Shown piece after piece: positions 1 to 64,000 of a DNA stretch of 64,000 nt (the stretch's first letter is position 1; each line of letters begins with the position of its first letter). The stretch covers positions 1-64,000 of the forward strand of contig NZ_UOOB01000001.1 in assembly GCF_900564145.1 (NCBI RefSeq), read 5' to 3'. The stretch is from Comamonas sp. lk (GTDB taxonomy: Bacteria > Pseudomonadota > Gammaproteobacteria > Burkholderiales > Burkholderiaceae_C). The notes beneath the pieces were generated by a model. It made no database searches. It was not told where the DNA came from and saw nothing but the letters and a program-made list of their open reading frames with translations. The position numbers and the translations under genes were made by a program.

Positions 1-240
1 GGCTGCTTGCCATCAAACGCCCACGCTTATCGGCTGTATCTTGTTAAGGATCCGAGAACAAAAACCAATCTAAACCGGCTTTCATTTTTTTGCTTGCTGC
101 GATCAGCGAAGCCTTTCATTGTAGCACCGTTTTCATCAGCCAGAGGAAGATTTCTCAATCTCTTGATGAGTAGCAAATTTTGTGTTTCGCTCAGTGCAGC
201 CTTGCATTCTACACAGATTTCTCACCACCTGACAACTCGT
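1..240 (-). promoter_or_regulatory. Probable rRNA operon leader (promoter and boxA-like site), rRNA genes off the left edge
   Basis: Read leftward, this stretch is much less GC-rich than its surroundings and has no convincing gene. A promoter-like pair, TTGTCA (230-235) and TAGAAT (206-211) with 18 bases between, starts it, and a second TACAAT box lies at 118-123. Near the edge GATCCTTAACAA (complement of 41-52) resembles the boxA antitermination site, followed by a CAGCCGATAAGCGTGGGCG-type segment (complement of about 18-37) that I associate with betaproteobacterial rRNA leaders. This is recognition from memory; no rRNA sequence itself is visible. The gshB terminator directly precedes it, which fits a new transcription unit starting here. 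Confidence 0.5.
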
Positions 241-264
241 GAATGAACCAGTACGAGAAAGACC

Positions 265-304
265 AAAGCAAGAGAGGGCAGGCAAGCCTGCCCTCTCTTG
301 CTTT
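265..304 (-). terminator. Rho-independent terminator after gshB
   Basis: A perfect 18-bp stem (265-282 with 287-304) closes a 4-base loop CAAG. Read on the minus strand it lies just after the gshB stop at 313 and continues into a T-rich stretch. It isolates gshB from the rRNA-like promoter downstream. Confidence 0.9.
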
Positions 305-312
305 CTATAAGA

Positions 313-1260
313 CTATGCCTTGGCAGCCTGCTCCAGAGCATCCACAAACAGGGCCGCCACATCGCAGCCTGTCTGATCAAAGATCTCCTGGAAGCACGTT
401 GGGCTGGTCACATTGATCTCTGTGACGTTGTGACCAATGATGTCCAGGCCGATAAGCAGCAGTCCTCGCTTGACCAGTCGCTCGCCAATATGTTCGGCAA
501 TCGCCTTGTCCTGCTCGCCAAGTGCTTGAGCCACGCCTTTGCCGCCTGCTGCCAGATTGCCGCGAACCTCATTGCCTTGAGGGATGCGGGCCAGGCAATA
601 GGGAACCGGCTTGCCGCCGATGATGAGCACGCGCTTGTCGCCATGCACGATGTCGGGCAGGAATTTCTGCACCATGACGCTGGTGGCGCCGCCATGGTTC
701 AGGGTTTCGATGATGCTGCCCAGGTTGCGGCCATCTTCGCCCACGCGGAAGATACCCATGCCACCCATGCCATCCAGAGGCTTGAGAATGACATCCTTGT
801 GCTCCGCATGAAAGGCACGGATGTCCTGGGCATTGCGAGTCACCAGAGTCGGCGAGATGAACTGCGCAAACTCCATGATGGCCAGCTTTTCCGGATGCTC
901 ACGCAAGGCGCTGGGCTTGTTGAAAACCTTGGCACCTTCCCGCTCGGCCTGGCCCAGCATATGAGTTGCATAGAAAAATTCCGAATCAAACGGAGGATCC
1001 TTGCGCATGATGACGGCATCCAGATCCGCCAGAGCCTTGATCTCGGTCGCTGTTTCTTCAAACCAATGGTTTTTGTCCCCAGTGAGCGTGATGAAACGCA
1101 TTTTGGCTTGTACCTTGCCGCCGCTTTGCCATGAAATGTCTTCGGGATGGCAGGCCACGATCTGGTGACCGCGTCGCTGCGCTTCGCGCATCATGGCGAA
1201 AGTGGAGTCCTTGTAGATCACAAAGGATTCCAGGGGATCGGCGACAAACAGTATTTGCAT
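313..1260 (-). CDS. gshB: Glutathione synthetase
   Basis: Joins gamma-glutamylcysteine and glycine with ATP to make glutathione, the second step of glutathione synthesis in the cytoplasm. The 315-residue product has the family's usual length. It opens with MQILFVADPL, carries the MRKDPPFD substrate-domain motif (about residues 85-92), the ATP-grasp loop KPLDGMGGMGIFR (160-172) and the C-terminal EINVTSPT metal/ATP-binding segment. It lies on the same strand as gshA, which encodes the first enzyme 3.3 kb upstream, with benE-like and kup genes between. A strong terminator follows. Identification is secure. Confidence 0.97.
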   Translation of the reverse strand: MQILFVADPLESFVIYKDSTFAMMREAQRRGHQIVACHPEDISWQSGGKVQAKMRFITLTGDKNHWFEETATEIKALADLDAVIMRKDPPFDSEFFYATHMLGQAEREGAKVFNKPSALREHPEKLAIMEFAQFISPTLVTRNAQDIRAFHAEHKDVILKPLDGMGGMGIFRVGEDGRNLGSIIETLNHGGATSVMVQKFLPDIVHGDKRVLIIGGKPVPYCLARIPQGNEVRGNLAAGGKGVAQALGEQDKAIAEHIGERLVKRGLLLIGLDIIGHNVTEINVTSPTCFQEIFDQTGCDVAALFVDALEQAAKA

Positions 1261-1336
1261 GGTGATGACTCAATTTGAACAAGAGACTTGCCAAGCATGA
1301 TGCCCGGCTTGGCATAACAGCACAAAGCGACGGAAA

Positions 1337-2518
1337 TCAGCTTGCGGCACGGCGACGCACATGCTGAATGCACAAGGCCACGCTACCCGCGACCACACCC
1401 CAGAAGGCCGAGCCAATGCCCGCAACAACAACACCGCTGAGCGTCACCAAAAAGGTGATGAGAGCCGCCTCGCGGTGTTGCTCTTCCTTGAAAGCCGTGG
1501 CCATCCCACCGCCGATGGAGCCCAGCAGGGCCAGTCCGGCAATACAGGCCACCAACTCCTTAGGGAAAGCCGTCAGTAAGCCCGTCACCACGGCCCCAAA
1601 AATACCCAGCACGATATAGAGCAGACCGCAGACCGCCGCGGCGGTATAGCGCTTGGACTTGTCCTCATGCGCCTCGGGCCCCATGCAGATGGCCGCCGTG
1701 ATGGCACTCAGATTGAGAGCGTAGGCACCAAACGGCGCCAGCAACAGGGTGGCAAAACCCGTCATGCTGATGATGCGCGAGACCGGAATGGGGTAACCCG
1801 TGGTACGGATCACCGCCACACCCGGCAGATTTTGCGAAGCCATGGTGACCACGAACAGCGGCAGAGCCAGACTGACAAAAGCCGCCAGCGAGAAATGCGG
1901 TGCGGTATAGACCGGTACGGCAAAGCCTGCATGCACGGCAGACCATTGCATTTGCCCGCCCACTGCAGCCCACGCCATGCCGGCTGCCAAAGTGATGATG
2001 ACGGCATAGCGAGGCGCCAGCCTGCGCGAGAATAGATAGGACAACAGCATGACCAGCACCAGCGGTAGATTGGTCTCGGCCGCTGAAAAAGCCTGCATGC
2101 CGAATTTGGCGAGCACACCGGCCAACAAGGCGGCCGCGATCTCCATGGGGATACGGTTCATGATGCGCTCAAACCAGCCGGTGAGCCCGGCCAGCATGAT
2201 CAGCACTGCACAGGCGATAAAGGCCCCCACCGCCTCGTGCATGGAAAAACCGCCGGCCAGCCCCGCAGTGGCCAGCACGGCTGCTCCGGGCGTGGACCAC
2301 GCCACCATCACCGGCATGCGCAAAACAAGCGATGGCACGAGCGAGCACAGCCCCATGCCCAGACCCAGAGCCCAGATCCACGAAGTGATTTGCTCGGGCG
2401 TGGCATGGAAAGCCTGAGCCGCCTGAAACACCAGGGCCACCGAGCTGGTAAAGCCCACCAGCACCGCCACAAAGCCCGCAGCCAATGCGGCAGGGCTCAA
2501 GTCTTTGAAAAAGCGCAT
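1337..2518 (-). CDS. BenE-family benzoate/H+ symporter-like transporter
   Basis: Predicted inner-membrane transporter of the BenE family, about 393 residues, almost entirely hydrophobic with roughly 10-12 membrane segments. Family landmarks visible are the N-terminal ALAAGFVAVLVGFTSS, the MVAWSTPGAA segment near residue 70 and TMASQNLPG in the middle, all typical of BenE. I start it at MRFFKDLSP (2518) rather than the in-frame ATG at 2554, because the first hydrophobic segment then sits at the usual distance from the N-terminus. No benzoate-degradation genes are nearby, so the true substrate may be another compound. It lies between gshB and kup. Confidence 0.85.
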   Translation of the reverse strand: MRFFKDLSPAALAAGFVAVLVGFTSSVALVFQAAQAFHATPEQITSWIWALGLGMGLCSLVPSLVLRMPVMVAWSTPGAAVLATAGLAGGFSMHEAVGAFIACAVLIMLAGLTGWFERIMNRIPMEIAAALLAGVLAKFGMQAFSAAETNLPLVLVMLLSYLFSRRLAPRYAVIITLAAGMAWAAVGGQMQWSAVHAGFAVPVYTAPHFSLAAFVSLALPLFVVTMASQNLPGVAVIRTTGYPIPVSRIISMTGFATLLLAPFGAYALNLSAITAAICMGPEAHEDKSKRYTAAAVCGLLYIVLGIFGAVVTGLLTAFPKELVACIAGLALLGSIGGGMATAFKEEQHREAALITFLVTLSGVVVAGIGSAFWGVVAGSVALCIQHVRRRAAS

Positions 2519-2597
2519 CTGCGCATTCTGGCATCTGACTCGCCAGAAACTCAACCGCCTGAACGAGCTGGAATCGCGAAGACCGCCATCACTCCTG

Positions 2598-2639
2598 AAT
2601 CAATAGCATCTTGCGCTTGATTCATAAGCACAAGAGCAT
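2598..2639. repeat. Intergenic AGCGCTT-type repeat, copy 1
   Basis: A degenerate copy (CAATAGCATCTTGCGCTTGA then TTCATAAGCACAAGAGC) of the short imperfect palindrome that recurs between genes in this window. It lies between benE and kup. See the finding on this repeat family. Confidence 0.5.
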
Positions 2640-2655
2640 GATTTAACTTGAAACT

Positions 2656-4524
2656 CTAGAGTTCGATCTTGGAACCCAACTCCACCACGGCATTGCTGGG
2701 CAGGTGCAGAAAATCAGAAACCCGGCTGGCATTCTTGTGCATCTGGGCAAAAAGCTTCTCGCGCCAGTGCGCCATGGAGTTGTTCATGCGCGGAATGATC
2801 AGATCGCGCGAGAGGAAGTAGCTGGTCTCCATGGTCTCGAACTTGCAACCCTGGGTACGCAGCAAGGCCAGGGCCGCCGGCACATCCGGCTCATTCTTGA
2901 AACCGTAGTGAATGATGACCTCCCAGCAATCGCCACCCAACGCCTCGGCCTCTACCCGCTTTTCCAACCCCACCCAGGGCACCTCGTGGTTGCGCACCGT
3001 CACAAAGATGTTTCTCTCATGCAGCACCTTGTTGTGCTTGAGGTTGTGCAGCAAGGCATTGGGCACGGTACCCGGCTCTCCGGACAGAAAGACGGCGGTG
3101 CCCGGCACGCGTGTGGGTGGATGACGCCAGGCAGACTCCAGGAAATCGCGCAGATTCAAGGCGTCAGCTTGCAATTTCTTGTGCAGCGCCTCGCGGCCAC
3201 GGCGCCAGGTCATCATCAGGGTGAAGATGGTGCCGCCTATGAGCAGCGGGAACCAGCCACCCTCGAACAGCTTGAGCAGATTGGAGGCAAAGAAAGCCAG
3301 ATCCACCACAAAGAAGAAGCCCGTGGCCAGCAGACACAGGGCCAGCGGGTATTTCCAGCGATAGCGGATCACGAAGAAGGTCAGCATGGTGGTGATCAAC
3401 ATGTCCAACGTGACCGCGATACCGTAGGCTGCCGCCAGATTGCCGCTGCTGCGAAACAGCACCACAGCCAGCGCGATCGCCACAAACAAGCCCCAGTTGA
3501 CCAAAGGCATATAGATCTGCCCGGTCTCCTTGACGCTGGTGTGCCGCACTTCAAAACGGGGGAAATAGCCCAGTTGAATGACTTGGCGCGTCACGCTGAA
3601 GGCGCCCGTGATCAGCGCCTGCGAAGCGATCACCGTGGCCATGGTGGCCATGATGACCAGCGGCAGCAGCGCCCAGCCTGGAGCCATCATGAAAAACGGG
3701 TTTTTGACCGCATCCGGGTTGGCCAGCAACAGTGCACCCTGGCCAAAGTAGTTCAAGGTCAGCGCCGGCATGGCCACGCTGAACCAGGCCAGACGAATCG
3801 GCTTTTTGCCAAAGTGGCCCAGGTCGGCGTACAGCGCCTCGGCACCTGTCACGCACAACACCACCGAGCCCAGAATGATGAAACTGGTGCCGGGGTTGTT
3901 CCAGATAAAGGCAACTGCGTAATACGGACTAAGTGCAGCCAGAATTTCGGGGTGGCCGACGATCTGATGCACACCTAGCGATGCAATGCAGAAGAACCAG
4001 ATCAATGTAATCGGGCCAAAGAACTTGCCAATACCTGCGGTTCCGCGCTTTTGCACCACAAACAGCAGAAACAGAATCACCAGAGTCAGCGGAATCACAG
4101 CCTTGGTGAAATGCGGAGAGATGACCTCCAAGCCCTCCACGGCCGAGAGCACGGAGATGGCCGGGGTGATGACGCCATCACCATAAAACAGCGAGGTGCC
4201 GAACATGCCCACCAGAAACAAGGCGCTGCTCAGGCGCGGCTTGTCTTTGACGGTTTGCGAGGCCAGGGCCAGCATGGCTACCAGTCCGCCTTCGCCGTTG
4301 TTGTCGGCCCGCAGCACCAGCGTCACATATTTGAGGGAGACGATGACCGTCAGCGTCCAGAACAGCACCGACAGCACGCCATAGACGTTGGCTGGCGTGA
4401 ATGGCACATAGCCCGAGCCGAATACCTCCTTGACCGAGTACAAAACACTGGTGCCTATGTCTCCATAGACAACGCCAATTGCGCCCAGGGTAAGGGCGGG
4501 CAGTGAGGATTTCGAATTTTGCAC
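2656..4524 (-). CDS. kup: Kup-type low-affinity potassium uptake protein
   Basis: K+/H+ symporter of the KUP/HAK/KT family in the inner membrane. The 622-residue length equals that of E. coli Kup. The N-terminus [18 protein letters not shown] is the family hallmark, followed by [11 protein letters not shown] and about 12 hydrophobic segments, then a hydrophilic cytoplasmic C-terminal domain of roughly 160 residues. It lies between the benE-like gene and gshA on the same strand, with trkH and trkA, a second K+ system, further upstream. Confidence 0.96.
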
Positions 4525-4600
4525 AGGTCAGGGAGCGACTCGTAAGGCAGTCACCAGTTTCAGCGTTTCAGAATTGTGCGCTTGTGGGCGCAAAGCTTCA

Positions 4601-5896
4601 TCAGTCGTAAATTTCGGCGTCAGGATTGGTCGCTTCCAGCTCATAGCTGGCCGCCAACATGGCCAAACGTGCGATCACGCCATACATATAGAAGCGATTG
4701 GGGGCACTGGCACCCGGGCGCATACCGGCCTGAGGCAGGTGGTTGCTCTGCTGGAAGGCCAGCGGCACATAACCGGCGCCAGGCGCATTGAGGTTCTCAT
4801 CCACATCGCGCTCGGGGTGCATGCGGTAAAAGCCGCCCACCACATAGCGATCCATCATGTAGACCACGGGCTCGGCCACGGCGTTGTGCATGCGCTCCTG
4901 GGTCAGCACACCTTCTTGCACGATGACATCGTGCACGGTCTGGCCGTCCTTGATGAGGCCCATCTTGTTGCGGCTCTTGCGCGGCAAATCCGCCAGCTCC
5001 TTGGCATCGCGCACCGTCATCACGCCCATGCCATAGGTGCCGTTATCGGCTTTGACCACCGCAAACGGCTTTTCCTTGATGCCGTATTCCTTGTACTTGC
5101 GGCGCACCTTGGAAAGAATGACATCCACCTGCTCTGCCAGGGCATCCATGCCCACGCCGTCGGCAAAGTCAATGTTGTTCACATGGCCGAACAAGGGGTT
5201 GATCAGCCAGGGGTCGATGCCCAGCAGCTTGCCAAAGCGCTTACCCACTTCTTCGTAGCTCTGGAAGTGACGGCTCTTGCGGCGCACATTCCAGCCCGCG
5301 TGCAGGGGCGGCAGCAGGTATTGCTCGTACAACTCCTCGATGATGCCGGGCACGCCGGTGGAGAGGTCGTTGTTGAGCAAGATGGTACAGGGGTCGAAAT
5401 CCTTGAGGCCCAGGCGACGCTTGCTGCGGATCACCGGCTCCAGCTTGATCTCATCGCCATGCGGCAGCGTGATGGACAAGGTCTTCTTGATTTCGGGGCT
5501 GATGGAGCCAATCCGAACGTTCAGGCCGGCCATCGAGAAAATGCGCTTGAGCTGCAGCACGCTGGCCAGATAGTGGGTGTTGCGCGTGTGGTTCTCGGGA
5601 ATGATGAGCAGATTGCGCGCTTCGGGGCATATTTTTTCGATAGCAGCCATCGCAGCCTGTACGGCCAGCGGCAGCATTTCATCCGTCAGGTTGTTCCAGC
5701 CTCCGGGAAAGAGGTTGGTGTCTACCGGCGCCAGCTTAAAACCCGCATTGCGAATATCCACCGAGCAATAGAAGGGCGGCGTGTGCTCCATCCACTCCAG
5801 GCGGAACCAGCGCTCAATCGCAGGCATGGAGTCGAGAATGCGCTGCTCAAGCTCGTTAATGGGGCCGGTCAGAGCCGTGACAAGATGTGGAACCAT
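4601..5896 (-). CDS. gshA: Glutamate-cysteine ligase, Thiobacillus/proteobacterial type
   Basis: Catalyses ATP-dependent formation of gamma-glutamylcysteine, the first and usually rate-limiting step of glutathione synthesis. The 431-residue sequence is not the E. coli-type ligase but the separate family first defined from Acidithiobacillus and common in betaproteobacteria; I recognise it by the MVPHLVTALTGPINELE start, the PFAVVKADNGTYGMGVMTV segment (about 285-303) and the C-terminal LAMLAASYELE. The start at 5896 is preceded by AAGGG at a suitable distance. It sits 76 bases from kup and 89 from trkH on the same strand. Confidence 0.92.
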   Translation of the reverse strand: MVPHLVTALTGPINELEQRILDSMPAIERWFRLEWMEHTPPFYCSVDIRNAGFKLAPVDTNLFPGGWNNLTDEMLPLAVQAAMAAIEKICPEARNLLIIPENHTRNTHYLASVLQLKRIFSMAGLNVRIGSISPEIKKTLSITLPHGDEIKLEPVIRSKRRLGLKDFDPCTILLNNDLSTGVPGIIEELYEQYLLPPLHAGWNVRRKSRHFQSYEEVGKRFGKLLGIDPWLINPLFGHVNNIDFADGVGMDALAEQVDVILSKVRRKYKEYGIKEKPFAVVKADNGTYGMGVMTVRDAKELADLPRKSRNKMGLIKDGQTVHDVIVQEGVLTQERMHNAVAEPVVYMMDRYVVGGFYRMHPERDVDENLNAPGAGYVPLAFQQSNHLPQAGMRPGASAPNRFYMYGVIARLAMLAASYELEATNPDAEIYD

Positions 5897-5985
5897 AAAG
5901 ACCCTTAGGAGACGATGGTGGGTGGCTGGTGGGTGGCAATTGTAGGGTTTTGTGCGAGAAGATGGTGTTTACCCTAGGTTTCACA

Positions 5986-7452
5986 CTAACGACGCCAGAA
6001 CGCAGGGGACAGCAAAGCCATGAAACTCAGTATCTCCAGGCGTCCCAACAACATGCCCAGAGTACATACCCACATCTGAAAATCCGTCAACACCGTGTAG
6101 TTGGACACTGGGCCGATCGCACCCAGCCCCGGCCCCAGACAATGCACGCTGGCCAGCGCCGCCGAAAAGGCCGTAACGGGGTCCAGATCGGTCAGCAGCA
6201 AGACCATGCTCAATACGATGACCGTGCCACCGTAGACCAGCATATAGGCCAGCACCGAGAAAATCATGTGGTTGTCGACGACCGCACTGCCCAGGCGCAC
6301 AGGCTGCACCGCGCGCGGATGAACCAGGCGGGTCATCTCGCGTCGGGCCTGTTTGACAAGTATCAGCATGCGGACCATTTTGATACCGCCACCGGTGGAA
6401 CCGGCACTGGTGGCAACCCCCGACAGCAGCAGCAACAGCACCGGCAGAAACACCGGCCATGCCAGATAGTCGGTAGTGGAATAGCCGGTGGTGGACGCCA
6501 CCGACACGGTATGAAACATGCCGTAGCGCAAGGCATCCAGCGGCCCGTAAACGCCTTTGATCCACAACAGAGCGGCGGCGAACAAACCGGCACCCACCAG
6601 CACATAGATGGTGGCCTTGGCTTCGGGGTCGCGCCAGAAGGCATCGAACCGCCCTTTGCGCAAGGCCACAAAGTACAGGGCAAAGTTGCAACTGGCCAGC
6701 AACATGAAGGTGAGAGCAATGAACTCCAGCAGCGGCGAGTCGAAATAGGCAAAGCTCGCATCATGCGAAGACAGCCCGCCCAGACTCACCGTGGAGAACA
6801 TGTGCATCAGCGCATCCAGCGGCGTCATGCCTGCAGCCCAGAACGCCAGGGCACAGGCGATGGAAAAGCTGGCGTACACGCCCCACAGGCCCTTGGCCGT
6901 TTCCGTGATGCGCGGCGTCAACTTCGTGTCTTTGACGGGACCGGCCGCTTCGGCCCTGAACAGCTGCGCGCCCCCTACACCCAACAGCGGCAAAATGGCC
7001 ACGGCCAGAATCAGAATGCCCATGCCGCCCACCCATTGCAAAAAGGTGCGCCAGATATTGATGGACACCGGCAGCTGGTCCAGGCCGGTCAAAATCGTCG
7101 CCCCCGCCGTGGTCAGGCCCGATACTGCTTCGAAATACGCATGGGTAAAGCTGATCTGGATGCCGATATGCATCAGGCCCAGCATCAGCGGCAGCATGGC
7201 GCACAGCGGCAAGACCACCCACACCAGGGTGACCAGGATCACACCATGGCGCGGCTGCAAATCCTGCTTGTGGCGGTGCAGACCGCCCCACAGCAGCAGC
7301 CCCGCCGCCATGGTGATACCCATGGCCCAGGGGTAGATGCGCCAGATGCCGTCCTGGGTGAACCAGGACACGCCAAACGGCAACAGCATGGACAGGGCGA
7401 ACATCACCATCAGCATGCCCAGCACGCGCAGAACGGGAAGCAGATCTCGCAT
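5986..7452 (-). CDS. trkH: Trk potassium uptake channel subunit TrkH
   Basis: Integral-membrane K+-translocating subunit of the Trk system, 488 residues, close to the usual 483. Selectivity-filter-like segments are visible (TTAGATIL after the first pore helix, TTGYSTTDY in the third, LGPGLGAIG in the fourth), and STGGGIKMVRMLILVKQ precedes the positively charged loop typical of the family. It ends in a short cytoplasmic tail. The start lies 8 bases after the trkA stop, so the two are almost certainly one transcript, trkA first. Confidence 0.95.
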   Translation of the reverse strand: MRDLLPVLRVLGMLMVMFALSMLLPFGVSWFTQDGIWRIYPWAMGITMAAGLLLWGGLHRHKQDLQPRHGVILVTLVWVVLPLCAMLPLMLGLMHIGIQISFTHAYFEAVSGLTTAGATILTGLDQLPVSINIWRTFLQWVGGMGILILAVAILPLLGVGGAQLFRAEAAGPVKDTKLTPRITETAKGLWGVYASFSIACALAFWAAGMTPLDALMHMFSTVSLGGLSSHDASFAYFDSPLLEFIALTFMLLASCNFALYFVALRKGRFDAFWRDPEAKATIYVLVGAGLFAAALLWIKGVYGPLDALRYGMFHTVSVASTTGYSTTDYLAWPVFLPVLLLLLSGVATSAGSTGGGIKMVRMLILVKQARREMTRLVHPRAVQPVRLGSAVVDNHMIFSVLAYMLVYGGTVIVLSMVLLLTDLDPVTAFSAALASVHCLGPGLGAIGPVSNYTVLTDFQMWVCTLGMLLGRLEILSFMALLSPAFWRR

Positions 7453-7460
7453 CGGGCAGC

Positions 7461-8918
7461 CTAGAAGAAAGTCGCGCTCACGCGGAACAGATTTTCCACA
7501 TTGCGCACCAGCCGCTTGTTGGGCAGGAAAAACACCACGTGGTCCCCGCTTTCAATCACGGTATGGCTGCGCGGAATGATGACTTCGGTCGTCACTTCAC
7601 TCTGCTTTTCGTCGGAAGACTTGCCTGCAGGAATGCCGCGCACGATGAGGCCTATATGCACATCCTCGGGCAGGCTCAGATCTTCCACCTTGCGACCTAC
7701 GACGCGCGAGCTTTTCCGGTCGCCGCGCGCCACGATCTCCAGCGCCTCGGCCACGCCGCGGCGCAGGCTGTGCACGGCCTGCACATCGCCACGCCGCACA
7801 TAGGCCAGCAGCTCGCCCAGCATGGCCTGTGCGGGCGACAGCGCAATATCGATCTGCGTGCCGTGCATCAGATCGGCATAGGCGCGGCGGTTGATGAGCG
7901 AGAGCACGCGGCGCGCACCCATGCGCTTGGCCAGCAGGCTGGACATGATGTTGTCCTCATCGTCATCGGTGAGCGCCAGAAACAGATCCACCTCCTCGAT
8001 GCCCTCTTGTTCCAGCACATCCTCGTCCGTGGCATCGCCTTCCAGTACCAGCACCTCGGCAGGCAGCACCGAAGCCAGAGACATGCATTGGCGCTCGCTG
8101 TTCTCCACAATTTTGACGTGAAAGCGCCCCGGAATTTGCGACAGCTTCTGGGCCAGCCGCAGGCTGACCTGGCCGCCACCTGCCATCATGATGCGGTACA
8201 CGGGGCGCGCCTCACGGCCTTGCGGGCTGTGAATGGCACGCAGCGCCTGCGGCACATGCTCGGTGGCCGCCAAGATAAAGACCTCGTCGCCAGGCTCGAT
8301 ACGCGTGGAGCCGTCGCAGCGCACAAAACGGTCGGGCTCATCCATGAAGCGCCGGTAAATGGCCACGATGCGCATGGCCAGATCCGGCATGCGCTCGCGC
8401 ACCTGGGCAATCTGCAGGCCTACCGCAGGCGCGCCGGCGCGGGCACGCACGGAAGCCAGGGCCGCGAGACCGCCGGCAAAGGCACGCACCTGCATGGCCT
8501 CGGGATACTCGATGAGCTTGCGTATGTAATTGGTGACCGACTCTTCGGGGCAGATGATGCGATCCACGGCAAAGCCGTCCTTGCCCAGCACCGGATCATG
8601 CGAGACAAAGCCCGAAGAGCGCACGCGCGCAATCCGGGTGGGAATCTCGAACACGGCCTGGGCGATCTTGCAGCAGACCAGATTGGTCTCGTCCATGGAA
8701 GCGCAGGCAATCAGCAGATCGGTGTCCTTGGCCCCGGCCTCGGCCAGCACCCGGGGGTCTATGCCGTTGCCCACCACGCCACGCAAGTCATAACGGGCTT
8801 CCAGCTCGCGCACGGCGCGGGCATCGGTATCGATGACGGTGATGCCGTTTTGCTCGGAAACCAGGCTCTCGGCCACACTCTGGCCCACACGCCCGGCACC
8901 CACAATAATGATTTTCAT
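7461..8918 (-). CDS. trkA: Trk system regulatory subunit TrkA (RCK, two NAD-binding domains)
   Basis: Peripheral cytoplasmic regulator of TrkH that binds nucleotides. The 485-residue protein has two tandem RCK units: the first begins MKIIIVGAGRVGQSVAESL (residues 1-19) and the second YRIMMAGGGQVSLRLAQ (around 233), each followed by a TrkA-C domain. I start at the MKIIIV methionine at 8918, which gives the canonical Rossmann N-terminus; an upstream in-frame start at 8978 would add 20 unlikely residues. It is the first gene of the trkA-trkH pair. Confidence 0.95.
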   Translation of the reverse strand: MKIIIVGAGRVGQSVAESLVSEQNGITVIDTDARAVRELEARYDLRGVVGNGIDPRVLAEAGAKDTDLLIACASMDETNLVCCKIAQAVFEIPTRIARVRSSGFVSHDPVLGKDGFAVDRIICPEESVTNYIRKLIEYPEAMQVRAFAGGLAALASVRARAGAPAVGLQIAQVRERMPDLAMRIVAIYRRFMDEPDRFVRCDGSTRIEPGDEVFILAATEHVPQALRAIHSPQGREARPVYRIMMAGGGQVSLRLAQKLSQIPGRFHVKIVENSERQCMSLASVLPAEVLVLEGDATDEDVLEQEGIEEVDLFLALTDDDEDNIMSSLLAKRMGARRVLSLINRRAYADLMHGTQIDIALSPAQAMLGELLAYVRRGDVQAVHSLRRGVAEALEIVARGDRKSSRVVGRKVEDLSLPEDVHIGLIVRGIPAGKSSDEKQSEVTTEVIIPRSHTVIESGDHVVFFLPNKRLVRNVENLFRVSATFF

Positions 8919-9004
8919 GATGTTGTTTTGTTGGATCCAAGCAGTGGCGATCATGTCTGCGACCTGCCGCACAGCCATCGCCTGGCCTGCGCGGCAGCCC
9001 GAGG

Positions 9005-10285
9005 CTAGTTGCGCACCTCGCCGTCGCCCAGCACCACGTATTTGAGCGAGGTCAGGCCCTCGATGCCCACCGGACCGCGCGCATGGAACTTGTCGGTGCT
9101 GATGCCGATCTCGGCCCCCAGACCGTACTCGAAACCGTCGGCAAAGCGCGTGCTGGCATTGACCATGACGCTGGCCGAATCCACCTCGCGCAGAAATTTC
9201 TGCGCATGCTGGTGGTCAGTGGTCAAAATGGCCTCGGTGTGGTGGCTGGAGTATTTGTTGATGTGGGCAATCGCCTCATCCACGCCATCGACCAGCTTGA
9301 TGCTGATGATGGGTGCCAGATACTCCTCGTACCAGTCCTGCTCTACCGCCTCGGCCAGTTTGGCATCCTGGACGCTTTGGAGAATCGCCAGCGCCTGGGG
9401 ATCGCAGCGCATTTCCACGCCCTTGGCCGCATAGACGGCACCGATCAGGGGCAGGAACTCAGCCGCCACGCCACGCGCTACCAGCAGGCTCTCGCTGGCA
9501 TTGCAGGGGCTGTATTTGTGGGTCTTGGCGTTGTCCGCCACCTTCACGGCCATGGCGATGTCGCAAGGCTGGTCCACATAGGTGTGGCAGTTGCCGTCCA
9601 GATGCTTGATGACGGGCACCTTGGCTTCGCGGCTGATGCGCTCGATCAGGCCTTTGCCGCCACGGGGAATGATCACATCCACATAGTCGGGCATGGCGAT
9701 CAGCTGGCCCACGGCCTCGCGGTCCGTGGTCTCCACCAGTTGCACGCCCAGCTCGGGCAAGCCGGCCTCGGCCATGGCCTGGGCCACCAGCTTGGCCAGC
9801 GCCTTGTTGGAGTCAATGGCTTCGGAGCCGCCGCGCAAGATGCAGGCATTGCCGCTCTTGATGGACAGGCTGGCCGCTTCAATCGTCACGTTGGGGCGGC
9901 TTTCGTAAATCATGCCGAACACGCCCAGAGGCACACGCATCTGGCCCACGCGGATACCGGTGGGCTGCTGCTTGAGGCCGACGATCTCGCCAATCACCTC
10001 GGGCATGGCGGCCAGCTGCTCGCAGCCAAGGGCACAGGTTTCCAACACCTTGGGTGTCAGGCGCAAGCGATCCACCATGGGAGCCGACAGACCGTTGGCC
10101 ACGGCACGCTCCAGATCCTTGGCGTTATCGATCTGCAGCGGCTCCATGTGCTCGCGCAGCAGACGGGCCAGGGCCTTGAGTGCTTTGTTTTTAGTAGCTG
10201 CAGACGCACGAGCCATCAGTGCAGAGGCCTGTTTTGCCTGAGCGCCAAGGTGATGCATGTATTCGACGGTGTTGAGCGCGTTCAT
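9005..10285 (-). CDS. proA: Gamma-glutamyl phosphate reductase
   Basis: NADPH-dependent reductase making glutamate-5-semialdehyde in proline synthesis. The 426-residue protein shows the family's [21 protein letters not shown] segment, [11 protein letters not shown], the PRGGKGLI motif and the catalytic-cysteine region [13 protein letters not shown] (cysteine near 258), and ends in the [17 protein letters not shown] signature. In relatives it follows leuS-lptE-holA; here a small gene on the opposite strand separates it from holA, so it probably has its own promoter in 10286-10410. Confidence 0.97.
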
Positions 10286-10410
10286 GGCGCAATTTTCGCC
10301 TAGATGGACGGCTTTGCCCAGATAAACCCTGAACAGCCGCTTTTTGCAGCAGAAATCGGGCTGGCGGCGGCGGCCGGGCTTCTACACTTCAGCCAACTTC
10401 GGAGACCTCC

Positions 10411-10704
10411 ATGAACACCATGCAAGCCACCCAGCAGCTGCAGCAACTGCGCTCTGGCTTTGAGCAGCTGGCCCTGCAGCAAGTGACCCCGGCCGCCCTG
10501 GGCCAGCAGGCCCGCGCCGCGACGGCACTGCTGCAAGCACTGCCCGGCCGCTATGCCGAAGTACTGCTCAATCTGCTGGACAGGTTGGAGTCCAGCGCCT
10601 TGTTCACCGAAGAAAGCTGCTCATTCAGTCAGAAGGACTTGCTGGACAACCTCAAGCTCTGGGGCGAAAAAGCGCAGGCCCAGCTGGATAGGCTGGCGGC
10701 CTGA
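10411..10704 (+). CDS. Small helical protein of unknown function (97 aa)
   Basis: A 97-residue reading frame rich in glutamine, leucine and alanine, predicted mostly alpha-helical, with no membrane segment, signal peptide or recognisable motif. GGAGA at 10401-10405 gives a good ribosome-binding site six bases before the ATG, and the frame fills the space between proA and holA, ending three bases before the holA stop. It runs against the surrounding operon. I do not recognise the family; codon use looks like that of its neighbours, which supports a real gene. Confidence 0.7.
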   Translation: MNTMQATQQLQQLRSGFEQLALQQVTPAALGQQARAATALLQALPGRYAEVLLNLLDRLESSALFTEESCSFSQKDLLDNLKLWGEKAQAQLDRLAA

Positions 10705-10706
10705 AC

Positions 10707-11759
10707 TTAGGCTGAACGCCCGGCACTTGCCAGTTGCATGGCCAGTTGCCGCAGGGCCTGCCAGCCATCGCGCGGCCAGTCCTTGCTGGGCAGGCCTTTG
10801 ACAATGCCGTCCACGATATGTGCCGATTGCAGCAACTGGGTGGCCTGGGCCTCCGAGATTCGCGGCAGCAGGCGCTCGAACAAGCGCTCCTTGGGGCCCC
10901 AGATACGGTTTTCGCGCAGCGCCATGGGCAGGGGCTTGCCGGCAGCCATGGCGTCTTTGACGCGCTTGATATTGCGAATGTCCTCGGCCAGCGACCAGTG
11001 CACCAGCACCTCGGCCTCGCCTTCGGCCTGCAGCCCGTCCAGCATGCGCATGCTGCGCGCCACCTGGCCCGAGAGCACGGCTTCCGACAGCTTGAACACG
11101 TCATAACGCGCCACATTGAGCACGGCTTGCTCGACCTGCTCAAAACCCAGCTCGCCCTGGGGATGCAGCAGCGCCAGCTTCTGGATTTCCTGGTGCGCGG
11201 CCAGCAGATTGCCTTCCACCCGGTCGGCAAAGAACTGCAGCGTGCGCTGGCCTTCCTCGCCGGCGGCCACACGCTGGCCCTGGGCGGCCAGACGCTGCGC
11301 AATCCAGTTGGGCAGCATGGCCCGCTCTATGGGCTCCACCTGGATGGAGACGCCCACGCCATCGAGCGCAGCAAACCAGGCCCCCGTCTTGGTGGCCTTG
11401 TCCAGACGCGGCAAGGAAATGAGGGTCAGCGTGCTGTCATTGCCCTGGGCACTGCTGGCCAGCTGCTGCAAGGCCGTGCTGCCGTCCTTGCCTGGCTTGC
11501 CGCTGGGAATGCGAACTTCCAGAATCTGCTTGTCGGCAAACAGCGATAGCGAGCCGCCCGCCGCCAGCACCGCACTCCAGTCAAAGTGGGCGCCGGCCAC
11601 GGTGTAGCTGCTGCGCTCGGTAAACCCTTGAGCACGCGCCGCAGCGCGAATCGCGTCTGCCGCTTCCTGCTGCTGCAACGGCTCATCCCCATGCAAGACA
11701 TAGAGCGAACGCAGGCCCTTGGCCAAATGGGCTTGGAGCTGGTTCAAGGCAAGCTGCAT
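10707..11759 (-). CDS. holA: DNA polymerase III delta subunit
   Basis: Clamp-loader subunit that opens the beta sliding clamp. The 350-residue protein begins MQLALNQLQAHL and has the conserved LYVLHGDEPLQQQEAADAIR stretch, then the NWIAQRLAAQG and AHQEIQKLALL segments typical of delta. The methionine at 11759 is chosen because the family N-terminus begins there; the ATG at 11789 would add ten residues. It follows lptE in the same direction as leuS, the usual betaproteobacterial order. Confidence 0.93.
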   Translation of the reverse strand: MQLALNQLQAHLAKGLRSLYVLHGDEPLQQQEAADAIRAAARAQGFTERSSYTVAGAHFDWSAVLAAGGSLSLFADKQILEVRIPSGKPGKDGSTALQQLASSAQGNDSTLTLISLPRLDKATKTGAWFAALDGVGVSIQVEPIERAMLPNWIAQRLAAQGQRVAAGEEGQRTLQFFADRVEGNLLAAHQEIQKLALLHPQGELGFEQVEQAVLNVARYDVFKLSEAVLSGQVARSMRMLDGLQAEGEAEVLVHWSLAEDIRNIKRVKDAMAAGKPLPMALRENRIWGPKERLFERLLPRISEAQATQLLQSAHIVDGIVKGLPSKDWPRDGWQALRQLAMQLASAGRSA

Positions 11760-11778
11760 GGGTAAATTTCTAGTCAAA

Positions 11779-11820
11779 CAAGCTTTCAACGCTCTCTAAT
11801 CAAGCGCATCCAGCTATCAA
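11779..11820. repeat. Intergenic AGCGCTT-type repeat, copy 2
   Basis: Degenerate copy containing CTAATCAAGCGCATCC followed by AGCTATCAA, between lptE and holA. It shares the AAGCGC core and AGCTAT end with the other copies. Confidence 0.4.
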
Positions 11821-11821
11821 A

Positions 11822-12337
11822 TCAGGATGGATTCAGGCTTTTGACGGCCGAGAGACGGCGAATCAGCTGCTGCACGATGTCCTTGCGCATATCGTTGTTC
11901 AGCATCACCTCTTCCGCCGCCTTGGAGGCGGCATTGGTCTCGTTATAGGTCACGTCGCGCTGCTGGCGAATCTGGGTGGGCGGGATCAGCTCGTCGCCGC
12001 CTGGCGTGCGCAGCGAGAAGGTGACGATCAGGCGCAGCTGCACTTCACGCACCTGGCCGGCCACGTTCGAGCCCACGATCACCCGCTCCTGCAGCTCGTT
12101 GATGATCTGGCAGATCACCTCGGCCTGGTCGGGCGAAGCCGGATCCTTGAGCACGGTGAGCTTGTCGCTGGACGACTCCAGATTGCGCATCAGATCGCGG
12201 CCCACGGGCGCGCCGCGCCCAGCCTGGATATAGATCGAGCTGAACACGAAATTGGGCACACCCCGCAGGCGAAAGCCGCAAGCTCCCAGCAGGGGAGACA
12301 AGGCCATGGCGGCCAGCAGCGTACGTTTTTGCATCAA
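11822..12337 (-). CDS. lptE: LPS-assembly lipoprotein LptE
   Basis: Outer-membrane lipoprotein that plugs the LptD barrel and helps place lipopolysaccharide in the outer leaflet. The 171-residue precursor has a lipoprotein signal with lipobox LGAC (cysteine 20) followed at once by GFRLRG, the signature start of mature LptE. It lies between leuS and holA on the same strand, the conserved context. The start may be either of two adjacent methionines. Confidence 0.93.
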   Translation of the reverse strand: MMQKRTLLAAMALSPLLGACGFRLRGVPNFVFSSIYIQAGRGAPVGRDLMRNLESSSDKLTVLKDPASPDQAEVICQIINELQERVIVGSNVAGQVREVQLRLIVTFSLRTPGGDELIPPTQIRQQRDVTYNETNAASKAAEEVMLNNDMRKDIVQQLIRRLSAVKSLNPS

Positions 12338-12394
12338 CTGTCCTTGCTATCAAAACGCCCTGCCGCACCATGGTGCCGGCAGGGCCTGGCCTCA

Positions 12395-15103
12395 TCAGAT
12401 CACCACGTTCACCAGACGGCCGGGAACGATGATGACCTTCTTCGGTGTGGCGCCGTTGACGAACTTCAGATAGTCCTCATTGGCCAGCGCAGCAGCTTCG
12501 ATGGCGGCCTTGTCGGCGGCGGCGGGCACCAGAATGGCTCCGCGCAGCTTGCCGTTGACCTGCAGCATCAGCTGAATCTCGTCCTGCACCAGCGCCTTGG
12601 CATCCACCTCGGGCCAGGCGGCATCCAGCAGCTCGCCCAGCTTGCCGGCATAGCCGAGCTCGCTCCACAACACATGGGACAGGTGGGGGGTTGCGGGGTA
12701 GAGCACGCGCAGCAAAATGCCAAAGCCTTCGATCAGCGCCACCTTGGCACCGGCATCGTCCAGGGCCTTGAAGTCTTCCAGCGCGTTGATCATCTTCATG
12801 GCGCCGGAGACCACGGTGTTGTACTGCATGCGCGAGTAGTCGTACTCCACCTGCTTGAGCACGGTGTGGATTTCCAGGCGCAAGGCCTTGGCCGCCTTGC
12901 CGAATTCCACATCGTCCAGCGACTTGGCACCGGCTGCGCTGGAGATGGCAGCCGCCATGTCCATGGCCGACAGCTTGGCGCCGAAGTTGTAAACGCGGCG
13001 CAGGAAACGGTAGCTGCCTTCCACGGCGGCGTCGTTCCACTCCAGCGTCAGCTCAGGCGGCGCGGTGAACATGGTGTACAGGCGGGCGGTATCGGCGCCG
13101 TACTTCTCGATCAGCTCCTGCGGATCGATACCGTTGTTCTTGGACTTGGACATGGTGCCCACGCCCTCGTAGTCTATGGTCGTGCCCACGGGCAGCAGGC
13201 CGTCGGCGCTGTCCACTTCCACCTTGAGCTTGGCAGCAATGATCTTGCCGGTGTCGTCAAACACATGCTCCACATCCTTGGGCCAGAAATACTCCTTGGC
13301 GCCCTTGGCCGTGCGACGGCTGTAGATGTGGTTGAGCACCATGCCCTGGGTCAGCAGCTTGGTGAAAGGCTCGTCGATCTTGAGCAGGCCCAGATCGCGC
13401 ATCACCTTGGTCCAGAAACGTGCGTACAGCAGGTGCAAGATGGCATGCTCCACACCGCCGATGTATTGATCCATCGGCATCCAGTAGTCGGCGCCGTCAC
13501 CCACCATTTGCTCGCTGTTCTTGGCGTCGCAATAGCGCATGAAGTACCAGGACGAATCCACGAAGGTGTCCATGGTGTCGGTTTCGCGACGCGCTGGCTT
13601 GCCGCAGCAGGGGCAGACCACGCCGGCGTGGAAAGCTTCGCTCTTGATCAGCGGATTGCCGGAGCCGTCCGGCACCAGATCCTGCGGCAGCACGACCGGC
13701 AGGTCCTTCTCGGGCACGGGCTGGGCACCGCAGTCTTCGCAGTGGATGATGGGGATGGGCGTGCCCCAGTAGCGCTGACGGCTCACGCCCCAGTCGCGCA
13801 GGCGCCAGGTGGTCTTGAGCTCGCCCAGACCCTTGTCGCCCAGAATTTGGGCCACGGCCTGCACGGCATCCTGATAGCTCAGACCGTTGAGCTCGCCGGA
13901 GTTGATCAGTACACCGCGTTCCTTGTCGCCATACCAGTCGCTCCACTGCTTGTCGTCATAAGCGATCTGGCCTTCGACAGCCACCACTTGCTTGATGGGC
14001 AGGCTGTACTTGTTGGCAAAGGCAAAGTCGCGTTCGTCGTGGGCGGGCACGCCCATCACGGCGCCGTCGCCATAGCTCATCAGCACATAGTTGCCGATCC
14101 ACACCTCGACTTGCGCGCCGGTGATGGGGTGGGTGACGAACAGGCCCGTAGGCTTGCCTTCTTTTTCCTTGACGGCCAGTTCAGCCTCCGTCGTTCCGCC
14201 TTTTTTGCATTCCTCGATGAAAGCAGCCAGCTCGGGCTTGCCTGCCGCAGCGTGCTGGGCCAGCGGATGCTCGGGCGCCACGGCGCAGAAGGTCACGCCC
14301 ATGATGGTGTCGGCACGGGTGGTGAAAACATACATCTTGCCGTCTTGAATCAAGTTGCCGTCAGCACCCTTGATGTCGTGCGTGAACGCAAAGCGCACGC
14401 CGGCGCTCTTGCCGATCCAGTTTTCCTGCATCAGGCGCACCTTGTCGGGCCAGCCGGTCAGCGTGGCCTTGTCGTTGCCCATCTGCACATGGTCGAGCAG
14501 CTCTTGCGCATAGTTGGTGATCGCCAGGTAGTAACCGGGGATCTCGCGCTTTTCCACCAGCGCGCCGGTGCGCCAGCCACGGCCGTCGATCACCTGCTCG
14601 TTGGCCAGCACGGTCTGGTCCACCGGGTCCCAGTTCACCACCTGGGTCTTGCGGTAGGCAATGCCCTTGTCCAGCATCTTCAGGAACAGCCACTGGTTCC
14701 ACTTGTAGTACTCGGGGTCGCAGGTGGCGACTTCGCGGCTCCAGTCGATGGCCAGGCCCATGGCCTGCATCTGCTTTTTCATGTACGCAATGTTGTCGTA
14801 CGTCCACTGGGCAGGCGGCACCTTGTTCTTGAGCGCCGCGTTTTCCGCGGGCAGACCGAAGGCGTCCCAGCCCATGGGCATCAAGACGTTGAAGCCCTTC
14901 ATGCGCAGCTGGCGCGCGAGCATGTCGTTGATGGTGTAGTTGCGCACGTGGCCCATGTGCAGCTTGCCGCTGGGGTAGGGCAGCATGGAGCAGGCGTAGT
15001 ACTTTGGCTTGCTGTTGTCTTCGGTGACGCGGTAGGCGTCGTTGGCGGTCCAGTGGCCCTGCGCTGCGCGCTCGACCTCAATGTGGTTGTACTTTTCTTG
15101 CAT
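12395..15103 (-). CDS. leuS: Leucyl-tRNA synthetase
   Basis: Class I aminoacyl-tRNA synthetase charging tRNA-Leu. The 902-residue enzyme begins [15 protein letters not shown] and has the HIGH-box equivalent [12 protein letters not shown] (about 49-60), a long editing (CP1) domain with [12 protein letters not shown], a zinc-type [10 protein letters not shown] segment and the MSKSKNNG (KMSKS) loop. It is first in the leuS-lptE-holA group. A long open frame on the opposite strand is only its shadow. Confidence 0.98.
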
Positions 15104-15417
15104 GGTGCTTAGCGGTGGCCGGTGGCCCCATGGGCACCGACAAGGTGGAAATCCGGAATTAACCGAGGATTTTAGGCCCCCCGCCCGCTTGTGCAGCTTT
15201 AGCCCTTCATGACCGCAAAACCCGGTGCGCCTTAGCGCCGGCGTTTAGAACGTGTTCAGTGAGGCAAATCACGGAGAAAAGCGCTCTTGCGTATGCTTTG
15301 GACTGAACTTCCCTGCGGGCTCAGGCTCCAACACGGATTCTCGGTTCGCCGCCAGGTCTTTGGCCCGCGACTCCTTCTCCCTCTTCCCCCTATATATCTA
15401 CCCCCAAGGAGCTTTGG
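15104..15417. other. Intergenic region between leuS and the mechanosensitive channel gene
   Basis: This 314-base gap separates two divergent genes. I see no gene, no convincing hairpin with a T-run and no perfect operator. It must hold the leuS promoter and the promoter of the channel gene; the last 12 bases contain the strong AAGGAG ribosome-binding site of the latter. Confidence 0.6.
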
Positions 15418-16671
15418 TTGCTTTCCTCATGGTTTTCGCTTTCCGATTGGGACCCCGTCATGCAAACCGGCGCAGCTCTGTGCCTGCTGGCCCTGGCGGC
15501 CCTGGTCGCAGGCTGGTTGTCGCAGTGGCTGGTGCCGCGTGCGTTTCACCATATGCGCGAAACGCTCAACACCGACTGGGCCCAGGTGTTTCTGCACGAC
15601 AAGGTGCTGCGCCGCCTGGCCAAGGTGATTCCCTCGCTGATCGTGCAGTTCGGCATACACGGCGTGCCTTTTATGCAGGCCAGTTGGACGAATGTCATCA
15701 CCAATCTGGCCGGCAGCTTCACCATCTACCACCTGGCCCGGGCGCTGTGCAATCTGCTCAACGCCATGAACGAGGCCCATGAGCGCAAGGAGGCGCGCAA
15801 GGCCACGCCCACCCATTCCATCAAAAGCTATGTGCAGCTGGGCAAGCTGCTGATCTGCAGTTTTGCCGGCGTGCTCATCGTGGCCACCCTGCTCAACCGC
15901 TCGCCGCTGCTGCTGCTCTCGGGTTTGGGCGCCATGTCGGCGGTGCTGATGCTGGTGTTCAAGGACACCATCCTCTCCTTTGTCGCCGGCGTGCAACTGG
16001 GCAGCAACGACATGCTGCGCGTGGGCGACTGGATAGAAATGCCCCAGGTGGGCGCCGACGGTTTTGTGACCGATATCGCCCTCAACACGGTCAAGGTGCA
16101 GAACTTCGACAAAACCATCACCACCATTCCCACCTGGCGGCTGATGACGGACAGCTTCAAGAACTGGCGCGGCATGTTCGAATCGGGCGGGCGCCGCATT
16201 CAGCGCTCGCTGTCCATAGACGCCCACAGCATTCATCTGCTATCCAAAGAGGAGCGGCATACGATTTCCAGCATTGCGCTGCTGCGTGATTATTGGAGTG
16301 AAAAGACCGGCTTGCGCGCCGTGGACGATGCCCAGCCCGGCACCATCACCGCCCAAAGCGGCCATTTGATCGCCCCCGATCAGGTCAGCAATCTGGCCGC
16401 TTTCAAGGCCTATGCCTACGCCTATCTGCTGGCTCACCCGCGCATCCACCAGGGGCCGGGCATGTTTCTGCTGGCCCGCACGCTGGAACCCTCGCCCCAG
16501 GGCGTGCCGCTGCAGCTGTATTGCTATACCAACACCACCATCTGGGTGGAGTACGAAGCCGTGCAGGGCGAAATCTTCGACCACCTGATCGCCATGCTGC
16601 CGCAGTTCGGCCTCAAGCTCTACCAGCGCTCGTCGGACTACGGCATGCACTATTCCATGCCCACCCCCTGA
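15418..16671 (+). CDS. YbdG-type mechanosensitive ion channel
   Basis: Inner-membrane MscS-superfamily channel of about 417 residues, the size of E. coli YbdG. N-terminal hydrophobic segments are followed by the MscS pore helix region (SGLGAMSAVLMLVFKDTILSF), the beta domain (VGDWIEMPQVGADGFVTDI) and the YbdG-typical SFKNWRGMFESGGRRIQRS. The start is a TTG at 15418 supported by AAGGAG at 15406-15411, six bases upstream; the next ATG (15460) lacks such a site. YbdG responds weakly to osmotic downshift in E. coli; the role here is inferred by homology. Confidence 0.9.
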   Translation: MLSSWFSLSDWDPVMQTGAALCLLALAALVAGWLSQWLVPRAFHHMRETLNTDWAQVFLHDKVLRRLAKVIPSLIVQFGIHGVPFMQASWTNVITNLAGSFTIYHLARALCNLLNAMNEAHERKEARKATPTHSIKSYVQLGKLLICSFAGVLIVATLLNRSPLLLLSGLGAMSAVLMLVFKDTILSFVAGVQLGSNDMLRVGDWIEMPQVGADGFVTDIALNTVKVQNFDKTITTIPTWRLMTDSFKNWRGMFESGGRRIQRSLSIDAHSIHLLSKEERHTISSIALLRDYWSEKTGLRAVDDAQPGTITAQSGHLIAPDQVSNLAAFKAYAYAYLLAHPRIHQGPGMFLLARTLEPSPQGVPLQLYCYTNTTIWVEYEAVQGEIFDHLIAMLPQFGLKLYQRSSDYGMHYSMPTP

Positions 16672-16755
16672 GGCGCTTCGGGCCGCCCCGTCTCTCGCTT
16701 TGCGGGAGGGGGACGGCAGCCACGCTGCGGGGCGGCCCTTGCTTGCTGCCCCTGC
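16664..16755. repeat. GC-rich intergenic palindromic repeat, family A, copy 1 (reverse orientation)
   Basis: Directly after the channel stop codon, the complement of this stretch reads GCAAGGGCCGCCCC, then GGCTGCCGTCCCCCTCCC, then GAAGCGCCTCAGG. It has the layout of three other copies at 18835, 61712 and 63490. The central arms can fold into hairpins, so it may also terminate transcription. Confidence 0.6.
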
Positions 16756-16854
16756 GCCTCCTCACGGGTGGCTTGGCAATGTAGTAGCCCATTAACACCT
16801 GCTGCGCCCCTTGCCTGCCCACAATGGCCTGACCAGCTACAAAGGAGACAGACC

Positions 16855-17436
16855 ATGGCAGGCAAGAAGATTTTGATGATTTGCGGCGACTACTGCGAGG
16901 ACTACGAGACCATGGTGCCGTTCCAGGCACTGCTGGCCGTGGGCCACACGGTGCACGCCGTCTGCCCCGACAAAAAAGCCGGCGACCAGATCAAGACCGC
17001 GATTCACGACTTTGAAGGCGCCCAGACCTATAGCGAAAAGCCCGGCCACAACTTCACGCTCAACGCCACGTTTGCCGAGGTGAAAGTTGCCGATTACGAC
17101 GCTCTGGTGATTCCCGGCGGCCGCGGCCCCGAATATCTGCGCGGCTATGAAAGCGTGCGTGCTGCCGTGCGCCATTTCTTCGACACCAACAAGCCCGTGG
17201 CCGCCGTCTGCCATGGTGCACAACTGCTGGCCGGCGCCGGCGTGCTCAAAGGCCGCACCTGCTCCGCCTACCCGGCCTGCCGCGCCGAGGTGGAACTGGC
17301 CGGCGGAACCTATGCCGACATCCCCGTCGATCAGGCCCATACCGAAGGCAATCTGGTCAGCGCCCCCGCCTGGCCGGCACACCCGGCATGGATTGCGCAG
17401 TTCCTGACCCTGCTGGGCACCAAGATTTCTCATTAA
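16855..17436 (+). CDS. DJ-1/PfpI family protein
   Basis: A 193-residue single-domain member of the glutamine-amidotransferase-like DJ-1/PfpI superfamily. It shows the early acidic residue region ([10 protein letters not shown]), [11 protein letters not shown] and the nucleophile elbow AVCHGAQLL with the reactive cysteine near residue 118. Members act as glyoxalase/deglycase-type stress proteins or hydratases; the exact reaction cannot be told. The ATG at 16855 has AAGGAG upstream, so earlier in-frame starts are rejected. Confidence 0.88.
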
Positions 17437-17438
17437 AA

Positions 17439-17490
17439 CAAGCTCAAGCGCTTATTCATCAAGCGCTAACAGCTATTGATTCAAGAGCAC
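17439..17490. repeat. Intergenic AGCGCTT-type repeat, copy 3
   Basis: Contains a perfect 7-bp inverted repeat, AGCGCTT (17447-17453) and AAGCGCT (17461-17467), followed by AACAGCTATTGATTCAAGAG. This is the clearest example of the family together with the copy at 40304. Confidence 0.6.
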
Positions 17491-17556
17491 ACCTCTTGAC
17501 TCTGCGCACACCGGGCCACACCATGGCCCGGTTTGTTTTTGAGCGAGAGTCACACC

Positions 17557-17907
17557 ATGTGCCAGGTCTTTATCAGCGCCGACCCGCAACTGTGGGCCCA
17601 CCGTGCCCGCTCCATCCGCCTGCACGGGGCGGCGACCAGCATCCGCCTGGAGAATCTGTTCTGGCAGGTGCTGGACGATATTGCGGCCCGTGACGGCTAT
17701 AGCGTGCCCCAGCTCTGCACCCGGCTCTACGACGAGCTGATTGCCGAGCGCGGCGCGGTGGAGAATTTCAGCTCGTTCCTGCGCGTGTGCTGCACCCGCT
17801 ATCTGGCGCTGCAGCTCTCGGGCGAGATTCCGCAGGATGTGCGGATTCCGATTCGCTCGCTCGCCGCGCAGACGCCGGCAGAGGCTGCAGCGGCTCTGCG
17901 GCATTGA
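17557..17907 (+). CDS. Ribbon-helix-helix domain protein (RHH_4 type)
   Basis: A 116-residue protein of the RHH_4 type. MCQVFISADPQLW leads into SIRLHGAATSIRLENLFWQVLDDIA, the DNA-binding ribbon and first helix, then FSSFLRVCCTRYL. Members are presumed small DNA-binding regulators but no target is known to me. I begin at the ATG at 17557, which matches the family N-terminus. Its last 140 bases overlap the 3' end of the convergent NERD gene. Confidence 0.82.
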   Translation: MCQVFISADPQLWAHRARSIRLHGAATSIRLENLFWQVLDDIAARDGYSVPQLCTRLYDELIAERGAVENFSSFLRVCCTRYLALQLSGEIPQDVRIPIRSLAAQTPAEAAAALRH

Positions 17908-18793
17908 GCGGCGGCTCCATGCGCACAAAGCTACAGGCCACCACATTGCAGCAACGCGAGACGGTCTGACCAGCCAGCGGACCGCGCTGCATCACCAGGC
18001 TGCGCAGCGGCCAGGCGCATTGCGGACAGACGGGTACATCCTCAGGCAACCTCACAGAAGCATTCGCCACCGGTGGTGCTGCAGCCGGGTGTTCTTCCGC
18101 CTGCGCCCAAGCAGGCTCTACAGGCCCCCGGCCTCCACGCCAGACTTTATTGGCCTGCAGCTGCTTGACATGGGCCAGATGCTGCCGGTTCGTGGCCCGC
18201 CCGGGCTGCAGGCGTACGCCCTCCAGCCGCTTCAACAGCGCCTGCATTTCGTCAAGACTCCATACCGTCTGCGTAAAGCTCTGGATATAGGCCACAAAGC
18301 CGTCGCCACGCGTGACACGGGGCGGCATCACGGTCTTGAATTCGCAGTCGCCCACAAAGGCGATGACCGAATGTACCCGCTCGGCAGAAATGCCCAGCAG
18401 CTCTTGCAAGGCCTTGGTGTGCTTGTAGTTCTGGCGCAGCGGGTTTTGGAATTTGCTGCGTTTTCTGTAGATCTGCTGCGTCCACTGTGCCTGGTGCTCG
18501 CCGCCAAAAATCCAGCCCTGGTAGTTCTTGGTCTCCAGCACAAAGATGCCGTAAGGCGAAAAAATCAGATGGTCGATCTGCGTGCTGCCATCCGCGGTGG
18601 GCAAGGTCACGTTGTGCAAATCCACATAGACCTGCGGATCGAGCTTTTTTCGAATCATGCTCTGCACTGCCCGTTCGCCCCGCCAGCCCTTGAAGCGCGG
18701 CGAGCGCAGCACGCCGGCCAGCACCATGAATGCCAGCGCCAGCCCCAGATACAAAAACAGGCCATTAAAGGCCGTGGAAAGAATCTGATTCAT
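17768..18793 (-). CDS. NERD-domain protein with topoisomerase-type zinc ribbon
   Basis: Architecture of the 341-residue product: an N-terminal membrane anchor (about residues 5-28), a NERD nuclease-related domain starting near GWRGERAV with the core IDHLIFSPYGIFVLETKN, a linker, then a four-cysteine zinc ribbon (CPQC ... CC ... AC) like those of bacterial topoisomerase I tails. NERD domains are predicted restriction-like nucleases, usually of unknown role. The last 49 residues, proline/alanine/serine-rich, are encoded almost wholly antisense to the ribbon-helix-helix gene. The start at 18793 precedes the hydrophobic anchor; an ATG at 18826 is possible. Confidence 0.82.
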   Translation of the reverse strand: MNQILSTAFNGLFLYLGLALAFMVLAGVLRSPRFKGWRGERAVQSMIRKKLDPQVYVDLHNVTLPTADGSTQIDHLIFSPYGIFVLETKNYQGWIFGGEHQAQWTQQIYRKRSKFQNPLRQNYKHTKALQELLGISAERVHSVIAFVGDCEFKTVMPPRVTRGDGFVAYIQSFTQTVWSLDEMQALLKRLEGVRLQPGRATNRQHLAHVKQLQANKVWRGGRGPVEPAWAQAEEHPAAAPPVANASVRLPEDVPVCPQCAWPLRSLVMQRGPLAGQTVSRCCNVVACSFVRMEPPLNAAEPLQPLPASARRASESESAHPAESRPRAAAPDSGCSTRAGTS

Positions 18794-18834
18794 TGATCCC
18801 TGCATGTCAAAAACTGGCGCATACAAAAGTCAGG

Positions 18835-18952
18835 GATGCCGAGCAAGAGCCGCCTCGCGGCGGGGGCGCCCAGGCGGGGCCGCCTAGGCGAAGGCATCCT
18901 CCCCCTCGCGTAGAGAGAGAGGGGGAAGGCGCAAAGCGCCTCAGAGGAAGCC
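18835..18952. repeat. GC-rich intergenic palindromic repeat, family A, copy 2
   Basis: Located between the NERD and thioredoxin-like genes. It contains GCCGAGCAAGAGCCGCCTCG, then GGCATCCTCCCCCTCGC, then GAAGGCGCAAAGCGCCTCAG, the same modular order as the copies at 61712 and 63490. An AAAACTGGCGCA segment just before it is also shared with the 61712 copy. Confidence 0.65.
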
Positions 18953-19903
18953 TCAGTTCAAAGCCATGCTCAGGCGGCGGCGGTAGCTGTTGACCATGGC
19001 TGTTGCTTCGTCCTGCTCGGCGCTGTTCTTGCCCACCAGCTCGATGCCGCCTGCCGTCTTGCCGGGCACGGCATCCTGCTTTTTGGGCTTGGGCGGCGTC
19101 AGCAGCTCGAGAATGGCCACAAACAGCTTGCGAGCGGCCTGAGCGTTCCACTCCTTGTCGCGCATGATGATTTCCAGCAGCTCGTCCATGGCCAGCGTCC
19201 ACTGGCTGTGCGCCAGCAGGCCGCGGGCGCGGTCGAAGCGGGCGTCGAAATCGCGTTTGTTGGCGGCAATCGCCGCGTCATAGCGGGCGATGTCGGCGTT
19301 GTCGCCGCTCATGGCAAATTCCAAGGCCTGCAGCCACTGGTTGAGGGCTTCAAAGCGCAGCGGCTGAGGAATGCGCTTGATGGGCTCGGCCAGCAGAGCG
19401 CGGGCTTCTTCAAAGCCTCCGGTAGCAATCAGCAGGCGCACATAGTCAAAACGGGCATCGTCGTTGCCGGGGTCGCTGGCCAGGGCATCGGCCAGCTTTT
19501 GCAGTGCGGCAGCGGTGTCGCCAGACTCCAGCAGGGCATGGGCTTCGTCGGTTTCGGCCTCGGCCGCCAGCTCGCCTGCCGAGGGCAGGTGCTTGTCCAG
19601 AAACGCGCGCAGCTGGCCTTCGGTCTGGGCGCCCATGAAACCGTCCACGGGCTTGCCGTCGATCATCAGCACGCAGGTGGGAATGGAACGGATGCCGAAC
19701 ATGCCGGCCAGTTGCTGCTCCTGGTCGGAGTCGATCTTGGCCAGCGTGAAGCGGCCTTCGTAATCCGTCTCCAGCTTCTCCAGCACCGGGCCCAGCGTCT
19801 TGCAAGGGCCGCACCAGGGCGCCCAGAAGTCCACCAGCACCGGCACTTGCGTGGAGGCGGCAACAACTTCGGCTTCAAAATTCTCTATGGTGACGTCAAT
19901 CAT
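18953..19903 (-). CDS. Thioredoxin-TPR protein (CnoX/YbbN-like)
   Basis: The 316-residue product has an N-terminal thioredoxin fold with an intact WCGPC active site (cysteines 31 and 34) and a C-terminal helical region with TPR-like repeats. That layout is the YbbN/CnoX family, chaperone-linked redox proteins that hand substrates to GroEL. E. coli YbbN lacks the full CxxC; this version keeps it and could be a true oxidoreductase. MIDVTIENFE at 19903 is the family start; the open frame extends 40 codons upstream without support. Confidence 0.9.
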   Translation of the reverse strand: MIDVTIENFEAEVVAASTQVPVLVDFWAPWCGPCKTLGPVLEKLETDYEGRFTLAKIDSDQEQQLAGMFGIRSIPTCVLMIDGKPVDGFMGAQTEGQLRAFLDKHLPSAGELAAEAETDEAHALLESGDTAAALQKLADALASDPGNDDARFDYVRLLIATGGFEEARALLAEPIKRIPQPLRFEALNQWLQALEFAMSGDNADIARYDAAIAANKRDFDARFDRARGLLAHSQWTLAMDELLEIIMRDKEWNAQAARKLFVAILELLTPPKPKKQDAVPGKTAGGIELVGKNSAEQDEATAMVNSYRRRLSMALN

Positions 19904-20246
19904 GTGATTCCCAAGCGATGGCTTGACGTGCAGACGCCGTGGCGGGCTGCACGCCTTGATGGTTCTCAAAACCCGGTTCCTGGCCCTGCAGCAAGGCCTT
20001 GGAGGCGATGCGCAATTCTCCACGCAAATCCGCAGTCTCAGAGCTTAGGCTGACAGGCTTCAGGTCTTTGCTCTTGAAATGGAAGCTGTCTGCGCAGGAT
20101 TCAAGAGCAAGTCAGGCTGTTTTCTTTTGAAATCAAGACAGAACAAGCGCTGAAAGCTCATTTTTTGCGAGCTTGAATAGCGCGACCCGCGCAGGTGCTC
20201 CGCTATATTGGCGTTTCATGCATCCAGCCGCCCAAGGAGCGCCGTC
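19904..20246. other. Intergenic region with an 11-bp inverted repeat
   Basis: This 343-base gap lies between the divergent thioredoxin-like and ABC genes. It contains a perfect inverted repeat, TTGCTCTTGAA (20068-20078) and TTCAAGAGCAA (20100-20110), with a 21-base loop. A TATATT box at 20204-20209 lies shortly before the ABC start but has no well-spaced -35 partner. I see no gene here. Confidence 0.6.
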
Positions 20247-21221
20247 TTGATTGAAGTGTCACAACTGGTGTTTGAGTACCCGGGCCATCGCGCGCTAGAC
20301 GGGGTCAGTCTGAAGATAGACGCAGGCAGCGTGACGGCGCTGGTCGGCCCCAATGGGGCGGGCAAGTCCACGCTGATGCGCTGCATTGCGGGGCTGGATC
20401 AGCCGCTGTCGGGTCAGATCCGCGTCAAAGGCCTGTCGGTGCAGGAGCAGCCGCGCGAGGTGCACCGGCATCTGGGCTATCTGTCCGACTTCTACGGCCT
20501 GTACGACCGGCTCAGCGTGGCCCGCTGCCTGCAGTACTCGGCCCTGTCCATGGGTGTGGCCGAAGATCAGGTCGCGGCCCGCGTGCAGCAGGTGGCAGCC
20601 CAGCTGGGGCTGGCGGACTTGCTGCAGCGCTATCCCACCGAGCTTTCGCGCGGCCAGCGCCAGCGGGTGGCAATTGCCCAGGCCATCGTGCACCAGCCCA
20701 GCGTGCTGCTGCTGGACGAGCCGGCCAGCGGCCTGGACCCGGATGCCCGCAGCCAGCTCTCGCAGCTGTTTCGCCATTTGCAGGCCCAGGGCATGACACT
20801 GGTGGTCTCCAGCCACATCCTCAGCGAACTCGATGAGTACTGCAGCCACATCCTGAGCATTCGCAGCGGCCGCATTGAAAGCCATGAGGCATTGCAGGCC
20901 GGCCCCGCCCTCTCCGCGACGGAGCAAGCGGCAGAACCGTCCGTGCTGTATGCGCTGGAGATTGCAGCGCCGCTTCAGACCGCCGGCTTCGAGGCCTCGC
21001 TACGCCAGGCCCTGCAAGGTTTGACGCTACAGGACTTCGACGCCAGCGGCAGCCGCCCGATTCAGCTGTGGCTGCCCGCCTCGCCCGCCGCACGCGCCAG
21101 CTGGCTGGCCGGACTGGTTCAGGCCGGCATTCCTGTCGCCGCCCTGGCCCCGGTGCGCGAACGCCTGCAGGACCGCTATGCCCGCAACGCCCAAGCGGCA
21201 CAGAACCAGGAGCAGCCATGA
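20247..21221 (+). CDS. ABC transporter ATP-binding protein (exporter type)
   Basis: A 324-residue ATPase subunit with Walker A GPNGAGKST, signature LSRGQRQR, Walker B VLLLDEPASGLD and switch histidine SSHIL, followed by a divergent C-terminal domain of about 100 residues. The layout resembles CcmA/NatA-type export ATPases. The start is TTG at 20247, giving MIEVSQLVFEY, with AAGGAG at 20234-20239. Its stop overlaps the start of the membrane subunit as ATGA, so the two are translationally coupled. The substrate is unknown. Confidence 0.9.
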   Translation: MIEVSQLVFEYPGHRALDGVSLKIDAGSVTALVGPNGAGKSTLMRCIAGLDQPLSGQIRVKGLSVQEQPREVHRHLGYLSDFYGLYDRLSVARCLQYSALSMGVAEDQVAARVQQVAAQLGLADLLQRYPTELSRGQRQRVAIAQAIVHQPSVLLLDEPASGLDPDARSQLSQLFRHLQAQGMTLVVSSHILSELDEYCSHILSIRSGRIESHEALQAGPALSATEQAAEPSVLYALEIAAPLQTAGFEASLRQALQGLTLQDFDASGSRPIQLWLPASPAARASWLAGLVQAGIPVAALAPVRERLQDRYARNAQAAQNQEQP

Positions 21222-22615
21222 TGCGCAACCCTGAATTTCAGCGCCAGCTCTGGCTTAACTGGCGTCCCTCGCTGCTGGCCTGGAGTTTGGGCTTCACCGC
21301 CCTGATCCTGATGCTGCCGCTGGCCCTGTCCTCGCCCCAGAATCGCGGCGGCGCGCTGGGCACGACCGCCCTGGTCGGCCTGTGGGCTGCGGCGGCACTG
21401 TACGGCAGCGTGCTGGCCGGGCGCAGCCTGGGCGAGGAAGCCAACCAAAACCCCTGGGACTGGCAGCGTCTGTCGGCCCTCTCGCCCTGGCAGATGGCTT
21501 GGGGCAAGCTGCTGGGCGCAGCCCTGCCCGCCTGGCTGTATACGCTGTGGTTTGCGCTGGCCCTGCTGTTCGTCTCCACCACCTGGGTGCCGGCACCGCA
21601 CGTGGGTTGGCACACCGTGGGACTGGCCGTGCTCTGGGGTCTGGCACTGCAGAGCTGGGCCATGAACTCCGTGCTAATGAGCTGGGGCCAGCACGACATC
21701 CCCGTCAACCGCCGCCGCGCGGCGCTGCTGCCCTTGCTGCTGCTGTTTTTCCTGCCCGGGCCTTTTCTGGGCCGCCTGTATCAGCAGCTGTTCGACGACA
21801 GCGGCGGGCCCGTGCTCTGGTGGGGCCTCCATGTGGGCAGCCTGGGCATGGCCTATCTGTTTGGTGCCCAGGTGCTGGGCCTGGGTCTGCTGGCACTGTG
21901 GCGCCAGCTGTGCACCCGGCTTGATGTGCGCACCCTGCCCTGGGCCTGGCCCCTGGGTCTGGCCGTGAGCGGCTGGTTTGCCGGCGGCACTTTCAACCAG
22001 GGTCTGTCGGCCTTCTGGGCCAGCACCGCCTGGCTTGCCTTGCTGGGCACGGTCTACGTCGCCCTGCAGCATATGGATCAGCACTTGCGCGCCTGGCGCC
22101 AGGTGCAGTGGTCGGCCAGCCGGGGCCGCTGGCGCGAAATGTTCGAAGCCCTGCCGCTGTGGCCCGTCAGTCTGGCCCTGGCGTTTGCGGCTTCCGTGCT
22201 GGTGCTGCTCACGCCCGGCAAGGCAGAAATCGCCATGGGCAGCGCCTCGGGCAGGTTTGCCCTGTTTTTCTGTTTGCAGCTGCTGCGCGACTGTCTGCTG
22301 CTCACCGGCTTTGCCCTGCTGGTGGGCAAGCTCAAGTCGCCCATGACCGCCTTTGTCATTGCCTGGCTGATCATCAACATCGCCGCGCCGCTGCTGGCCT
22401 TTGGCGTGGCCGGCCATGCCGGCGCCACCCTGGTGCAACCCGTCATCGCCCTGCTGTACTCCAGCATGGATGCAGACACCGTACGCCACGGGCGGGACTG
22501 GCTGCCCTGGATGTCGCTGGGTCTGCAGACGCTGCTGGCCCTGGGCTGGGTGATCTACATCTTCCGCGACCGGGTACTGGGCTTTGCACGCGAGAGCCGG
22601 GCCCACGGAGTCTGA
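21218..22615 (+). CDS. ABC transporter membrane subunit
   Basis: A 465-residue hydrophobic protein with about ten predicted membrane segments, beginning MMRNPEFQRQLWLNWRPSLL. It overlaps the ATPase gene by 4 bases and is presumably its permease. The sequence resembles ABC-2-type permeases only in general layout, and I do not recognise a specific subfamily. Candidate cargos (a lipid, a cation or a peptide) cannot be separated from sequence alone. Confidence 0.82.
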   Translation: MMRNPEFQRQLWLNWRPSLLAWSLGFTALILMLPLALSSPQNRGGALGTTALVGLWAAAALYGSVLAGRSLGEEANQNPWDWQRLSALSPWQMAWGKLLGAALPAWLYTLWFALALLFVSTTWVPAPHVGWHTVGLAVLWGLALQSWAMNSVLMSWGQHDIPVNRRRAALLPLLLLFFLPGPFLGRLYQQLFDDSGGPVLWWGLHVGSLGMAYLFGAQVLGLGLLALWRQLCTRLDVRTLPWAWPLGLAVSGWFAGGTFNQGLSAFWASTAWLALLGTVYVALQHMDQHLRAWRQVQWSASRGRWREMFEALPLWPVSLALAFAASVLVLLTPGKAEIAMGSASGRFALFFCLQLLRDCLLLTGFALLVGKLKSPMTAFVIAWLIINIAAPLLAFGVAGHAGATLVQPVIALLYSSMDADTVRHGRDWLPWMSLGLQTLLALGWVIYIFRDRVLGFARESRAHGV

Positions 22616-22732
22616 GCACAGCCCCTACAGCGGCCCTTGGCGGCCGCGCAACTAACCCGTTGCTGCCGCTGCCAATGCTAAAACCGTAAAATCGGGGGTT
22701 CCACTAGGCCGGGCGGCAGCGCCCTGAAGAAC

Positions 22733-23227
22733 ATGAACCCCATCCAAGTTGGCGTGGTCATGGGTTCCAGCAGCGACTGGGACACCATGCAGCACGCAGT
22801 TGCCATCCTCCAGCAATTCGGTATCGCCTTCGAGGCCAAGGTCGTTTCGGCCCACCGCATGCCGGACGACATGTTCCGCTTTGCCGAAGCTGCTGCCGAT
22901 CGCGGCATCAAGGCCATCATCGCCGGGGCCGGCGGCGCCGCCCACCTGCCCGGCATGATTGCCGCCAAGACCACCGTACCCGTGCTGGGTGTGCCCGTGG
23001 CCAGCCGCCATCTGCAAGGCGTGGATTCGCTGCACTCCATCGTGCAAATGCCCAAGGGCGTGCCCGTGGCCACCTTTGCCATCGGCAATGCCGGTGCCGC
23101 CAATGCTGCACTGTTTGCCGTGGCCCTGCTGGCCAATGAAGATGCTGCGCTGCGCGCCAAGCTTGAAGCCTTCCGCGTCGAGCAGACCGAAGCCGCCCGC
23201 AATATGACGCTGCCGGTGAACGAATGA
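22733..23227 (+). CDS. purE: N5-carboxyaminoimidazole ribonucleotide mutase
   Basis: Converts N5-CAIR to CAIR in de novo purine synthesis. At 164 residues it is the usual class I size, with [12 protein letters not shown] near the N-terminus, SAHRMPDDM, the [11 protein letters not shown] loop and [15 protein letters not shown]. It is coupled to purK by a 4-base ATGA overlap, so the bicarbonate-fixing pair is made together. Confidence 0.98.
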
Positions 23228-24393
23228 ACGACAAACAAGTCATTCTTCCCGGCGCCACGCTGGGCGTGCTGGGCGGCGGCCAGCTGGGCCGCATGTTTGC
23301 CCACTCCGCACAAGCCATGGGCTACTTCACGGCCGTGCTGGACAAGGACGAAACCAGCCCCGCAGGTCTGGTGAGCCACCAGCACATACGCACCGGCTAT
23401 GAAGACCCGCAAGGCCTGGCCGAACTGGCCAGTGTCTGCGCTGCCGTGACCACCGAATTCGAGAACGTGCCTGCCGCTGCGCTCAACCAGCTCGCGGCCA
23501 GTCTGCCCGTCTCGCCTGCCGGCTCCGCCGTGGCCATTGCCCAGGACCGTGCGGCCGAAAAAGCCCATTTTGTGAAGTGCGGCGTGCCCTGCGCGCCTTA
23601 CGCCGTGATCGAGACCCCCGAGCAGCTGACCGCCGTCAATGACGCGCTGCTGCCCGGCATCCTGAAAACCTCCCGCATGGGCTATGACGGCAAGGGCCAG
23701 ATCCGCGTCAAGACCCGCGCCGAGCTGATTGCCGGATGGGACGAGCTGGGCCGCGTGGCCTGCGTGCTGGAGAAAATGCTGCCGCTGGCCCACGAATGCT
23801 CGGTCATCGTGGCCCGTGGCCGTGACGGCACCATCGTCAACCTGCCCGTGCAGCGCAATCTGCACCGCGACGGCATTCTGGCCGTGACCGAGGTTTACGA
23901 AGGAAACCTGCCTGCAACGCAAGTGGAACAAGCGATTACGGCTGCGAAATCCGTAGCAATCGGCCTGGACTACGTCGGCGTGCTGTGTGTGGAATTCTTT
24001 GTGCTGGACAACGAGCAGCTGGTGGTCAACGAAATTGCCCCACGCCCGCACAACAGCGGCCACTACAGCCAGAACGCGCTGGACGTGTCGCAGTTTGAGC
24101 TGCAAGTGCGCTGCATGACCAATCTGCCCCTGGTGCAGCCGCGCCAGCACAGCGCCACCATCATGCTCAACCTGCTGGGCGACCTGTGGTTCAAGGACGG
24201 CGGCGATGCGCCCGTGGCTCCGGCCTGGGATCAGATCCTGGCCCTTCCCGGCTGCCATCTGCATTTGTACGGCAAGGTCGATGCCAAGCGTGCCCGCAAG
24301 ATGGGTCACCTGAACATCACCGCCGCCACACCCGAGCAGGTGCGCGCCACCGCGCTGAAGGCCGCCGAAATCCTCGGCATTCCCGCGTTTTAA
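23224..24393 (+). CDS. purK: N5-carboxyaminoimidazole ribonucleotide synthase
   Basis: ATP-grasp enzyme that carboxylates AIR to N5-CAIR, the substrate for PurE encoded just before. The 389-residue product has the opening [13 protein letters not shown], the ATP-grasp segment [12 protein letters not shown] and the metal-site region [15 protein letters not shown]. The overlap with purE makes the operon clear. A Sua5-type gene follows 11 bases later. Confidence 0.98.
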
Positions 24394-24404
24394 GAGGACG
24401 ACAC

Positions 24405-25403
24405 GTGATTCTGGATGGAAAGCTGGACGCCTCGGTACAAGCCGCCGCCGCCGCCCTGCAAAACGGGCAGCTGCTGGGCTTGCCCACCGAGACGGTTTAC
24501 GGTCTGGCCGCCGACAGCGACAACGATGCTGCCGTGGCGCAAATCTTTGCCGCCAAGGGCCGGCCAGCCAACCATCCGCTGATCGTGCATGTGGCCGACG
24601 CCGGCGCCATCACCCGCTATGCCAAGGAGGTACCGGTCTTTGCCCAGCAACTGATCGATGCTTTCTGGCCCGGCCCGCTGACCCTGATCCTGCCGCGCCT
24701 GCCCCAGACTGCCAAGGCCTCGACCGGCGGCCAGGACAGCGTGGGACTGCGCTGCCCGTCCCACCCCGTGGCGCACGCCGTGCTCAAAGCCTGCCAGCAG
24801 CTTCAGCCCCCGGTCTGGGGCGTCTCTGCGCCCAGCGCCAACAAGTTCGGCCGCGTCAGCCCCACCACGGCCCAGCACGTGGCCACCGAGTTTGGCGACG
24901 CGTTGCTGGTGCTGGACGGCGGCGCCTGCGAAGTCGGCATTGAATCCACCATAGTGGACTGCACGCGCGGCGTGCCCGTGCTGCTGCGCCCAGGCTCCAT
25001 CACCCGCGACGATATCCAACAGGCTTGCGGCCTGCGACCGCTCTCGAAAGATGAGCTCCCAACGCATACGCCAAGAGCATCAGGCACACTTTTGGCGCAT
25101 TACGCGCCGAATGCCAAGGTGCGCCTCATGGACGCCAAGCAGCTGCAATCGGCGCTGGACATTCTGGGCAGTGAAGGCAAGCACATTGCGGTCTATCACC
25201 GCAGCCCGCTGCAATGCGCATCTCCGGCCATCACGCTGCGCGCCATGCCCCAGCAAGCCCTGGACGCAGCGCGCGAGCTGTTCGGCATGTTGCGTGACTT
25301 TGACGAAGTCGGCGCCCAGCTGATCTGGATCGAAACCCCGCCCGAAACGACAGACTGGGAAGGCGTGCGCGACCGCCTACTGCGCGCCGCCGCTGCGGGT
25401 TAA
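24405..25403 (+). CDS. Threonylcarbamoyl-AMP synthase, Sua5 long form
   Basis: Makes threonylcarbamoyl-adenylate from threonine, bicarbonate and ATP for the universal t6A37 tRNA modification. The N-terminal YrdC domain shows GLPTETVYGLAADS, KGRPANHPLIVHV, the SAPSANKFGRVSPTTA loop and GIESTIVDC. An additional C-terminal Sua5 domain (beginning around GTLLAHYAPNAKVRL) makes it the long form, 332 residues. The GTG at 24405 is chosen, with AGAGGA upstream, just after purK. tsaB, for the same pathway, lies 9 kb downstream. Confidence 0.92.
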   Translation: MILDGKLDASVQAAAAALQNGQLLGLPTETVYGLAADSDNDAAVAQIFAAKGRPANHPLIVHVADAGAITRYAKEVPVFAQQLIDAFWPGPLTLILPRLPQTAKASTGGQDSVGLRCPSHPVAHAVLKACQQLQPPVWGVSAPSANKFGRVSPTTAQHVATEFGDALLVLDGGACEVGIESTIVDCTRGVPVLLRPGSITRDDIQQACGLRPLSKDELPTHTPRASGTLLAHYAPNAKVRLMDAKQLQSALDILGSEGKHIAVYHRSPLQCASPAITLRAMPQQALDAARELFGMLRDFDEVGAQLIWIETPPETTDWEGVRDRLLRAAAAG

Positions 25404-25485
25404 ACGGCCCCAAACAAGCTCTTTAGCTAAGTTCAAAGTAAAGATACAAATTTTTATTCGTTTTCTTTATTAGCGGCTTTCTCTA

Positions 25486-25517
25486 ACCTTTGATGCATCA
25501 ACTGCAACATCAAAGGT
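25486..25517 (+). promoter_or_regulatory. Perfect 10-bp inverted repeat over the ribosome-binding site of the organosulfur operon
   Basis: ACCTTTGATG (25486-25495) and CATCAAAGGT (25508-25517) are exact complements with a 12-base spacer. The right arm contains AAAGG, the only plausible Shine-Dalgarno site for the ATG at 25525. In RNA the hairpin would hide it; in DNA it could be an operator. The preceding 80 bases are unusually AT-rich (for example TTTTTATTCGTTTTCTTTAT), as expected for an activated promoter. Confidence 0.6.
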
Positions 25518-25524
25518 CAGAACC

Positions 25525-26547
25525 ATGGGTACCCGCCGCGACGCGATTGGCAAGCTTCTCTTCATCAGCTCGGCTTCTCTGGGCCTCGCGGCCTGCTCCC
25601 GCTCGGACAACTCGGCAAGCAGCTCGCCCTCGGGCAAGCTGGCCCAGAACGGCGGCAAGGTCGTGCCGTTCAACTACCCGGACAACCCTTCTTTCGATCT
25701 GATCTATCTGGCCGACCGCCTGGGTTATTTCGAGGGCACGTCCACCCGTCCCAACTACATAGGCAAGGTCGCCGCGCCGCAGATCATTCCGCTGGTGGGC
25801 ACGGGCGACATCCACTTTGGCGCCCGCATGGTGCCCCTGGTGATTTCGGCGATTGCCGCCGGTGCCGACATGAAGGTGGTTGCCGCCGGCAGCAAGACGC
25901 TGCAGGAAGCGCCGCACATGAAGTACTTTGTGCGCAAGGATTCCGCCATCCGCACGCCCAAGGATCTGGAAGGCAAGACCATTGGCTTCAACAGCTTTGG
26001 TGCCTGCGCGGAGTTCGTCTCCAAGACCTATTTCCGCGAGCATGGCGCGGATGTGAACAAGATCAATTTTCTGGTCGTGCCCGACAACCAGAACGAGCAG
26101 GCCGTGCTCAGCAAGAACGTGGATCTGGCCATCATCCACCCGCCGCACTCCGGCGGCGCCGAGGCCAACCCCGAACTGCTGCGCCTGTGGAGCGACTACG
26201 ACCTGGACCGGGGCCTGGGCGGCATGTCGCCCTATAGCGTCAACGGCAAGTTCGCCCGTGAGAATCCGCAGGCGGTGCGCGATGTGGTCACGGCCATCGC
26301 CAAGGCCGGCAACTGGGTCAACGCCCATACCGACGAAGCGCGCCAGTACACGGCCGAACGCCTGGGCATGGAGCTCAGACATGTGGAGCGCTATGCCTAT
26401 GTGGACGACCAGATCATCACCGAGCCGCCCATCCAGTACTACATCGACATACTGGAGCGCGAAGGCAAGCTGCAGCCGGGCAAGGTCTCGGTCAAGGACG
26501 TGTACACCAACGAATTCAATCCCTTTGCCAAGGGAACGGCGGCATGA
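25525..26547 (+). CDS. NitT/TauT-type ABC substrate-binding lipoprotein
   Basis: Binding protein for an importer of the sulfonate/nitrate/taurine class. The 340-residue precursor has a lipoprotein-like signal ending LAAC (cysteine 24), then an NMT1/SsuA-type fold. It begins an operon with an ATPase, a permease, a second binding-protein-like gene and a DszC/SfnB-like monooxygenase, which suggests an organosulfur substrate. The signal is odd for gram-negative SsuA proteins, which are usually soluble, so it is probably membrane-anchored. Confidence 0.85.
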   Translation: MGTRRDAIGKLLFISSASLGLAACSRSDNSASSSPSGKLAQNGGKVVPFNYPDNPSFDLIYLADRLGYFEGTSTRPNYIGKVAAPQIIPLVGTGDIHFGARMVPLVISAIAAGADMKVVAAGSKTLQEAPHMKYFVRKDSAIRTPKDLEGKTIGFNSFGACAEFVSKTYFREHGADVNKINFLVVPDNQNEQAVLSKNVDLAIIHPPHSGGAEANPELLRLWSDYDLDRGLGGMSPYSVNGKFARENPQAVRDVVTAIAKAGNWVNAHTDEARQYTAERLGMELRHVERYAYVDDQIITEPPIQYYIDILEREGKLQPGKVSVKDVYTNEFNPFAKGTAA

Positions 26548-27422
26548 GTGGGAGCCCTGCCATCAAGATCCAGGCACGCGATGTGCGCATGGATTTCTCC
26601 ATCGCCGATGACCGAGGGCGCAAGCAGCAGATCTCGGCACTGCAGGACTTCAATCTCGACATCCGCGAAGGCGAGTTCTTCACCATCCTCGGCCCTTCGG
26701 GCTGCGGCAAATCCACGTTTTTGAACGTGCTGGCCGGCCTGTCCCGCAAGACGGGCGGCAGCATAGACATAGACGGGCAGGCGGCCAGCGGCATCAACCG
26801 CCAGCAAGGCGTGGTGTTTCAGGGCTATGCGCTGTTTCCCTGGCGCAACGTGCTGCAGAACATAGAGATGGGGCTGGAGATTCGCCAGGTGCCGCGACGC
26901 GAGCGCCGGCAGACGGCCGAGCATTTTCTGCACCTGGTGGGACTGGACGGTTTTGGCCACCGCTATCCGCATGAGCTGTCCGGCGGCATGCGCCAACGTG
27001 TGGCGATTGCGCGTGCGCTGGCCTACTCGCCCAGCCTGCTGCTGATGGATGAGCCTTTTGCCGCGCTGGATGCGCAAACCCGTGAAATTCTGCAATCCGA
27101 GCTGCTGCGCATCTGGGAGCAGCACAAGACCACCATCGTCTTCATCACCCACAGCCTGGATGAAGCGATTTACCTGTCGGACCGCATGGCGGTGATGACG
27201 CACCGCCCCGGCCGCATCAAGTCCATTCTCGAAGTGCCGCTGGCCCGCCCCCGGCCTGCGGAAATCCGCCACTCGCCGGCTTTTGTCCAGCTGCGCGAGC
27301 AGGCCTGGGACATTCTGCGCGACGAGGTCGCCTTTGCCAGCGGCCACCGCCAGCAACCGCTGGCCCCCATCACGCCCAGCGCCCCCGACTATTCCCTGGC
27401 CTTGCGAGGATTTGCCGTATGA
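26544..27422 (+). CDS. ABC transporter ATP-binding protein (SsuB/TauB type)
   Basis: A 292-residue importer ATPase with Walker A GPSGCGKST, Q-loop GVVFQGYALFPWRNV, signature LSGGMRQRVAIARAL, Walker B LLLMDEPFAALD and switch ITHSLDEAIYLSDR, all typical of the nitrate/sulfonate/taurine family. It overlaps the binding-protein gene and the permease gene by 4 bases each, showing translational coupling. The C-terminal 40 residues are variable. Confidence 0.93.
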   Translation: MSGSPAIKIQARDVRMDFSIADDRGRKQQISALQDFNLDIREGEFFTILGPSGCGKSTFLNVLAGLSRKTGGSIDIDGQAASGINRQQGVVFQGYALFPWRNVLQNIEMGLEIRQVPRRERRQTAEHFLHLVGLDGFGHRYPHELSGGMRQRVAIARALAYSPSLLLMDEPFAALDAQTREILQSELLRIWEQHKTTIVFITHSLDEAIYLSDRMAVMTHRPGRIKSILEVPLARPRPAEIRHSPAFVQLREQAWDILRDEVAFASGHRQQPLAPITPSAPDYSLALRGFAV

Positions 27423-28255
27423 CCGAGTCGACCGCCTCGGCAAGCCCCCGCGCTGCCCTCACCTTCCGCTCGGGCTTGAATTTATGGAAATTGGGCGCGA
27501 AGTGGTTGGAACGCCTGGCCTGCCTGCTCTTGTTTTTTTCGATCTGGGAGTTTCTGCCGCGTGCAGGCATCGTCAGCTCGGCCTTTCTGAGCCCGCCTTC
27601 CGCCGTGCTGGCCGCCATCGCCCAGCTGATAGAAAACGGACAGCTGAACAAGCACATCTTCGCCAGCCTGCAGCGTTCGCTGGCAGGCCTGTCGCTGGCC
27701 ATTCTGGCCGGCGTGAGTCTGGGCCTGCTGATGGGTGTGATACGCCGCTTTGAAGCCTTCGTCGATCCTCTGCTGCAGCTGTTCAGACAGGTCTCGGCTC
27801 TGGCTTTGTTTCCGGTATTTCTGCTGTTCTTCGGCATTGGCGAAGCCTCCAAGATCGCCATCATTTTCTGGGCGGCTTTCTGGCCCGTGCTGCTCAATGC
27901 CATCAGCGGCGTCAAGCAGGTGGAAAAGCTGCTGATTCACTCGGCGCTGTCCATGGGTGCCACACGCGGCTTCATCTTCTTCAAGGTCATCTTGCCGGCC
28001 GCTGCGCCTTCCATCTTCACTGGCATTCGCTTGGCCGGGGCTTACTCCATCACCGCCCTGGTGGCGGCCGAGATGATTGGCTCGCACGCAGGCCTGGGCT
28101 TTCTGACGCTGAACTCACAGGAGATCTTCCAGATTCCCAGCATGTATGCCGGCATCGTCCTGCTGGCCTTGCTGGGCCTGGCGCTCAACTATGTGCTGGC
28201 CTTGCTGGAAAAGCGGCTGACGCGCTGGCGCAACGGGCTGGAGTTTCATGAGTAA
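27419..28255 (+). CDS. ABC transporter permease (SsuC/TauC type)
   Basis: A 278-residue membrane subunit with six predicted segments and the binding-protein-dependent EAA loop (HSALSMGATRGFIFFKVILP, near residues 178-197) that contacts the ATPase. It is fused by 4-base overlap to the ATPase gene and overlaps the next gene by 8 bases. Homology is to the sulfonate/taurine permease family. Confidence 0.92.
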   Translation: MTESTASASPRAALTFRSGLNLWKLGAKWLERLACLLLFFSIWEFLPRAGIVSSAFLSPPSAVLAAIAQLIENGQLNKHIFASLQRSLAGLSLAILAGVSLGLLMGVIRRFEAFVDPLLQLFRQVSALALFPVFLLFFGIGEASKIAIIFWAAFWPVLLNAISGVKQVEKLLIHSALSMGATRGFIFFKVILPAAAPSIFTGIRLAGAYSITALVAAEMIGSHAGLGFLTLNSQEIFQIPSMYAGIVLLALLGLALNYVLALLEKRLTRWRNGLEFHE

Positions 28256-29111
28256 GCGCAGCCCCGTCAGCACGGCGGCTGCGGCGCTCTCCTGCACTGC
28301 GGCGGTGACGGCCGTGGCTCTGGCTTGTTTCTGGCCTTCGCTGCCCGCACACTCCAGCGCCAGCCCCGGTCCGATACTGGCGCAGGCACAGCAACAAGGC
28401 GTGCTCAAGCTGGCTTTGCGCAGCTATTCGCGCCCCTCGCTGCCCCATGATCCGCTGCCGCCAGAGCCGGATGTGCTCGACCAGGCCCTGGCCCAGTGGC
28501 TGGGCCGGCAGCTGGGCGTGCGCGTACAGCTGACCTCCGTGCAGCAAGCCGATATCGCGCTGCAAGGCATGCGTTTTGAAAACGCCACCCCGCAAACCGC
28601 GAACAGCTATGCCGAGCCCGGTCTGCAACTGGTGTCGCTCAAACAGCAAGCGGCGCGCTGGCGCAGCTTTGCACCCGGCTACTGGCAGTTGTTCGAGCCA
28701 GCGGCGCGCAAGACTACGGCCGGCCCCAGCGTGTGCCTGGGCCAAGGCCTGGCTTCGGCCCAGTCCTTGCTGGCCCGAGGCTTGCAGCCGCAGATAGCAC
28801 CGTCGTCCATTCACGCCATCAGCGACTTTCTGGCCGGCCGATGCGATTTGCTGGCCGATACGCCGGCCGTCATCACCCGTTTGCTGACGCAGCCATCCTG
28901 GCGCTTTTATGCCCGGCTGGGCCAGCACTTTGCACCCGATGCGCAGGCCGACATCACGCTGCGCAGCAAAGATGAGCAGTCTGCCCAATGGCTGCAGCAA
29001 AGCCTGCAGCAATGGCGCGCCAGCGGCCAGCAGCAGCAGGCTTTCAACAACCGTGTGAGCACGATTGCGCTGGAAGCGTCGCTGCTGGAAGACGGCGCCA
29101 TCTGCCACTGA
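28248..29111 (+). CDS. Second periplasmic binding-protein-like product of the organosulfur operon
   Basis: A 287-residue protein with an N-terminal hydrophobic signal (about residues 10-37) and no lipobox. The rest looks like a diverged small-molecule binding protein: GVLKLALRSYSRP resembles the first strand of polar-amino-acid-type binding proteins, and the C-terminal helices match their general pattern. It overlaps the permease by 8 bases (ATG within ATGAGTAA). It may carry a second ligand class to the same transporter or sense ligand; I cannot assign its substrate. Confidence 0.65.
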   Translation: MSKRSPVSTAAAALSCTAAVTAVALACFWPSLPAHSSASPGPILAQAQQQGVLKLALRSYSRPSLPHDPLPPEPDVLDQALAQWLGRQLGVRVQLTSVQQADIALQGMRFENATPQTANSYAEPGLQLVSLKQQAARWRSFAPGYWQLFEPAARKTTAGPSVCLGQGLASAQSLLARGLQPQIAPSSIHAISDFLAGRCDLLADTPAVITRLLTQPSWRFYARLGQHFAPDAQADITLRSKDEQSAQWLQQSLQQWRASGQQQQAFNNRVSTIALEASLLEDGAICH

Positions 29112-29150
29112 TGGCAGACCTGGCTTCTTCAGATTTTTGATTGTTTCCTC

Positions 29151-30320
29151 ATGTTCTCTTGCGCCTTCAAAGACGTTCTCTCCACCCTTGCAAAAACTGC
29201 GGTTGCGCGGGATCGCCAGGGCGGCCACGCAGCTCATGAAAAAGTGCTGCTGCGCGATGCTGGCCTGCTGCGCCTGGCCGTGCCGCGCCAGCATGGCGGC
29301 GACGAGCGCAGCTGGCCCGATATTTACCGCCACATCCGCGCCCTGGCAGCGGTGGACAGTGCGCTGGCCCATGTGCTGGCCTTCCACCAGCTACAAGTCG
29401 CCACGGTGCTGATCTATGGCTCTGCGCAGCAACAGCACGGCTGGCTGAGGCGCACCACGGATGAAAACGGCTGGTGGGGCAATGCGCTCAATCCGCGCGA
29501 CACACGGCTGCAGGCTCAGCCTCTGCCCCACACGGCCGCAGCGTCAGGCTATGAACTCAATGGCACCAAAGGCTTTTGCTCTGGCACGCGCGGTTCCCAC
29601 TACCTGACCGTATCGGCCCGCGTCGAAGGTCACTCTCAGCCGGTGCTGGGCTTGCTCGAGACCGCAGCCCCCGGCATCGCCGTCAAGGACGACTGGAACC
29701 CCATGGGCCAGCGCCAGACCGATAGCGGCTCCGTGCAGTTCACCCAGGTGTATTTGCCCGCCAGCGCCGTAATGCGCGATGAAGCGGCCAGCACCAGCGC
29801 GTTCCACACCTTGCGCAACTGCCTGGCCCAACTGGTGCTGGTCAATCTGTTTGTGGGCGTGGCCCAGGGCGCGCGCCAGCAGGCCCGTGACTATGCGCTG
29901 CAGCATGCCAAGCCCTGGATGGGCTCCACGGTGGAGCGCGCCACGGACGACCCCTATCTGCTGCGCCGCATGGGCGAGATGCAGGCCCAGATCTCGGCCG
30001 CCGCGCTGATGGCCGACCACGCGGCCGCACTGCTGCAAAAAGCCTGGCTTCAAGGTGACAGTCTCGGCAGCCAGGAGCGGGCAGCAGTGGCGATTGCCGT
30101 GTTTGAAGCCAAGGTCATGGCGCACCGCAGCACGCTGTTTGCCACGCAGGAAATGTTTGATGTGGTGGGCTCGCGCGGCACGCATGCCGATCTGGGCTTT
30201 GACCGCTTCTGGCGCAATGTGCGTACCCATACCCTGCACGACCCGCTGGACTACAAGCTGCAGGCCCTGGGCCGCTGGGCCGTGTATGGCGAAGAGCCTT
30301 CGGCACTGAACTACAACTGA
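29151..30320 (+). CDS. Acyl-CoA-dehydrogenase-fold flavin monooxygenase (DszC/SfnB-like)
   Basis: A 389-residue enzyme with the acyl-CoA dehydrogenase fold but the features of the DszC/SfnB subgroup, which uses reduced flavin and O2 to oxidise organosulfur compounds. Visible landmarks are GTKGFCSGTRGSHYL in the middle, NPMGQRQTDSGSVQF and the C-terminal HTLHDPLDYKLQALG. As the last gene of an ABC-import operon, it probably attacks the imported sulfur compound (a sulfone or sulfonate) to release sulfite. A separate flavin reductase would be needed and is not seen here. Confidence 0.82.
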   Translation: MFSCAFKDVLSTLAKTAVARDRQGGHAAHEKVLLRDAGLLRLAVPRQHGGDERSWPDIYRHIRALAAVDSALAHVLAFHQLQVATVLIYGSAQQQHGWLRRTTDENGWWGNALNPRDTRLQAQPLPHTAAASGYELNGTKGFCSGTRGSHYLTVSARVEGHSQPVLGLLETAAPGIAVKDDWNPMGQRQTDSGSVQFTQVYLPASAVMRDEAASTSAFHTLRNCLAQLVLVNLFVGVAQGARQQARDYALQHAKPWMGSTVERATDDPYLLRRMGEMQAQISAAALMADHAAALLQKAWLQGDSLGSQERAAVAIAVFEAKVMAHRSTLFATQEMFDVVGSRGTHADLGFDRFWRNVRTHTLHDPLDYKLQALGRWAVYGEEPSALNYN

Positions 30321-30336
30321 GCAAACCATCACGCAA

Positions 30337-30359
30337 AAATCCGGGCACAGCCCGGATTT
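30337..30359 (-). terminator. Terminator between the monooxygenase and ompW
   Basis: A perfect 10-bp stem, AAATCCGGGC (30337-30346) and GCCCGGATTT (30350-30359), with a 3-base loop. On the minus strand it is followed by a run of five T, so it ends ompW; its position between convergent genes lets it serve both. Confidence 0.85.
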
Positions 30360-30379
30360 ACTGATTGCTGCCAAGGCGT

Positions 30380-31051
30380 TTAGAAGCGGTAGCCCACGCC
30401 CAGCGAAAACACATTCGGATTGAGCTTGACGCTGATGCTTTGACCCGAGGACAGATGGATCTTGGTCTTCAAAAAGCTCTTGGAATAGGAGGCGTCCACA
30501 AACCAGCGCTCATTGAAGTTGTAGACAAAGCCCAGCTGCGCCAGCACGCCGAATTTGTCGTCCACCTTGGCCGTGGTTGGATTGGCCTGCGTACCGCCGG
30601 TCAGGCCGTTGAGCGTGGCCGTGGTCTTTTCACCAAAGAAGTGGGCATAGGTCACGCCCGCCGCCACATAGGGGCGAAAGCTGGCATTGGCCTGGTTGAA
30701 GCGGTACTGCAGCAACAGCGTGGCAGGAATCGCCTTGGTGCTGCCCAGCTTGCCCACACCGGCAATCGCACCGTCGCCCACCAGGTCATGCTTGAAAGGC
30801 GTTGCCAACGGCACATCCAGAGCCAGATTGTCGGTCACCATATAGGTGATGCCGCCTGACAGCTGGGTGCTGCTCTTGGCATCGACCTTGGTGTTGGGAA
30901 ACGACGGGGCTGACAGATTGCCGCTGTCCACATCGGGGGCCAGATGGGTGACGCCCACCCGCCCCAGCCAGGAACCTGCCGTCTGGGCGCTAGCCAAGCT
31001 ACAGGTAGCCAATGCCGCCACTGCCATCGCGATCCGCATGGTGTTTTTCAT
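30380..31051 (-). CDS. OmpW-family outer-membrane protein
   Basis: A 223-residue precursor with a cleavable signal ending around LASA-Q (residue 22-23), then an eight-strand beta-barrel pattern ending in the terminal phenylalanine GVGYRF that is the export signal. Motifs such as VGVTHLAPD and LALDVPLATPFKHD mark the OmpW family, which forms a hydrophobic-lined channel for small molecules. It lies just downstream of a GDSL lipoprotein gene on the same strand, possibly one transcript. Confidence 0.92.
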   Translation of the reverse strand: MKNTMRIAMAVAALATCSLASAQTAGSWLGRVGVTHLAPDVDSGNLSAPSFPNTKVDAKSSTQLSGGITYMVTDNLALDVPLATPFKHDLVGDGAIAGVGKLGSTKAIPATLLLQYRFNQANASFRPYVAAGVTYAHFFGEKTTATLNGLTGGTQANPTTAKVDDKFGVLAQLGFVYNFNERWFVDASYSKSFLKTKIHLSSGQSISVKLNPNVFSLGVGYRF

Positions 31052-31085
31052 AGATGTCTCTCCTTGTTGTTATTGCGGAGCGGGA

Positions 31086-32261
31086 TTACAGCCAGCCCTT
31101 TTGGGACAGCGAACGCGCGACCAGCTGGCTTAGCTGCTGGTGGCCGTAAGGCGTGGGATGGAAGCTGTCGGCAAACACATGGTGCTGCCACCAATCGGGG
31201 CTGGGCTTGCCGGGCGTCGCACTCAGAGCGGCGGCCGTGCAGGTGGGGAAGGTATAGGTGGGCAGACCGCTACCGTCCACGCCGGTGGCAGGGCACACCG
31301 GGTCCTTCACGTTGTCGAAGTCGTACTGGGCGGGGTTGCTGATCTGGCTCTTGAATTCGGTGTAGAAATCGACCAGGGCCACCTGGGATTGACCGGCCAG
31401 GCTGGCTCCCAACTGGGTATTGAACACCTGCACCAGGGAGTCGAAAGCGGCTTCCTGCTTGGCGGCTGCGGCAGCGCCCGTCTCACCGCCACCGGCGGCC
31501 TGGGCAATGCTGGCCAGGACCATCTGGAAGCGTGGCGTCTTGGTGATGGCAGGAACGTTCAACACCGCCACCCGCGTGGCGCCCTTGGCGATCACATTCT
31601 GCGCAATGGATCCAGCCAGGGTCTTGGCCAGGGTCTGGAGGTAGGCTCCAGCGGCAAGGCCGGCAAACTTGGATGCATCGCCTCCGGCCTGCGTCATCAG
31701 CGCCGTGGACGTACCCGGCGCCTTGGAATCCAGCCAGGCCACCATGGCATTGAGCGGCTGCGAATTACCTCTGGCTGCAGCAATCAGTGCGCCGATCACA
31801 TCCGCAGCATCATTGGCGCCGCCATCGATGATGACCAGATCATCGGCGCTGAATCCGGCCTTGGATGCCGCCTGAATCTGCACCAGCACCGACTTCGGTG
31901 ATGTCGGTGCGTCCAGCGGATTTACACGGCCGCCGCCCACCGCATAGTTGGTGCAGCTGGCGACCTCCTGGTAGGTCGTCAGGTTCTCGTCGCCCGCACG
32001 ATAGTGGGCACACAAGCTCTGGCTGAACTGGTCGGCGATGCGCTCTGGCCAGATCGGGGTGGAGCCGGCACCGGTCAGGGCCGAGCCCTGCACCGTGAAC
32101 TTGAAGCCGAAGGTGCCGCTGTCCGCGAGGCTGTCGCCCATGACCTTGACCGAAGTCACCTTGGCCTTGGGAGTGGTGTCTGCACCGCCACCGCCGCCGC
32201 AGGCTGCCAGCAGGCCGGCGGTTGCCAGTGCGGCAGCCAGGAGTTTGAGTTTGCTTGCCAA
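31086..32261 (-). CDS. SGNH/GDSL hydrolase lipoprotein
   Basis: A 391-residue esterase/lipase-type hydrolase. The catalytic blocks are intact: GDSLADSGTFGF (block I serine), GGANDAADV (block III, GxND) and DSFHPTPYGH (block V Asp/His). It begins with a lipoprotein signal ending LLAAC, followed by a glycine run. The start is probably TTG at 32261 (on the coding strand GGAGG then eight bases then TTG), giving MASKLKLLAAAL; an ATG at 32276 would overlap that site. An AGCACGGTCGTGCT palindrome 28 bases upstream recurs before fadD. Confidence 0.88.
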   Translation of the reverse strand: MASKLKLLAAALATAGLLAACGGGGGADTTPKAKVTSVKVMGDSLADSGTFGFKFTVQGSALTGAGSTPIWPERIADQFSQSLCAHYRAGDENLTTYQEVASCTNYAVGGGRVNPLDAPTSPKSVLVQIQAASKAGFSADDLVIIDGGANDAADVIGALIAAARGNSQPLNAMVAWLDSKAPGTSTALMTQAGGDASKFAGLAAGAYLQTLAKTLAGSIAQNVIAKGATRVAVLNVPAITKTPRFQMVLASIAQAAGGGETGAAAAAKQEAAFDSLVQVFNTQLGASLAGQSQVALVDFYTEFKSQISNPAQYDFDNVKDPVCPATGVDGSGLPTYTFPTCTAAALSATPGKPSPDWWQHHVFADSFHPTPYGHQQLSQLVARSLSQKGWL

Positions 32262-32288
32262 GATGAGGTCCTCCATCGTGTTGTTAAT

Positions 32289-32302
32289 AGCACGGTCGTG
32301 CT
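32289..32302 (-). promoter_or_regulatory. TetR-like palindromic operator candidate upstream of the GDSL hydrolase
   Basis: AGCACGGTCGTGCT is a perfect 6-bp palindrome around GT. Thirteen of the fourteen bases AGCACGGTCGTTCG occur again upstream of fadD. Both lie where a repressor would cover the promoter or start region, suggesting a common regulator of lipid use. Confidence 0.5.
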
Positions 32303-32449
32303 TTTTCGATGTGACGCCATCCTAGCGACTCTCAATGCCAAACACACGTCGGGCAAACACTGAGAACCGGTTGACGATTTCCCGCGCTGGATTGCAGGAA
32401 AAATACAAGGTTGCGCAGGCGCCCATGCCCCGGGCGCCTAACGCCTTGA

Positions 32450-33907
32450 CTACTGCGCTGCCGTCCAGTCGATCAGCGCATCCCAGGCCGCTCGCGCGGC
32501 GCCGGCATTGGCGTGGTTGGCCATGGCCACCAGCACATAGCGGCGGCCGTTGGCCGCATCCACATAGCCGGCCAGCGCGGTGGAGTCGCGCAGCGTGCCC
32601 GTCTTGAGGTGGGCCGCGCCGGCATATTTGCTGTTGCTGCGGCGCAAAGTGCCATCGACGCCGACGATGGGCATGGAGGCCATGAATTCCGGCATCACGG
32701 GCGAGGCCCAGGCGCTTTGCAGCATCAGACCCAGGCCGTTGGCGGTAATTGCAGCATTGCGGCTCAGGCCGGCACCGTTGTCCACGGCAGGCAGTTCGGC
32801 AGCGCCCCAGCGCGCCTGCCACCACTGGGCCAGGGCCTGGCGCGAAGCCTCGAAGCTGGCCACGCCGGTGCGCTGCATGCCCAGGGTCAGAAACACATGC
32901 TGGGCCATGATGTTGTTGCTGTATTTGTTGATGTCGCGCACCACTTCGGACAGCGAGGGCGACTCGCTCTGGAACGCCGGTTGCAGCCCGGCCGGCACCC
33001 GGCCATCGCGCACGCTGCCGGTGAGCTTGCCGCCCAGATCGCGCCACATGCCTTCAATCGCCTTGGCCGCAAAGCGCTCGGGCTGGGCCGGAGCAATCGA
33101 CCAGCTCTTGTCGCCGCACTGCGCCGGATAAGCGCCCAGGAAGGCAATGCGCTGCGGATCGTTCATGTCCAGCTGCATCTTGCTGCGCCAGTCGCCACAA
33201 TCAGAATTAGGAGCAGCCAGCGGCACTGCTTCCTGATTATTCATACCAAACATTGGTGGATCGTATTGAATACGAGCGACACCAGCTCCCGAATCAGGAG
33301 CAATACTCAAAGCCAAGGCCTTGTAATTAACCAGCAGCGCATCGGGCGAGGCGTTGTAGGGCCGCCAGGGTTCGTTGTCGAAAGTGGCGGCATTGTGGGC
33401 GTCCAGCTGAAAAGCGCTGCGGTCCAGAATGATGTCGCCCACAATGACCTTCACGCCCAGGCCTTGCAGGCGGCGCAGCATCAGCCACAAGCGCTCCAGC
33501 ACCAGCTTGGGATCGCCCTGGCCCTGAATGTAGAGATTGCCGCGCAGCGCGCCGTTGTCCACGCTGCCGCCCAGAAACACCGGCGTGCGCCACACATAGG
33601 CCGGACCCAGTTGATCCAGCGCCGCATAGGTGGTGACCAGCTTCATGACGGAAGCCGGATTCATGGACTGGTGCGTGCGCCAGGCCAGGCGAGGCGCGGA
33701 TTTTCCGTCCACATCCATGACCAGCAGCGACACGGCATCGCGCGGAATCTTGGCGCGGGCCAGCGCCGCATCCACTGCCGCCGGAATACGGGTGTCGGAC
33801 TGGGCGCTGGACTGTGCATGGGCCAGCGGCATCTGCGCAAACAGCGACAGCAGGGGCAGGCTCAGCGCGGCCAGGGTGTGGCGAAGAATGGACTTGTGGT
33901 TCAGCAT
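32450..33907 (-). CDS. dacB: D-alanyl-D-alanine carboxypeptidase/endopeptidase PBP4
   Basis: Periplasmic class C low-molecular-weight penicillin-binding protein that trims and cleaves peptidoglycan cross-links. The 485-residue precursor has a signal ending near AHA-Q (residue 31), the active-site SVMK (serine 86), SNN in KYSNNIMAQH, and HLKTGTL. The start at 33907 gives an ordinary signal peptide; an in-frame extension of 48 codons reaches upstream without a signal. It is divergent from tsaB. Confidence 0.95.
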   Translation of the reverse strand: MLNHKSILRHTLAALSLPLLSLFAQMPLAHAQSSAQSDTRIPAAVDAALARAKIPRDAVSLLVMDVDGKSAPRLAWRTHQSMNPASVMKLVTTYAALDQLGPAYVWRTPVFLGGSVDNGALRGNLYIQGQGDPKLVLERLWLMLRRLQGLGVKVIVGDIILDRSAFQLDAHNAATFDNEPWRPYNASPDALLVNYKALALSIAPDSGAGVARIQYDPPMFGMNNQEAVPLAAPNSDCGDWRSKMQLDMNDPQRIAFLGAYPAQCGDKSWSIAPAQPERFAAKAIEGMWRDLGGKLTGSVRDGRVPAGLQPAFQSESPSLSEVVRDINKYSNNIMAQHVFLTLGMQRTGVASFEASRQALAQWWQARWGAAELPAVDNGAGLSRNAAITANGLGLMLQSAWASPVMPEFMASMPIVGVDGTLRRSNSKYAGAAHLKTGTLRDSTALAGYVDAANGRRYVLVAMANHANAGAARAAWDALIDWTAAQ

Positions 33908-34103
33908 GGGCCGAAGTCTACGCCGGGCCTCGACAGGCCGGGCGTCGGTACACCGGGCCGCGCTAGGCCGGGCATTGCCCGCGCCCCTGGCAGGCCGGGG
34001 GCTGGCATCCGATAATGTCGGGCTCAGCCTGTCTGCAGCACAGGTCTGCACCTGTGCGCATGCATTGCGCGATCATCCCGCGCACCGAACCAGCAGCCTC
34101 GCC

Positions 34104-34817
34104 ATGAATTTTCTTGCCCTAGACACCAGTACCGATACCCTTTTTGTTGCCGTCCAGCGTGGCGACGCCATCTGGCAGTACAGCGGTCCTGGGGCGCAGC
34201 AATCCTCATCCCAGCTGCTGCCCGCGATTCGCCAGCTGATGAGCGAAGCAGGTCTGGCCTTCAAGGAGCTGGACGCCATCGCCTTTGGCCGCGGCCCCGG
34301 CTCCTTCACCGGTCTGCGCACGGCCTGCGCCATTACTCAGGGCCTGGCTTTTGCCGCCAAAGTACCGGTACTGCCCATAGATACGCTGCTGGCCGTGGCC
34401 GAGGAAGCGCGCCAGCTGCACGGCTGCAACGAAGTCATGGCCGTGCTCGATGCCCGCATGAACGAGGTCTACCATGCCCCGTTTAGCTATGAAAACGGCG
34501 ACTGGATCGTCCCCGAAGACTTCGGCCTGTGCGCTCCCGAGGCGCTGCAGGTGCCCGCAGGGCTGACGGTGGCCGGCAATGCCCAGCATGTCTACCCCGA
34601 ACAGCTGGCGCCCCAGGCTGCGCATGTCCATGCCCTGCCCACGGCCACCGCCTTGCTACGCCTAGCTCCGGCCCTGTTGGCAAAAGGCTGCGCCGTGCCG
34701 GCAGAGCAGGCCCTACCCCGCTATATCCGCGATAAAGTGGCCAAAACCACGGCAGAACGCGAAGCGGAAAAAAGGGCCGCCCAGCTGGCCGATACACCCG
34801 CCACTCCCACACCATGA
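34104..34817 (+). CDS. tsaB: tRNA t6A-synthesis accessory protein TsaB
   Basis: Partner of TsaD in transferring the threonylcarbamoyl group to tRNA. The 237-residue ASKHA-fold protein begins MNFLALDTSTDTLFVAV and has GRGPGSFTGLRTACAITQGLA near residues 70-90, the best family signature. It overlaps rimI by 4 bases. The long open frame upstream is antisense to dacB and is not used. A Sua5-type TsaC encoded 9 kb earlier supplies the activated threonylcarbamoyl group. Confidence 0.95.
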   Translation: MNFLALDTSTDTLFVAVQRGDAIWQYSGPGAQQSSSQLLPAIRQLMSEAGLAFKELDAIAFGRGPGSFTGLRTACAITQGLAFAAKVPVLPIDTLLAVAEEARQLHGCNEVMAVLDARMNEVYHAPFSYENGDWIVPEDFGLCAPEALQVPAGLTVAGNAQHVYPEQLAPQAAHVHALPTATALLRLAPALLAKGCAVPAEQALPRYIRDKVAKTTAEREAEKRAAQLADTPATPTP

Positions 34818-35323
34818 GCCAAGCCCCCAGTCACACCGATCGCGCAGCGCTGCAAGACCAGGCGGCGTCTCTGGTGCATTTCGAACCGCTGTCGGCGCTA
34901 TGGCTTGATGTGCTGCTTCCTATCGAGGCACAGGCCTATTCCCACCCCTGGACACGCGGCAACTTTCAGGACGCCATGGTGGCCGGCTACGAAACCCAGT
35001 TGCTGGTGGACGAAAACCACCAGCTGCTGGGCTATTTTGTGGCCATGACGGTGCTCGACGAGGTGCATTTGCTCAACATCACCGTCAACCCGCTCTACCA
35101 GCGCCAGGGCTGGGCCCGGGTCATGCTCGATGCCCTATCGCTGTGGGCACGCCAGCAAAATGCGCAGTGGCTGTGGCTGGAAGTGCGGGCCAGCAATACC
35201 CGCGCCCGCGAAATCTACGCCTTGCATGGCTTTGCCGAAGTCGGCCAGCGCAAGAACTACTACCCCACCCCCGAGGGCCCGCGCGAACACGCGGTGCTGA
35301 TGAGTCTGAAGTTATGGCCATGA
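34814..35323 (+). CDS. rimI: Ribosomal protein alanine N-acetyltransferase
   Basis: GNAT acetyltransferase, 169 residues, predicted to acetylate the N-terminus of ribosomal protein S18. The acetyl-CoA loop is represented by NPLYQRQGWARVMLDAL and the C-terminal WLEVRASNTRAREIYALHGF and EVGQRKNYYP are RimI-typical. The start overlaps the tsaB stop and its own stop overlaps the next gene, so all three are coupled. Confidence 0.95.
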   Translation: MSQAPSHTDRAALQDQAASLVHFEPLSALWLDVLLPIEAQAYSHPWTRGNFQDAMVAGYETQLLVDENHQLLGYFVAMTVLDEVHLLNITVNPLYQRQGWARVMLDALSLWARQQNAQWLWLEVRASNTRAREIYALHGFAEVGQRKNYYPTPEGPREHAVLMSLKLWP

Positions 35324-36249
35324 ACCTGGACGCCCGCCAGCGGGCCATGCTGGAAGCCATGGGCATTACCGTCTGGCTGCCCGAGCCGGCGCTGGAAGCG
35401 CCCGCTAGGGTCGCCGTGGCTGCCCCGGCAGCTGCTGCCTTTGAAAGCATGGTTGCCGCTTCGGCAGTGGCCTCAGCTGCGCCTGTGGTCCCGCGTACCG
35501 AGCCAGCGACACCAGTCCACCACCCGGTGCCACCCGTGGCAGAGCAGGCCGCTGCGGCTCAAGCCGCGCCCATGCCCGCTCCTGCTCCGGCCGCAGCGCC
35601 GGTGGCCAGACCGGCCCCCACAGCCACCCGCCCCGGCACGCCGATTCAGGGCAGCAGCACGCGTGCACCGCAACGCTATGTGCAGCAGCCGGCCGCTGGC
35701 CCGGCGGGCGAGCCCGGCCTGGGCTGGAAGCTGGGCCAGGCCCAGCTGGTCTACCCCGATGCAGCGCAGCCGGGCGCACAAGGCGGCTGGCTGATCTTGC
35801 TGGAGCCGCCCGCCAATCCGCTGCCGCTGACGCCCGATCAAAAGCCCGGCCCCGGCAGTGCGCAGACCGCGCTGCAAGGCGATGCCGCCAAGCTGCTGGA
35901 CAATATGCTGCGGGCCCTGAATCTGCAGCAGCACCCGCGCGTCTACAGCGCGGCACTGCACCGCGCCGCGCCCGATGCCGATCTGAGCCAGGCCGAACCC
36001 GTGCAACCGGCGCTGCAAGCGCTGCTGCAGCAGCTGCGCCCGGACTGCGTGCTGGTGCTGGGCCTGGCCAGCGCCCGTGCCGTATTGGGCCGCCATGATG
36101 CGCTGGGCCGCCTGAGGGCCGAACCCCACCGCATTGCCGGCGTACCCACCGTCGTCACCTACGACCCCAATTACCTGTTGCGCGCTCCCCAGGCCAAGGC
36201 TGGTGCCTGGGCCGATCTGTGTGCCGCCCAGGCTTTGGCGACAAAATGA
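35320..36249 (+). CDS. Degenerate uracil-DNA glycosylase-like protein
   Basis: A 309-residue protein. The first 130 residues are an alanine/proline-rich low-complexity segment; the C-terminal part follows the fold of family 4 uracil-DNA glycosylases. The motif-one GEAPG region reads LLEPPANPLPL, the cysteines that hold the [4Fe-4S] cluster are absent and the final HPS/HPA motif reads YDPNYLLR. So it aligns with the family but lacks the catalytic and cluster residues. It is coupled to rimI at 35320 (an in-frame ATG at 35314 is possible). Function is unknown. Confidence 0.75.
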   Translation: MNLDARQRAMLEAMGITVWLPEPALEAPARVAVAAPAAAAFESMVAASAVASAAPVVPRTEPATPVHHPVPPVAEQAAAAQAAPMPAPAPAAAPVARPAPTATRPGTPIQGSSTRAPQRYVQQPAAGPAGEPGLGWKLGQAQLVYPDAAQPGAQGGWLILLEPPANPLPLTPDQKPGPGSAQTALQGDAAKLLDNMLRALNLQQHPRVYSAALHRAAPDADLSQAEPVQPALQALLQQLRPDCVLVLGLASARAVLGRHDALGRLRAEPHRIAGVPTVVTYDPNYLLRAPQAKAGAWADLCAAQALATK

Positions 36250-36364
36250 TGACAAAGTCGCTTGGCCTGCATACCCGCTATGCCATGCATGGCAGCAAAG
36301 CATGCTGCAGTGCAACGTAGCATAATCAGCCACTTCTGATTGACGAAAGATCTCCGTGGAAGCC

Positions 36365-36414
36365 TACCCCAGTTGGTAGCTTTCAACTCCCGGTCGGACT
36401 GAGGGGTTGAAAGC
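36365..36414 (+). ncRNA. Structured leader candidate upstream of corA
   Basis: Two adjacent hairpins lie 48 bases before corA: TACC (36365-36368) with GGTA (36375-36378), then a 12-bp stem GCTTTCAACTCC (36379-36390) with GGGGTTGAAAGC (36403-36414), one G-U pair, and a 12-base loop CGGTCGGACTGA. There is no T-run. A magnesium-responsive leader is the natural guess for a corA gene but I cannot match a known riboswitch family. Confidence 0.35.
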
Positions 36415-36461
36415 GCGCCCCAATCCCTGCAAAAACCGCAAACCACACCGGGAGTGAGCTG

Positions 36462-37448
36462 ATGCTCAACATCTTTACGCTGGCCAATGGCCGTCTGGTT
36501 CAGGAAGAAATCGAATCCCTGGCCGATCTTGAGCGCTTTCAGCCCATCTGGGTCGATCTGGAGTCGCCCACCCTCGAAGAAAAACGCTGGATCAAGCAGC
36601 ACTACGAATTGTCCATCCCCGAAGATGCGATGGACGACGACATCGAGGAATCGGCCCGCTTTTACGAAGAAGACAACGGCGATCTGCACATCCGCAGCGA
36701 CTTCTTGATCGACGATATCGAAGACCCGCGCTCGGTGCGCGTGGCCTTCATCATCAATCAGCACAACAAAAATCTGCGCAGCTGCGGCGTGCTGTTCTCG
36801 ATTCACGATGAAGACGTACCCGTGTTCCGCCTGCTGCGCATGCGGGCACGCCGCGCGCCTGGCCTGATCGACGAAGCCAAGGATGTGCTGCTCAAGCTGT
36901 TCGACGCCGATGCCGAATACTCGGCCGATACGCTGGAACGCATTTACGACGATCTGGAAAAGGTCAGCCAGCAGGTGTTGTCCGGCGATGTGACCGACGA
37001 GGCCGCCAAGGACGTGCTGGGCGCCATTGCCCGCCAGGAAGACTTGAACGGCCGCATTCGCCGCAACGTGATGGATACGCGCCGCGCCGTGAGCTTCATG
37101 ATGCGCTCCAAGATGCTCAATGCCGAGCAGTTCGAGGAAGCGCGCCAGATTCTGCGCGACATCGAGTCGCTGGACAGCCACACGGCGTTTCTCTTCGACA
37201 AGATCAACTTCTTGATGGATGCCACCGTCGGTTTCATCAACATCAACCAGAACAAGATCATCAAGATCTTCTCCGTGGCCAGTGTGGCCCTGCTGCCGCC
37301 CACGCTGATCGCCAGCGTCTACGGCATGAACTTCAAACTCATGCCCGAGCTGGAATGGCAGTACGGCTATCCCTATGTCATAGGGCTGATGATTGCCAGC
37401 GCCCTCGGGCCCATGCTCTATTTCCGCAAGCGCGGCTGGCTGAAATAA
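36462..37448 (+). CDS. corA: CorA-family magnesium/cobalt transporter
   Basis: Homopentameric Mg2+ (and Co2+) channel of the inner membrane. The 328-residue protein has a long cytoplasmic funnel domain and two C-terminal membrane helices, with the essential YGMNF motif (near residue 288) between them. It is not coupled to its neighbours. A structured segment upstream and a strong terminator downstream frame it as a single-gene unit. Confidence 0.95.
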   Translation: MLNIFTLANGRLVQEEIESLADLERFQPIWVDLESPTLEEKRWIKQHYELSIPEDAMDDDIEESARFYEEDNGDLHIRSDFLIDDIEDPRSVRVAFIINQHNKNLRSCGVLFSIHDEDVPVFRLLRMRARRAPGLIDEAKDVLLKLFDADAEYSADTLERIYDDLEKVSQQVLSGDVTDEAAKDVLGAIARQEDLNGRIRRNVMDTRRAVSFMMRSKMLNAEQFEEARQILRDIESLDSHTAFLFDKINFLMDATVGFININQNKIIKIFSVASVALLPPTLIASVYGMNFKLMPELEWQYGYPYVIGLMIASALGPMLYFRKRGWLK

Positions 37449-37476
37449 GCCCGCATTCGCATCAAGGTTCGCTATC

Positions 37477-37506
37477 AAAGAGCAAGCATCAGGCGCTTGC
37501 TCTTTT
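37477..37506 (+). terminator. Rho-independent terminator after corA
   Basis: Stem AAAGAGCAAGC (37477-37487) with GCTTGCTCTTT (37495-37505), loop of seven bases, followed by more T. It lies 29 bases after the corA stop and faces the convergent mtnN gene. Confidence 0.9.
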
Positions 37507-37576
37507 TTATTTTCAGATCGAATTTCATCTGAAATGCTCTGAGCGTAAGCACTATCAGCTTCTCATTTCATAGCAT

Positions 37577-38332
37577 TCAAAGCAGCTCGCACAGCCGGGG
37601 AAGAATGCTGCAAGCGTAGTTGCGGGCAATTTTCTGCACAAAGGCCGGAAAGTCCACATGGGCCGTGTCGTCGGCCTTGTCCGAGATGCTGCGCATGGCG
37701 GCAAAGGCCAGGCCGTAATCGGCACAGACCTGGGCGATGGCCGCGCCCTCCATCTCCACGGCCAGCGCCCCATGGCCTGCGGTGAGCAGGTTGGCGCGCA
37801 GCGCAGCCGACTCTGCCGCACCGCTGACAAAGCGGTCACCGCTGGCCACCAGCCCCTGGTGCAGCTGCGGCGCGTCCAGCCCCATGGATGCCGCCCAGGC
37901 CGCAGCCGGCCCGGCCAGACATTCGGCCGTGGCCTGCGCCAGCAGCTGGCTCAGCGGCGCATCGCAGGCCAGCACCGAGCGGCCGTAGCCTGGCAGCTCA
38001 AAGCGCGGGAACAGCGGCGAGGCATCCATATCGTGCTGCACATAGTGGCTGGCCACCACCACATCGCCCACCTTCACCGACTGCGCCAGCGCGCCGGCCA
38101 CGCCGGTAAACACAATGGCCTGCGCGCCAAAGCGCTCTATCAAGGCCGTGGCCGTGGTGGCTGCGGCCACCTTGCCGATACCGGACAGGGCGCAAACCAC
38201 GGGCCGACCATGCAGTGTTCCGCGCCAGAACACCCGACCAGCGTGTGCCATGCGCTCCTGATCGGCAAGCATGTGCACCAGACCCTCTTGTTCTTCGGGC
38301 AGGGCGCTAAGGATGGCCAAAGTGGTTGTCAT
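37577..38332 (-). CDS. mtnN: 5'-methylthioadenosine/S-adenosylhomocysteine nucleosidase
   Basis: Cleaves methylthioadenosine and S-adenosylhomocysteine to adenine and the thioribose, recycling methionine and relieving methyltransferase inhibition. The 251-residue protein starts LAILSALPEEQEGLV, has VFTGVAGAL and DVVVASHYVQHDMD, and the substrate-binding VEMEGAAIAQVC with SDKADD near the C-terminus, all conserved in the family. Convergent with corA. Confidence 0.94.
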   Translation of the reverse strand: MTTTLAILSALPEEQEGLVHMLADQERMAHAGRVFWRGTLHGRPVVCALSGIGKVAAATTATALIERFGAQAIVFTGVAGALAQSVKVGDVVVASHYVQHDMDASPLFPRFELPGYGRSVLACDAPLSQLLAQATAECLAGPAAAWAASMGLDAPQLHQGLVASGDRFVSGAAESAALRANLLTAGHGALAVEMEGAAIAQVCADYGLAFAAMRSISDKADDTAHVDFPAFVQKIARNYACSILPRLCELL

Positions 38333-38421
38333 GGGCGTGATTTCAAGCCAGCAAAAACGGCCCTATCGGCCGCTTGCTCGTGGGAAAAATAAGAAGCCGC
38401 CATTGTGCCTTTAGAACGCAT

Positions 38422-38445
38422 AAAAAAAGGGCACCGAAGTGCCCT
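38422..38445 (-). terminator. Rho-independent terminator after fadD
   Basis: On the minus strand AGGGCAC TTCG GTGCCCT is followed by a run of seven T. The UUCG tetraloop and T-run are textbook, 40 bases after the fadD stop. Confidence 0.92.
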
Positions 38446-38484
38446 GTGAATAAGCCTTGGAAGACCTAGATGAAAACGGAAGGT

Positions 38485-40161
38485 TCAGGCGTCGCGCAGC
38501 TCTCTGCGCAAGATCTTGCCCACGGGTGTCTTGGGCAGCTCGCTGCGGAACACGATGTGGCGCGGGCGCTTGTAGCCCGTGAGATTGGCCTGACAGAAAT
38601 CGCGCACCGCCTGCTCGGTCAGCGATGCGTCTTTCTTGACGATGACCAGCTTGATGGCTTCGCCCGATTTCTCATCGGGCACGCCGACCACGGCGCATTC
38701 CAGCACGCCGGGGCAGTTGGAGACCACGTCTTCCACCTCGTTGGGATAGACGTTGAAGCCGCTGACGATGACCATGTCTTTCTTGCGGTCCACGATCTTG
38801 ACGTAGCCGCGCGCATCCATGGTGCCTATGTCGCCGGTGAGAAAGTAGCCGTCGGCCGTCATGCTCTTGGCGGTTTCATCGGGGCGCTGCCAGTAGCCGG
38901 CCATGACCTGCGGGCCCCGCACGCCGATCTCGCCGGGTTGACCGGGCTCGTTCACCTCCTGGCCGTCGCCGCCGAACAGCTTCACATACGTGCTGGGCAG
39001 GGGCAGACCTATGGTGCCGGAGAAGGCCTTGGCGTTGACCGGATTGCAGGTCACCGAAGGGCTGGTTTCCGACAGGCCGTAGCCTTCACAGATGGGACAA
39101 CCGGTTTTCTTGAGCCACAGCTCGGCCACCGCGCTTTGCACCGCCATGCCGCCGCCCACCGAAACCTTGAGATGGCTCCAGTCCACGGTACCGAAATCCG
39201 GGTGATTGGCCAGACCGTTGAACAGCGTGTTCACGGCCGGCAGGCTGTGAAATCGGTGCTTGGACAGCTCCTTGAGCGTGGCTTTGAGATCGCGCGGATT
39301 GGGAATCAGCACCGTCTTGCCGCCCGTGCGCATGGACAGCATCATGTTCACCGTGAAAGCGAAGATGTGATACAGCGGCAGGGCGCAGATGCTGGTGGGC
39401 TGCTCGCCGGCCGGCACCTGTTTCATCACCGGATCATTCCAGGCTTCGGACTGCAGCACGTTGGCAATGATGTTGCTGTGCAGCAGCACCGCGCCCTTGC
39501 TCACGCCCGTGGTGCCGCCCGTGTATTGCAGCAGCGCCATATCGCCCGGTTGGATGGAAGGCGCCGTGAATGGCGCACCGCGCCCCCTGGACAAGGCCGT
39601 GTTGAAGCGCACGGCGCCGGGCAGGCTGAAGGCGGGCACCATCTTCTTGACCGAGCGCACCACATAGTTGACCAGCGCCCCCTTGAGCAGGCCTAACTCG
39701 TCGCCCATGGCGCAGAGCACGATGTGCTCGATGGCGCTGCCGTGCATGCCGTCCTGCAGCGTCTTGGCAAAGTTCTCGATGATGACGATGGCCTTGGCGC
39801 CCGAATCCTTGAGCTGGTGCTCCAGCTCGCGCGCCGTGTACAGCGGGTTGACGTTGACCACCACAAAACCGGCCCGCAGCACCGCCGCCACGGCTACCGG
39901 GTACTGGGGCATATTGGGCATCATCAGCGCCACGCGGTCGCCTTGTTGCAGGCCCAGGCCTTGCAGATAGGCCGCAAAAGCGCGGCTTTGTGCATCGACC
40001 TGCGCAAAAGTCAGCTCCTTGCCCATGAAGGAGTACGCCACCTTGTCCGCGTGCTTGGCAAAAGCCTCCTCCATCAAGGCCACCAGCGAAGGGTATTGCG
40101 AGGCATCGATGTCTGCAGGAACTCCCTCTGGGTAGGCGGCTAGCCAAGAACGCTCACTCAT
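38485..40161 (-). CDS. fadD: Long-chain acyl-CoA synthetase
   Basis: Activates fatty acids to acyl-CoA with ATP, linked to uptake and beta-oxidation. The 558-residue enzyme has the AMP-binding P-loop QYTGGTTGVSKGA (212-224), GYGLSETSPSVTCNP, and GYFLTGDIGTMDARGYVKIVDR with RKKDMVIVSGFNVYPNEVE, the fatty-acyl-CoA-synthetase signature. An operator-like palindrome lies 50 bases upstream of its start. A strong terminator follows. Confidence 0.94.
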   Translation of the reverse strand: MSERSWLAAYPEGVPADIDASQYPSLVALMEEAFAKHADKVAYSFMGKELTFAQVDAQSRAFAAYLQGLGLQQGDRVALMMPNMPQYPVAVAAVLRAGFVVVNVNPLYTARELEHQLKDSGAKAIVIIENFAKTLQDGMHGSAIEHIVLCAMGDELGLLKGALVNYVVRSVKKMVPAFSLPGAVRFNTALSRGRGAPFTAPSIQPGDMALLQYTGGTTGVSKGAVLLHSNIIANVLQSEAWNDPVMKQVPAGEQPTSICALPLYHIFAFTVNMMLSMRTGGKTVLIPNPRDLKATLKELSKHRFHSLPAVNTLFNGLANHPDFGTVDWSHLKVSVGGGMAVQSAVAELWLKKTGCPICEGYGLSETSPSVTCNPVNAKAFSGTIGLPLPSTYVKLFGGDGQEVNEPGQPGEIGVRGPQVMAGYWQRPDETAKSMTADGYFLTGDIGTMDARGYVKIVDRKKDMVIVSGFNVYPNEVEDVVSNCPGVLECAVVGVPDEKSGEAIKLVIVKKDASLTEQAVRDFCQANLTGYKRPRHIVFRSELPKTPVGKILRRELRDA

Positions 40162-40211
40162 GCTGCTTGTCTCCTGAATTTTTATGGCTCGATCAAGGCA
40201 TTCTCATAAAA

Positions 40212-40225
40212 AGCACGGTCGTTCG
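40212..40225 (-). promoter_or_regulatory. TetR-like operator candidate upstream of fadD
   Basis: AGCACGGTCGTTCG matches the palindrome AGCACGGTCGTGCT before the GDSL hydrolase in thirteen of fourteen positions. It lies 51-64 bases before the fadD ATG, within the probable promoter. Fatty-acid genes of betaproteobacteria are often controlled by TetR-type regulators with ACG-N2-CGT centred sites; which one acts here is inference. Confidence 0.45.
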
Positions 40226-40266
40226 ATACTGTAGTAACCCTAGGGCAAGTCTCTAGCCCAGACAAC

Positions 40267-40298
40267 AAAAAACCCGCAGGACATACCTTGCGGGTTTT
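40267..40298 (-). terminator. Rho-independent terminator after fba
   Basis: On the minus strand AAAACCCGCA-type arms (40269-40278 with 40289-40298) form a stem with a T-rich tail. It lies about 60 bases after the fba stop. Confidence 0.85.
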
Positions 40299-40303
40299 GA
40301 GTG

Positions 40304-40355
40304 TTTTGAAGCTGCAGCGCTTGATGATCAAGCGCCAAAAGCTATCAAAAACGCA
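40304..40355. repeat. Intergenic AGCGCTT-type repeat, copy 4
   Basis: Contains GCGCTTGAT (40317-40325) and ATCAAGCGC (40327-40335), a perfect 9-bp inverted repeat with a single-base spacer, followed by CAAAAGCTATCAAAA. It lies between fba and its terminator. Confidence 0.6.
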
Positions 40356-40358
40356 GTC

Positions 40359-41423
40359 TTACTTGACCAGCTGAGCCAGTTCGCCAGCGGCGTACTTCTT
40401 GGCCATCTGCTCCAGGCTGTAGCCCTTGATCTTGCCGCCCTGGCCTTCGCAACCGAATTCCATGTAACGGGCCTTGCACACCAGCTTGGCGGCTTCACGG
40501 GCTGGCTTGAGCCATTCGCGGGCGTCGAACTTTTCGGGGTTCTCAAACAGAAACTTGCGCACGGCGCCGGTCATGGCCAGACGGATGTCGGTGTCGATGT
40601 TGATCTTGCGCACGCCGAACTTGATGGCTTCCTGGATTTCTTCCACGGGCACGCCGTAGGTTTCCTTCATCTTGCCACCGTACTGGTTGATGATGGCCAG
40701 CAGTTCCTGGGGCACGGAGGAGGAGCCATGCATCACCAGATGGGTGTTGGGGATGCGGGCGTGGATTTCCTTGACGCGGGAAATCGCCAGGATGTCGCCT
40801 GTGGGCTTGCGGCTGAACTTGTAGGCGCCATGGCTGGTGCCGATGGCGATCGCCAGGGCGTCCAGCTGAGTGGCCTTGACGAAGACAGCAGCTTCTTCGG
40901 GGTCGGTCAGCATCTGGCTGTGGTCCAGCTTGCCTTCGGCGCCCACGCCGTCTTCTTCGCCGGCTTCACCGGTTTCCAGGTTGCCCAGGCAGCCCAGTTC
41001 GCCTTCCACGGTGGCGCCAATCTTGTGCGCCATGGCCACAACCTTCTGGGTCACGTCCACGTTGTAGTCGAAGGACGAAGGCGTCTTGCCGTCACCCATC
41101 AGCGAGCCGTCCATCATCACCGAGCCGAAGCCCAGGTTCAGCGCGCCCTGGCAGATGTCGGGCGTGGTGCCGTGATCCTGGTGCATGACCAGGGGGATGT
41201 GGGGGTACATCTCGGCAGCGGCCTGGATCAGGTGCTTGATGAAGGGCTCACCGGCGTACTTGCGGGCACCGGCGCTGGCTTGCAGGATCACGGGCGCGCC
41301 GACTTCGTCAGCCGCCGACATCACGGCCTGGACTTGTTCCAGGTTGTTCACGTTGAAGGCGGGAATGCCATAGCCGTTTTCAGCAGCATGGTCCAGCATT
41401 TCGCGCATCGAGATCAAAGGCAT
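40359..41423 (-). CDS. fba: Class II fructose-bisphosphate aldolase
   Basis: Zinc-dependent aldolase of glycolysis, gluconeogenesis and the Calvin cycle. The 354-residue protein has the metal-binding HQDHGTT region near residue 82, the [22 protein letters not shown] segment, [20 protein letters not shown] and [12 protein letters not shown]. The sequence is the class IIB long type found in betaproteobacteria. It is transcribed alone with its own terminator. Confidence 0.96.
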
Positions 41424-41577
41424 GGTGGGTTCCGTTCAAAGTTTTGAGAGGCAACGCCCCTGCCGATGCATGTCTGGCGCCCAGCTGGCACCTGAAGGTG
41501 CAAGCCTGCGCAGCCGCTGCGGCCTGGGGGAAAAAATCGACGGCTACCTTTAGGTAACCGCTTAGTAACCGGCGATT

Positions 41578-42945
41578 TTAACCGGCTGCCGGAATTTCCA
41601 TGCGATAGCAGGTGGTGAAGCCGTAAGGAGCCGCAGCCGGCCGCATCCCCCCCCCGTGGGCCTGCATGACACGGGCCACGATTTCATGACCCAGATGCAG
41701 GCTGTCCACGGGCGCTGGCGCGGCCTGGCCGCCGGCCCGACGGCCGTCGTCGCAGACCTGCAGCCAAACCGTGCCGGTCTCTGCATCCACGCCGCCCTGG
41801 ATTTCTATGCGCGTGCCCTCGGGCGTGTGCTTGATGGCGTTTTCCACCAGATTGCGCAAGGCCAGCTCCAGCAGCACGGCATTGCCCATGACAGCCAAGG
41901 CCTCTGGCGCTTCAATGGCCAGCGTGTCCTGGCGGCTCCAGGCGCTTTGGGCCTGGCCGGCCGCCACATCGCGGGCCACGGCCAACCAGTCCACGGCCTG
42001 GGCCGGTACGTCCAGCATGGTTCGGCCGGCGCGGGCCAGCGCCAGCAGCTGATCGAGCACATGGCCGGCATGCAAAGCGTCCTTGCCTATGCGCTGCAAG
42101 GCATTGCGCACGGCCACGTCATCCACCGCGCCCTGGGCCGCCGAGCGCAGGGACTGGGCCTGCAGCACGATGGAAGCCAGCGGGGTGCGCAGCTCGTGGG
42201 CCACTTCATTGGCCAGATTGCGCTCACGCTCCAACGCCGCCTGCTGCCGGTCCAGCAAGGTGTTGATGGAGCTGACCATGGGCGCCAGTTCGCGCAGCAC
42301 ATGGGTATCGGAGATGCGCTGGGCCTGGCTCAGATCCAGTTGTTCCACCTCGTGCGAGAGCGCATTCAGGGGCCGCAAACCCCGGCGCAAAGCCATGCCC
42401 AGCACCAGCACCACCACCGGTAGCAGCCAAATGCCAGGCTCCACCATCTGCATGGCAATGTCGTCGGCCAGAGCATCGCGCTCAGGCAGGGCAATCATCA
42501 CCGTGACCTTGGCTTTGCGGTCGGCACTCCATTGGGTGAAGCTGCGCCAGGCCGTATGCCCGTCCAGCTTGAGCGTGGCAAAGCCCTGTTCGATATCAAA
42601 TGCTGGCAAGGGCGCCGCGCCGGTGCGCGAGATCAGCACGCCTTGGGCATTCCACAAGGCCACGCTCAGCGACTCCTGATAGTCGTGCGCCTTCAGGCCC
42701 GGCGGCCGTTGCACGACCGTGGCCTCACCCGGCGGCACATCGCCGTTCACATGCCAGTTCAGCGTCAATGTCGCCACGCTGGCCAGATGGCCGTCGGTCA
42801 GCTCATCGGCCTCCTGCACCCCCGTCAGATAGCCCCAGCCCACAAAACTGCCCCAGACCAGGGCCAGCGCGCCCAGCATCCAGGCCAGCAGATGCAGCTG
42901 CAGCGAAGGCAGGCGCCGGGCCGGCGGCGGCAACGGGCGGCTCAT
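41578..42945 (-). CDS. QseC-like sensor histidine kinase with degenerate ATP lid
   Basis: Inner-membrane sensor of 455 residues: membrane segments near 19-40 and 172-187 frame a periplasmic domain, then HAMP-like RRGLRPLNALSHEVEQLDL, H-box NEVAHELRTPLAS (histidine 250) and N-box NLVENAIKHTP (365-375). The G1 site reads VCDDGRRAGG and is followed directly by DSLHLGHEIVARVMQAHGGGM, so the F-box and the usual GxGLG loop are missing or reduced. A nine-G tract encodes Gly431-433. It overlaps qseB by 4 bases. Confidence 0.85.
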   Translation of the reverse strand: MSRPLPPPARRLPSLQLHLLAWMLGALALVWGSFVGWGYLTGVQEADELTDGHLASVATLTLNWHVNGDVPPGEATVVQRPPGLKAHDYQESLSVALWNAQGVLISRTGAAPLPAFDIEQGFATLKLDGHTAWRSFTQWSADRKAKVTVMIALPERDALADDIAMQMVEPGIWLLPVVVLVLGMALRRGLRPLNALSHEVEQLDLSQAQRISDTHVLRELAPMVSSINTLLDRQQAALERERNLANEVAHELRTPLASIVLQAQSLRSAAQGAVDDVAVRNALQRIGKDALHAGHVLDQLLALARAGRTMLDVPAQAVDWLAVARDVAAGQAQSAWSRQDTLAIEAPEALAVMGNAVLLELALRNLVENAIKHTPEGTRIEIQGGVDAETGTVWLQVCDDGRRAGGQAAPAPVDSLHLGHEIVARVMQAHGGGMRPAAAPYGFTTCYRMEIPAAG

Positions 42946-43637
42946 GCCGGCTCCTGCGGCAGAAAATAGCCCACGCCGCGCATGGTGACGATGAGCTTGG
43001 CCCCCAGCTTCTTGCGCAAATGGTGCACATAGACCTCCACGGCATTGCTCTCCACCGCATCGCCCCAGCTATAGAGATGCTCTTCGATCTGCTGGCGCGA
43101 CAGCACCCGCCCGCGCGCCTGCAGCAGCGCCCAGAGCACGGCAAATTCACGCGGGGAAACCTCCACCAGCTGCCCTTGCTGGCGAATGGTGCGCTGAGCC
43201 GGGTCGATCTCCAGATCGCCATGGCGGATCACCGGCGAGGCCTGGCCCACCACGCGGCGCAGCATGGCGCGCAAACGCGCTTCCAGCTCGTCCATGTCGA
43301 AGGGCTTGACCAGATAATCGTCCGCGCCCAGGTTCAGCCCTGCCACACGCTCATGCACCTGATCGCGGGCCGTCAGAATCAGCACCGGCGTGGCCGCATC
43401 AGGCAGGGCCGGCGCACCGGGCCTGGCGGTCTGCGCACGCAATCGGCTCACAATGGCGCTGCCGTCCCCATCGGGCAGGCCCAGATCCAGCAGCACCGCA
43501 TCAAAGCGCTCCGTACTCAGCGCATGCCAGGCATCGGCCACGCAGGTACAGACGTCCACGGCGTAACCGCGCTGGCGCAGGTTCAGCTGCAGGCCCGACG
43601 CAATGCCTTCGTTGTCTTCGACCACAAGTATTCGCAT
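42942..43637 (-). CDS. QseB-like OmpR-family response regulator
   Basis: A 231-residue regulator: receiver domain beginning MRILVVEDNEG with phospho-acceptor Asp51 (DAVLLDLGLPDGDG), conserved LTARDQVHERVAGLNLGADDYLVKPFD, then a winged-helix domain with EVYVHHLRKKLG. It is coupled to the sensor kinase gene. The frame is open upstream for 200 codons, but that part is antisense to the PAP2 gene; the start at 43637 is the only one consistent with the receiver fold. Confidence 0.92.
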   Translation of the reverse strand: MRILVVEDNEGIASGLQLNLRQRGYAVDVCTCVADAWHALSTERFDAVLLDLGLPDGDGSAIVSRLRAQTARPGAPALPDAATPVLILTARDQVHERVAGLNLGADDYLVKPFDMDELEARLRAMLRRVVGQASPVIRHGDLEIDPAQRTIRQQGQLVEVSPREFAVLWALLQARGRVLSRQQIEEHLYSWGDAVESNAVEVYVHHLRKKLGAKLIVTMRGVGYFLPQEPA

Positions 43638-43782
43638 GCCGGCATTGTCCATGACCGCCATGGCTGCACGCCGCATCAAAACCCACGGCTCTCTGGCCAT
43701 CAAACTTTGCTGGCGGCGTGGATATGAAAAGCTATAGCATGCAGCCCAGTCACTACTTTGGCTTCTGGCCGGTGCATGCCCC

Positions 43783-44364
43783 ATGTTCTCCTTTGATCCC
43801 GCTCTGTATGCACTGGTCAACGCCAATGCCCAGACCCCGCTGCTGAGTATCGAAACCGCCCGCTTCATCTCCGGCTGGGTCCCCAATCTCAGTCTCATCG
43901 TGGTGGCCCTGGGCTTTGTGCGCGGCTCGCCGGCCATGCGCCGCAGCCTGGTGCTGCTGCTGATGTCCATGGCCATTGCCTGGTGTATTGCCAGGCTGAT
44001 CCGCTGGGGCTTTCCCACGCCCCGCCCCGCCCAGCTGAATATGGGCATGCAATGGCTGCAGCACGGCGGCCGGGCCAGCTTTCCCAGCATGCATGCCAGC
44101 GGCGCCTTTGCACTGGCCATGGCCGTGAGCCTGGGCAGCATGCGCCATCGCACCACTCTGGTCGCCTTTGCCTGGATGGCTGCCCTGGCCATGGCCTGGA
44201 GCCGCGTGCACCTGGGCGTGCATTTCCCCTCGGACGTCATAGGCGGTGCACTGGTAGGCATTTGCGGCGCTTATCTGGCCTGGTGGCTGCTGCTTGGCAT
44301 ACGCAAGCAGCGCGGCCTGCGCTGGAGCCGTCTGCGCCTGCGCTTTGGCCTGCAGCCGCGCTGA
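43783..44364 (+). CDS. PAP2-type phosphatase, undecaprenyl-diphosphatase-like
   Basis: A 193-residue membrane protein with about five or six membrane segments and all three PAP2 signatures: RWGFPTPRP, PSMHASGAFAL and SRVHLGVHFPSDVIGG. The compact size and motifs match the BcrC/YbjG group, which recycles undecaprenyl pyrophosphate for cell-wall synthesis. It is divergent from the qseB-like gene and directly precedes a second PAP2 gene. Confidence 0.88.
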   Translation: MFSFDPALYALVNANAQTPLLSIETARFISGWVPNLSLIVVALGFVRGSPAMRRSLVLLLMSMAIAWCIARLIRWGFPTPRPAQLNMGMQWLQHGGRASFPSMHASGAFALAMAVSLGSMRHRTTLVAFAWMAALAMAWSRVHLGVHFPSDVIGGALVGICGAYLAWWLLLGIRKQRGLRWSRLRLRFGLQPR

Positions 44365-44425
44365 CCCTTGCGCCCATCGGCCTGGCTTAAGACGGAGTTA
44401 AGCCGGGCTTTCTAAGGTGCGCAGC

Positions 44426-45163
44426 ATGACGTCTGCGCCCCCTTCTCCGGTTTCTACACCCTCCCCCGCCTTTTTCTCATCGCTGTGCTGGACTCTGCTG
44501 GCCCTGGCCTGCGTGATTGCCTGGGATGCCAGCGGCTTCGACATGCCTGTGGCCCGCTGGTTTGGCAGCAGCCAGGGCTTTGCCCTCCAGTCGAACTGGT
44601 TCATGGTCCACATCGCACATGAAGGTGCCCGCATGCTGGCCTGGGTGATCGTGCTGGGGCTGACCCTGTGCATCTGGTGGCCCGCGGGGCTGATGCGCCG
44701 CCTGCCCTATTCGCGCCGAGTTCAGCTGGTGGTGTCGATCCTGGTGTCCCTGGTGGTGATGGCGCTGATGAAACGCTTCAGCGCCACCAGCTGCCCCTGG
44801 GATCTGGCCGATTTCGGCGGCGTGGGCCACTATGTCTCGCACTGGGCCTGGGGCACCCACGATGGCGGCGGCGGGCACTGCTTTCCTGCAGGCCATGCCT
44901 CGGCTGGCTTTGGCTTTATCAGCGGATATTTCGTGCTGCGCCACCACCAGCCGCGCGCCGCACGCATCTGGCTGCTGGCGGCACTGGTCGCCGGTTTTGC
45001 CCTGGGCTGGGCCCAGCAGATGCGCGGCGCGCATTTCATGAGCCATACCTTGTGGACAGCCTGGCTGTGCTGGACTTCAGCCTGGCTCTGCGATCTGGCG
45101 GCCACCGCCCACATAGGCCGTCGCCAGCATGCCGGCGCAGGCTGGCAGCAAGCCGAAATCTAG
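44426..45163 (+). CDS. PAP2-family membrane phosphatase with CPWDL motif
   Basis: A 245-residue membrane protein of the PAP2 superfamily. The first motif has K-x6-CPWDL instead of the usual RP, followed by HCFPAGHASAGFGF and QMRGAHFMSHTLW, as in a group of gram-negative PAP2 proteins. The substrate is probably a lipid pyrophosphate or lipid A phosphate. ATG 44426 has TAAGG eight bases upstream and is preferred over GTG 44417. It follows the first PAP2 gene by 61 bases. Confidence 0.84.
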   Translation: MTSAPPSPVSTPSPAFFSSLCWTLLALACVIAWDASGFDMPVARWFGSSQGFALQSNWFMVHIAHEGARMLAWVIVLGLTLCIWWPAGLMRRLPYSRRVQLVVSILVSLVVMALMKRFSATSCPWDLADFGGVGHYVSHWAWGTHDGGGGHCFPAGHASAGFGFISGYFVLRHHQPRAARIWLLAALVAGFALGWAQQMRGAHFMSHTLWTAWLCWTSAWLCDLAATAHIGRRQHAGAGWQQAEI

Positions 45164-45195
45164 AGAAAACAGCAGCCAGCGCTTATCCAGCATGC

Positions 45196-45226
45196 GCTTG
45201 GCGCTATGCATCTGGAAGCGCCAAGC
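45196..45226. terminator. Hairpin between convergent PAP2 and flavoprotein genes
   Basis: A perfect 10-bp stem, GCTTGGCGCT (45196-45205) and AGCGCCAAGC (45217-45226), with an 11-base loop. There is no T-run on either strand, so it is a weak terminator or an RNA 3'-end stabiliser. A partial AGCGCTT-type repeat precedes it at 45178. Confidence 0.5.
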
Positions 45227-45234
45227 CTCGACGC

Positions 45235-46404
45235 TCAGCCTTGGCTGCGCTGGCAACGGGCCGGCGTCACCGCCGCCACATTGACTTTTTGCTGGACCAG
45301 CGTGGGATGCAGAGACTCGCCCAGCAGCAGGTTGCGGGCTAGCAAGCTGTAGCCTGCAGCGCTTTGAATGCCGTAGCCGCCTTGTGCGGCGACCCAGAAA
45401 AAGCCGGCTACCGGCGTGGGCGAGCCGTCCCAGCCGATCACCAGCTCGCCATCTTCCACAAAAGAGCGCAGACCCGCCCAGGTGTGCGAGGGGCGGCGAA
45501 TCTGCAGCGTGGTGCATTCCTCTATGCGGTAAATGCCGGTGGCAATGTCCAGCTCTTCGGGCACCACGTCGTGGGGCTCCACCGGGTCAGCATTGGCCGG
45601 CGAACCCAGCAGCTGGCCGGCATCGGGCTTGATATACCAGGCCTCGTCGGCGCTGATGATGGCCGGCCAGTGCGTGGCGTCCATGCCTTCGGGGGCCGCA
45701 AAGGTAAAAGCGCTGCGGCGCTTGGGCGTGAGGCCTATGGGCGCAGCACCGGCCATCCGGGCCAGCACATCGGCCCAGGCCCCGGCGGCATTGATCACCA
45801 CCCTGGCCTGGATCTGCCGGCCGTCAGCCAGGGCGATCTGCCAGACCTCATTGACCCGCACCAGACTCTGCACCTCGGCGTTGCACCACAACTGGCCGCC
45901 GTGCTGGCGCAGGCCGCGCAGAAAGCCCTGATGCAGGCCGTGCACATCGATATCGCGCGCGCCCTGGTCCAGAAAACCATCGACCAGCACCTCGGTATTG
46001 AGGCAAGGCACCATGGCCTTGAGCTGCCCGGCATCGAGACGCTGGGCAGAGGGCGAATGAACGACGGCTTCGGCATAAGCGCTGTCGATCAGCGCTTGTT
46101 GCTCGGCCGTGCCCACATAGAGCACGCCGCGCGGCGTGAGTATGGGGGCCTGTGCAAAACCGGCAGGCGGAGCATCGTAGAAAGCGCGGCTGGCGCGCGT
46201 CAGCGCCTGCACCTGGGCGGGGCCGTAATGCTCTTCATACAGAGCGGCAGAGCGGCCCGTCGTGTGATAGCCGGGCTGGGACTCGCGCTCCAGCACCAGC
46301 ACCCTGGAGGCAGCAGCCTCGCCCGCTTGCACCAGCTGCCAGGCCACCGAGCTGCCGGCCATTCCGGCACCGACCACGACAAAATCCCAAATATCCTGTT
46401 CCAT
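45235..46404 (-). CDS. FAD-dependent oxidoreductase, D-amino-acid dehydrogenase-like (DAO family)
   Basis: A 389-residue flavoprotein of the DadA/GlcD-type DAO family. It begins WDFVVVGAGMAGSSVAWQL (Rossmann GxGxxG), has YHTTGRSAALYEEHYGP and ends with FWVAAQGGYGIQSAAGYSLL. These resemble D-arginine dehydrogenase-like enzymes of pseudomonads more than glycine oxidase. Start 46404 has GGAG six bases upstream; 46440 is possible. The substrate cannot be fixed from sequence. Confidence 0.82.
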   Translation of the reverse strand: MEQDIWDFVVVGAGMAGSSVAWQLVQAGEAAASRVLVLERESQPGYHTTGRSAALYEEHYGPAQVQALTRASRAFYDAPPAGFAQAPILTPRGVLYVGTAEQQALIDSAYAEAVVHSPSAQRLDAGQLKAMVPCLNTEVLVDGFLDQGARDIDVHGLHQGFLRGLRQHGGQLWCNAEVQSLVRVNEVWQIALADGRQIQARVVINAAGAWADVLARMAGAAPIGLTPKRRSAFTFAAPEGMDATHWPAIISADEAWYIKPDAGQLLGSPANADPVEPHDVVPEELDIATGIYRIEECTTLQIRRPSHTWAGLRSFVEDGELVIGWDGSPTPVAGFFWVAAQGGYGIQSAAGYSLLARNLLLGESLHPTLVQQKVNVAAVTPARCQRSQG

Positions 46405-46429
46405 CTCAAGCTCCAGAGCGTCTTGCACT

Positions 46430-46462
46430 ATTGATTCCATAGCTATCAGCGCTTATTGCAGT
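46430..46462. repeat. Intergenic AGCGCTT-type repeat, copy 5
   Basis: A short copy, TTGATTCCATAGCTATCAGC followed by GCTTATTGCAG, in the 58-base gap between uvrA and the flavoprotein gene. Confidence 0.35.
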
Positions 46463-49582
<3,120 letters not shown>

Positions 49583-49790
49583 GATAGTCAGACAGGGCTT
49601 TGTCTGGCGAGCTTTCCCAGGTTCACGGACAATCTGCGGTTCTATTTGCCCCCACCCAACCCATGACCGTGCCACGGTGTTTGAGTTAATGTGGGCGCAA
49701 GAAATTGACTCTTGACAAAATTTGAGCGTGAAAAGAATCCAAACCTCCCCGAATGCGGGCACGCAGGGCGTAGACAAATCCTCTTCCACC

Positions 49791-50966
49791 ATGACGCAAC
49801 AAGAGCGCCGCGCAAGCGGTGCCCTGGCGCTGATTTTTGCGCTGCGCATGCTGGGTCTGTTCCTGGTCCTGCCTGTTTTTGCGCTGGAAGCGCGCAAATA
49901 CCCTGGGGGTGACGACCCCGCCATGGTCGGCCTGGCCATGGGCCTGTACGGCCTGACCCAGGCGGTGTTTCAGCTGCCGCTGGGGCTGGCCTCCGACCGT
50001 TTCGGCCGCAAGCGCGTCATCGTGGCCGGACTGTTCGTCTTCGCTGCGGGCAGCCTGCTGGCCGCCATGGCCGACTCCTTGACCGGCCTGATGTTGGGCC
50101 GCGGCCTGCAGGGCGCGGGCGCAGTCTCTGCCGCCGTCACCGCCTTGCTGGCCGATCTGACCCGTGATGGCGTACGCACCAAGGCCATGGCCCTGGTGGG
50201 CGGCAGCATAGGCCTGATGTTTGCGCTGGCCCTGGTGCTGGCACCGCTGCTGAGCGCCTGGGTAGGCCTGTCCGGCATTTTCGGCCTGACCTGCGCTCTG
50301 GCTCTGGCCGGCGTGGCCGTGGTGCTCTGGGTGGTTCCGCCCGAGCCCAAGCAGCATGCCAATGCGCCCAAGGGCAAATTCAGCGACCTGCTGCGCCATA
50401 CCGACTTGCTGCGCCTGAACTTTGGCGTGTTCATTCTGCATACCGTGCAGATGTCCATGTGGGTGGCCGTGCCCGCCATGCTGGTCCAGGCCGGCGTGGT
50501 CAAGCAGGAACACTGGCATATCTACCTGCCCGCCGTGGTGCTGTCGTTCTTCGCCATGGGCGCGCTGTTTTCCATGGAGCGCAAGGGCAAGCTGCGCACG
50601 GCACTGCTCGCCGCCATTGCGCTGGTGCTGATGGTGCAGATAGGCCTGGGCATGCTGGCGGCCAGCGGCACCATCCCCACCGTCTGGTGCATGGCGCTGC
50701 TGATGTTTCTGTTCTTTTGCGGCTTCAACGCGCTGGAAGCCACCCAACCCAGTCTGGTCTCGCGCATGGCGCCCGCACCGCTGCGCGGAGCCGCCCTCGG
50801 CGCTTACAACACGCTGCAGTCTCTGGGTCTGTTTGCCGGCGGCGCCATTGGCGGTGCCATCGCAAAATGGGCAGGAGCCCCGGGTCTGTTTGCCCTGACC
50901 TCGGTACTGGTGCTGCTGTGGCTGATCGTGAGCTGGCCGCTGCGCCCTGTAGGACGCCATGGCTGA
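49791..50966 (+). CDS. YajR-like major facilitator transporter
   Basis: A 391-residue, 12-segment MFS protein. The N-terminus [24 protein letters not shown] and the motif [24 protein letters not shown] match E. coli YajR, but the protein ends after the twelfth helix and lacks YajR's C-terminal YAM domain. Substrate is unknown. Start ATG at 49791 gives the YajR N-terminus; TTG/GTG codons upstream (49722, 49728) lack support. Divergent from uvrA. Confidence 0.88.
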
Positions 50967-51107
50967 GAGCATGTTTGCGCTCTCTACCCCTGCCGCCACC
51001 TAGGGAAATCTCGTATTCGGGCGCCACCGCTTGGGGCAAAATGGCGCTCTTCATTGGCTCGGGAACCTTCTTAATTGCCCGGGCCACAATTTGTAAAGGC
51101 AATATCT

Positions 51108-51650
51108 ATGGCATCCGTCAACAAAGTCATCATCGTCGGCAATCTGGGTAAAGACCCCGAAATGCGCACCTTCCCCAGCGGCGACCAGGTGGCCAATGTG
51201 ACCATCGCCACGACCGACCGCTGGCGCGACAAGAACACCGGCGAGAACCGTGAAGTTACGGAATGGCACCGCGTGACCTTCAACGGCCGCCTCGCCGAAA
51301 TCGCAGGCCAGTACCTGCGCAAGGGCAGCCAGGTCTATGTGGAAGGCAGCCTGCGCACCCGCAAGTGGACCGACCAGGCCACCGGCCAGGAACGCTACGC
51401 TACCGAAATCCGCGCCGACACCATGCAGATGCTGGGCAGCCGCCAAGGCGGTGGCCAGCCACAAGGTGGCGGCTATGGTGACGAAGGCTATGGCGAAAGC
51501 AGCTATGAAGCGCCCCGCCGTGCACCTGCTCCCGCCGCCGCACCTCGTCAAGCTCCTCCTGCCGCACGCCCCGCTCCTGCCCCCATGGCTCCTCCGCCAC
51601 AGCGCGCAGCCTCGGGCTTTGACGATATGGACGACGATATTCCGTTCTAA
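51108..51650 (+). CDS. ssb: Single-stranded DNA-binding protein
   Basis: A 180-residue SSB: an OB-fold starting [20 protein letters not shown] with [20 protein letters not shown] and [17 protein letters not shown], a glycine/glutamine/proline-rich tail and the conserved acidic tip DDDIPF that recruits repair and replication proteins. Start at 51108 has AAAGG upstream. A clear terminator follows. Confidence 0.97.
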
Positions 51651-51687
51651 AGCGGATATCGGGCGACAAATCTCTGTCTCCTCCCCC

Positions 51688-51713
51688 AAAAGCGAAGCCC
51701 AGGCTTCGCTTTT
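51688..51713 (+). terminator. Rho-independent terminator after ssb
   Basis: AAAAGCGAAGCC and GGCTTCGCTTTT form an 11-12-bp stem with a two-base loop, then more T. It lies 38 bases after the ssb stop. Confidence 0.9.
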
Positions 51714-51807
51714 TTGTTTTCCGCCGCCACCAGAGTCCGGCCGCGACAAAGAACAGACATCTTCGGTCGAAAACTGTAACAATTCACCAAGGCCGTGAGA
51801 CCCGCAC

Positions 51808-51827
51808 GTTCGAGTAGCCGCTCGAAC
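51808..51827. promoter_or_regulatory. Palindrome upstream of the orphan NarL-type regulator
   Basis: GTTCGAG (51808-51814) and CTCGAAC (51821-51827) form a perfect 7-bp inverted repeat with a 6-base spacer, 73 bases before the regulator's start. It could be an operator, including one for self-regulation. Confidence 0.4.
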
Positions 51828-51899
51828 CGGCAAGCTCCGCGCGCTCCCCCAGGGTTGCGGCCGTAAATTACCAGTTTTCAGTGATGGGCAAGCCGCGCG

Positions 51900-52631
51900 A
51901 TGTCAGGAATAGTCCAGCATCACGCCCTCACCGCAGAAAGTGTCATGCCACCGTTCTCGCACCTGCTCTCGGAATCCATATTGCCCAGCCCCATGATGGT
52001 GGTTGAAGACGAGCCCTTGATACGCAAGCGCCTGGAATCAGTGCTTTACAGCCTGGGCTATACCGAGGATGCCCTGGTGTTTGTCGACTCGCTGGCCCAG
52101 GCCCGGGCCAGCCTGAAAGAGCATCCGGTGGCCATGGCCCTGGTCGATCTGGGCTTGCCAGACGGCAGCGGCATCGATCTGATTGCCGAGCTGCGGGCTT
52201 CAGACCCCGGCATGGGCATTCTGGTCATCTCGGCCTGGAGCACGGAAGACGTCATTCTGGCTTCGCTGCGCGCCGGAGCCAACGGCTATGTGCTCAAGGA
52301 ACGCGACGACCTGGAAGTGACGCTGTCCATTCGCAGCGTGCTACGCGGCGGCGCGCCGATCGACCCCTTTATTGCCCGCCGCATCATTGCCGAATTGCAG
52401 CCGCGCGCAGCCACGCCTCAGGAGCCAGCGCCCGAGGCCGTACTCAGCGCCCGCGAAAGTCAGATCCTCAAGCTGGTGGCCGATGGACTGACCAACCGCG
52501 AAATTGCCGAAAACCTTTTTCTGTCGCGCTACACCGTGGAGTGCCACATCAAGAACATCTATCGCAAGCTGGCCGTACCGACCCGAACCAAGGCCGTCAG
52601 CGAAGCCCGGGCCCGGGGAATACTCCAGTAA
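51900..52631 (+). CDS. Orphan NarL/FixJ-family response regulator
   Basis: A 243-residue regulator: receiver domain with acidic pocket VVEDEP, phospho-acceptor D83 in ALVDLGLPDGSG, conserved VISAWSTEDVILASLRAGANGYVLK, then a LuxR-type helix-turn-helix LSARESQILKLVADGLTNREIAENLFLSRYTVECHIKNIYRKL. No sensor kinase lies nearby, so the partner is elsewhere or absent. The start could be 51900 or 51945 (MPPFSHLL); the latter would trim the unusual N-terminal tail. Confidence 0.9.
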   Translation: MSGIVQHHALTAESVMPPFSHLLSESILPSPMMVVEDEPLIRKRLESVLYSLGYTEDALVFVDSLAQARASLKEHPVAMALVDLGLPDGSGIDLIAELRASDPGMGILVISAWSTEDVILASLRAGANGYVLKERDDLEVTLSIRSVLRGGAPIDPFIARRIIAELQPRAATPQEPAPEAVLSARESQILKLVADGLTNREIAENLFLSRYTVECHIKNIYRKLAVPTRTKAVSEARARGILQ

Positions 52632-52741
52632 GCGATGCTGCAGATGCAGCCCTGGCCGAAGGCTCGCTGCTGACCGCCAGAACACAGGCGGCCCATGGCA
52701 TACCATGAACGACTACCGCCTGCAGCAGCAACCGAGCACCC

Positions 52742-53950
52742 ATGCCTATCGTGATCAACGGCCAGCCCCATGAAGACGGGCGTTTTCCACTTCCGCTGAC
52801 CGACGGTCCGCCCCATATCCTGCGCACCAGCCCGGGACAAGGCAGTCTGGACATAGGCCCCAAAGACCGCTGCCCCAAGGCCGATCTATGGGTCGATGCC
52901 CACCAGCTCCTGCGCTGGTCGTGTTTTGACGCTTTTGCCACTCCCGCGGGCTCGCCCTGGCCGCGCCACATTCGCTACACCGGCAGCGATCACGGCTTTT
53001 TCGCCTGGTCTGCCGGCCGGCCGATTGAAAATTTCAGCTGGTGGCCGCCGCTTTCGGGCGAGCTGCAGGTGGATGCCCGTGCATCGCGCATCCAGACCCT
53101 GGCCATTTATCTGCCGGCCCAGGGCGGTGGCCATTTGACGCTGCATCTGCCGGACGGCGAGAACGCTCCCCCTCTGCAGCTGAGCTTGCAAGGCGATCTG
53201 AGCAAGATCACGGTCAAGGGAGAGGCGCCCGGGCATCTGAGCCTGAGCCCGCTGACCAGCAAGCGCAGCAGCGATGCGCCGCTGCAACTGCCCGAGCTTG
53301 GCCTGTTGCAGCAGACGAGTTCTCTGGAGTTGCGCAACGGTGCGGGCAAGCAGCCCATCTGCCTACATGGCTTGAAGCAGTTCCCCCATCTCAGCTCGCT
53401 GGCGTTGTGGGGCCAGTGCGCGCACCTGGAGTCGCTGGGTTCCCTGACTGAGCTGACGGCGCTGCAACTGCGCTTTATGCCGCAGCTGGGCGGCCTGCCC
53501 GCGCTCGATAGCTGGCCGCGCCTGGAGCATTTCATTGCCTACAACGTCGAGGAAGCTGAAGGCAAACGCCTGCGCCAGCAACTCAAGGCCCGCGAGAAGC
53601 TGCGCCCGTGGCAGGACTACAGCGCGGTCAGCCAGCTGCGCAAGCCCGAATGGTGGCGCAAGGAATATGGCCGGCCCTTTTCCGGCTGGCCGGCAGCCCG
53701 CGCCAAGCTGGCCCATACGGCCTACGATCTGGCAGCAAAGGGCTTGGGCCAGGCACAAGACCTGGAGCAAGCCCAAGCCGCATTGCGCCTATTCACCGCA
53801 CGCTTCAACAGCGTCAAAGGCATGGAAACCGGCGAGCGCGAAGACCTGGGTGAAGCCGTCTGGCAACTGGCCCAGCTGCCACAGGCGCAAGCCCTGGGTC
53901 TTTCCGCTGAGCTGGCCCAGCAATGCTTTGACGAGGCGAGAGATTACTGA
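52742..53950 (+). CDS. Unknown protein with leucine-rich-repeat-like segment
   Basis: A 402-residue soluble protein without signal peptide. Residues about 180-265 show an LRR-like rhythm ([18 protein letters not shown], then [18 protein letters not shown], then [18 protein letters not shown]), preceded by a beta-rich region and followed by a helical domain. Similar proteins are often labelled gliding-motility or LRR proteins, but I know no tested function. Its last 7 bases overlap the convergent mnmA gene. Confidence 0.75.
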
Positions 53951-55074
53951 GCCTTGTCAGGATCCACCTGGGCAATGATGCCGCCGCCCAGACAGACCTC
54001 GCCGTCGTACAGCACGGCCGACTGGCCGGGAGTGACCGCCCATTGCGCCTCGGGAAAGTCCAGTCGAAAGCCCTGGGCCGTGGCTTGCGAAATCAGTGCC
54101 GGGGAATCGGGCTGGCGATAGCGGGTCTTGGAGCCATAGGCCTTGCCTTCAGCAGGCGCGTGACCGGCGACCCAGCTGATCTGGTCGGCCACCAGCGCCT
54201 GGGACAGCAGCCAGGGGTGATCATGGCCTTGCACCACACGCAGCACGTTCTTGTCCAGATCCTTGCGCGCCACAAACCAGGGTGCGTGATCGCCCGCGCC
54301 GCGTGCCGCGCCTTTTTCCTTCACACCGCCAATGCCCAGGCCCGAGCGCTGGCCCAGCGTGTAGAAACTCAGGCCCACATGCTTGCCCAGCTTGCGATTG
54401 CGGTCGTCCAGAATGAGGCCGGGTTCCTTGCTGATATAGCGGTTCAGGAAGTCGCGGAAAGGGCGCTCGCCAATAAAGCAGATGCCCGTCGAGTCCTTCT
54501 TCTTGGCATTAGGCAGGCCGATTTCCTCGGCAATGCGGCGCACTTCGGTCTTGTGCAGCTCGCCCACCGGAAACATGGCTTTGGACAGCTGGGCCTGGTT
54601 CAGCCGGTGCAAAAAGTAGCTCTGATCCTTGCTGTTATCCAGTCCTTTAAGCAGCTCGAACAACTGGGTATCGGGGTTCTGGCGCACGCGCGCATAGTGG
54701 CCGGTGGCAATCTTCTCGGCACCCAGGCGCATGGCATGGTCGAGAAATGCCTTGAACTTGATCTCGGCATTGCAAAGCACGTCGGGATTGGGCGTGCGGC
54801 CGTTCTGGTACTCGCGCAGAAACTCGGCAAACACGCGATCCTTGTAGTCGGCGGCGAAATTGACGTGCTCGATCTCGATGCCGATCACATCGGCCACGGC
54901 AGCCGCGTCCACAAAGTCGATGTTGGACGAGCAAAACTCGCTGTCATCGTCATCTTCCCAATTTTTCATGAAGATGCCGACGACCTCGTGGCCTTGCTGT
55001 TTGAGAAGATGGGCGGTGACAGCGGAATCCACACCGCCCGACAAACCCACCACGACACGGTGCTTGTTGCTCAT
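53944..55074 (-). CDS. mnmA: tRNA-specific 2-thiouridylase
   Basis: Adds sulfur to U34 of tRNA-Lys, Glu and Gln. The 376-residue enzyme has the ATP pyrophosphatase P-loop [10 protein letters not shown], the catalytic-cysteine region [15 protein letters not shown] (C102-type) and the second cysteine in [16 protein letters not shown], plus [13 protein letters not shown]. It ends in the overlap with the LRR-like gene. Confidence 0.97.
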
Positions 55075-55127
55075 AGGTATGCGATTATCCCAGCGCCCAT
55101 CAACTGCTGCGGGCGTGAGGATTTGCC

Positions 55128-56066
55128 ATGGAACTGCGCCAGCTGCGCTACTTTGTACGGATTGTTGAACTGGGCTCCATGAGCCGTGCCGCTCTGCATC
55201 TAGATATGGTGCAGTCCGCGCTCAGCCAACAGATCAGCCGCCTGGAGTCCGAACTCTCCACCCGATTGCTGCAGCGCACGCCGCGCGGCGTGGTTCCCAC
55301 CGAGGCGGGTCAGGCTTTTTTCCATGAGGCCCAGCTCACCCTGCGCCATGCCGAGCAAGCCATTCATGCGGCCCAGCAGGCCAGACTCTCAGGGGCGGTC
55401 AGCATGGGGCTCTCGCCCACCATTGCCTCGGTGCTGGGCCTGCCTTTGATGCGTGCCATGCGCGAGCGCTATCCCGATGTGCGCCTGCATATGGTGTCCA
55501 CGCTTTCAGGGCATTTGACCAGTCTGCTCAATGCCAGACAACTGGATCTAGCTATTCTTTTTGATACGCACACGGCCAGACGCTGGAGCGTGATACCCTT
55601 ACTGGAAGAACAGCTGTTCCTGATCCAGTCGCGCCAGCAACCGGTGGCGCCGCGCATAGAGCATGCCCAGCCCATCAGCCTGGCCCAGCTGCAGCAGGTG
55701 CCACTGATCCTGCCTTCCGGCAGCCACGGCCTGCGCAGCTCCGTCATGGCCTCGTTCACCACGGCGGGCTTCCAGTCCCAGATGGCCATGGAAATCGATT
55801 CTCTGCCCCTGCTCATGGAGGCTGTGGACGCGGGCATGGGCGCCACCGTCCAGCCCTGGTCGGCCGTCGCCTTGTACAAGGACGCGGCGGAGCGCTTTCA
55901 GTGGTCGCAGATTGCCGACGACACCGTCAAGCGCAAGGCCGCGCTATGCAGCCTGTCCGATGACGAACTGTCCCCGGCAGCACTGGCCGCGCGCGTGGTG
56001 CTGGTGGACTGCGCACGGCAGCTGGTGAAATCCGGTGCCTGGGTAGGCGCCACGCTTGCAGACTGA
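55128..56066 (+). CDS. LysR-family transcriptional regulator
   Basis: A 312-residue LysR-type regulator: winged helix [19 protein letters not shown]...[24 protein letters not shown] at the N-terminus, then an effector-binding domain. It lies directly before tcuA in the same direction, and a perfect ATCACAA-A-TTGTGAT palindrome (T-N11-A) lies four bases after its stop, so it is the probable regulator of the tcu-like operon. Confidence 0.93.
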
Positions 56067-56069
56067 TAC

Positions 56070-56084
56070 ATCACAAATTGTGAT
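56070..56084 (+). promoter_or_regulatory. LysR-type operator candidate
   Basis: ATCACAA-A-TTGTGAT is a perfect 7-bp palindrome about a single base and fits the LysR T-N11-A rule (T56071 to A56083). It lies 157 bases before tcuA, where an activator site would be expected. Confidence 0.55.
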
Positions 56085-56240
56085 ACCCCTATACCCTCAG
56101 CCGGCTGCACGGCGAAGGCGGCAATCTCTACATTCGCAGGCAACGACCTCCTTCGGGCGCGTCCTGCCTCTGTAAATCAGAGATCAACAGCGGGCACGGC
56201 GTGACGGGAGGCGAAGAACTCCCACCCACGTTGAACCGCC

Positions 56241-57707
56241 ATGGACTACGGACCATGGCAGCCCATCATGAAAACTGAAGCCTTTGACACCGATGTGCTC
56301 ATCATCGGTGGTGGCAACGCCGCTCTGTGCGCCGCGCTGATGGCGCGCGAAGCCGGCCGCCGCGTGCTGCTGCTCGAATCCGCGCCCCGCGAATGGCGCG
56401 GCGGCAATTCCGGCCACACCCGCAATTTGCGCTGCATGCACGATGCACCGCAGGATGTGCTGATCGAGGCCTACCCCGAAGACGAGTACTGGCAGGATCT
56501 GCTCAAGGTCACGGGCGGTATCACCAACGAGCATCTGGCCCGCATGGTGATTCGCGCCTCCAGCACCTGCCGCAACTGGATGCGCAGGCACGGCGTGCAC
56601 TTCCAGCCGCCGTTGTCGGGCGCGCTGCATGTGGCGCGCACCAATGCCTTCTTCATGGGTGGCGGCAAGGCGCTGGTGAATGCCTATTTCCGAAGCGCCG
56701 AAAAGCTGGGTGTGGAGATTCGCTACGAATCGCCCGTTGATCGACTGGAAATTGAAAACGGCCGCTTCCAGGCCGCGTGGGCCAAGGGTCAGCGCATCAC
56801 GGCCAAGAGCTGCGTGCTGGCGGCCGGCGGCTTCGAATCCAACCGCGAATGGCTGCGCGAGGCCTGGGGCCAGAACGAGCGCGGCGAATGGCCTTCGGAC
56901 AACTTTCTGATCCGCGGCACGGCCTTCAACAAGGGCACGCTGCTGCTCCACATGCTCGATGAGCAGGGCGCCGACCGCATAGGCGACCCGACCCAGGCCC
57001 ATATGGTGGCCATCGACGCCCGCGCCCCGCTGTATGACGGCGGCATCTGCACCCGCATCGACTGCGTCTCGCTGGGCGTGGTGGTCAATCGCGATGCCCA
57101 GCGCTTTTATGACGAGGGCGAGGACTTCTGGCCCAAGCGCTATGCCATCTGGGGCCGCCTGGTGGCCCAGCAGCCGGGGCAGATTGCCTACTCCATCATC
57201 GACAGCAAGGCCATAGGCCGCTTCATGCCGCCGGTGTTCCCCGGCGTGAAGGCCGATTCCCTGCCCGAGCTGGCGCAGAAGCTGGGCCTAGATGTGGACA
57301 CCTTCATGGCCACGCTGAATGCCTACAACAGCAGTTGCAAGGTAGGCCACTTTGACCATACGGCGCTGGACGATTGTCATACCGAAGGCCTGGCCCCGGC
57401 CAAGACCCACTGGGCGCGTCCGCTGGATACCGGCCCGTTCTACGGCTATGCGCTGCGTCCCGGCGTCACCTTCACCTATCTGGGCTTGAAGGTGGACGAC
57501 ACCGCCGCCGTGCGCTTTGACGATCAGCCCAGCGACAACCTGTTTGTGGCCGGTGAAATGATGGCCGGCAATGTGCTGGGCAAGGGCTATACGGCTGGTG
57601 TCGGCATGTCCATAGGCACGGCTTTTGGCCGCATCGCCGGACGCAATGCCGCCCTGGCCGCCGCCGGCAAAGCCGCTATCCATGGCGCCGTAAAGGACGA
57701 GGTCTAA
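56241..57707 (+). CDS. tcuA: FAD-dependent tricarballylate dehydrogenase
   Basis: Flavoprotein of the fumarate reductase/succinate dehydrogenase family that oxidises tricarballylate to cis-aconitate in Salmonella. The 488-residue protein begins with a FAD Rossmann segment DVLIIGGGNAALCAALMAREAG, has HARNLRCMH-type GHTRNLRCMHD and the C-terminal GEMMAGNVLGKGYTAGVGMSIGTAFGRIAG. tcuB follows after 3 bases, as in known tcu operons. A possible alternative start is the ATG at 56268. Confidence 0.9.
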   Translation: MDYGPWQPIMKTEAFDTDVLIIGGGNAALCAALMAREAGRRVLLLESAPREWRGGNSGHTRNLRCMHDAPQDVLIEAYPEDEYWQDLLKVTGGITNEHLARMVIRASSTCRNWMRRHGVHFQPPLSGALHVARTNAFFMGGGKALVNAYFRSAEKLGVEIRYESPVDRLEIENGRFQAAWAKGQRITAKSCVLAAGGFESNREWLREAWGQNERGEWPSDNFLIRGTAFNKGTLLLHMLDEQGADRIGDPTQAHMVAIDARAPLYDGGICTRIDCVSLGVVVNRDAQRFYDEGEDFWPKRYAIWGRLVAQQPGQIAYSIIDSKAIGRFMPPVFPGVKADSLPELAQKLGLDVDTFMATLNAYNSSCKVGHFDHTALDDCHTEGLAPAKTHWARPLDTGPFYGYALRPGVTFTYLGLKVDDTAAVRFDDQPSDNLFVAGEMMAGNVLGKGYTAGVGMSIGTAFGRIAGRNAALAAAGKAAIHGAVKDEV

Positions 57708-57710
57708 ATC

Positions 57711-58931
57711 ATGAGCATCCAATCCCTGCAAGAACTGGGCAAGGAAGCCCAGAGCCTGGCCGCCGGCAAGGTCATACCCATCCTCCCCGCGCCCACCGCG
57801 ACCGGACCCGAAACCGCTGCCGAAAGCGAAGTAGCGCGCCAGATGCAGATCTGCAATGCCTGCCGCTATTGCGAAGGCTTTTGCGCCGTGTTTCCGGCCA
57901 TGACGCGCCGGCTGGAATTCGGCAAGGCCGATGTGCATTACCTGGCCAACCTCTGCCACAACTGCGGCGCATGCCTGCACGCCTGCCAGTACGCGCCGCC
58001 GCATGAATTTGCCATCAACATCCCCAAGGCCATGGCCGAGGTGCGCGGTCAAACCTATGCCGACTACGCCTGGCCGCCGGCTCTGGGCAAGCTGTACCAG
58101 AAGAACGGCTTGACGCTGTCGCTGGCACTGGTCGCCGGGCTCTTTTTGTTCCTGGCACTGGCCGTGGCGGCGCAAGGCGGCCTGGGCCAGTTGTGGAACC
58201 GCAATCTGGGCAATAACTTCTACAACCTGTTCCCGCACAACCTGCTGGTCAGCATCTTTGCGCCGGTGTTTTTGTTCGTGGTGTTTGCCCTGTTCATGGG
58301 CGTGCGCCGCTTCTGGAAGGACGTAAAGCCCGCCACCAGCAATGTGGATGTCAGCGGCCCGGCCGCTGCTGAAGCCACGCACGATGTGCTGCGCCTCAAG
58401 TACCTGGACGGCGGCCACGGCGACGGCTGCCACAACGAGGACGACGCATACACCTTGAAGCGCCGCCGCTTTCACCACCTGACTTTCTATGGCTTCATGC
58501 TGTGCTTTGCGGCCACGGGGCTGGCGACGATTTACCACTACGTCTTCAAGCTGCCAGCACCTTACGAGCTGCCCAGCCTGCCCAAGATCCTCGGTGCTCT
58601 GGGCGGTGTGAGCCTGATGATCGGCACGGCCGGCCTGTGGCAGCTGAACCGCGCCCGCCACCCGCTGCATGGCGACGCGAAGCAAAAGCCCATGGACCTC
58701 GGCTTTATCGCCCTGCTGTTTGTGGTGGCCTCCAGCGGTCTGGCGCTGTGGCTGGGCCGCGGTACGCCCGCTCTGGCCTTGCTGCTATGCCTGCACCTGG
58801 GCGCCGTGATGGCCTTGTTTGCCACCCTGCCCTACGGCAAGTTTGCCCACGGAGTGTTCCGCACGGCATCGCTTTTGCGCCACAACACCGAAAAACGCCA
58901 ACCCAGCCCCATAGGCCTGGGTGCGGATTAA
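57711..58931 (+). CDS. tcuB: TcuB-like iron-sulfur membrane electron carrier
   Basis: Reoxidises the TcuA flavin and passes electrons to the membrane quinone pool. The 406-residue protein has two clustered cysteine motifs ([11 protein letters not shown] and [16 protein letters not shown]) for iron-sulfur centres, then about six membrane segments with conserved histidines. It is coupled to tcuA. Confidence 0.92.
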
Positions 58932-58979
58932 AGCAATCAGCCGGACCACCGGCGCCCATCCCGACCAGGAGACATAACC

Positions 58980-59963
58980 ATGATGAACAAACGCTATTTT
59001 CTGCGCGCCACGGCCGTGGCCACTTCCATGCTCTGGCTGGGCTCTGCCGCAATGGCAAGCCCCGAGTGGCTGCCCAACAAGCCCGTGACCCTGGTGGTGG
59101 GCTTTGCAGCCGGCGGTGCTGCCGATGCGGCGGCACGCATGATTGCCAAAAAGCTAGGCGAGAACATAGGCCAGACCGTGGTAGTGGACAACAAGGGCGG
59201 CGCGGGCGGCAATATCGCCCACCAGTTCGTGGCCAAGGCCCCGGCCGACGGCTCGGTACTGCTGTTCGGCTCCATCGGCCCGCTGACGATTGCGCCCCAC
59301 ATCATGAAGGTGGGCTACAACCCCTTCAGCGATCTGGCGCCCATCTCGGGCGGCGTGAACTTTCCCAATGTACTGGTGGTGCACAAGGGCGCGGGCGTGA
59401 AGACTCTGGCCGAATTCGTGGCCAAGGCCAAGAAGAGCCCCGGCAGCGTGGACTATGCATCGACAGGCGCAGGCTCGGCCTCGCATCTGGCGGGCGAGCT
59501 GTTCAACCAGCGCGCGAGTATTGAAATGGTTCACGTGCCCTACAAGGGCGGCGCGCCGGCCCTGCAGGATTTGCTGGGCGAGCGCGTCACCTCTTACTTT
59601 GCCGCTCCTCCCACGGCCTTGCCGCACATCGAATCGGGCAAGCTGATCCCGCTGGCCACCACGGGGCTGACCCGCCCGGCCTATATGCCCAACATCCCCA
59701 CCGTGGCAGAGGCAGGCTATCCGGGCTTCGAGGCTTTGAACTGGTACGCTTTTGTGGCCCCTGGCAAGACGCCCACCACAGTGCTGGACCGCTGGAATCT
59801 GGAAATCGTCAAAGTGCTCAAGGACCCCGGCGTGGCCGAAGCCCTCAAGCAGCACGGCCTGACACCCCAGCCCACCACCCGAGCCGAGTTCGCGGCCTTC
59901 ATGAAGAAGGAATACGAGCAGTGGGGCAAGGTGGTCAAGGAACGCAAGATCACCCAGAACTAG
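58980..59963 (+). CDS. Bug-family tripartite tricarboxylate transporter binding protein
   Basis: A 327-residue periplasmic solute-binding protein of the TctC/Bug family with a signal peptide ending near MAS (residue 27) and the family's PNKPVTLVVGFAAGGAADAAARMIA opening. It follows tcuB by 48 bases and probably supplies the operon's substrate (a tricarboxylate). No tctA/tctB permease genes are in the window. Confidence 0.93.
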   Translation: MMNKRYFLRATAVATSMLWLGSAAMASPEWLPNKPVTLVVGFAAGGAADAAARMIAKKLGENIGQTVVVDNKGGAGGNIAHQFVAKAPADGSVLLFGSIGPLTIAPHIMKVGYNPFSDLAPISGGVNFPNVLVVHKGAGVKTLAEFVAKAKKSPGSVDYASTGAGSASHLAGELFNQRASIEMVHVPYKGGAPALQDLLGERVTSYFAAPPTALPHIESGKLIPLATTGLTRPAYMPNIPTVAEAGYPGFEALNWYAFVAPGKTPTTVLDRWNLEIVKVLKDPGVAEALKQHGLTPQPTTRAEFAAFMKKEYEQWGKVVKERKITQN

Positions 59964-59980
59964 GGACGATGTGCCGGTAC

Positions 59981-60466
59981 TCAGAGAGTGATGGGCTTCT
60001 TTTCCACCGGCGCGGCAAAGCCCACGCACAGACGGTTCCAGACATTGATGCAGCCGATGGCGTAGCTGAGCTCCACGATCTCGCGCTCGCTGAAATAGGG
60101 ACGCAGGGCTTCGAAGTCCTGCGGCGCGGGGTGGGCCTGGCTCAGCTGCGTGCAGCGCTCGGCCCAGTTCAGCGCAGCGCGCTCGCGCATCTCGAAGAAG
60201 TCCACCTCGCGCCAAGTCACCACGCTGTTGATGCGCTGCAGATCCTCGCCGCGCGACAGCAGCTCGCGCACATGCATGTCCACGCAAAAGGCACAGCCGT
60301 TGATCTGCGAGACGCGCAGATAGACCAGCTCCAGCAGCTGCACACCGAGGCTGGAGCGCGCGATCTGGGCGTTGAGGCCGGCCTGGGCCTTGTAAAGCTC
60401 GGGGGCCAGCGCACGGAAGTCCAGGCGCGGCGTGGGAATGGCAATGGGGTTGGCGATATCGGCCAT
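59981..60466 (-). CDS. AhpD-like carboxymuconolactone decarboxylase-family protein
   Basis: A 161-residue AhpD/CMD-fold protein. The reactive pair CAFC (cysteines 58 and 61) with Glu47 and His65 nearby matches the AhpD active site, and the N-terminus MADIANPIAIPTPRLDF is family-typical. It is likely a thiol-peroxidase-type reductase. ATG 60466 has AAGGAG upstream. It has its own TGTCACA-N16-CGTC promoter and lies downstream of the ECF sigma gene, the classic partner arrangement. Confidence 0.9.
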   Translation of the reverse strand: MADIANPIAIPTPRLDFRALAPELYKAQAGLNAQIARSSLGVQLLELVYLRVSQINGCAFCVDMHVRELLSRGEDLQRINSVVTWREVDFFEMRERAALNWAERCTQLSQAHPAPQDFEALRPYFSEREIVELSYAIGCINVWNRLCVGFAAPVEKKPITL

Positions 60467-60522
60467 CTGAAGACTCCTTGAGGCAATGCAGGCCCGCCCC
60501 TGCGGCTGGCCCATACCTCTAA

Positions 60523-60549
60523 GACGCGACAGCGGCCCGGTTTGTGACA
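60523..60549 (-). promoter_or_regulatory. ECF41 promoter of the AhpD-like gene
   Basis: On the minus strand TGTCACA (60543-60549) and CGTC (60523-60526) are separated by exactly 16 bases. This is the bipartite motif described for ECF41 sigma factors. The CGTC box ends 56 bases before the start codon. Confidence 0.85.
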
Positions 60550-60691
60550 GCCGCTGCGATCCAAACCAGGAACATCAATAAAGATAGCCTCTACCGCTCT
60601 ACGCAAAACAAGTTCAGAGATAAAACATTCTTAATCCATTGAATGACAAGCGGTAGCAGCTATGGTTTTTTCTGCTCTGCGGCTGATGCCC

Positions 60692-61618
60692 TCAAGCAGT
60701 CGAAGGCAGGATCACGCCCGTCAATTTGTCCGGATTGCGCAGCGTGTAGATGCGCTGGATCAGCCCGTCTTCGACCAGCAGCGTCTGCACCGACTCCACC
60801 TTGCCGTCCACGCAGCGCACCAGACCCGGCAGGCCGTTGACCCGCGCCAGATGCAGGGTCTGCTCCTGCCCGTCGCGGCGCAGGCGCCGGGCCGTGGCGA
60901 AGTACAGCAGCGCCAAGCGGCGCCCGGTTTCCAGCACGCGGCCAAAGGAGGCCACCTTGCCGCCGCCGTCGCTGACCAGCGCGGCATCGGGGGCAAAGAG
61001 GGCCTGGATCTGCGCCAGATCTCCGCCCTGTGCGGCCTGGGCAAAGCGGCGCAGCAGCTCGGCATGGGCTTGCGCCGGCGCATCGAAGCGCGGCCGCCCG
61101 GCCTTTACATGGGCCCGCGCGCGATGCACCAGCTGGCGACAGGCGGCCTCGCTGCGGCCCAGCGCCTGGGCCACCTCGGCATAGTCGGCATCGAAGACCT
61201 CGCGCAACAAAAAGGCCGCGCGCTCCTCGGGGGTGAGCTGCTCCAGCACGAACAGCAGGGCTGTGGAAACATCGTGGGCCCGCTCCAGCAGGTCCTCGGC
61301 CGAGGGAGCCGCCTCGGTCCAGGGCTGGACCAGCGGCTCGGGCAGCCAGAAGCCCGCGTAATGCTCGCGCTCCACGCGCAGGCGCCGCAGCCGGTCTATG
61401 GCCAACCGCGTGGCCGTGGTCACCAGCCAGGCCTCGGGCTGGGCAATGGCGGCGCGCTCGCTGTCCTGCCAGCGCAGCCAGACATCCTGCACCAGATCCT
61501 CGGCCTCGGCCCGCTGGCCCAGCATGCGATAGGCCAGACCGAACAGACGCCGACGATGACGCTCGAACTCCTGCAGTCCCGCATCGGCGGACGGCGCAGC
61601 ATGGGAAGTGGGACTCAC
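60692..61618 (-). CDS. ECF41-type RNA polymerase sigma factor
   Basis: A 308-residue ECF sigma factor of the SigJ/ECF41 group: sigma2 (residues about 17-85), the linker WLPEP (91-95), sigma4 (about 120-175) and a fused C-terminal SnoaL-like domain with the hallmark DGGGK (217-221) and NPDKL (295-299) motifs. The extension is thought to control activity in place of a classic anti-sigma. The start is GTG at 61618 with AGGAG 7 bases upstream. It is upstream of, and same-strand with, the AhpD-like gene. Confidence 0.93.
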   Translation of the reverse strand: MSPTSHAAPSADAGLQEFERHRRRLFGLAYRMLGQRAEAEDLVQDVWLRWQDSERAAIAQPEAWLVTTATRLAIDRLRRLRVEREHYAGFWLPEPLVQPWTEAAPSAEDLLERAHDVSTALLFVLEQLTPEERAAFLLREVFDADYAEVAQALGRSEAACRQLVHRARAHVKAGRPRFDAPAQAHAELLRRFAQAAQGGDLAQIQALFAPDAALVSDGGGKVASFGRVLETGRRLALLYFATARRLRRDGQEQTLHLARVNGLPGLVRCVDGKVESVQTLLVEDGLIQRIYTLRNPDKLTGVILPSTA

Positions 61619-61658
61619 CTGAGGTCTCCTGCAAATAGACTGAGGGCCGGCCACCCAG

Positions 61659-61665
61659 TGTGACA
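61659..61665 (-). promoter_or_regulatory. Extra TGTCACA box inside the sigma-gene leader
   Basis: A third exact TGTCACA lies between the distal promoter and the sigma start. The AGTC 17 bases downstream is only a near match to CGTC. It could be a weak second promoter or a decoy site. Confidence 0.35.
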
Positions 61666-61679
61666 GGCACCAAGCCTTA

Positions 61680-61706
61680 GACGCAGAACGTGCAGCTTTT
61701 GTGACA
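61680..61706 (-). promoter_or_regulatory. ECF41 promoter of the sigma gene (autoregulation)
   Basis: TGTCACA (61700-61706) and CGTC (61680-61683) with exactly 16 bases between, 61 bases before the sigma start codon. It is identical in layout to the AhpD-gene promoter, so the sigma factor probably drives its own gene. Confidence 0.85.
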
Positions 61707-61711
61707 ACGTT

Positions 61712-61828
61712 GCCAAAAACTGGCGCACGCCGAGCAAGAGCCTGGCCGGCCGCGCCGCCTCGCGGCGAAGGTGTCGTCCCGTTGCACGTCGCCCCTACGA
61801 GGGAAGCTGCACAGCAGCTCAGGGGGAC
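61712..61828. repeat. GC-rich intergenic palindromic repeat, family A, copy 3
   Basis: Between the sigma promoter and the ggt stop: CCAAAAACTGGCGCACGCCG, then AGCAAGAGCC, CGCCTCGCGGCGAAGG and GTCGTCCCG. It shares the AAAACTGGCGCA and GAGCAAGAGCC segments with the copy at 18835. Confidence 0.65.
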
Positions 61829-61829
61829 C

Positions 61830-63431
61830 TCAATAAGCTACAGCGCACCCGTCCTTGCGCGGATCGGAGCCCGCAATGTAATGCTCGCCGTCGCGCAGCA
61901 CCAGCTGGGCGCCGCCAAAGGCGAACACGCCATGGCCGGCCTCCACGCTGACCTCATGGCCACGTGCGCGCAGCTGCTCAACCACGGCGGCATCGAAGGA
62001 CGGCTCCACGGCCACGCCCTTGCCGCCGGTCACGCGCCAGCGCGGCGCATCGGCCGCAGCCTGCGGGTTCTGGCCGTAGCGCAGCACGCGCAGCGCCATC
62101 TGCAGATGGCCCTGGCTCTGCATGGGGCCGCCCATGACTCCGAACGCCATTTGCGGCGTGCCGTCGGCATGCATGGCAAAGGCCGGAATGATGGTGTGCG
62201 AGGGGCGCTTGCGCGGGCCGACCTGGTTGGCATGACCGGCCTCGGTGGTAAAGCCGTGGCCGCGGTTCTGCAGGCTGATGCCCGTGCCCGGCACGACCAC
62301 GCCCGAGCCGAAGCCCATGTAGTTGGACTGAATGAAGGAGAGCATCATGCCGCTGGCATCGGCCGCGGCCAGATAGACCGTGCCGCCGGGACGCGGTGCG
62401 CCATAGCTGGGCAGGCTGGCCTTGTCACGATCAATAAGCCGGGCGCGCTCGCGCAGATAGTCGCGGTCCAGCAGCTGCGCGGGAGTGACGCGCATATGCT
62501 CCAGGTCGGCGTTGTGCTGGTGCAGATCGGCAAAGGCCAGCTTCATGGCCTCGATCTGCAGGTGGACGCTGTCCACTCCGTCCAGCGGCTGCTCTCCGAC
62601 GCCCAATTCATCCAGCATGCCCAGCGCCATCAGCGCCGCAATGCCCTGGCCGTTGGGCGGGATCTCGTGGATCACCGAATCGCCGAACTTCTGCGACACC
62701 GTGCCCACCCATTCGGCCTGGTGCGCGGCCAGGTCTTGCTCGGTCATCACGCCGCCGCAGGCACGCGAATGCACGGCCATTTTTTGCGCCAGCGCGCCGC
62801 GGTAGAAGGACTCGCCCATGGTCGCGGCGATCTCCTCCAGCGTGCGCGCATGGGCTTCGCTCTTGAACACTTCACCGGCTCTGGGCGCACGGCCACCGGG
62901 CAGAAAGCATTCGGCAAAGCCGGGCTGCTCGCCCAGCTTCTTGCCGCCCAGCTCCCACAACGTGGCAATCGTGGGCGAGACCGCAAAGCCGTGGCGGGCA
63001 TAGTCGATTGCCGGCTGCGCCACCTGAGCGAAAGGCAGTTTGCCGAAGCGCTGGGACAGCGCCACCCAGGCCGACACGGCGCCGGGCACGGTCACGGCAT
63101 TCCAGCCCTTCTCAGGAATACCGCCGAGCTGGGCAAAGTATTCGGGCGTCCAGCCTTCGGGCGAGCGACCCGAGGCATTGAGGCCGTGCAGCTCCTTGCC
63201 GTCCCAGACAATGGCAAAGCCGTCGCTGCCTATGCCGCAGCCTGTGGGCTCGACCACGGTGAGCGTCATCGCCGCAGCCAGCGCCGCATCCACGGCGTTG
63301 CCGCCAGCCAGCAGCATGGAAAGGCCGGCCTGTGCGGCCAGAGGCTGCGAAGTGCTGACCACGTTGCGGCCCAGCACCGGCGAGCGCTGCGAGGCATAGG
63401 GAAGCGCCCAATCTTTGATGAGGTTTGTCAT
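61830..63431 (-). CDS. ggt: Gamma-glutamyltransferase, YwrD-type
   Basis: N-terminal-nucleophile hydrolase that self-cleaves. The 533-residue protein has ASQPLAAQAGLSMLLAGGNAVDAALA near the N-terminus and GGTVYLAAADASG (Thr351 as the predicted nucleophile), then GFGSGVVVPGTGISLQNRG. The Gly-Thr-Val-Tyr context is typical of the YwrD-like subgroup, whose real substrate is less clear than that of classical Ggt. No signal peptide is seen, so it may be cytoplasmic. Confidence 0.9.
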   Translation of the reverse strand: MTNLIKDWALPYASQRSPVLGRNVVSTSQPLAAQAGLSMLLAGGNAVDAALAAAMTLTVVEPTGCGIGSDGFAIVWDGKELHGLNASGRSPEGWTPEYFAQLGGIPEKGWNAVTVPGAVSAWVALSQRFGKLPFAQVAQPAIDYARHGFAVSPTIATLWELGGKKLGEQPGFAECFLPGGRAPRAGEVFKSEAHARTLEEIAATMGESFYRGALAQKMAVHSRACGGVMTEQDLAAHQAEWVGTVSQKFGDSVIHEIPPNGQGIAALMALGMLDELGVGEQPLDGVDSVHLQIEAMKLAFADLHQHNADLEHMRVTPAQLLDRDYLRERARLIDRDKASLPSYGAPRPGGTVYLAAADASGMMLSFIQSNYMGFGSGVVVPGTGISLQNRGHGFTTEAGHANQVGPRKRPSHTIIPAFAMHADGTPQMAFGVMGGPMQSQGHLQMALRVLRYGQNPQAAADAPRWRVTGGKGVAVEPSFDAAVVEQLRARGHEVSVEAGHGVFAFGGAQLVLRDGEHYIAGSDPRKDGCAVAY

Positions 63432-63484
63432 ATCTAAGTCCGATCAGTGATTCATGAGCGTCGCGCTTAAAGCTGACGCGCCCC

Positions 63485-63572
63485 AAGCCAGAGGCATCGA
63501 GCAAGAGCCGCCTCGCGGCGAGGATGCCGTCCCCCTTCCAGGGGGAAGCGGCGCAGCCGCACAGGGGGTTGC
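63485..63572. repeat. GC-rich intergenic palindromic repeat, family A, copy 4
   Basis: The cleanest copy: ATCGAGCAAGAGCCGCCTCG, then CGGCGAGGATGCCGTCCCCC, then the GGGGGAAGCGGCGCAGCCGC hairpin arm and a G-run. It lies between ggt and the next Bug gene. Confidence 0.7.
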
Positions 63573-63577
63573 ATATG

Positions 63578-64000
63578 TCATTCCAAAGTAATCCGGTTGT
63601 CCTTGATGACCTTGGCCCAGCGTGCGCTGTCGGCCTGCACCATGGCGGCGAACTGGGCGGGCGTCTGCGCCTTGGCGGGCTCCACACCCTGCTTGGCCAG
63701 GCTGGCGATCACCTCCGGATTCTGCAGAGCCTGGTTGAAAGCCTGGTTGATCTTGCCGACCAGCTCGGGCTTCATGCCAGCCGGGCCGTAGACGCCGAAC
63801 CAGGTGACCGAGGAATAGCCGGGCAGGCCCGATTCGGCCACTGTGGGCAAATTGGGTGCAAGCGTGCTGCGCTTGTCACCGGTGACGGCCAGGGCACGCA
63901 GGCGGCCGCTGGCCACATGCGGCATGCCCGTCGGAATGGCGTCGAACAGCAGGTGCACCTGGCCCGCAGCCAGATCGGTGATCGATTGCCCCGTGCCCTT
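63578..64000 (-). CDS. Bug-family solute-binding protein (truncated by the window edge)
   Basis: The C-terminal 140 residues of a TctC/Bug-type binding protein; its start is beyond the right edge. Visible are DLAAGQVHLLFDAIPTGMPHVASGRLRALAV, LPTVAESGLPGYSSVTWFGVYGPAG and the family's C-terminal KVIKDNRITLE-type ending. Its position next to ggt is a common pairing of unknown meaning. Confidence 0.9.
   Translation of the reverse strand, partial: KGTGQSITDLAAGQVHLLFDAIPTGMPHVASGRLRALAVTGDKRSTLAPNLPTVAESGLPGYSSVTWFGVYGPAGMKPELVGKINQAFNQALQNPEVIASLAKQGVEPAKAQTPAQFAAMVQADSARWAKVIKDNRITLE

Follow-up and report, generated by a model that had tools for sequence, protein, structure and literature searches.

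An ECF41 sigma factor gene and its AhpD-like partner in Comamonas: two exact promoters, and predicted mRNA leader formats among their relatives

Described ECF41 systems and the Comamonas pair

Sigma factors of group ECF41 have been characterized by a WLPEP motif, a long C-terminal extension and neighboring genes for carboxymuconolactone decarboxylases (CMD), oxidoreductases or epimerases, and passages of the same paper give their promoter as TGTCACA-n16-CGTC with a spacing of 16 ± 1 and the partner gene as the only detectable target (PMC3426412). Partial truncation of the extension raised promoter activity about 20-fold and 120-fold, and its full removal abolished activity (PMC3426412); PMC7730460 reports contact between NPDKL and the linker motif. 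The best comparisons are RSP_0606-ecf41Rsp of Rhodobacter sphaeroides and ydfG-ecf41Bli of Bacillus licheniformis, which combine a TGTCACA -35 and a CGTC or TGTT -10 with a CMD target containing CxxC, a C-terminal extension and no nearby anti-sigma gene (PMC3426412). The SMb20029-rpoE9 pair of Sinorhizobium meliloti is likewise ECF41 with a CMD target, has its transcription start mapped 9 nt past the motif, and is arranged with the partner first behind a single operon promoter (PMC6180224, PMC3616915). The order sigma-then-partner accounts for 53/373 entries (14%) in Table 4 of PMC3426412, where approximately 20% of the loci in this order are reported to have the motif before both genes.

The locus studied here lies in the first 64,000 nucleotides of contig NZ_UOOB01000001.1 of Comamonas sp. 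lk, a stretch that we call, at its full length, the window. A preliminary description made from the letters had claimed an ECF41 sigma factor gene, an AhpD/CMD-type gene just downstream as the typical ECF41 partner, and exact TGTCACA-N16-CGTC sites 61 and 56 bases before the two start codons. Both sites are as claimed (Table 1), one lying 61 nt before GTG 61618 and the other 56 nt before ATG 60466, and the assignments of family, partner and promoter hold, with motif, WLPEP/NPDKL and partner all matching published ECF41. The predicted self-driving two-gene regulon is likewise supported by sequence comparison and equals the ECF41 paradigm in passages of PMC3426412. As in R. sphaeroides and B. 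licheniformis, no anti-sigma gene is present among the direct neighbors of the pair, which were the genes looked at. Unlike those two loci, the window has the sigma gene first and a separate promoter for each gene, and its start codons lie 61 and 56 nt past the -10 as opposed to the 31 and 32 nt tabulated for them (PMC3426412); S. meliloti differs in both gene order and promoter number. The pair is thus a member of an already described group, of a described kind and ordinary for that group, and the new part is the predicted leader anatomy among its relatives.

Table 1. Positions in the window of the two genes and of the elements assigned to them
Feature	Position	Strand	Details
ECF41 promoter of sigma gene	61680..61706	-	TGTCACA 61700-61706 (-35), N16, CGTC 61680-61683 (-10)
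Predicted 5'-terminal hairpin, sigma mRNA	61644..61671	-	predicted +1 at 61671
AGGAG ribosome-binding site, sigma gene	61626..61630	-	invariant in 14 aligned rows
ECF41-type sigma factor gene	60692..61618	-	GTG start, 308 aa; sigma2, sigma4, SigJ-like C-terminal extension
Inverted repeat between both genes	60570..60677		arms 60570-60598 and 60649-60677, 72% complementary
ECF41 promoter of AhpD-like gene	60523..60549	-	TGTCACA-N16-CGTC
Predicted 5'-terminal hairpin, AhpD-like mRNA	60490..60512	-	predicted +1 at 60514, the A of an ATG
AGGAG ribosome-binding site, AhpD-like gene	60474..60478	-	
AhpD-like gene, CMD family	59981..60466	-	161 aa, CAFCVDMH motif (CxxC)

The sigma protein matches PF04542 and PF08281 (sigma2 and sigma4), both above the Pfam cut-off, and continues for about 135 residues past sigma4, the extension typical of the group being about 100 residues long. 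All three hallmarks named in the preliminary description are present: WLPEP at residue 91, between sigma2 and sigma4; DGGGK, also an ECF41 hallmark, at residue 217; and NPDKL at residue 295. Across 35 aligned sigma rows W91, E94, P95, D217, G219, G220, N295, P296 and K298 are invariant and L92, P93, G218 and L299 are at least 90% conserved, with D297 and K221 in neither list. The protein scores above the cut-off of the SigJ subfamily model NF007214 (320.3 vs. 271) and 0.55 bits below that of TIGR02957 (322.7 vs. 323.25). Mycobacterium tuberculosis SigJ (structure 5xe7), which belongs to the same SigJ subfamily in an organism of a different phylum, aligns with residues 12-303 of the 308, C-terminal extension included. 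Pfam reported no SnoaL domain in the protein at E<=0.001, so that a SnoaL/NTF2-like fold of the extension, as in ECF41, would rest on this similarity to SigJ. The genome has a single ECF41; its other sigma matches, nine in number, align only in part, at 27-36% identity. GTG 61618, from which the 61-nt distance is counted, is preceded by AGGAG, and a longer protein beginning at GTG 61654 was rejected, its frame being broken by a 2-nt gap in three relatives (L073, L078 and L079). The upstream neighbor of the sigma gene is gamma-glutamyltransferase-like (TIGR00066, 321.7 vs. a cut-off of 357.85).

The partner protein is of the CMD type that had been claimed, with PF02627 and TIGR00778 above their cut-offs. 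It fails the full-length AhpD subfamily model TIGR00777 (21.9 vs. a cut-off of 191.95 bits), so the right name is AhpD-like and not AhpD proper. The structures of PA0269 (2o4d) and Atu0492 (2gmy), CMD-family proteins deposited as hypothetical, match residues 12-151 and 14-152 of its 161, nearly the whole protein. We rejected an N-terminally extended form from ATG 60514, as in 6/13 loci the main ATG lies 58 or 55 nt past CGTC, not 56, and is out of frame.

The two promoters had been called very unlikely to arise by chance. Shuffles of the window bear this out, with an average of 0.10 matches to the pattern at spacers N14-18 and two matches in 0/100 shuffles. Scanning the whole genome (two contigs, 4,899,818 bases), as the preliminary description had suggested, gave five N14-18 matches, and N16 occurs only in the window's two sites; the reversed pattern at exact N16 has 0 matches in the same genome. 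Allowing up to one mismatch yields 33 genome sites vs. 43 for the reversed control, which is no enrichment and thus no sign of further regulon members, and we dropped the idea of a larger regulon in this genome. Across the genus the motif alone is unspecific, with 65 matches vs. 52 in the reversed control (53 genomes, summed by hand). A second TGTCACA at 61659-61665 was considered as a tandem promoter and rejected because CGTC follows 16 nt on in 0/14 rows (by eye); row L082 reads TTTCACA at this position. With exactly two sites in its genome, the locus is a clean, minimal ECF41 regulon and a good test bed for the ECF41 signal.

Promoter conservation and unlinked partner genes

Relatives at E<=1e-60 were found in 33/150 family genomes and 21/53 genus genomes, both counts including the window's own genome. 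Both promoters are exact in 13/13 loci, comprising the window and its 12 closest relatives (sigma proteins 88-96% identical to the window's), and the spacer bases vary. All exact matches had a spacer of 16 when 50 loci were scanned for spacers of 15 to 17. Among the matches listed, those with a name in this part of the tree come from a Comamonas MAG (94%) and from Delftia tsuruhatensis (83%). Over 36 clusters with ECF>CMD order, the motif stands before both genes in 22, before the sigma gene only in 6, before the partner only in 3 and before neither in 5.

Six Delftia-like genomes (L085-L090) have a sigma gene without an adjacent partner; these sigma proteins are 81-85% identical to the window's and form one clade (97/98). 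Five of the genomes (G150, G151, G181, G199 and G200) carry the AhpD-like gene elsewhere, with an exact motif. The unlinked genes are 76-80% identical to the window's and adjoin the same TctC-type receptor gene (86-89% identical). An exact promoter at an unlinked AhpD-like gene means that motif and gene have remained together, which regulation in trans would predict; in these loci a natural experiment has parted the two genes, and the promoter is still found at the partner. The sigma promoter is exact in four of the five, the -35 of G151 reading TGTCACG. Both promoters lie on one contig in G200, approximately 153 kb apart, and on different contigs in the other four. Neither the AhpD-like gene nor the motif was recognized in the sixth genome, G182, which is 59% complete. 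Conserved boxes with drifting spacers, taken together with the split loci, support a function of the boxes, and the comparative support for both as promoters is strong.

These comparisons also bear on the possibility that the two genes form an operon, in which transcription of the AhpD-like gene comes mainly from the sigma promoter and the second promoter is a relic. The arrangement would allow it: both genes are on the same strand, only 142 bp separate the sigma stop codon from the second promoter, a simple scan found no terminator between the genes, and the intergenic sequence folds no better than shuffles. We nonetheless consider a relic highly unlikely, because the window and 12/12 of its closest relatives all carry an exact second promoter, and because the AhpD-like gene also has an exact one in the five Delftia-like genomes where no sigma gene is adjacent. 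Our preferred reading is that each gene would be read from its own promoter.

Further copies of the motif occur among the relatives. G181 has a third locus (L221), where a second CMD gene, 40% identical, carries an exact ECF41 promoter. Two genomes (G156 and G196; L215 and L216) have an exact TGTCACA-N16-CGTC 75-76 nt before a gene whose start resembles, by eye, that of an RND efflux adaptor. The spacer sequence turned up in no other of the 53 genus genomes searched, and the site is possibly an extra ECF41 target, or chance. Two more exact or near-identical copies, each common to three relatives (L212-L214 and L217-L219), are not followed by a long open frame that begins in the next 160 nt, and are probably chance.

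Predicted leaders of the two mRNAs

We surveyed leaders in 137 loci, made up of 30 (of 35 family-genome matches), 20 from the genus, the best 80 of 414 relatives and 7 others; this is not an even sample of ECF41, and some loci are the same contig in different collections. Clustering at 80% protein identity reduced the 137 to 93. Leader distance was taken from the -10 to an in-frame start, with the last base of the -35 free, C or T at the -10 ends and spacers of N15-17, and transcription was expected to start 7-10 nt past CGTC. The mapped S. meliloti ECF41 start lies 9 nt past the motif (PMC3616915; promoter sequence in PMC6180224, its last letter taken here as +1). For the R. sphaeroides and B. 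licheniformis promoters, passages of PMC3426412 give RACE leaders of 22/23 nt and tabulate 31/32 nt, which would agree with a 9-nt start provided that the tabulated distances are measured from the -10.

A predicted start codon of the sigma gene falls at the expected transcription start in many relatives. Before clustering, an in-frame ATG stands at 7-10 nt in 36/59 sigma promoters (15 near-copies, L073-L084, L122, L129 and L204, left out); after clustering it does so in 21/42 sigma vs. 2/35 partner promoters (Fisher p 1.6e-5) and, in ECF>CMD order only, in 16/28 sigma promoters, all of these counts coming from the sample that includes the best 80 of 414 relatives. An SD-like 4-mer precedes the start-site ATG in 0/21 of the sigma clusters concerned, which also have no SD-backed in-frame start at least 20 nt downstream, to 30 nt into the matched region; these sigma mRNAs are thus predicted to be leaderless. 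By contrast with these, 30/35 partner genes have a start at 28-105 nt that is preceded by an SD-like 4-mer. The other 21/42 sigma promoters, the window's included, are not of the leaderless type, and the window's clade is an exception in having its sigma start 61 nt past CGTC, behind an SD and a hairpin that has weak support.

One could object that the start-site ATG is an initiator preference of ECF41 promoters and that translation starts elsewhere. ATG or GTG is found at offsets 6-8 in 19/25 partner leaders too, and a few sigma genes (e.g., L065, L068 and L140) have a second in-frame ATG further down. We think this unlikely given that SD-like sites number 0 across the 21 clusters, both at the start-site ATG and at the downstream in-frame starts in the range given above, and we favor leaderless translation of these sigma mRNAs. 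Leaderless mRNAs are reported to be frequent in Cupriavidus metallidurans, at 4.67% of primary starts, and enriched in transcription functions (passages of PMC7563307). PMC3426412 nowhere uses "leaderless," "hairpin" or "stem-loop," the passages of PMC3616915 seen here describe no ECF41 sigma mRNA as leaderless, and a literature search found no paper on ECF41 in Comamonas or on CMD together with an ECF sigma in Delftia.

The distribution of leaders was compared with a maximum-likelihood tree built from 35 hand-picked and hand-labeled sigma proteins and midpoint-rooted for drawing only. The window's leadered clade (99/99) adjoins the Delftia-like clade, which is leaderless in 5/6 (the sixth is without a recognized promoter); the next branch out, L044, is leaderless, and the whole group is supported at 100/100. 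The simplest reading of this tree is that a leader was gained in the window's clade. Over all 35 proteins the leaderless label requires six changes, suggesting that the trait has shifted repeatedly.

Partner leaders show a predicted structure of their own. In ECF>CMD loci the partner transcript folds better over its first 30 nt than dinucleotide shuffles do (combined z -9.42; 25 clusters, from the sample including the best 80 of 414 relatives), with p<=0.05 in 12/25 clusters and the other 13/25 not significant singly. At offsets of -60, -30, 37, 67, 97 and 127 the combined z ranges from -1.0 to +2.6, and p<=0.05 is reached by no more than 3 of the 25 clusters (0 to 3, depending on the offset). 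No hairpin signal was found in leaderless sigma transcripts (z +0.8, n=21, 0 at p<=0.05) or leadered ones (z +0.5, n=21, 1 at p<=0.05), and no combined signal in partner genes in other gene orders (z -0.4, n=10, 1 at p<=0.05). Whole-leader fold energies gave a weak signal only (combined z -2.75, n=39), whereas the position-wise test gave a clear one. Stems vary in sequence across genera, yet start within about 10 nt of +1, an anatomy that, from general knowledge, would be that of a 5' mRNA stabilizer. A convincing stem is missing in some loci, for example a Variovorax cluster (L051 and L124). An Rfam element was considered and rejected, as all four Rfam matches were below their gathering scores.

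Within the window neither hairpin is significant by shuffling, whether for the AhpD-like mRNA (z -1.45; whole leader +0.75) or for the sigma mRNA (30-nt z -1.36; longer stretch +0.73), whose hairpin has the second TGTCACA in its 5' arm. Alignment of the close clade gives 88.9% of cells paired for the partner hairpin, with a single pair in which both sides differ, in two rows, and 6/500 shuffles reaching its score, and 97.5% of cells paired for the sigma hairpin, with one both-sides change and 84/500 shuffles reaching its score. Covariation is strong in neither, and the case for hairpins rests on the family set and on conservation, not on the window's own leaders. ATG stands at offsets 6-9 in 13/25 partner leaders; with the start codons at offsets 6-8 noted above, many partner mRNAs, the window's among them, may combine an AUG at or close to their 5' end with an SD, resembling the E. 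coli mRNAs described in PMC4965119.

The hairpins might alternatively be palindromes in DNA, bound by a repressor at the start site, and not RNA structures. They sit at the predicted +1, a common operator position, and several are near-perfect inverted repeats. Their sequences, however, vary widely across genera while the position persists, which a single repressor could hardly tolerate, and in the close clade a G-C pair becomes A-U on both sides in two rows, although this covariation is thin. We regard operators as a minority possibility, if a less remote one than the initiator preference above, and prefer RNA hairpins. Taking these patterns together, it seems to us an even call whether one promoter sequence serves two formats, with a leaderless sigma mRNA in many relatives vs. 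an enzyme mRNA that is led by a hairpin, often behind a 5'-terminal AUG, and translated from an SD, the sigma gene of the window's clade having switched from the first format to the second. As a general mechanism, this computed leader dichotomy stands at about even.

A predicted switch and the surrounding sequence

The locus is very probably a group ECF41 one-component switch in which the sigma gene and its AhpD-like partner are both read from TGTCACA-N16-CGTC. Promoter use, autoregulation, the role of the enzyme and the signal we infer as follows. The sigma factor would be kept inactive by its own C-terminal extension, the NPDKL tail contacting the WLPEP linker as in the literature, until a signal, perhaps a small molecule or a redox change, relaxes this contact. 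Sigma-RNA polymerase would then read both promoters, amplifying sigma, and the AhpD-like CxxC protein would be made, probably as a thiol-disulfide oxidoreductase or peroxidase-type enzyme. Where a sigma promoter is present in the clustered relatives, half of them would have a sigma mRNA that starts at its AUG without a leader, and the partner mRNA would have an SD in its leader as well as, in many loci, a 5' hairpin; both messages would have the leader-plus-SD format in the window's clade. If true, one sigma factor would give its own mRNA and that of its target different modes of translation and different lifetimes with no extra regulator, the same holoenzyme producing an SD-independent, possibly stress-favored amplification of sigma and a stable, efficiently translated enzyme message.

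The AhpD-like gene adjoins a receptor gene at 58980-59963, presumably TctC-like, which has no NCBIfam match at 1e-10. Beyond it lie the tricarballylate utilization genes tcuA and tcuB (56241-58931; NF006130 and NF011607 above cut-off) and, near these, a LysR-type regulator gene (55128-56066). The inverted-repeat stretch between the sigma and AhpD-like genes folds no better than shuffles (z -0.09). Part of one of its arms is covered by the motif ATAGCTGCTANCGCTTG, which has 31 genome copies at up to one mismatch vs. 0 in the reversed control and is an interspersed repeat family.
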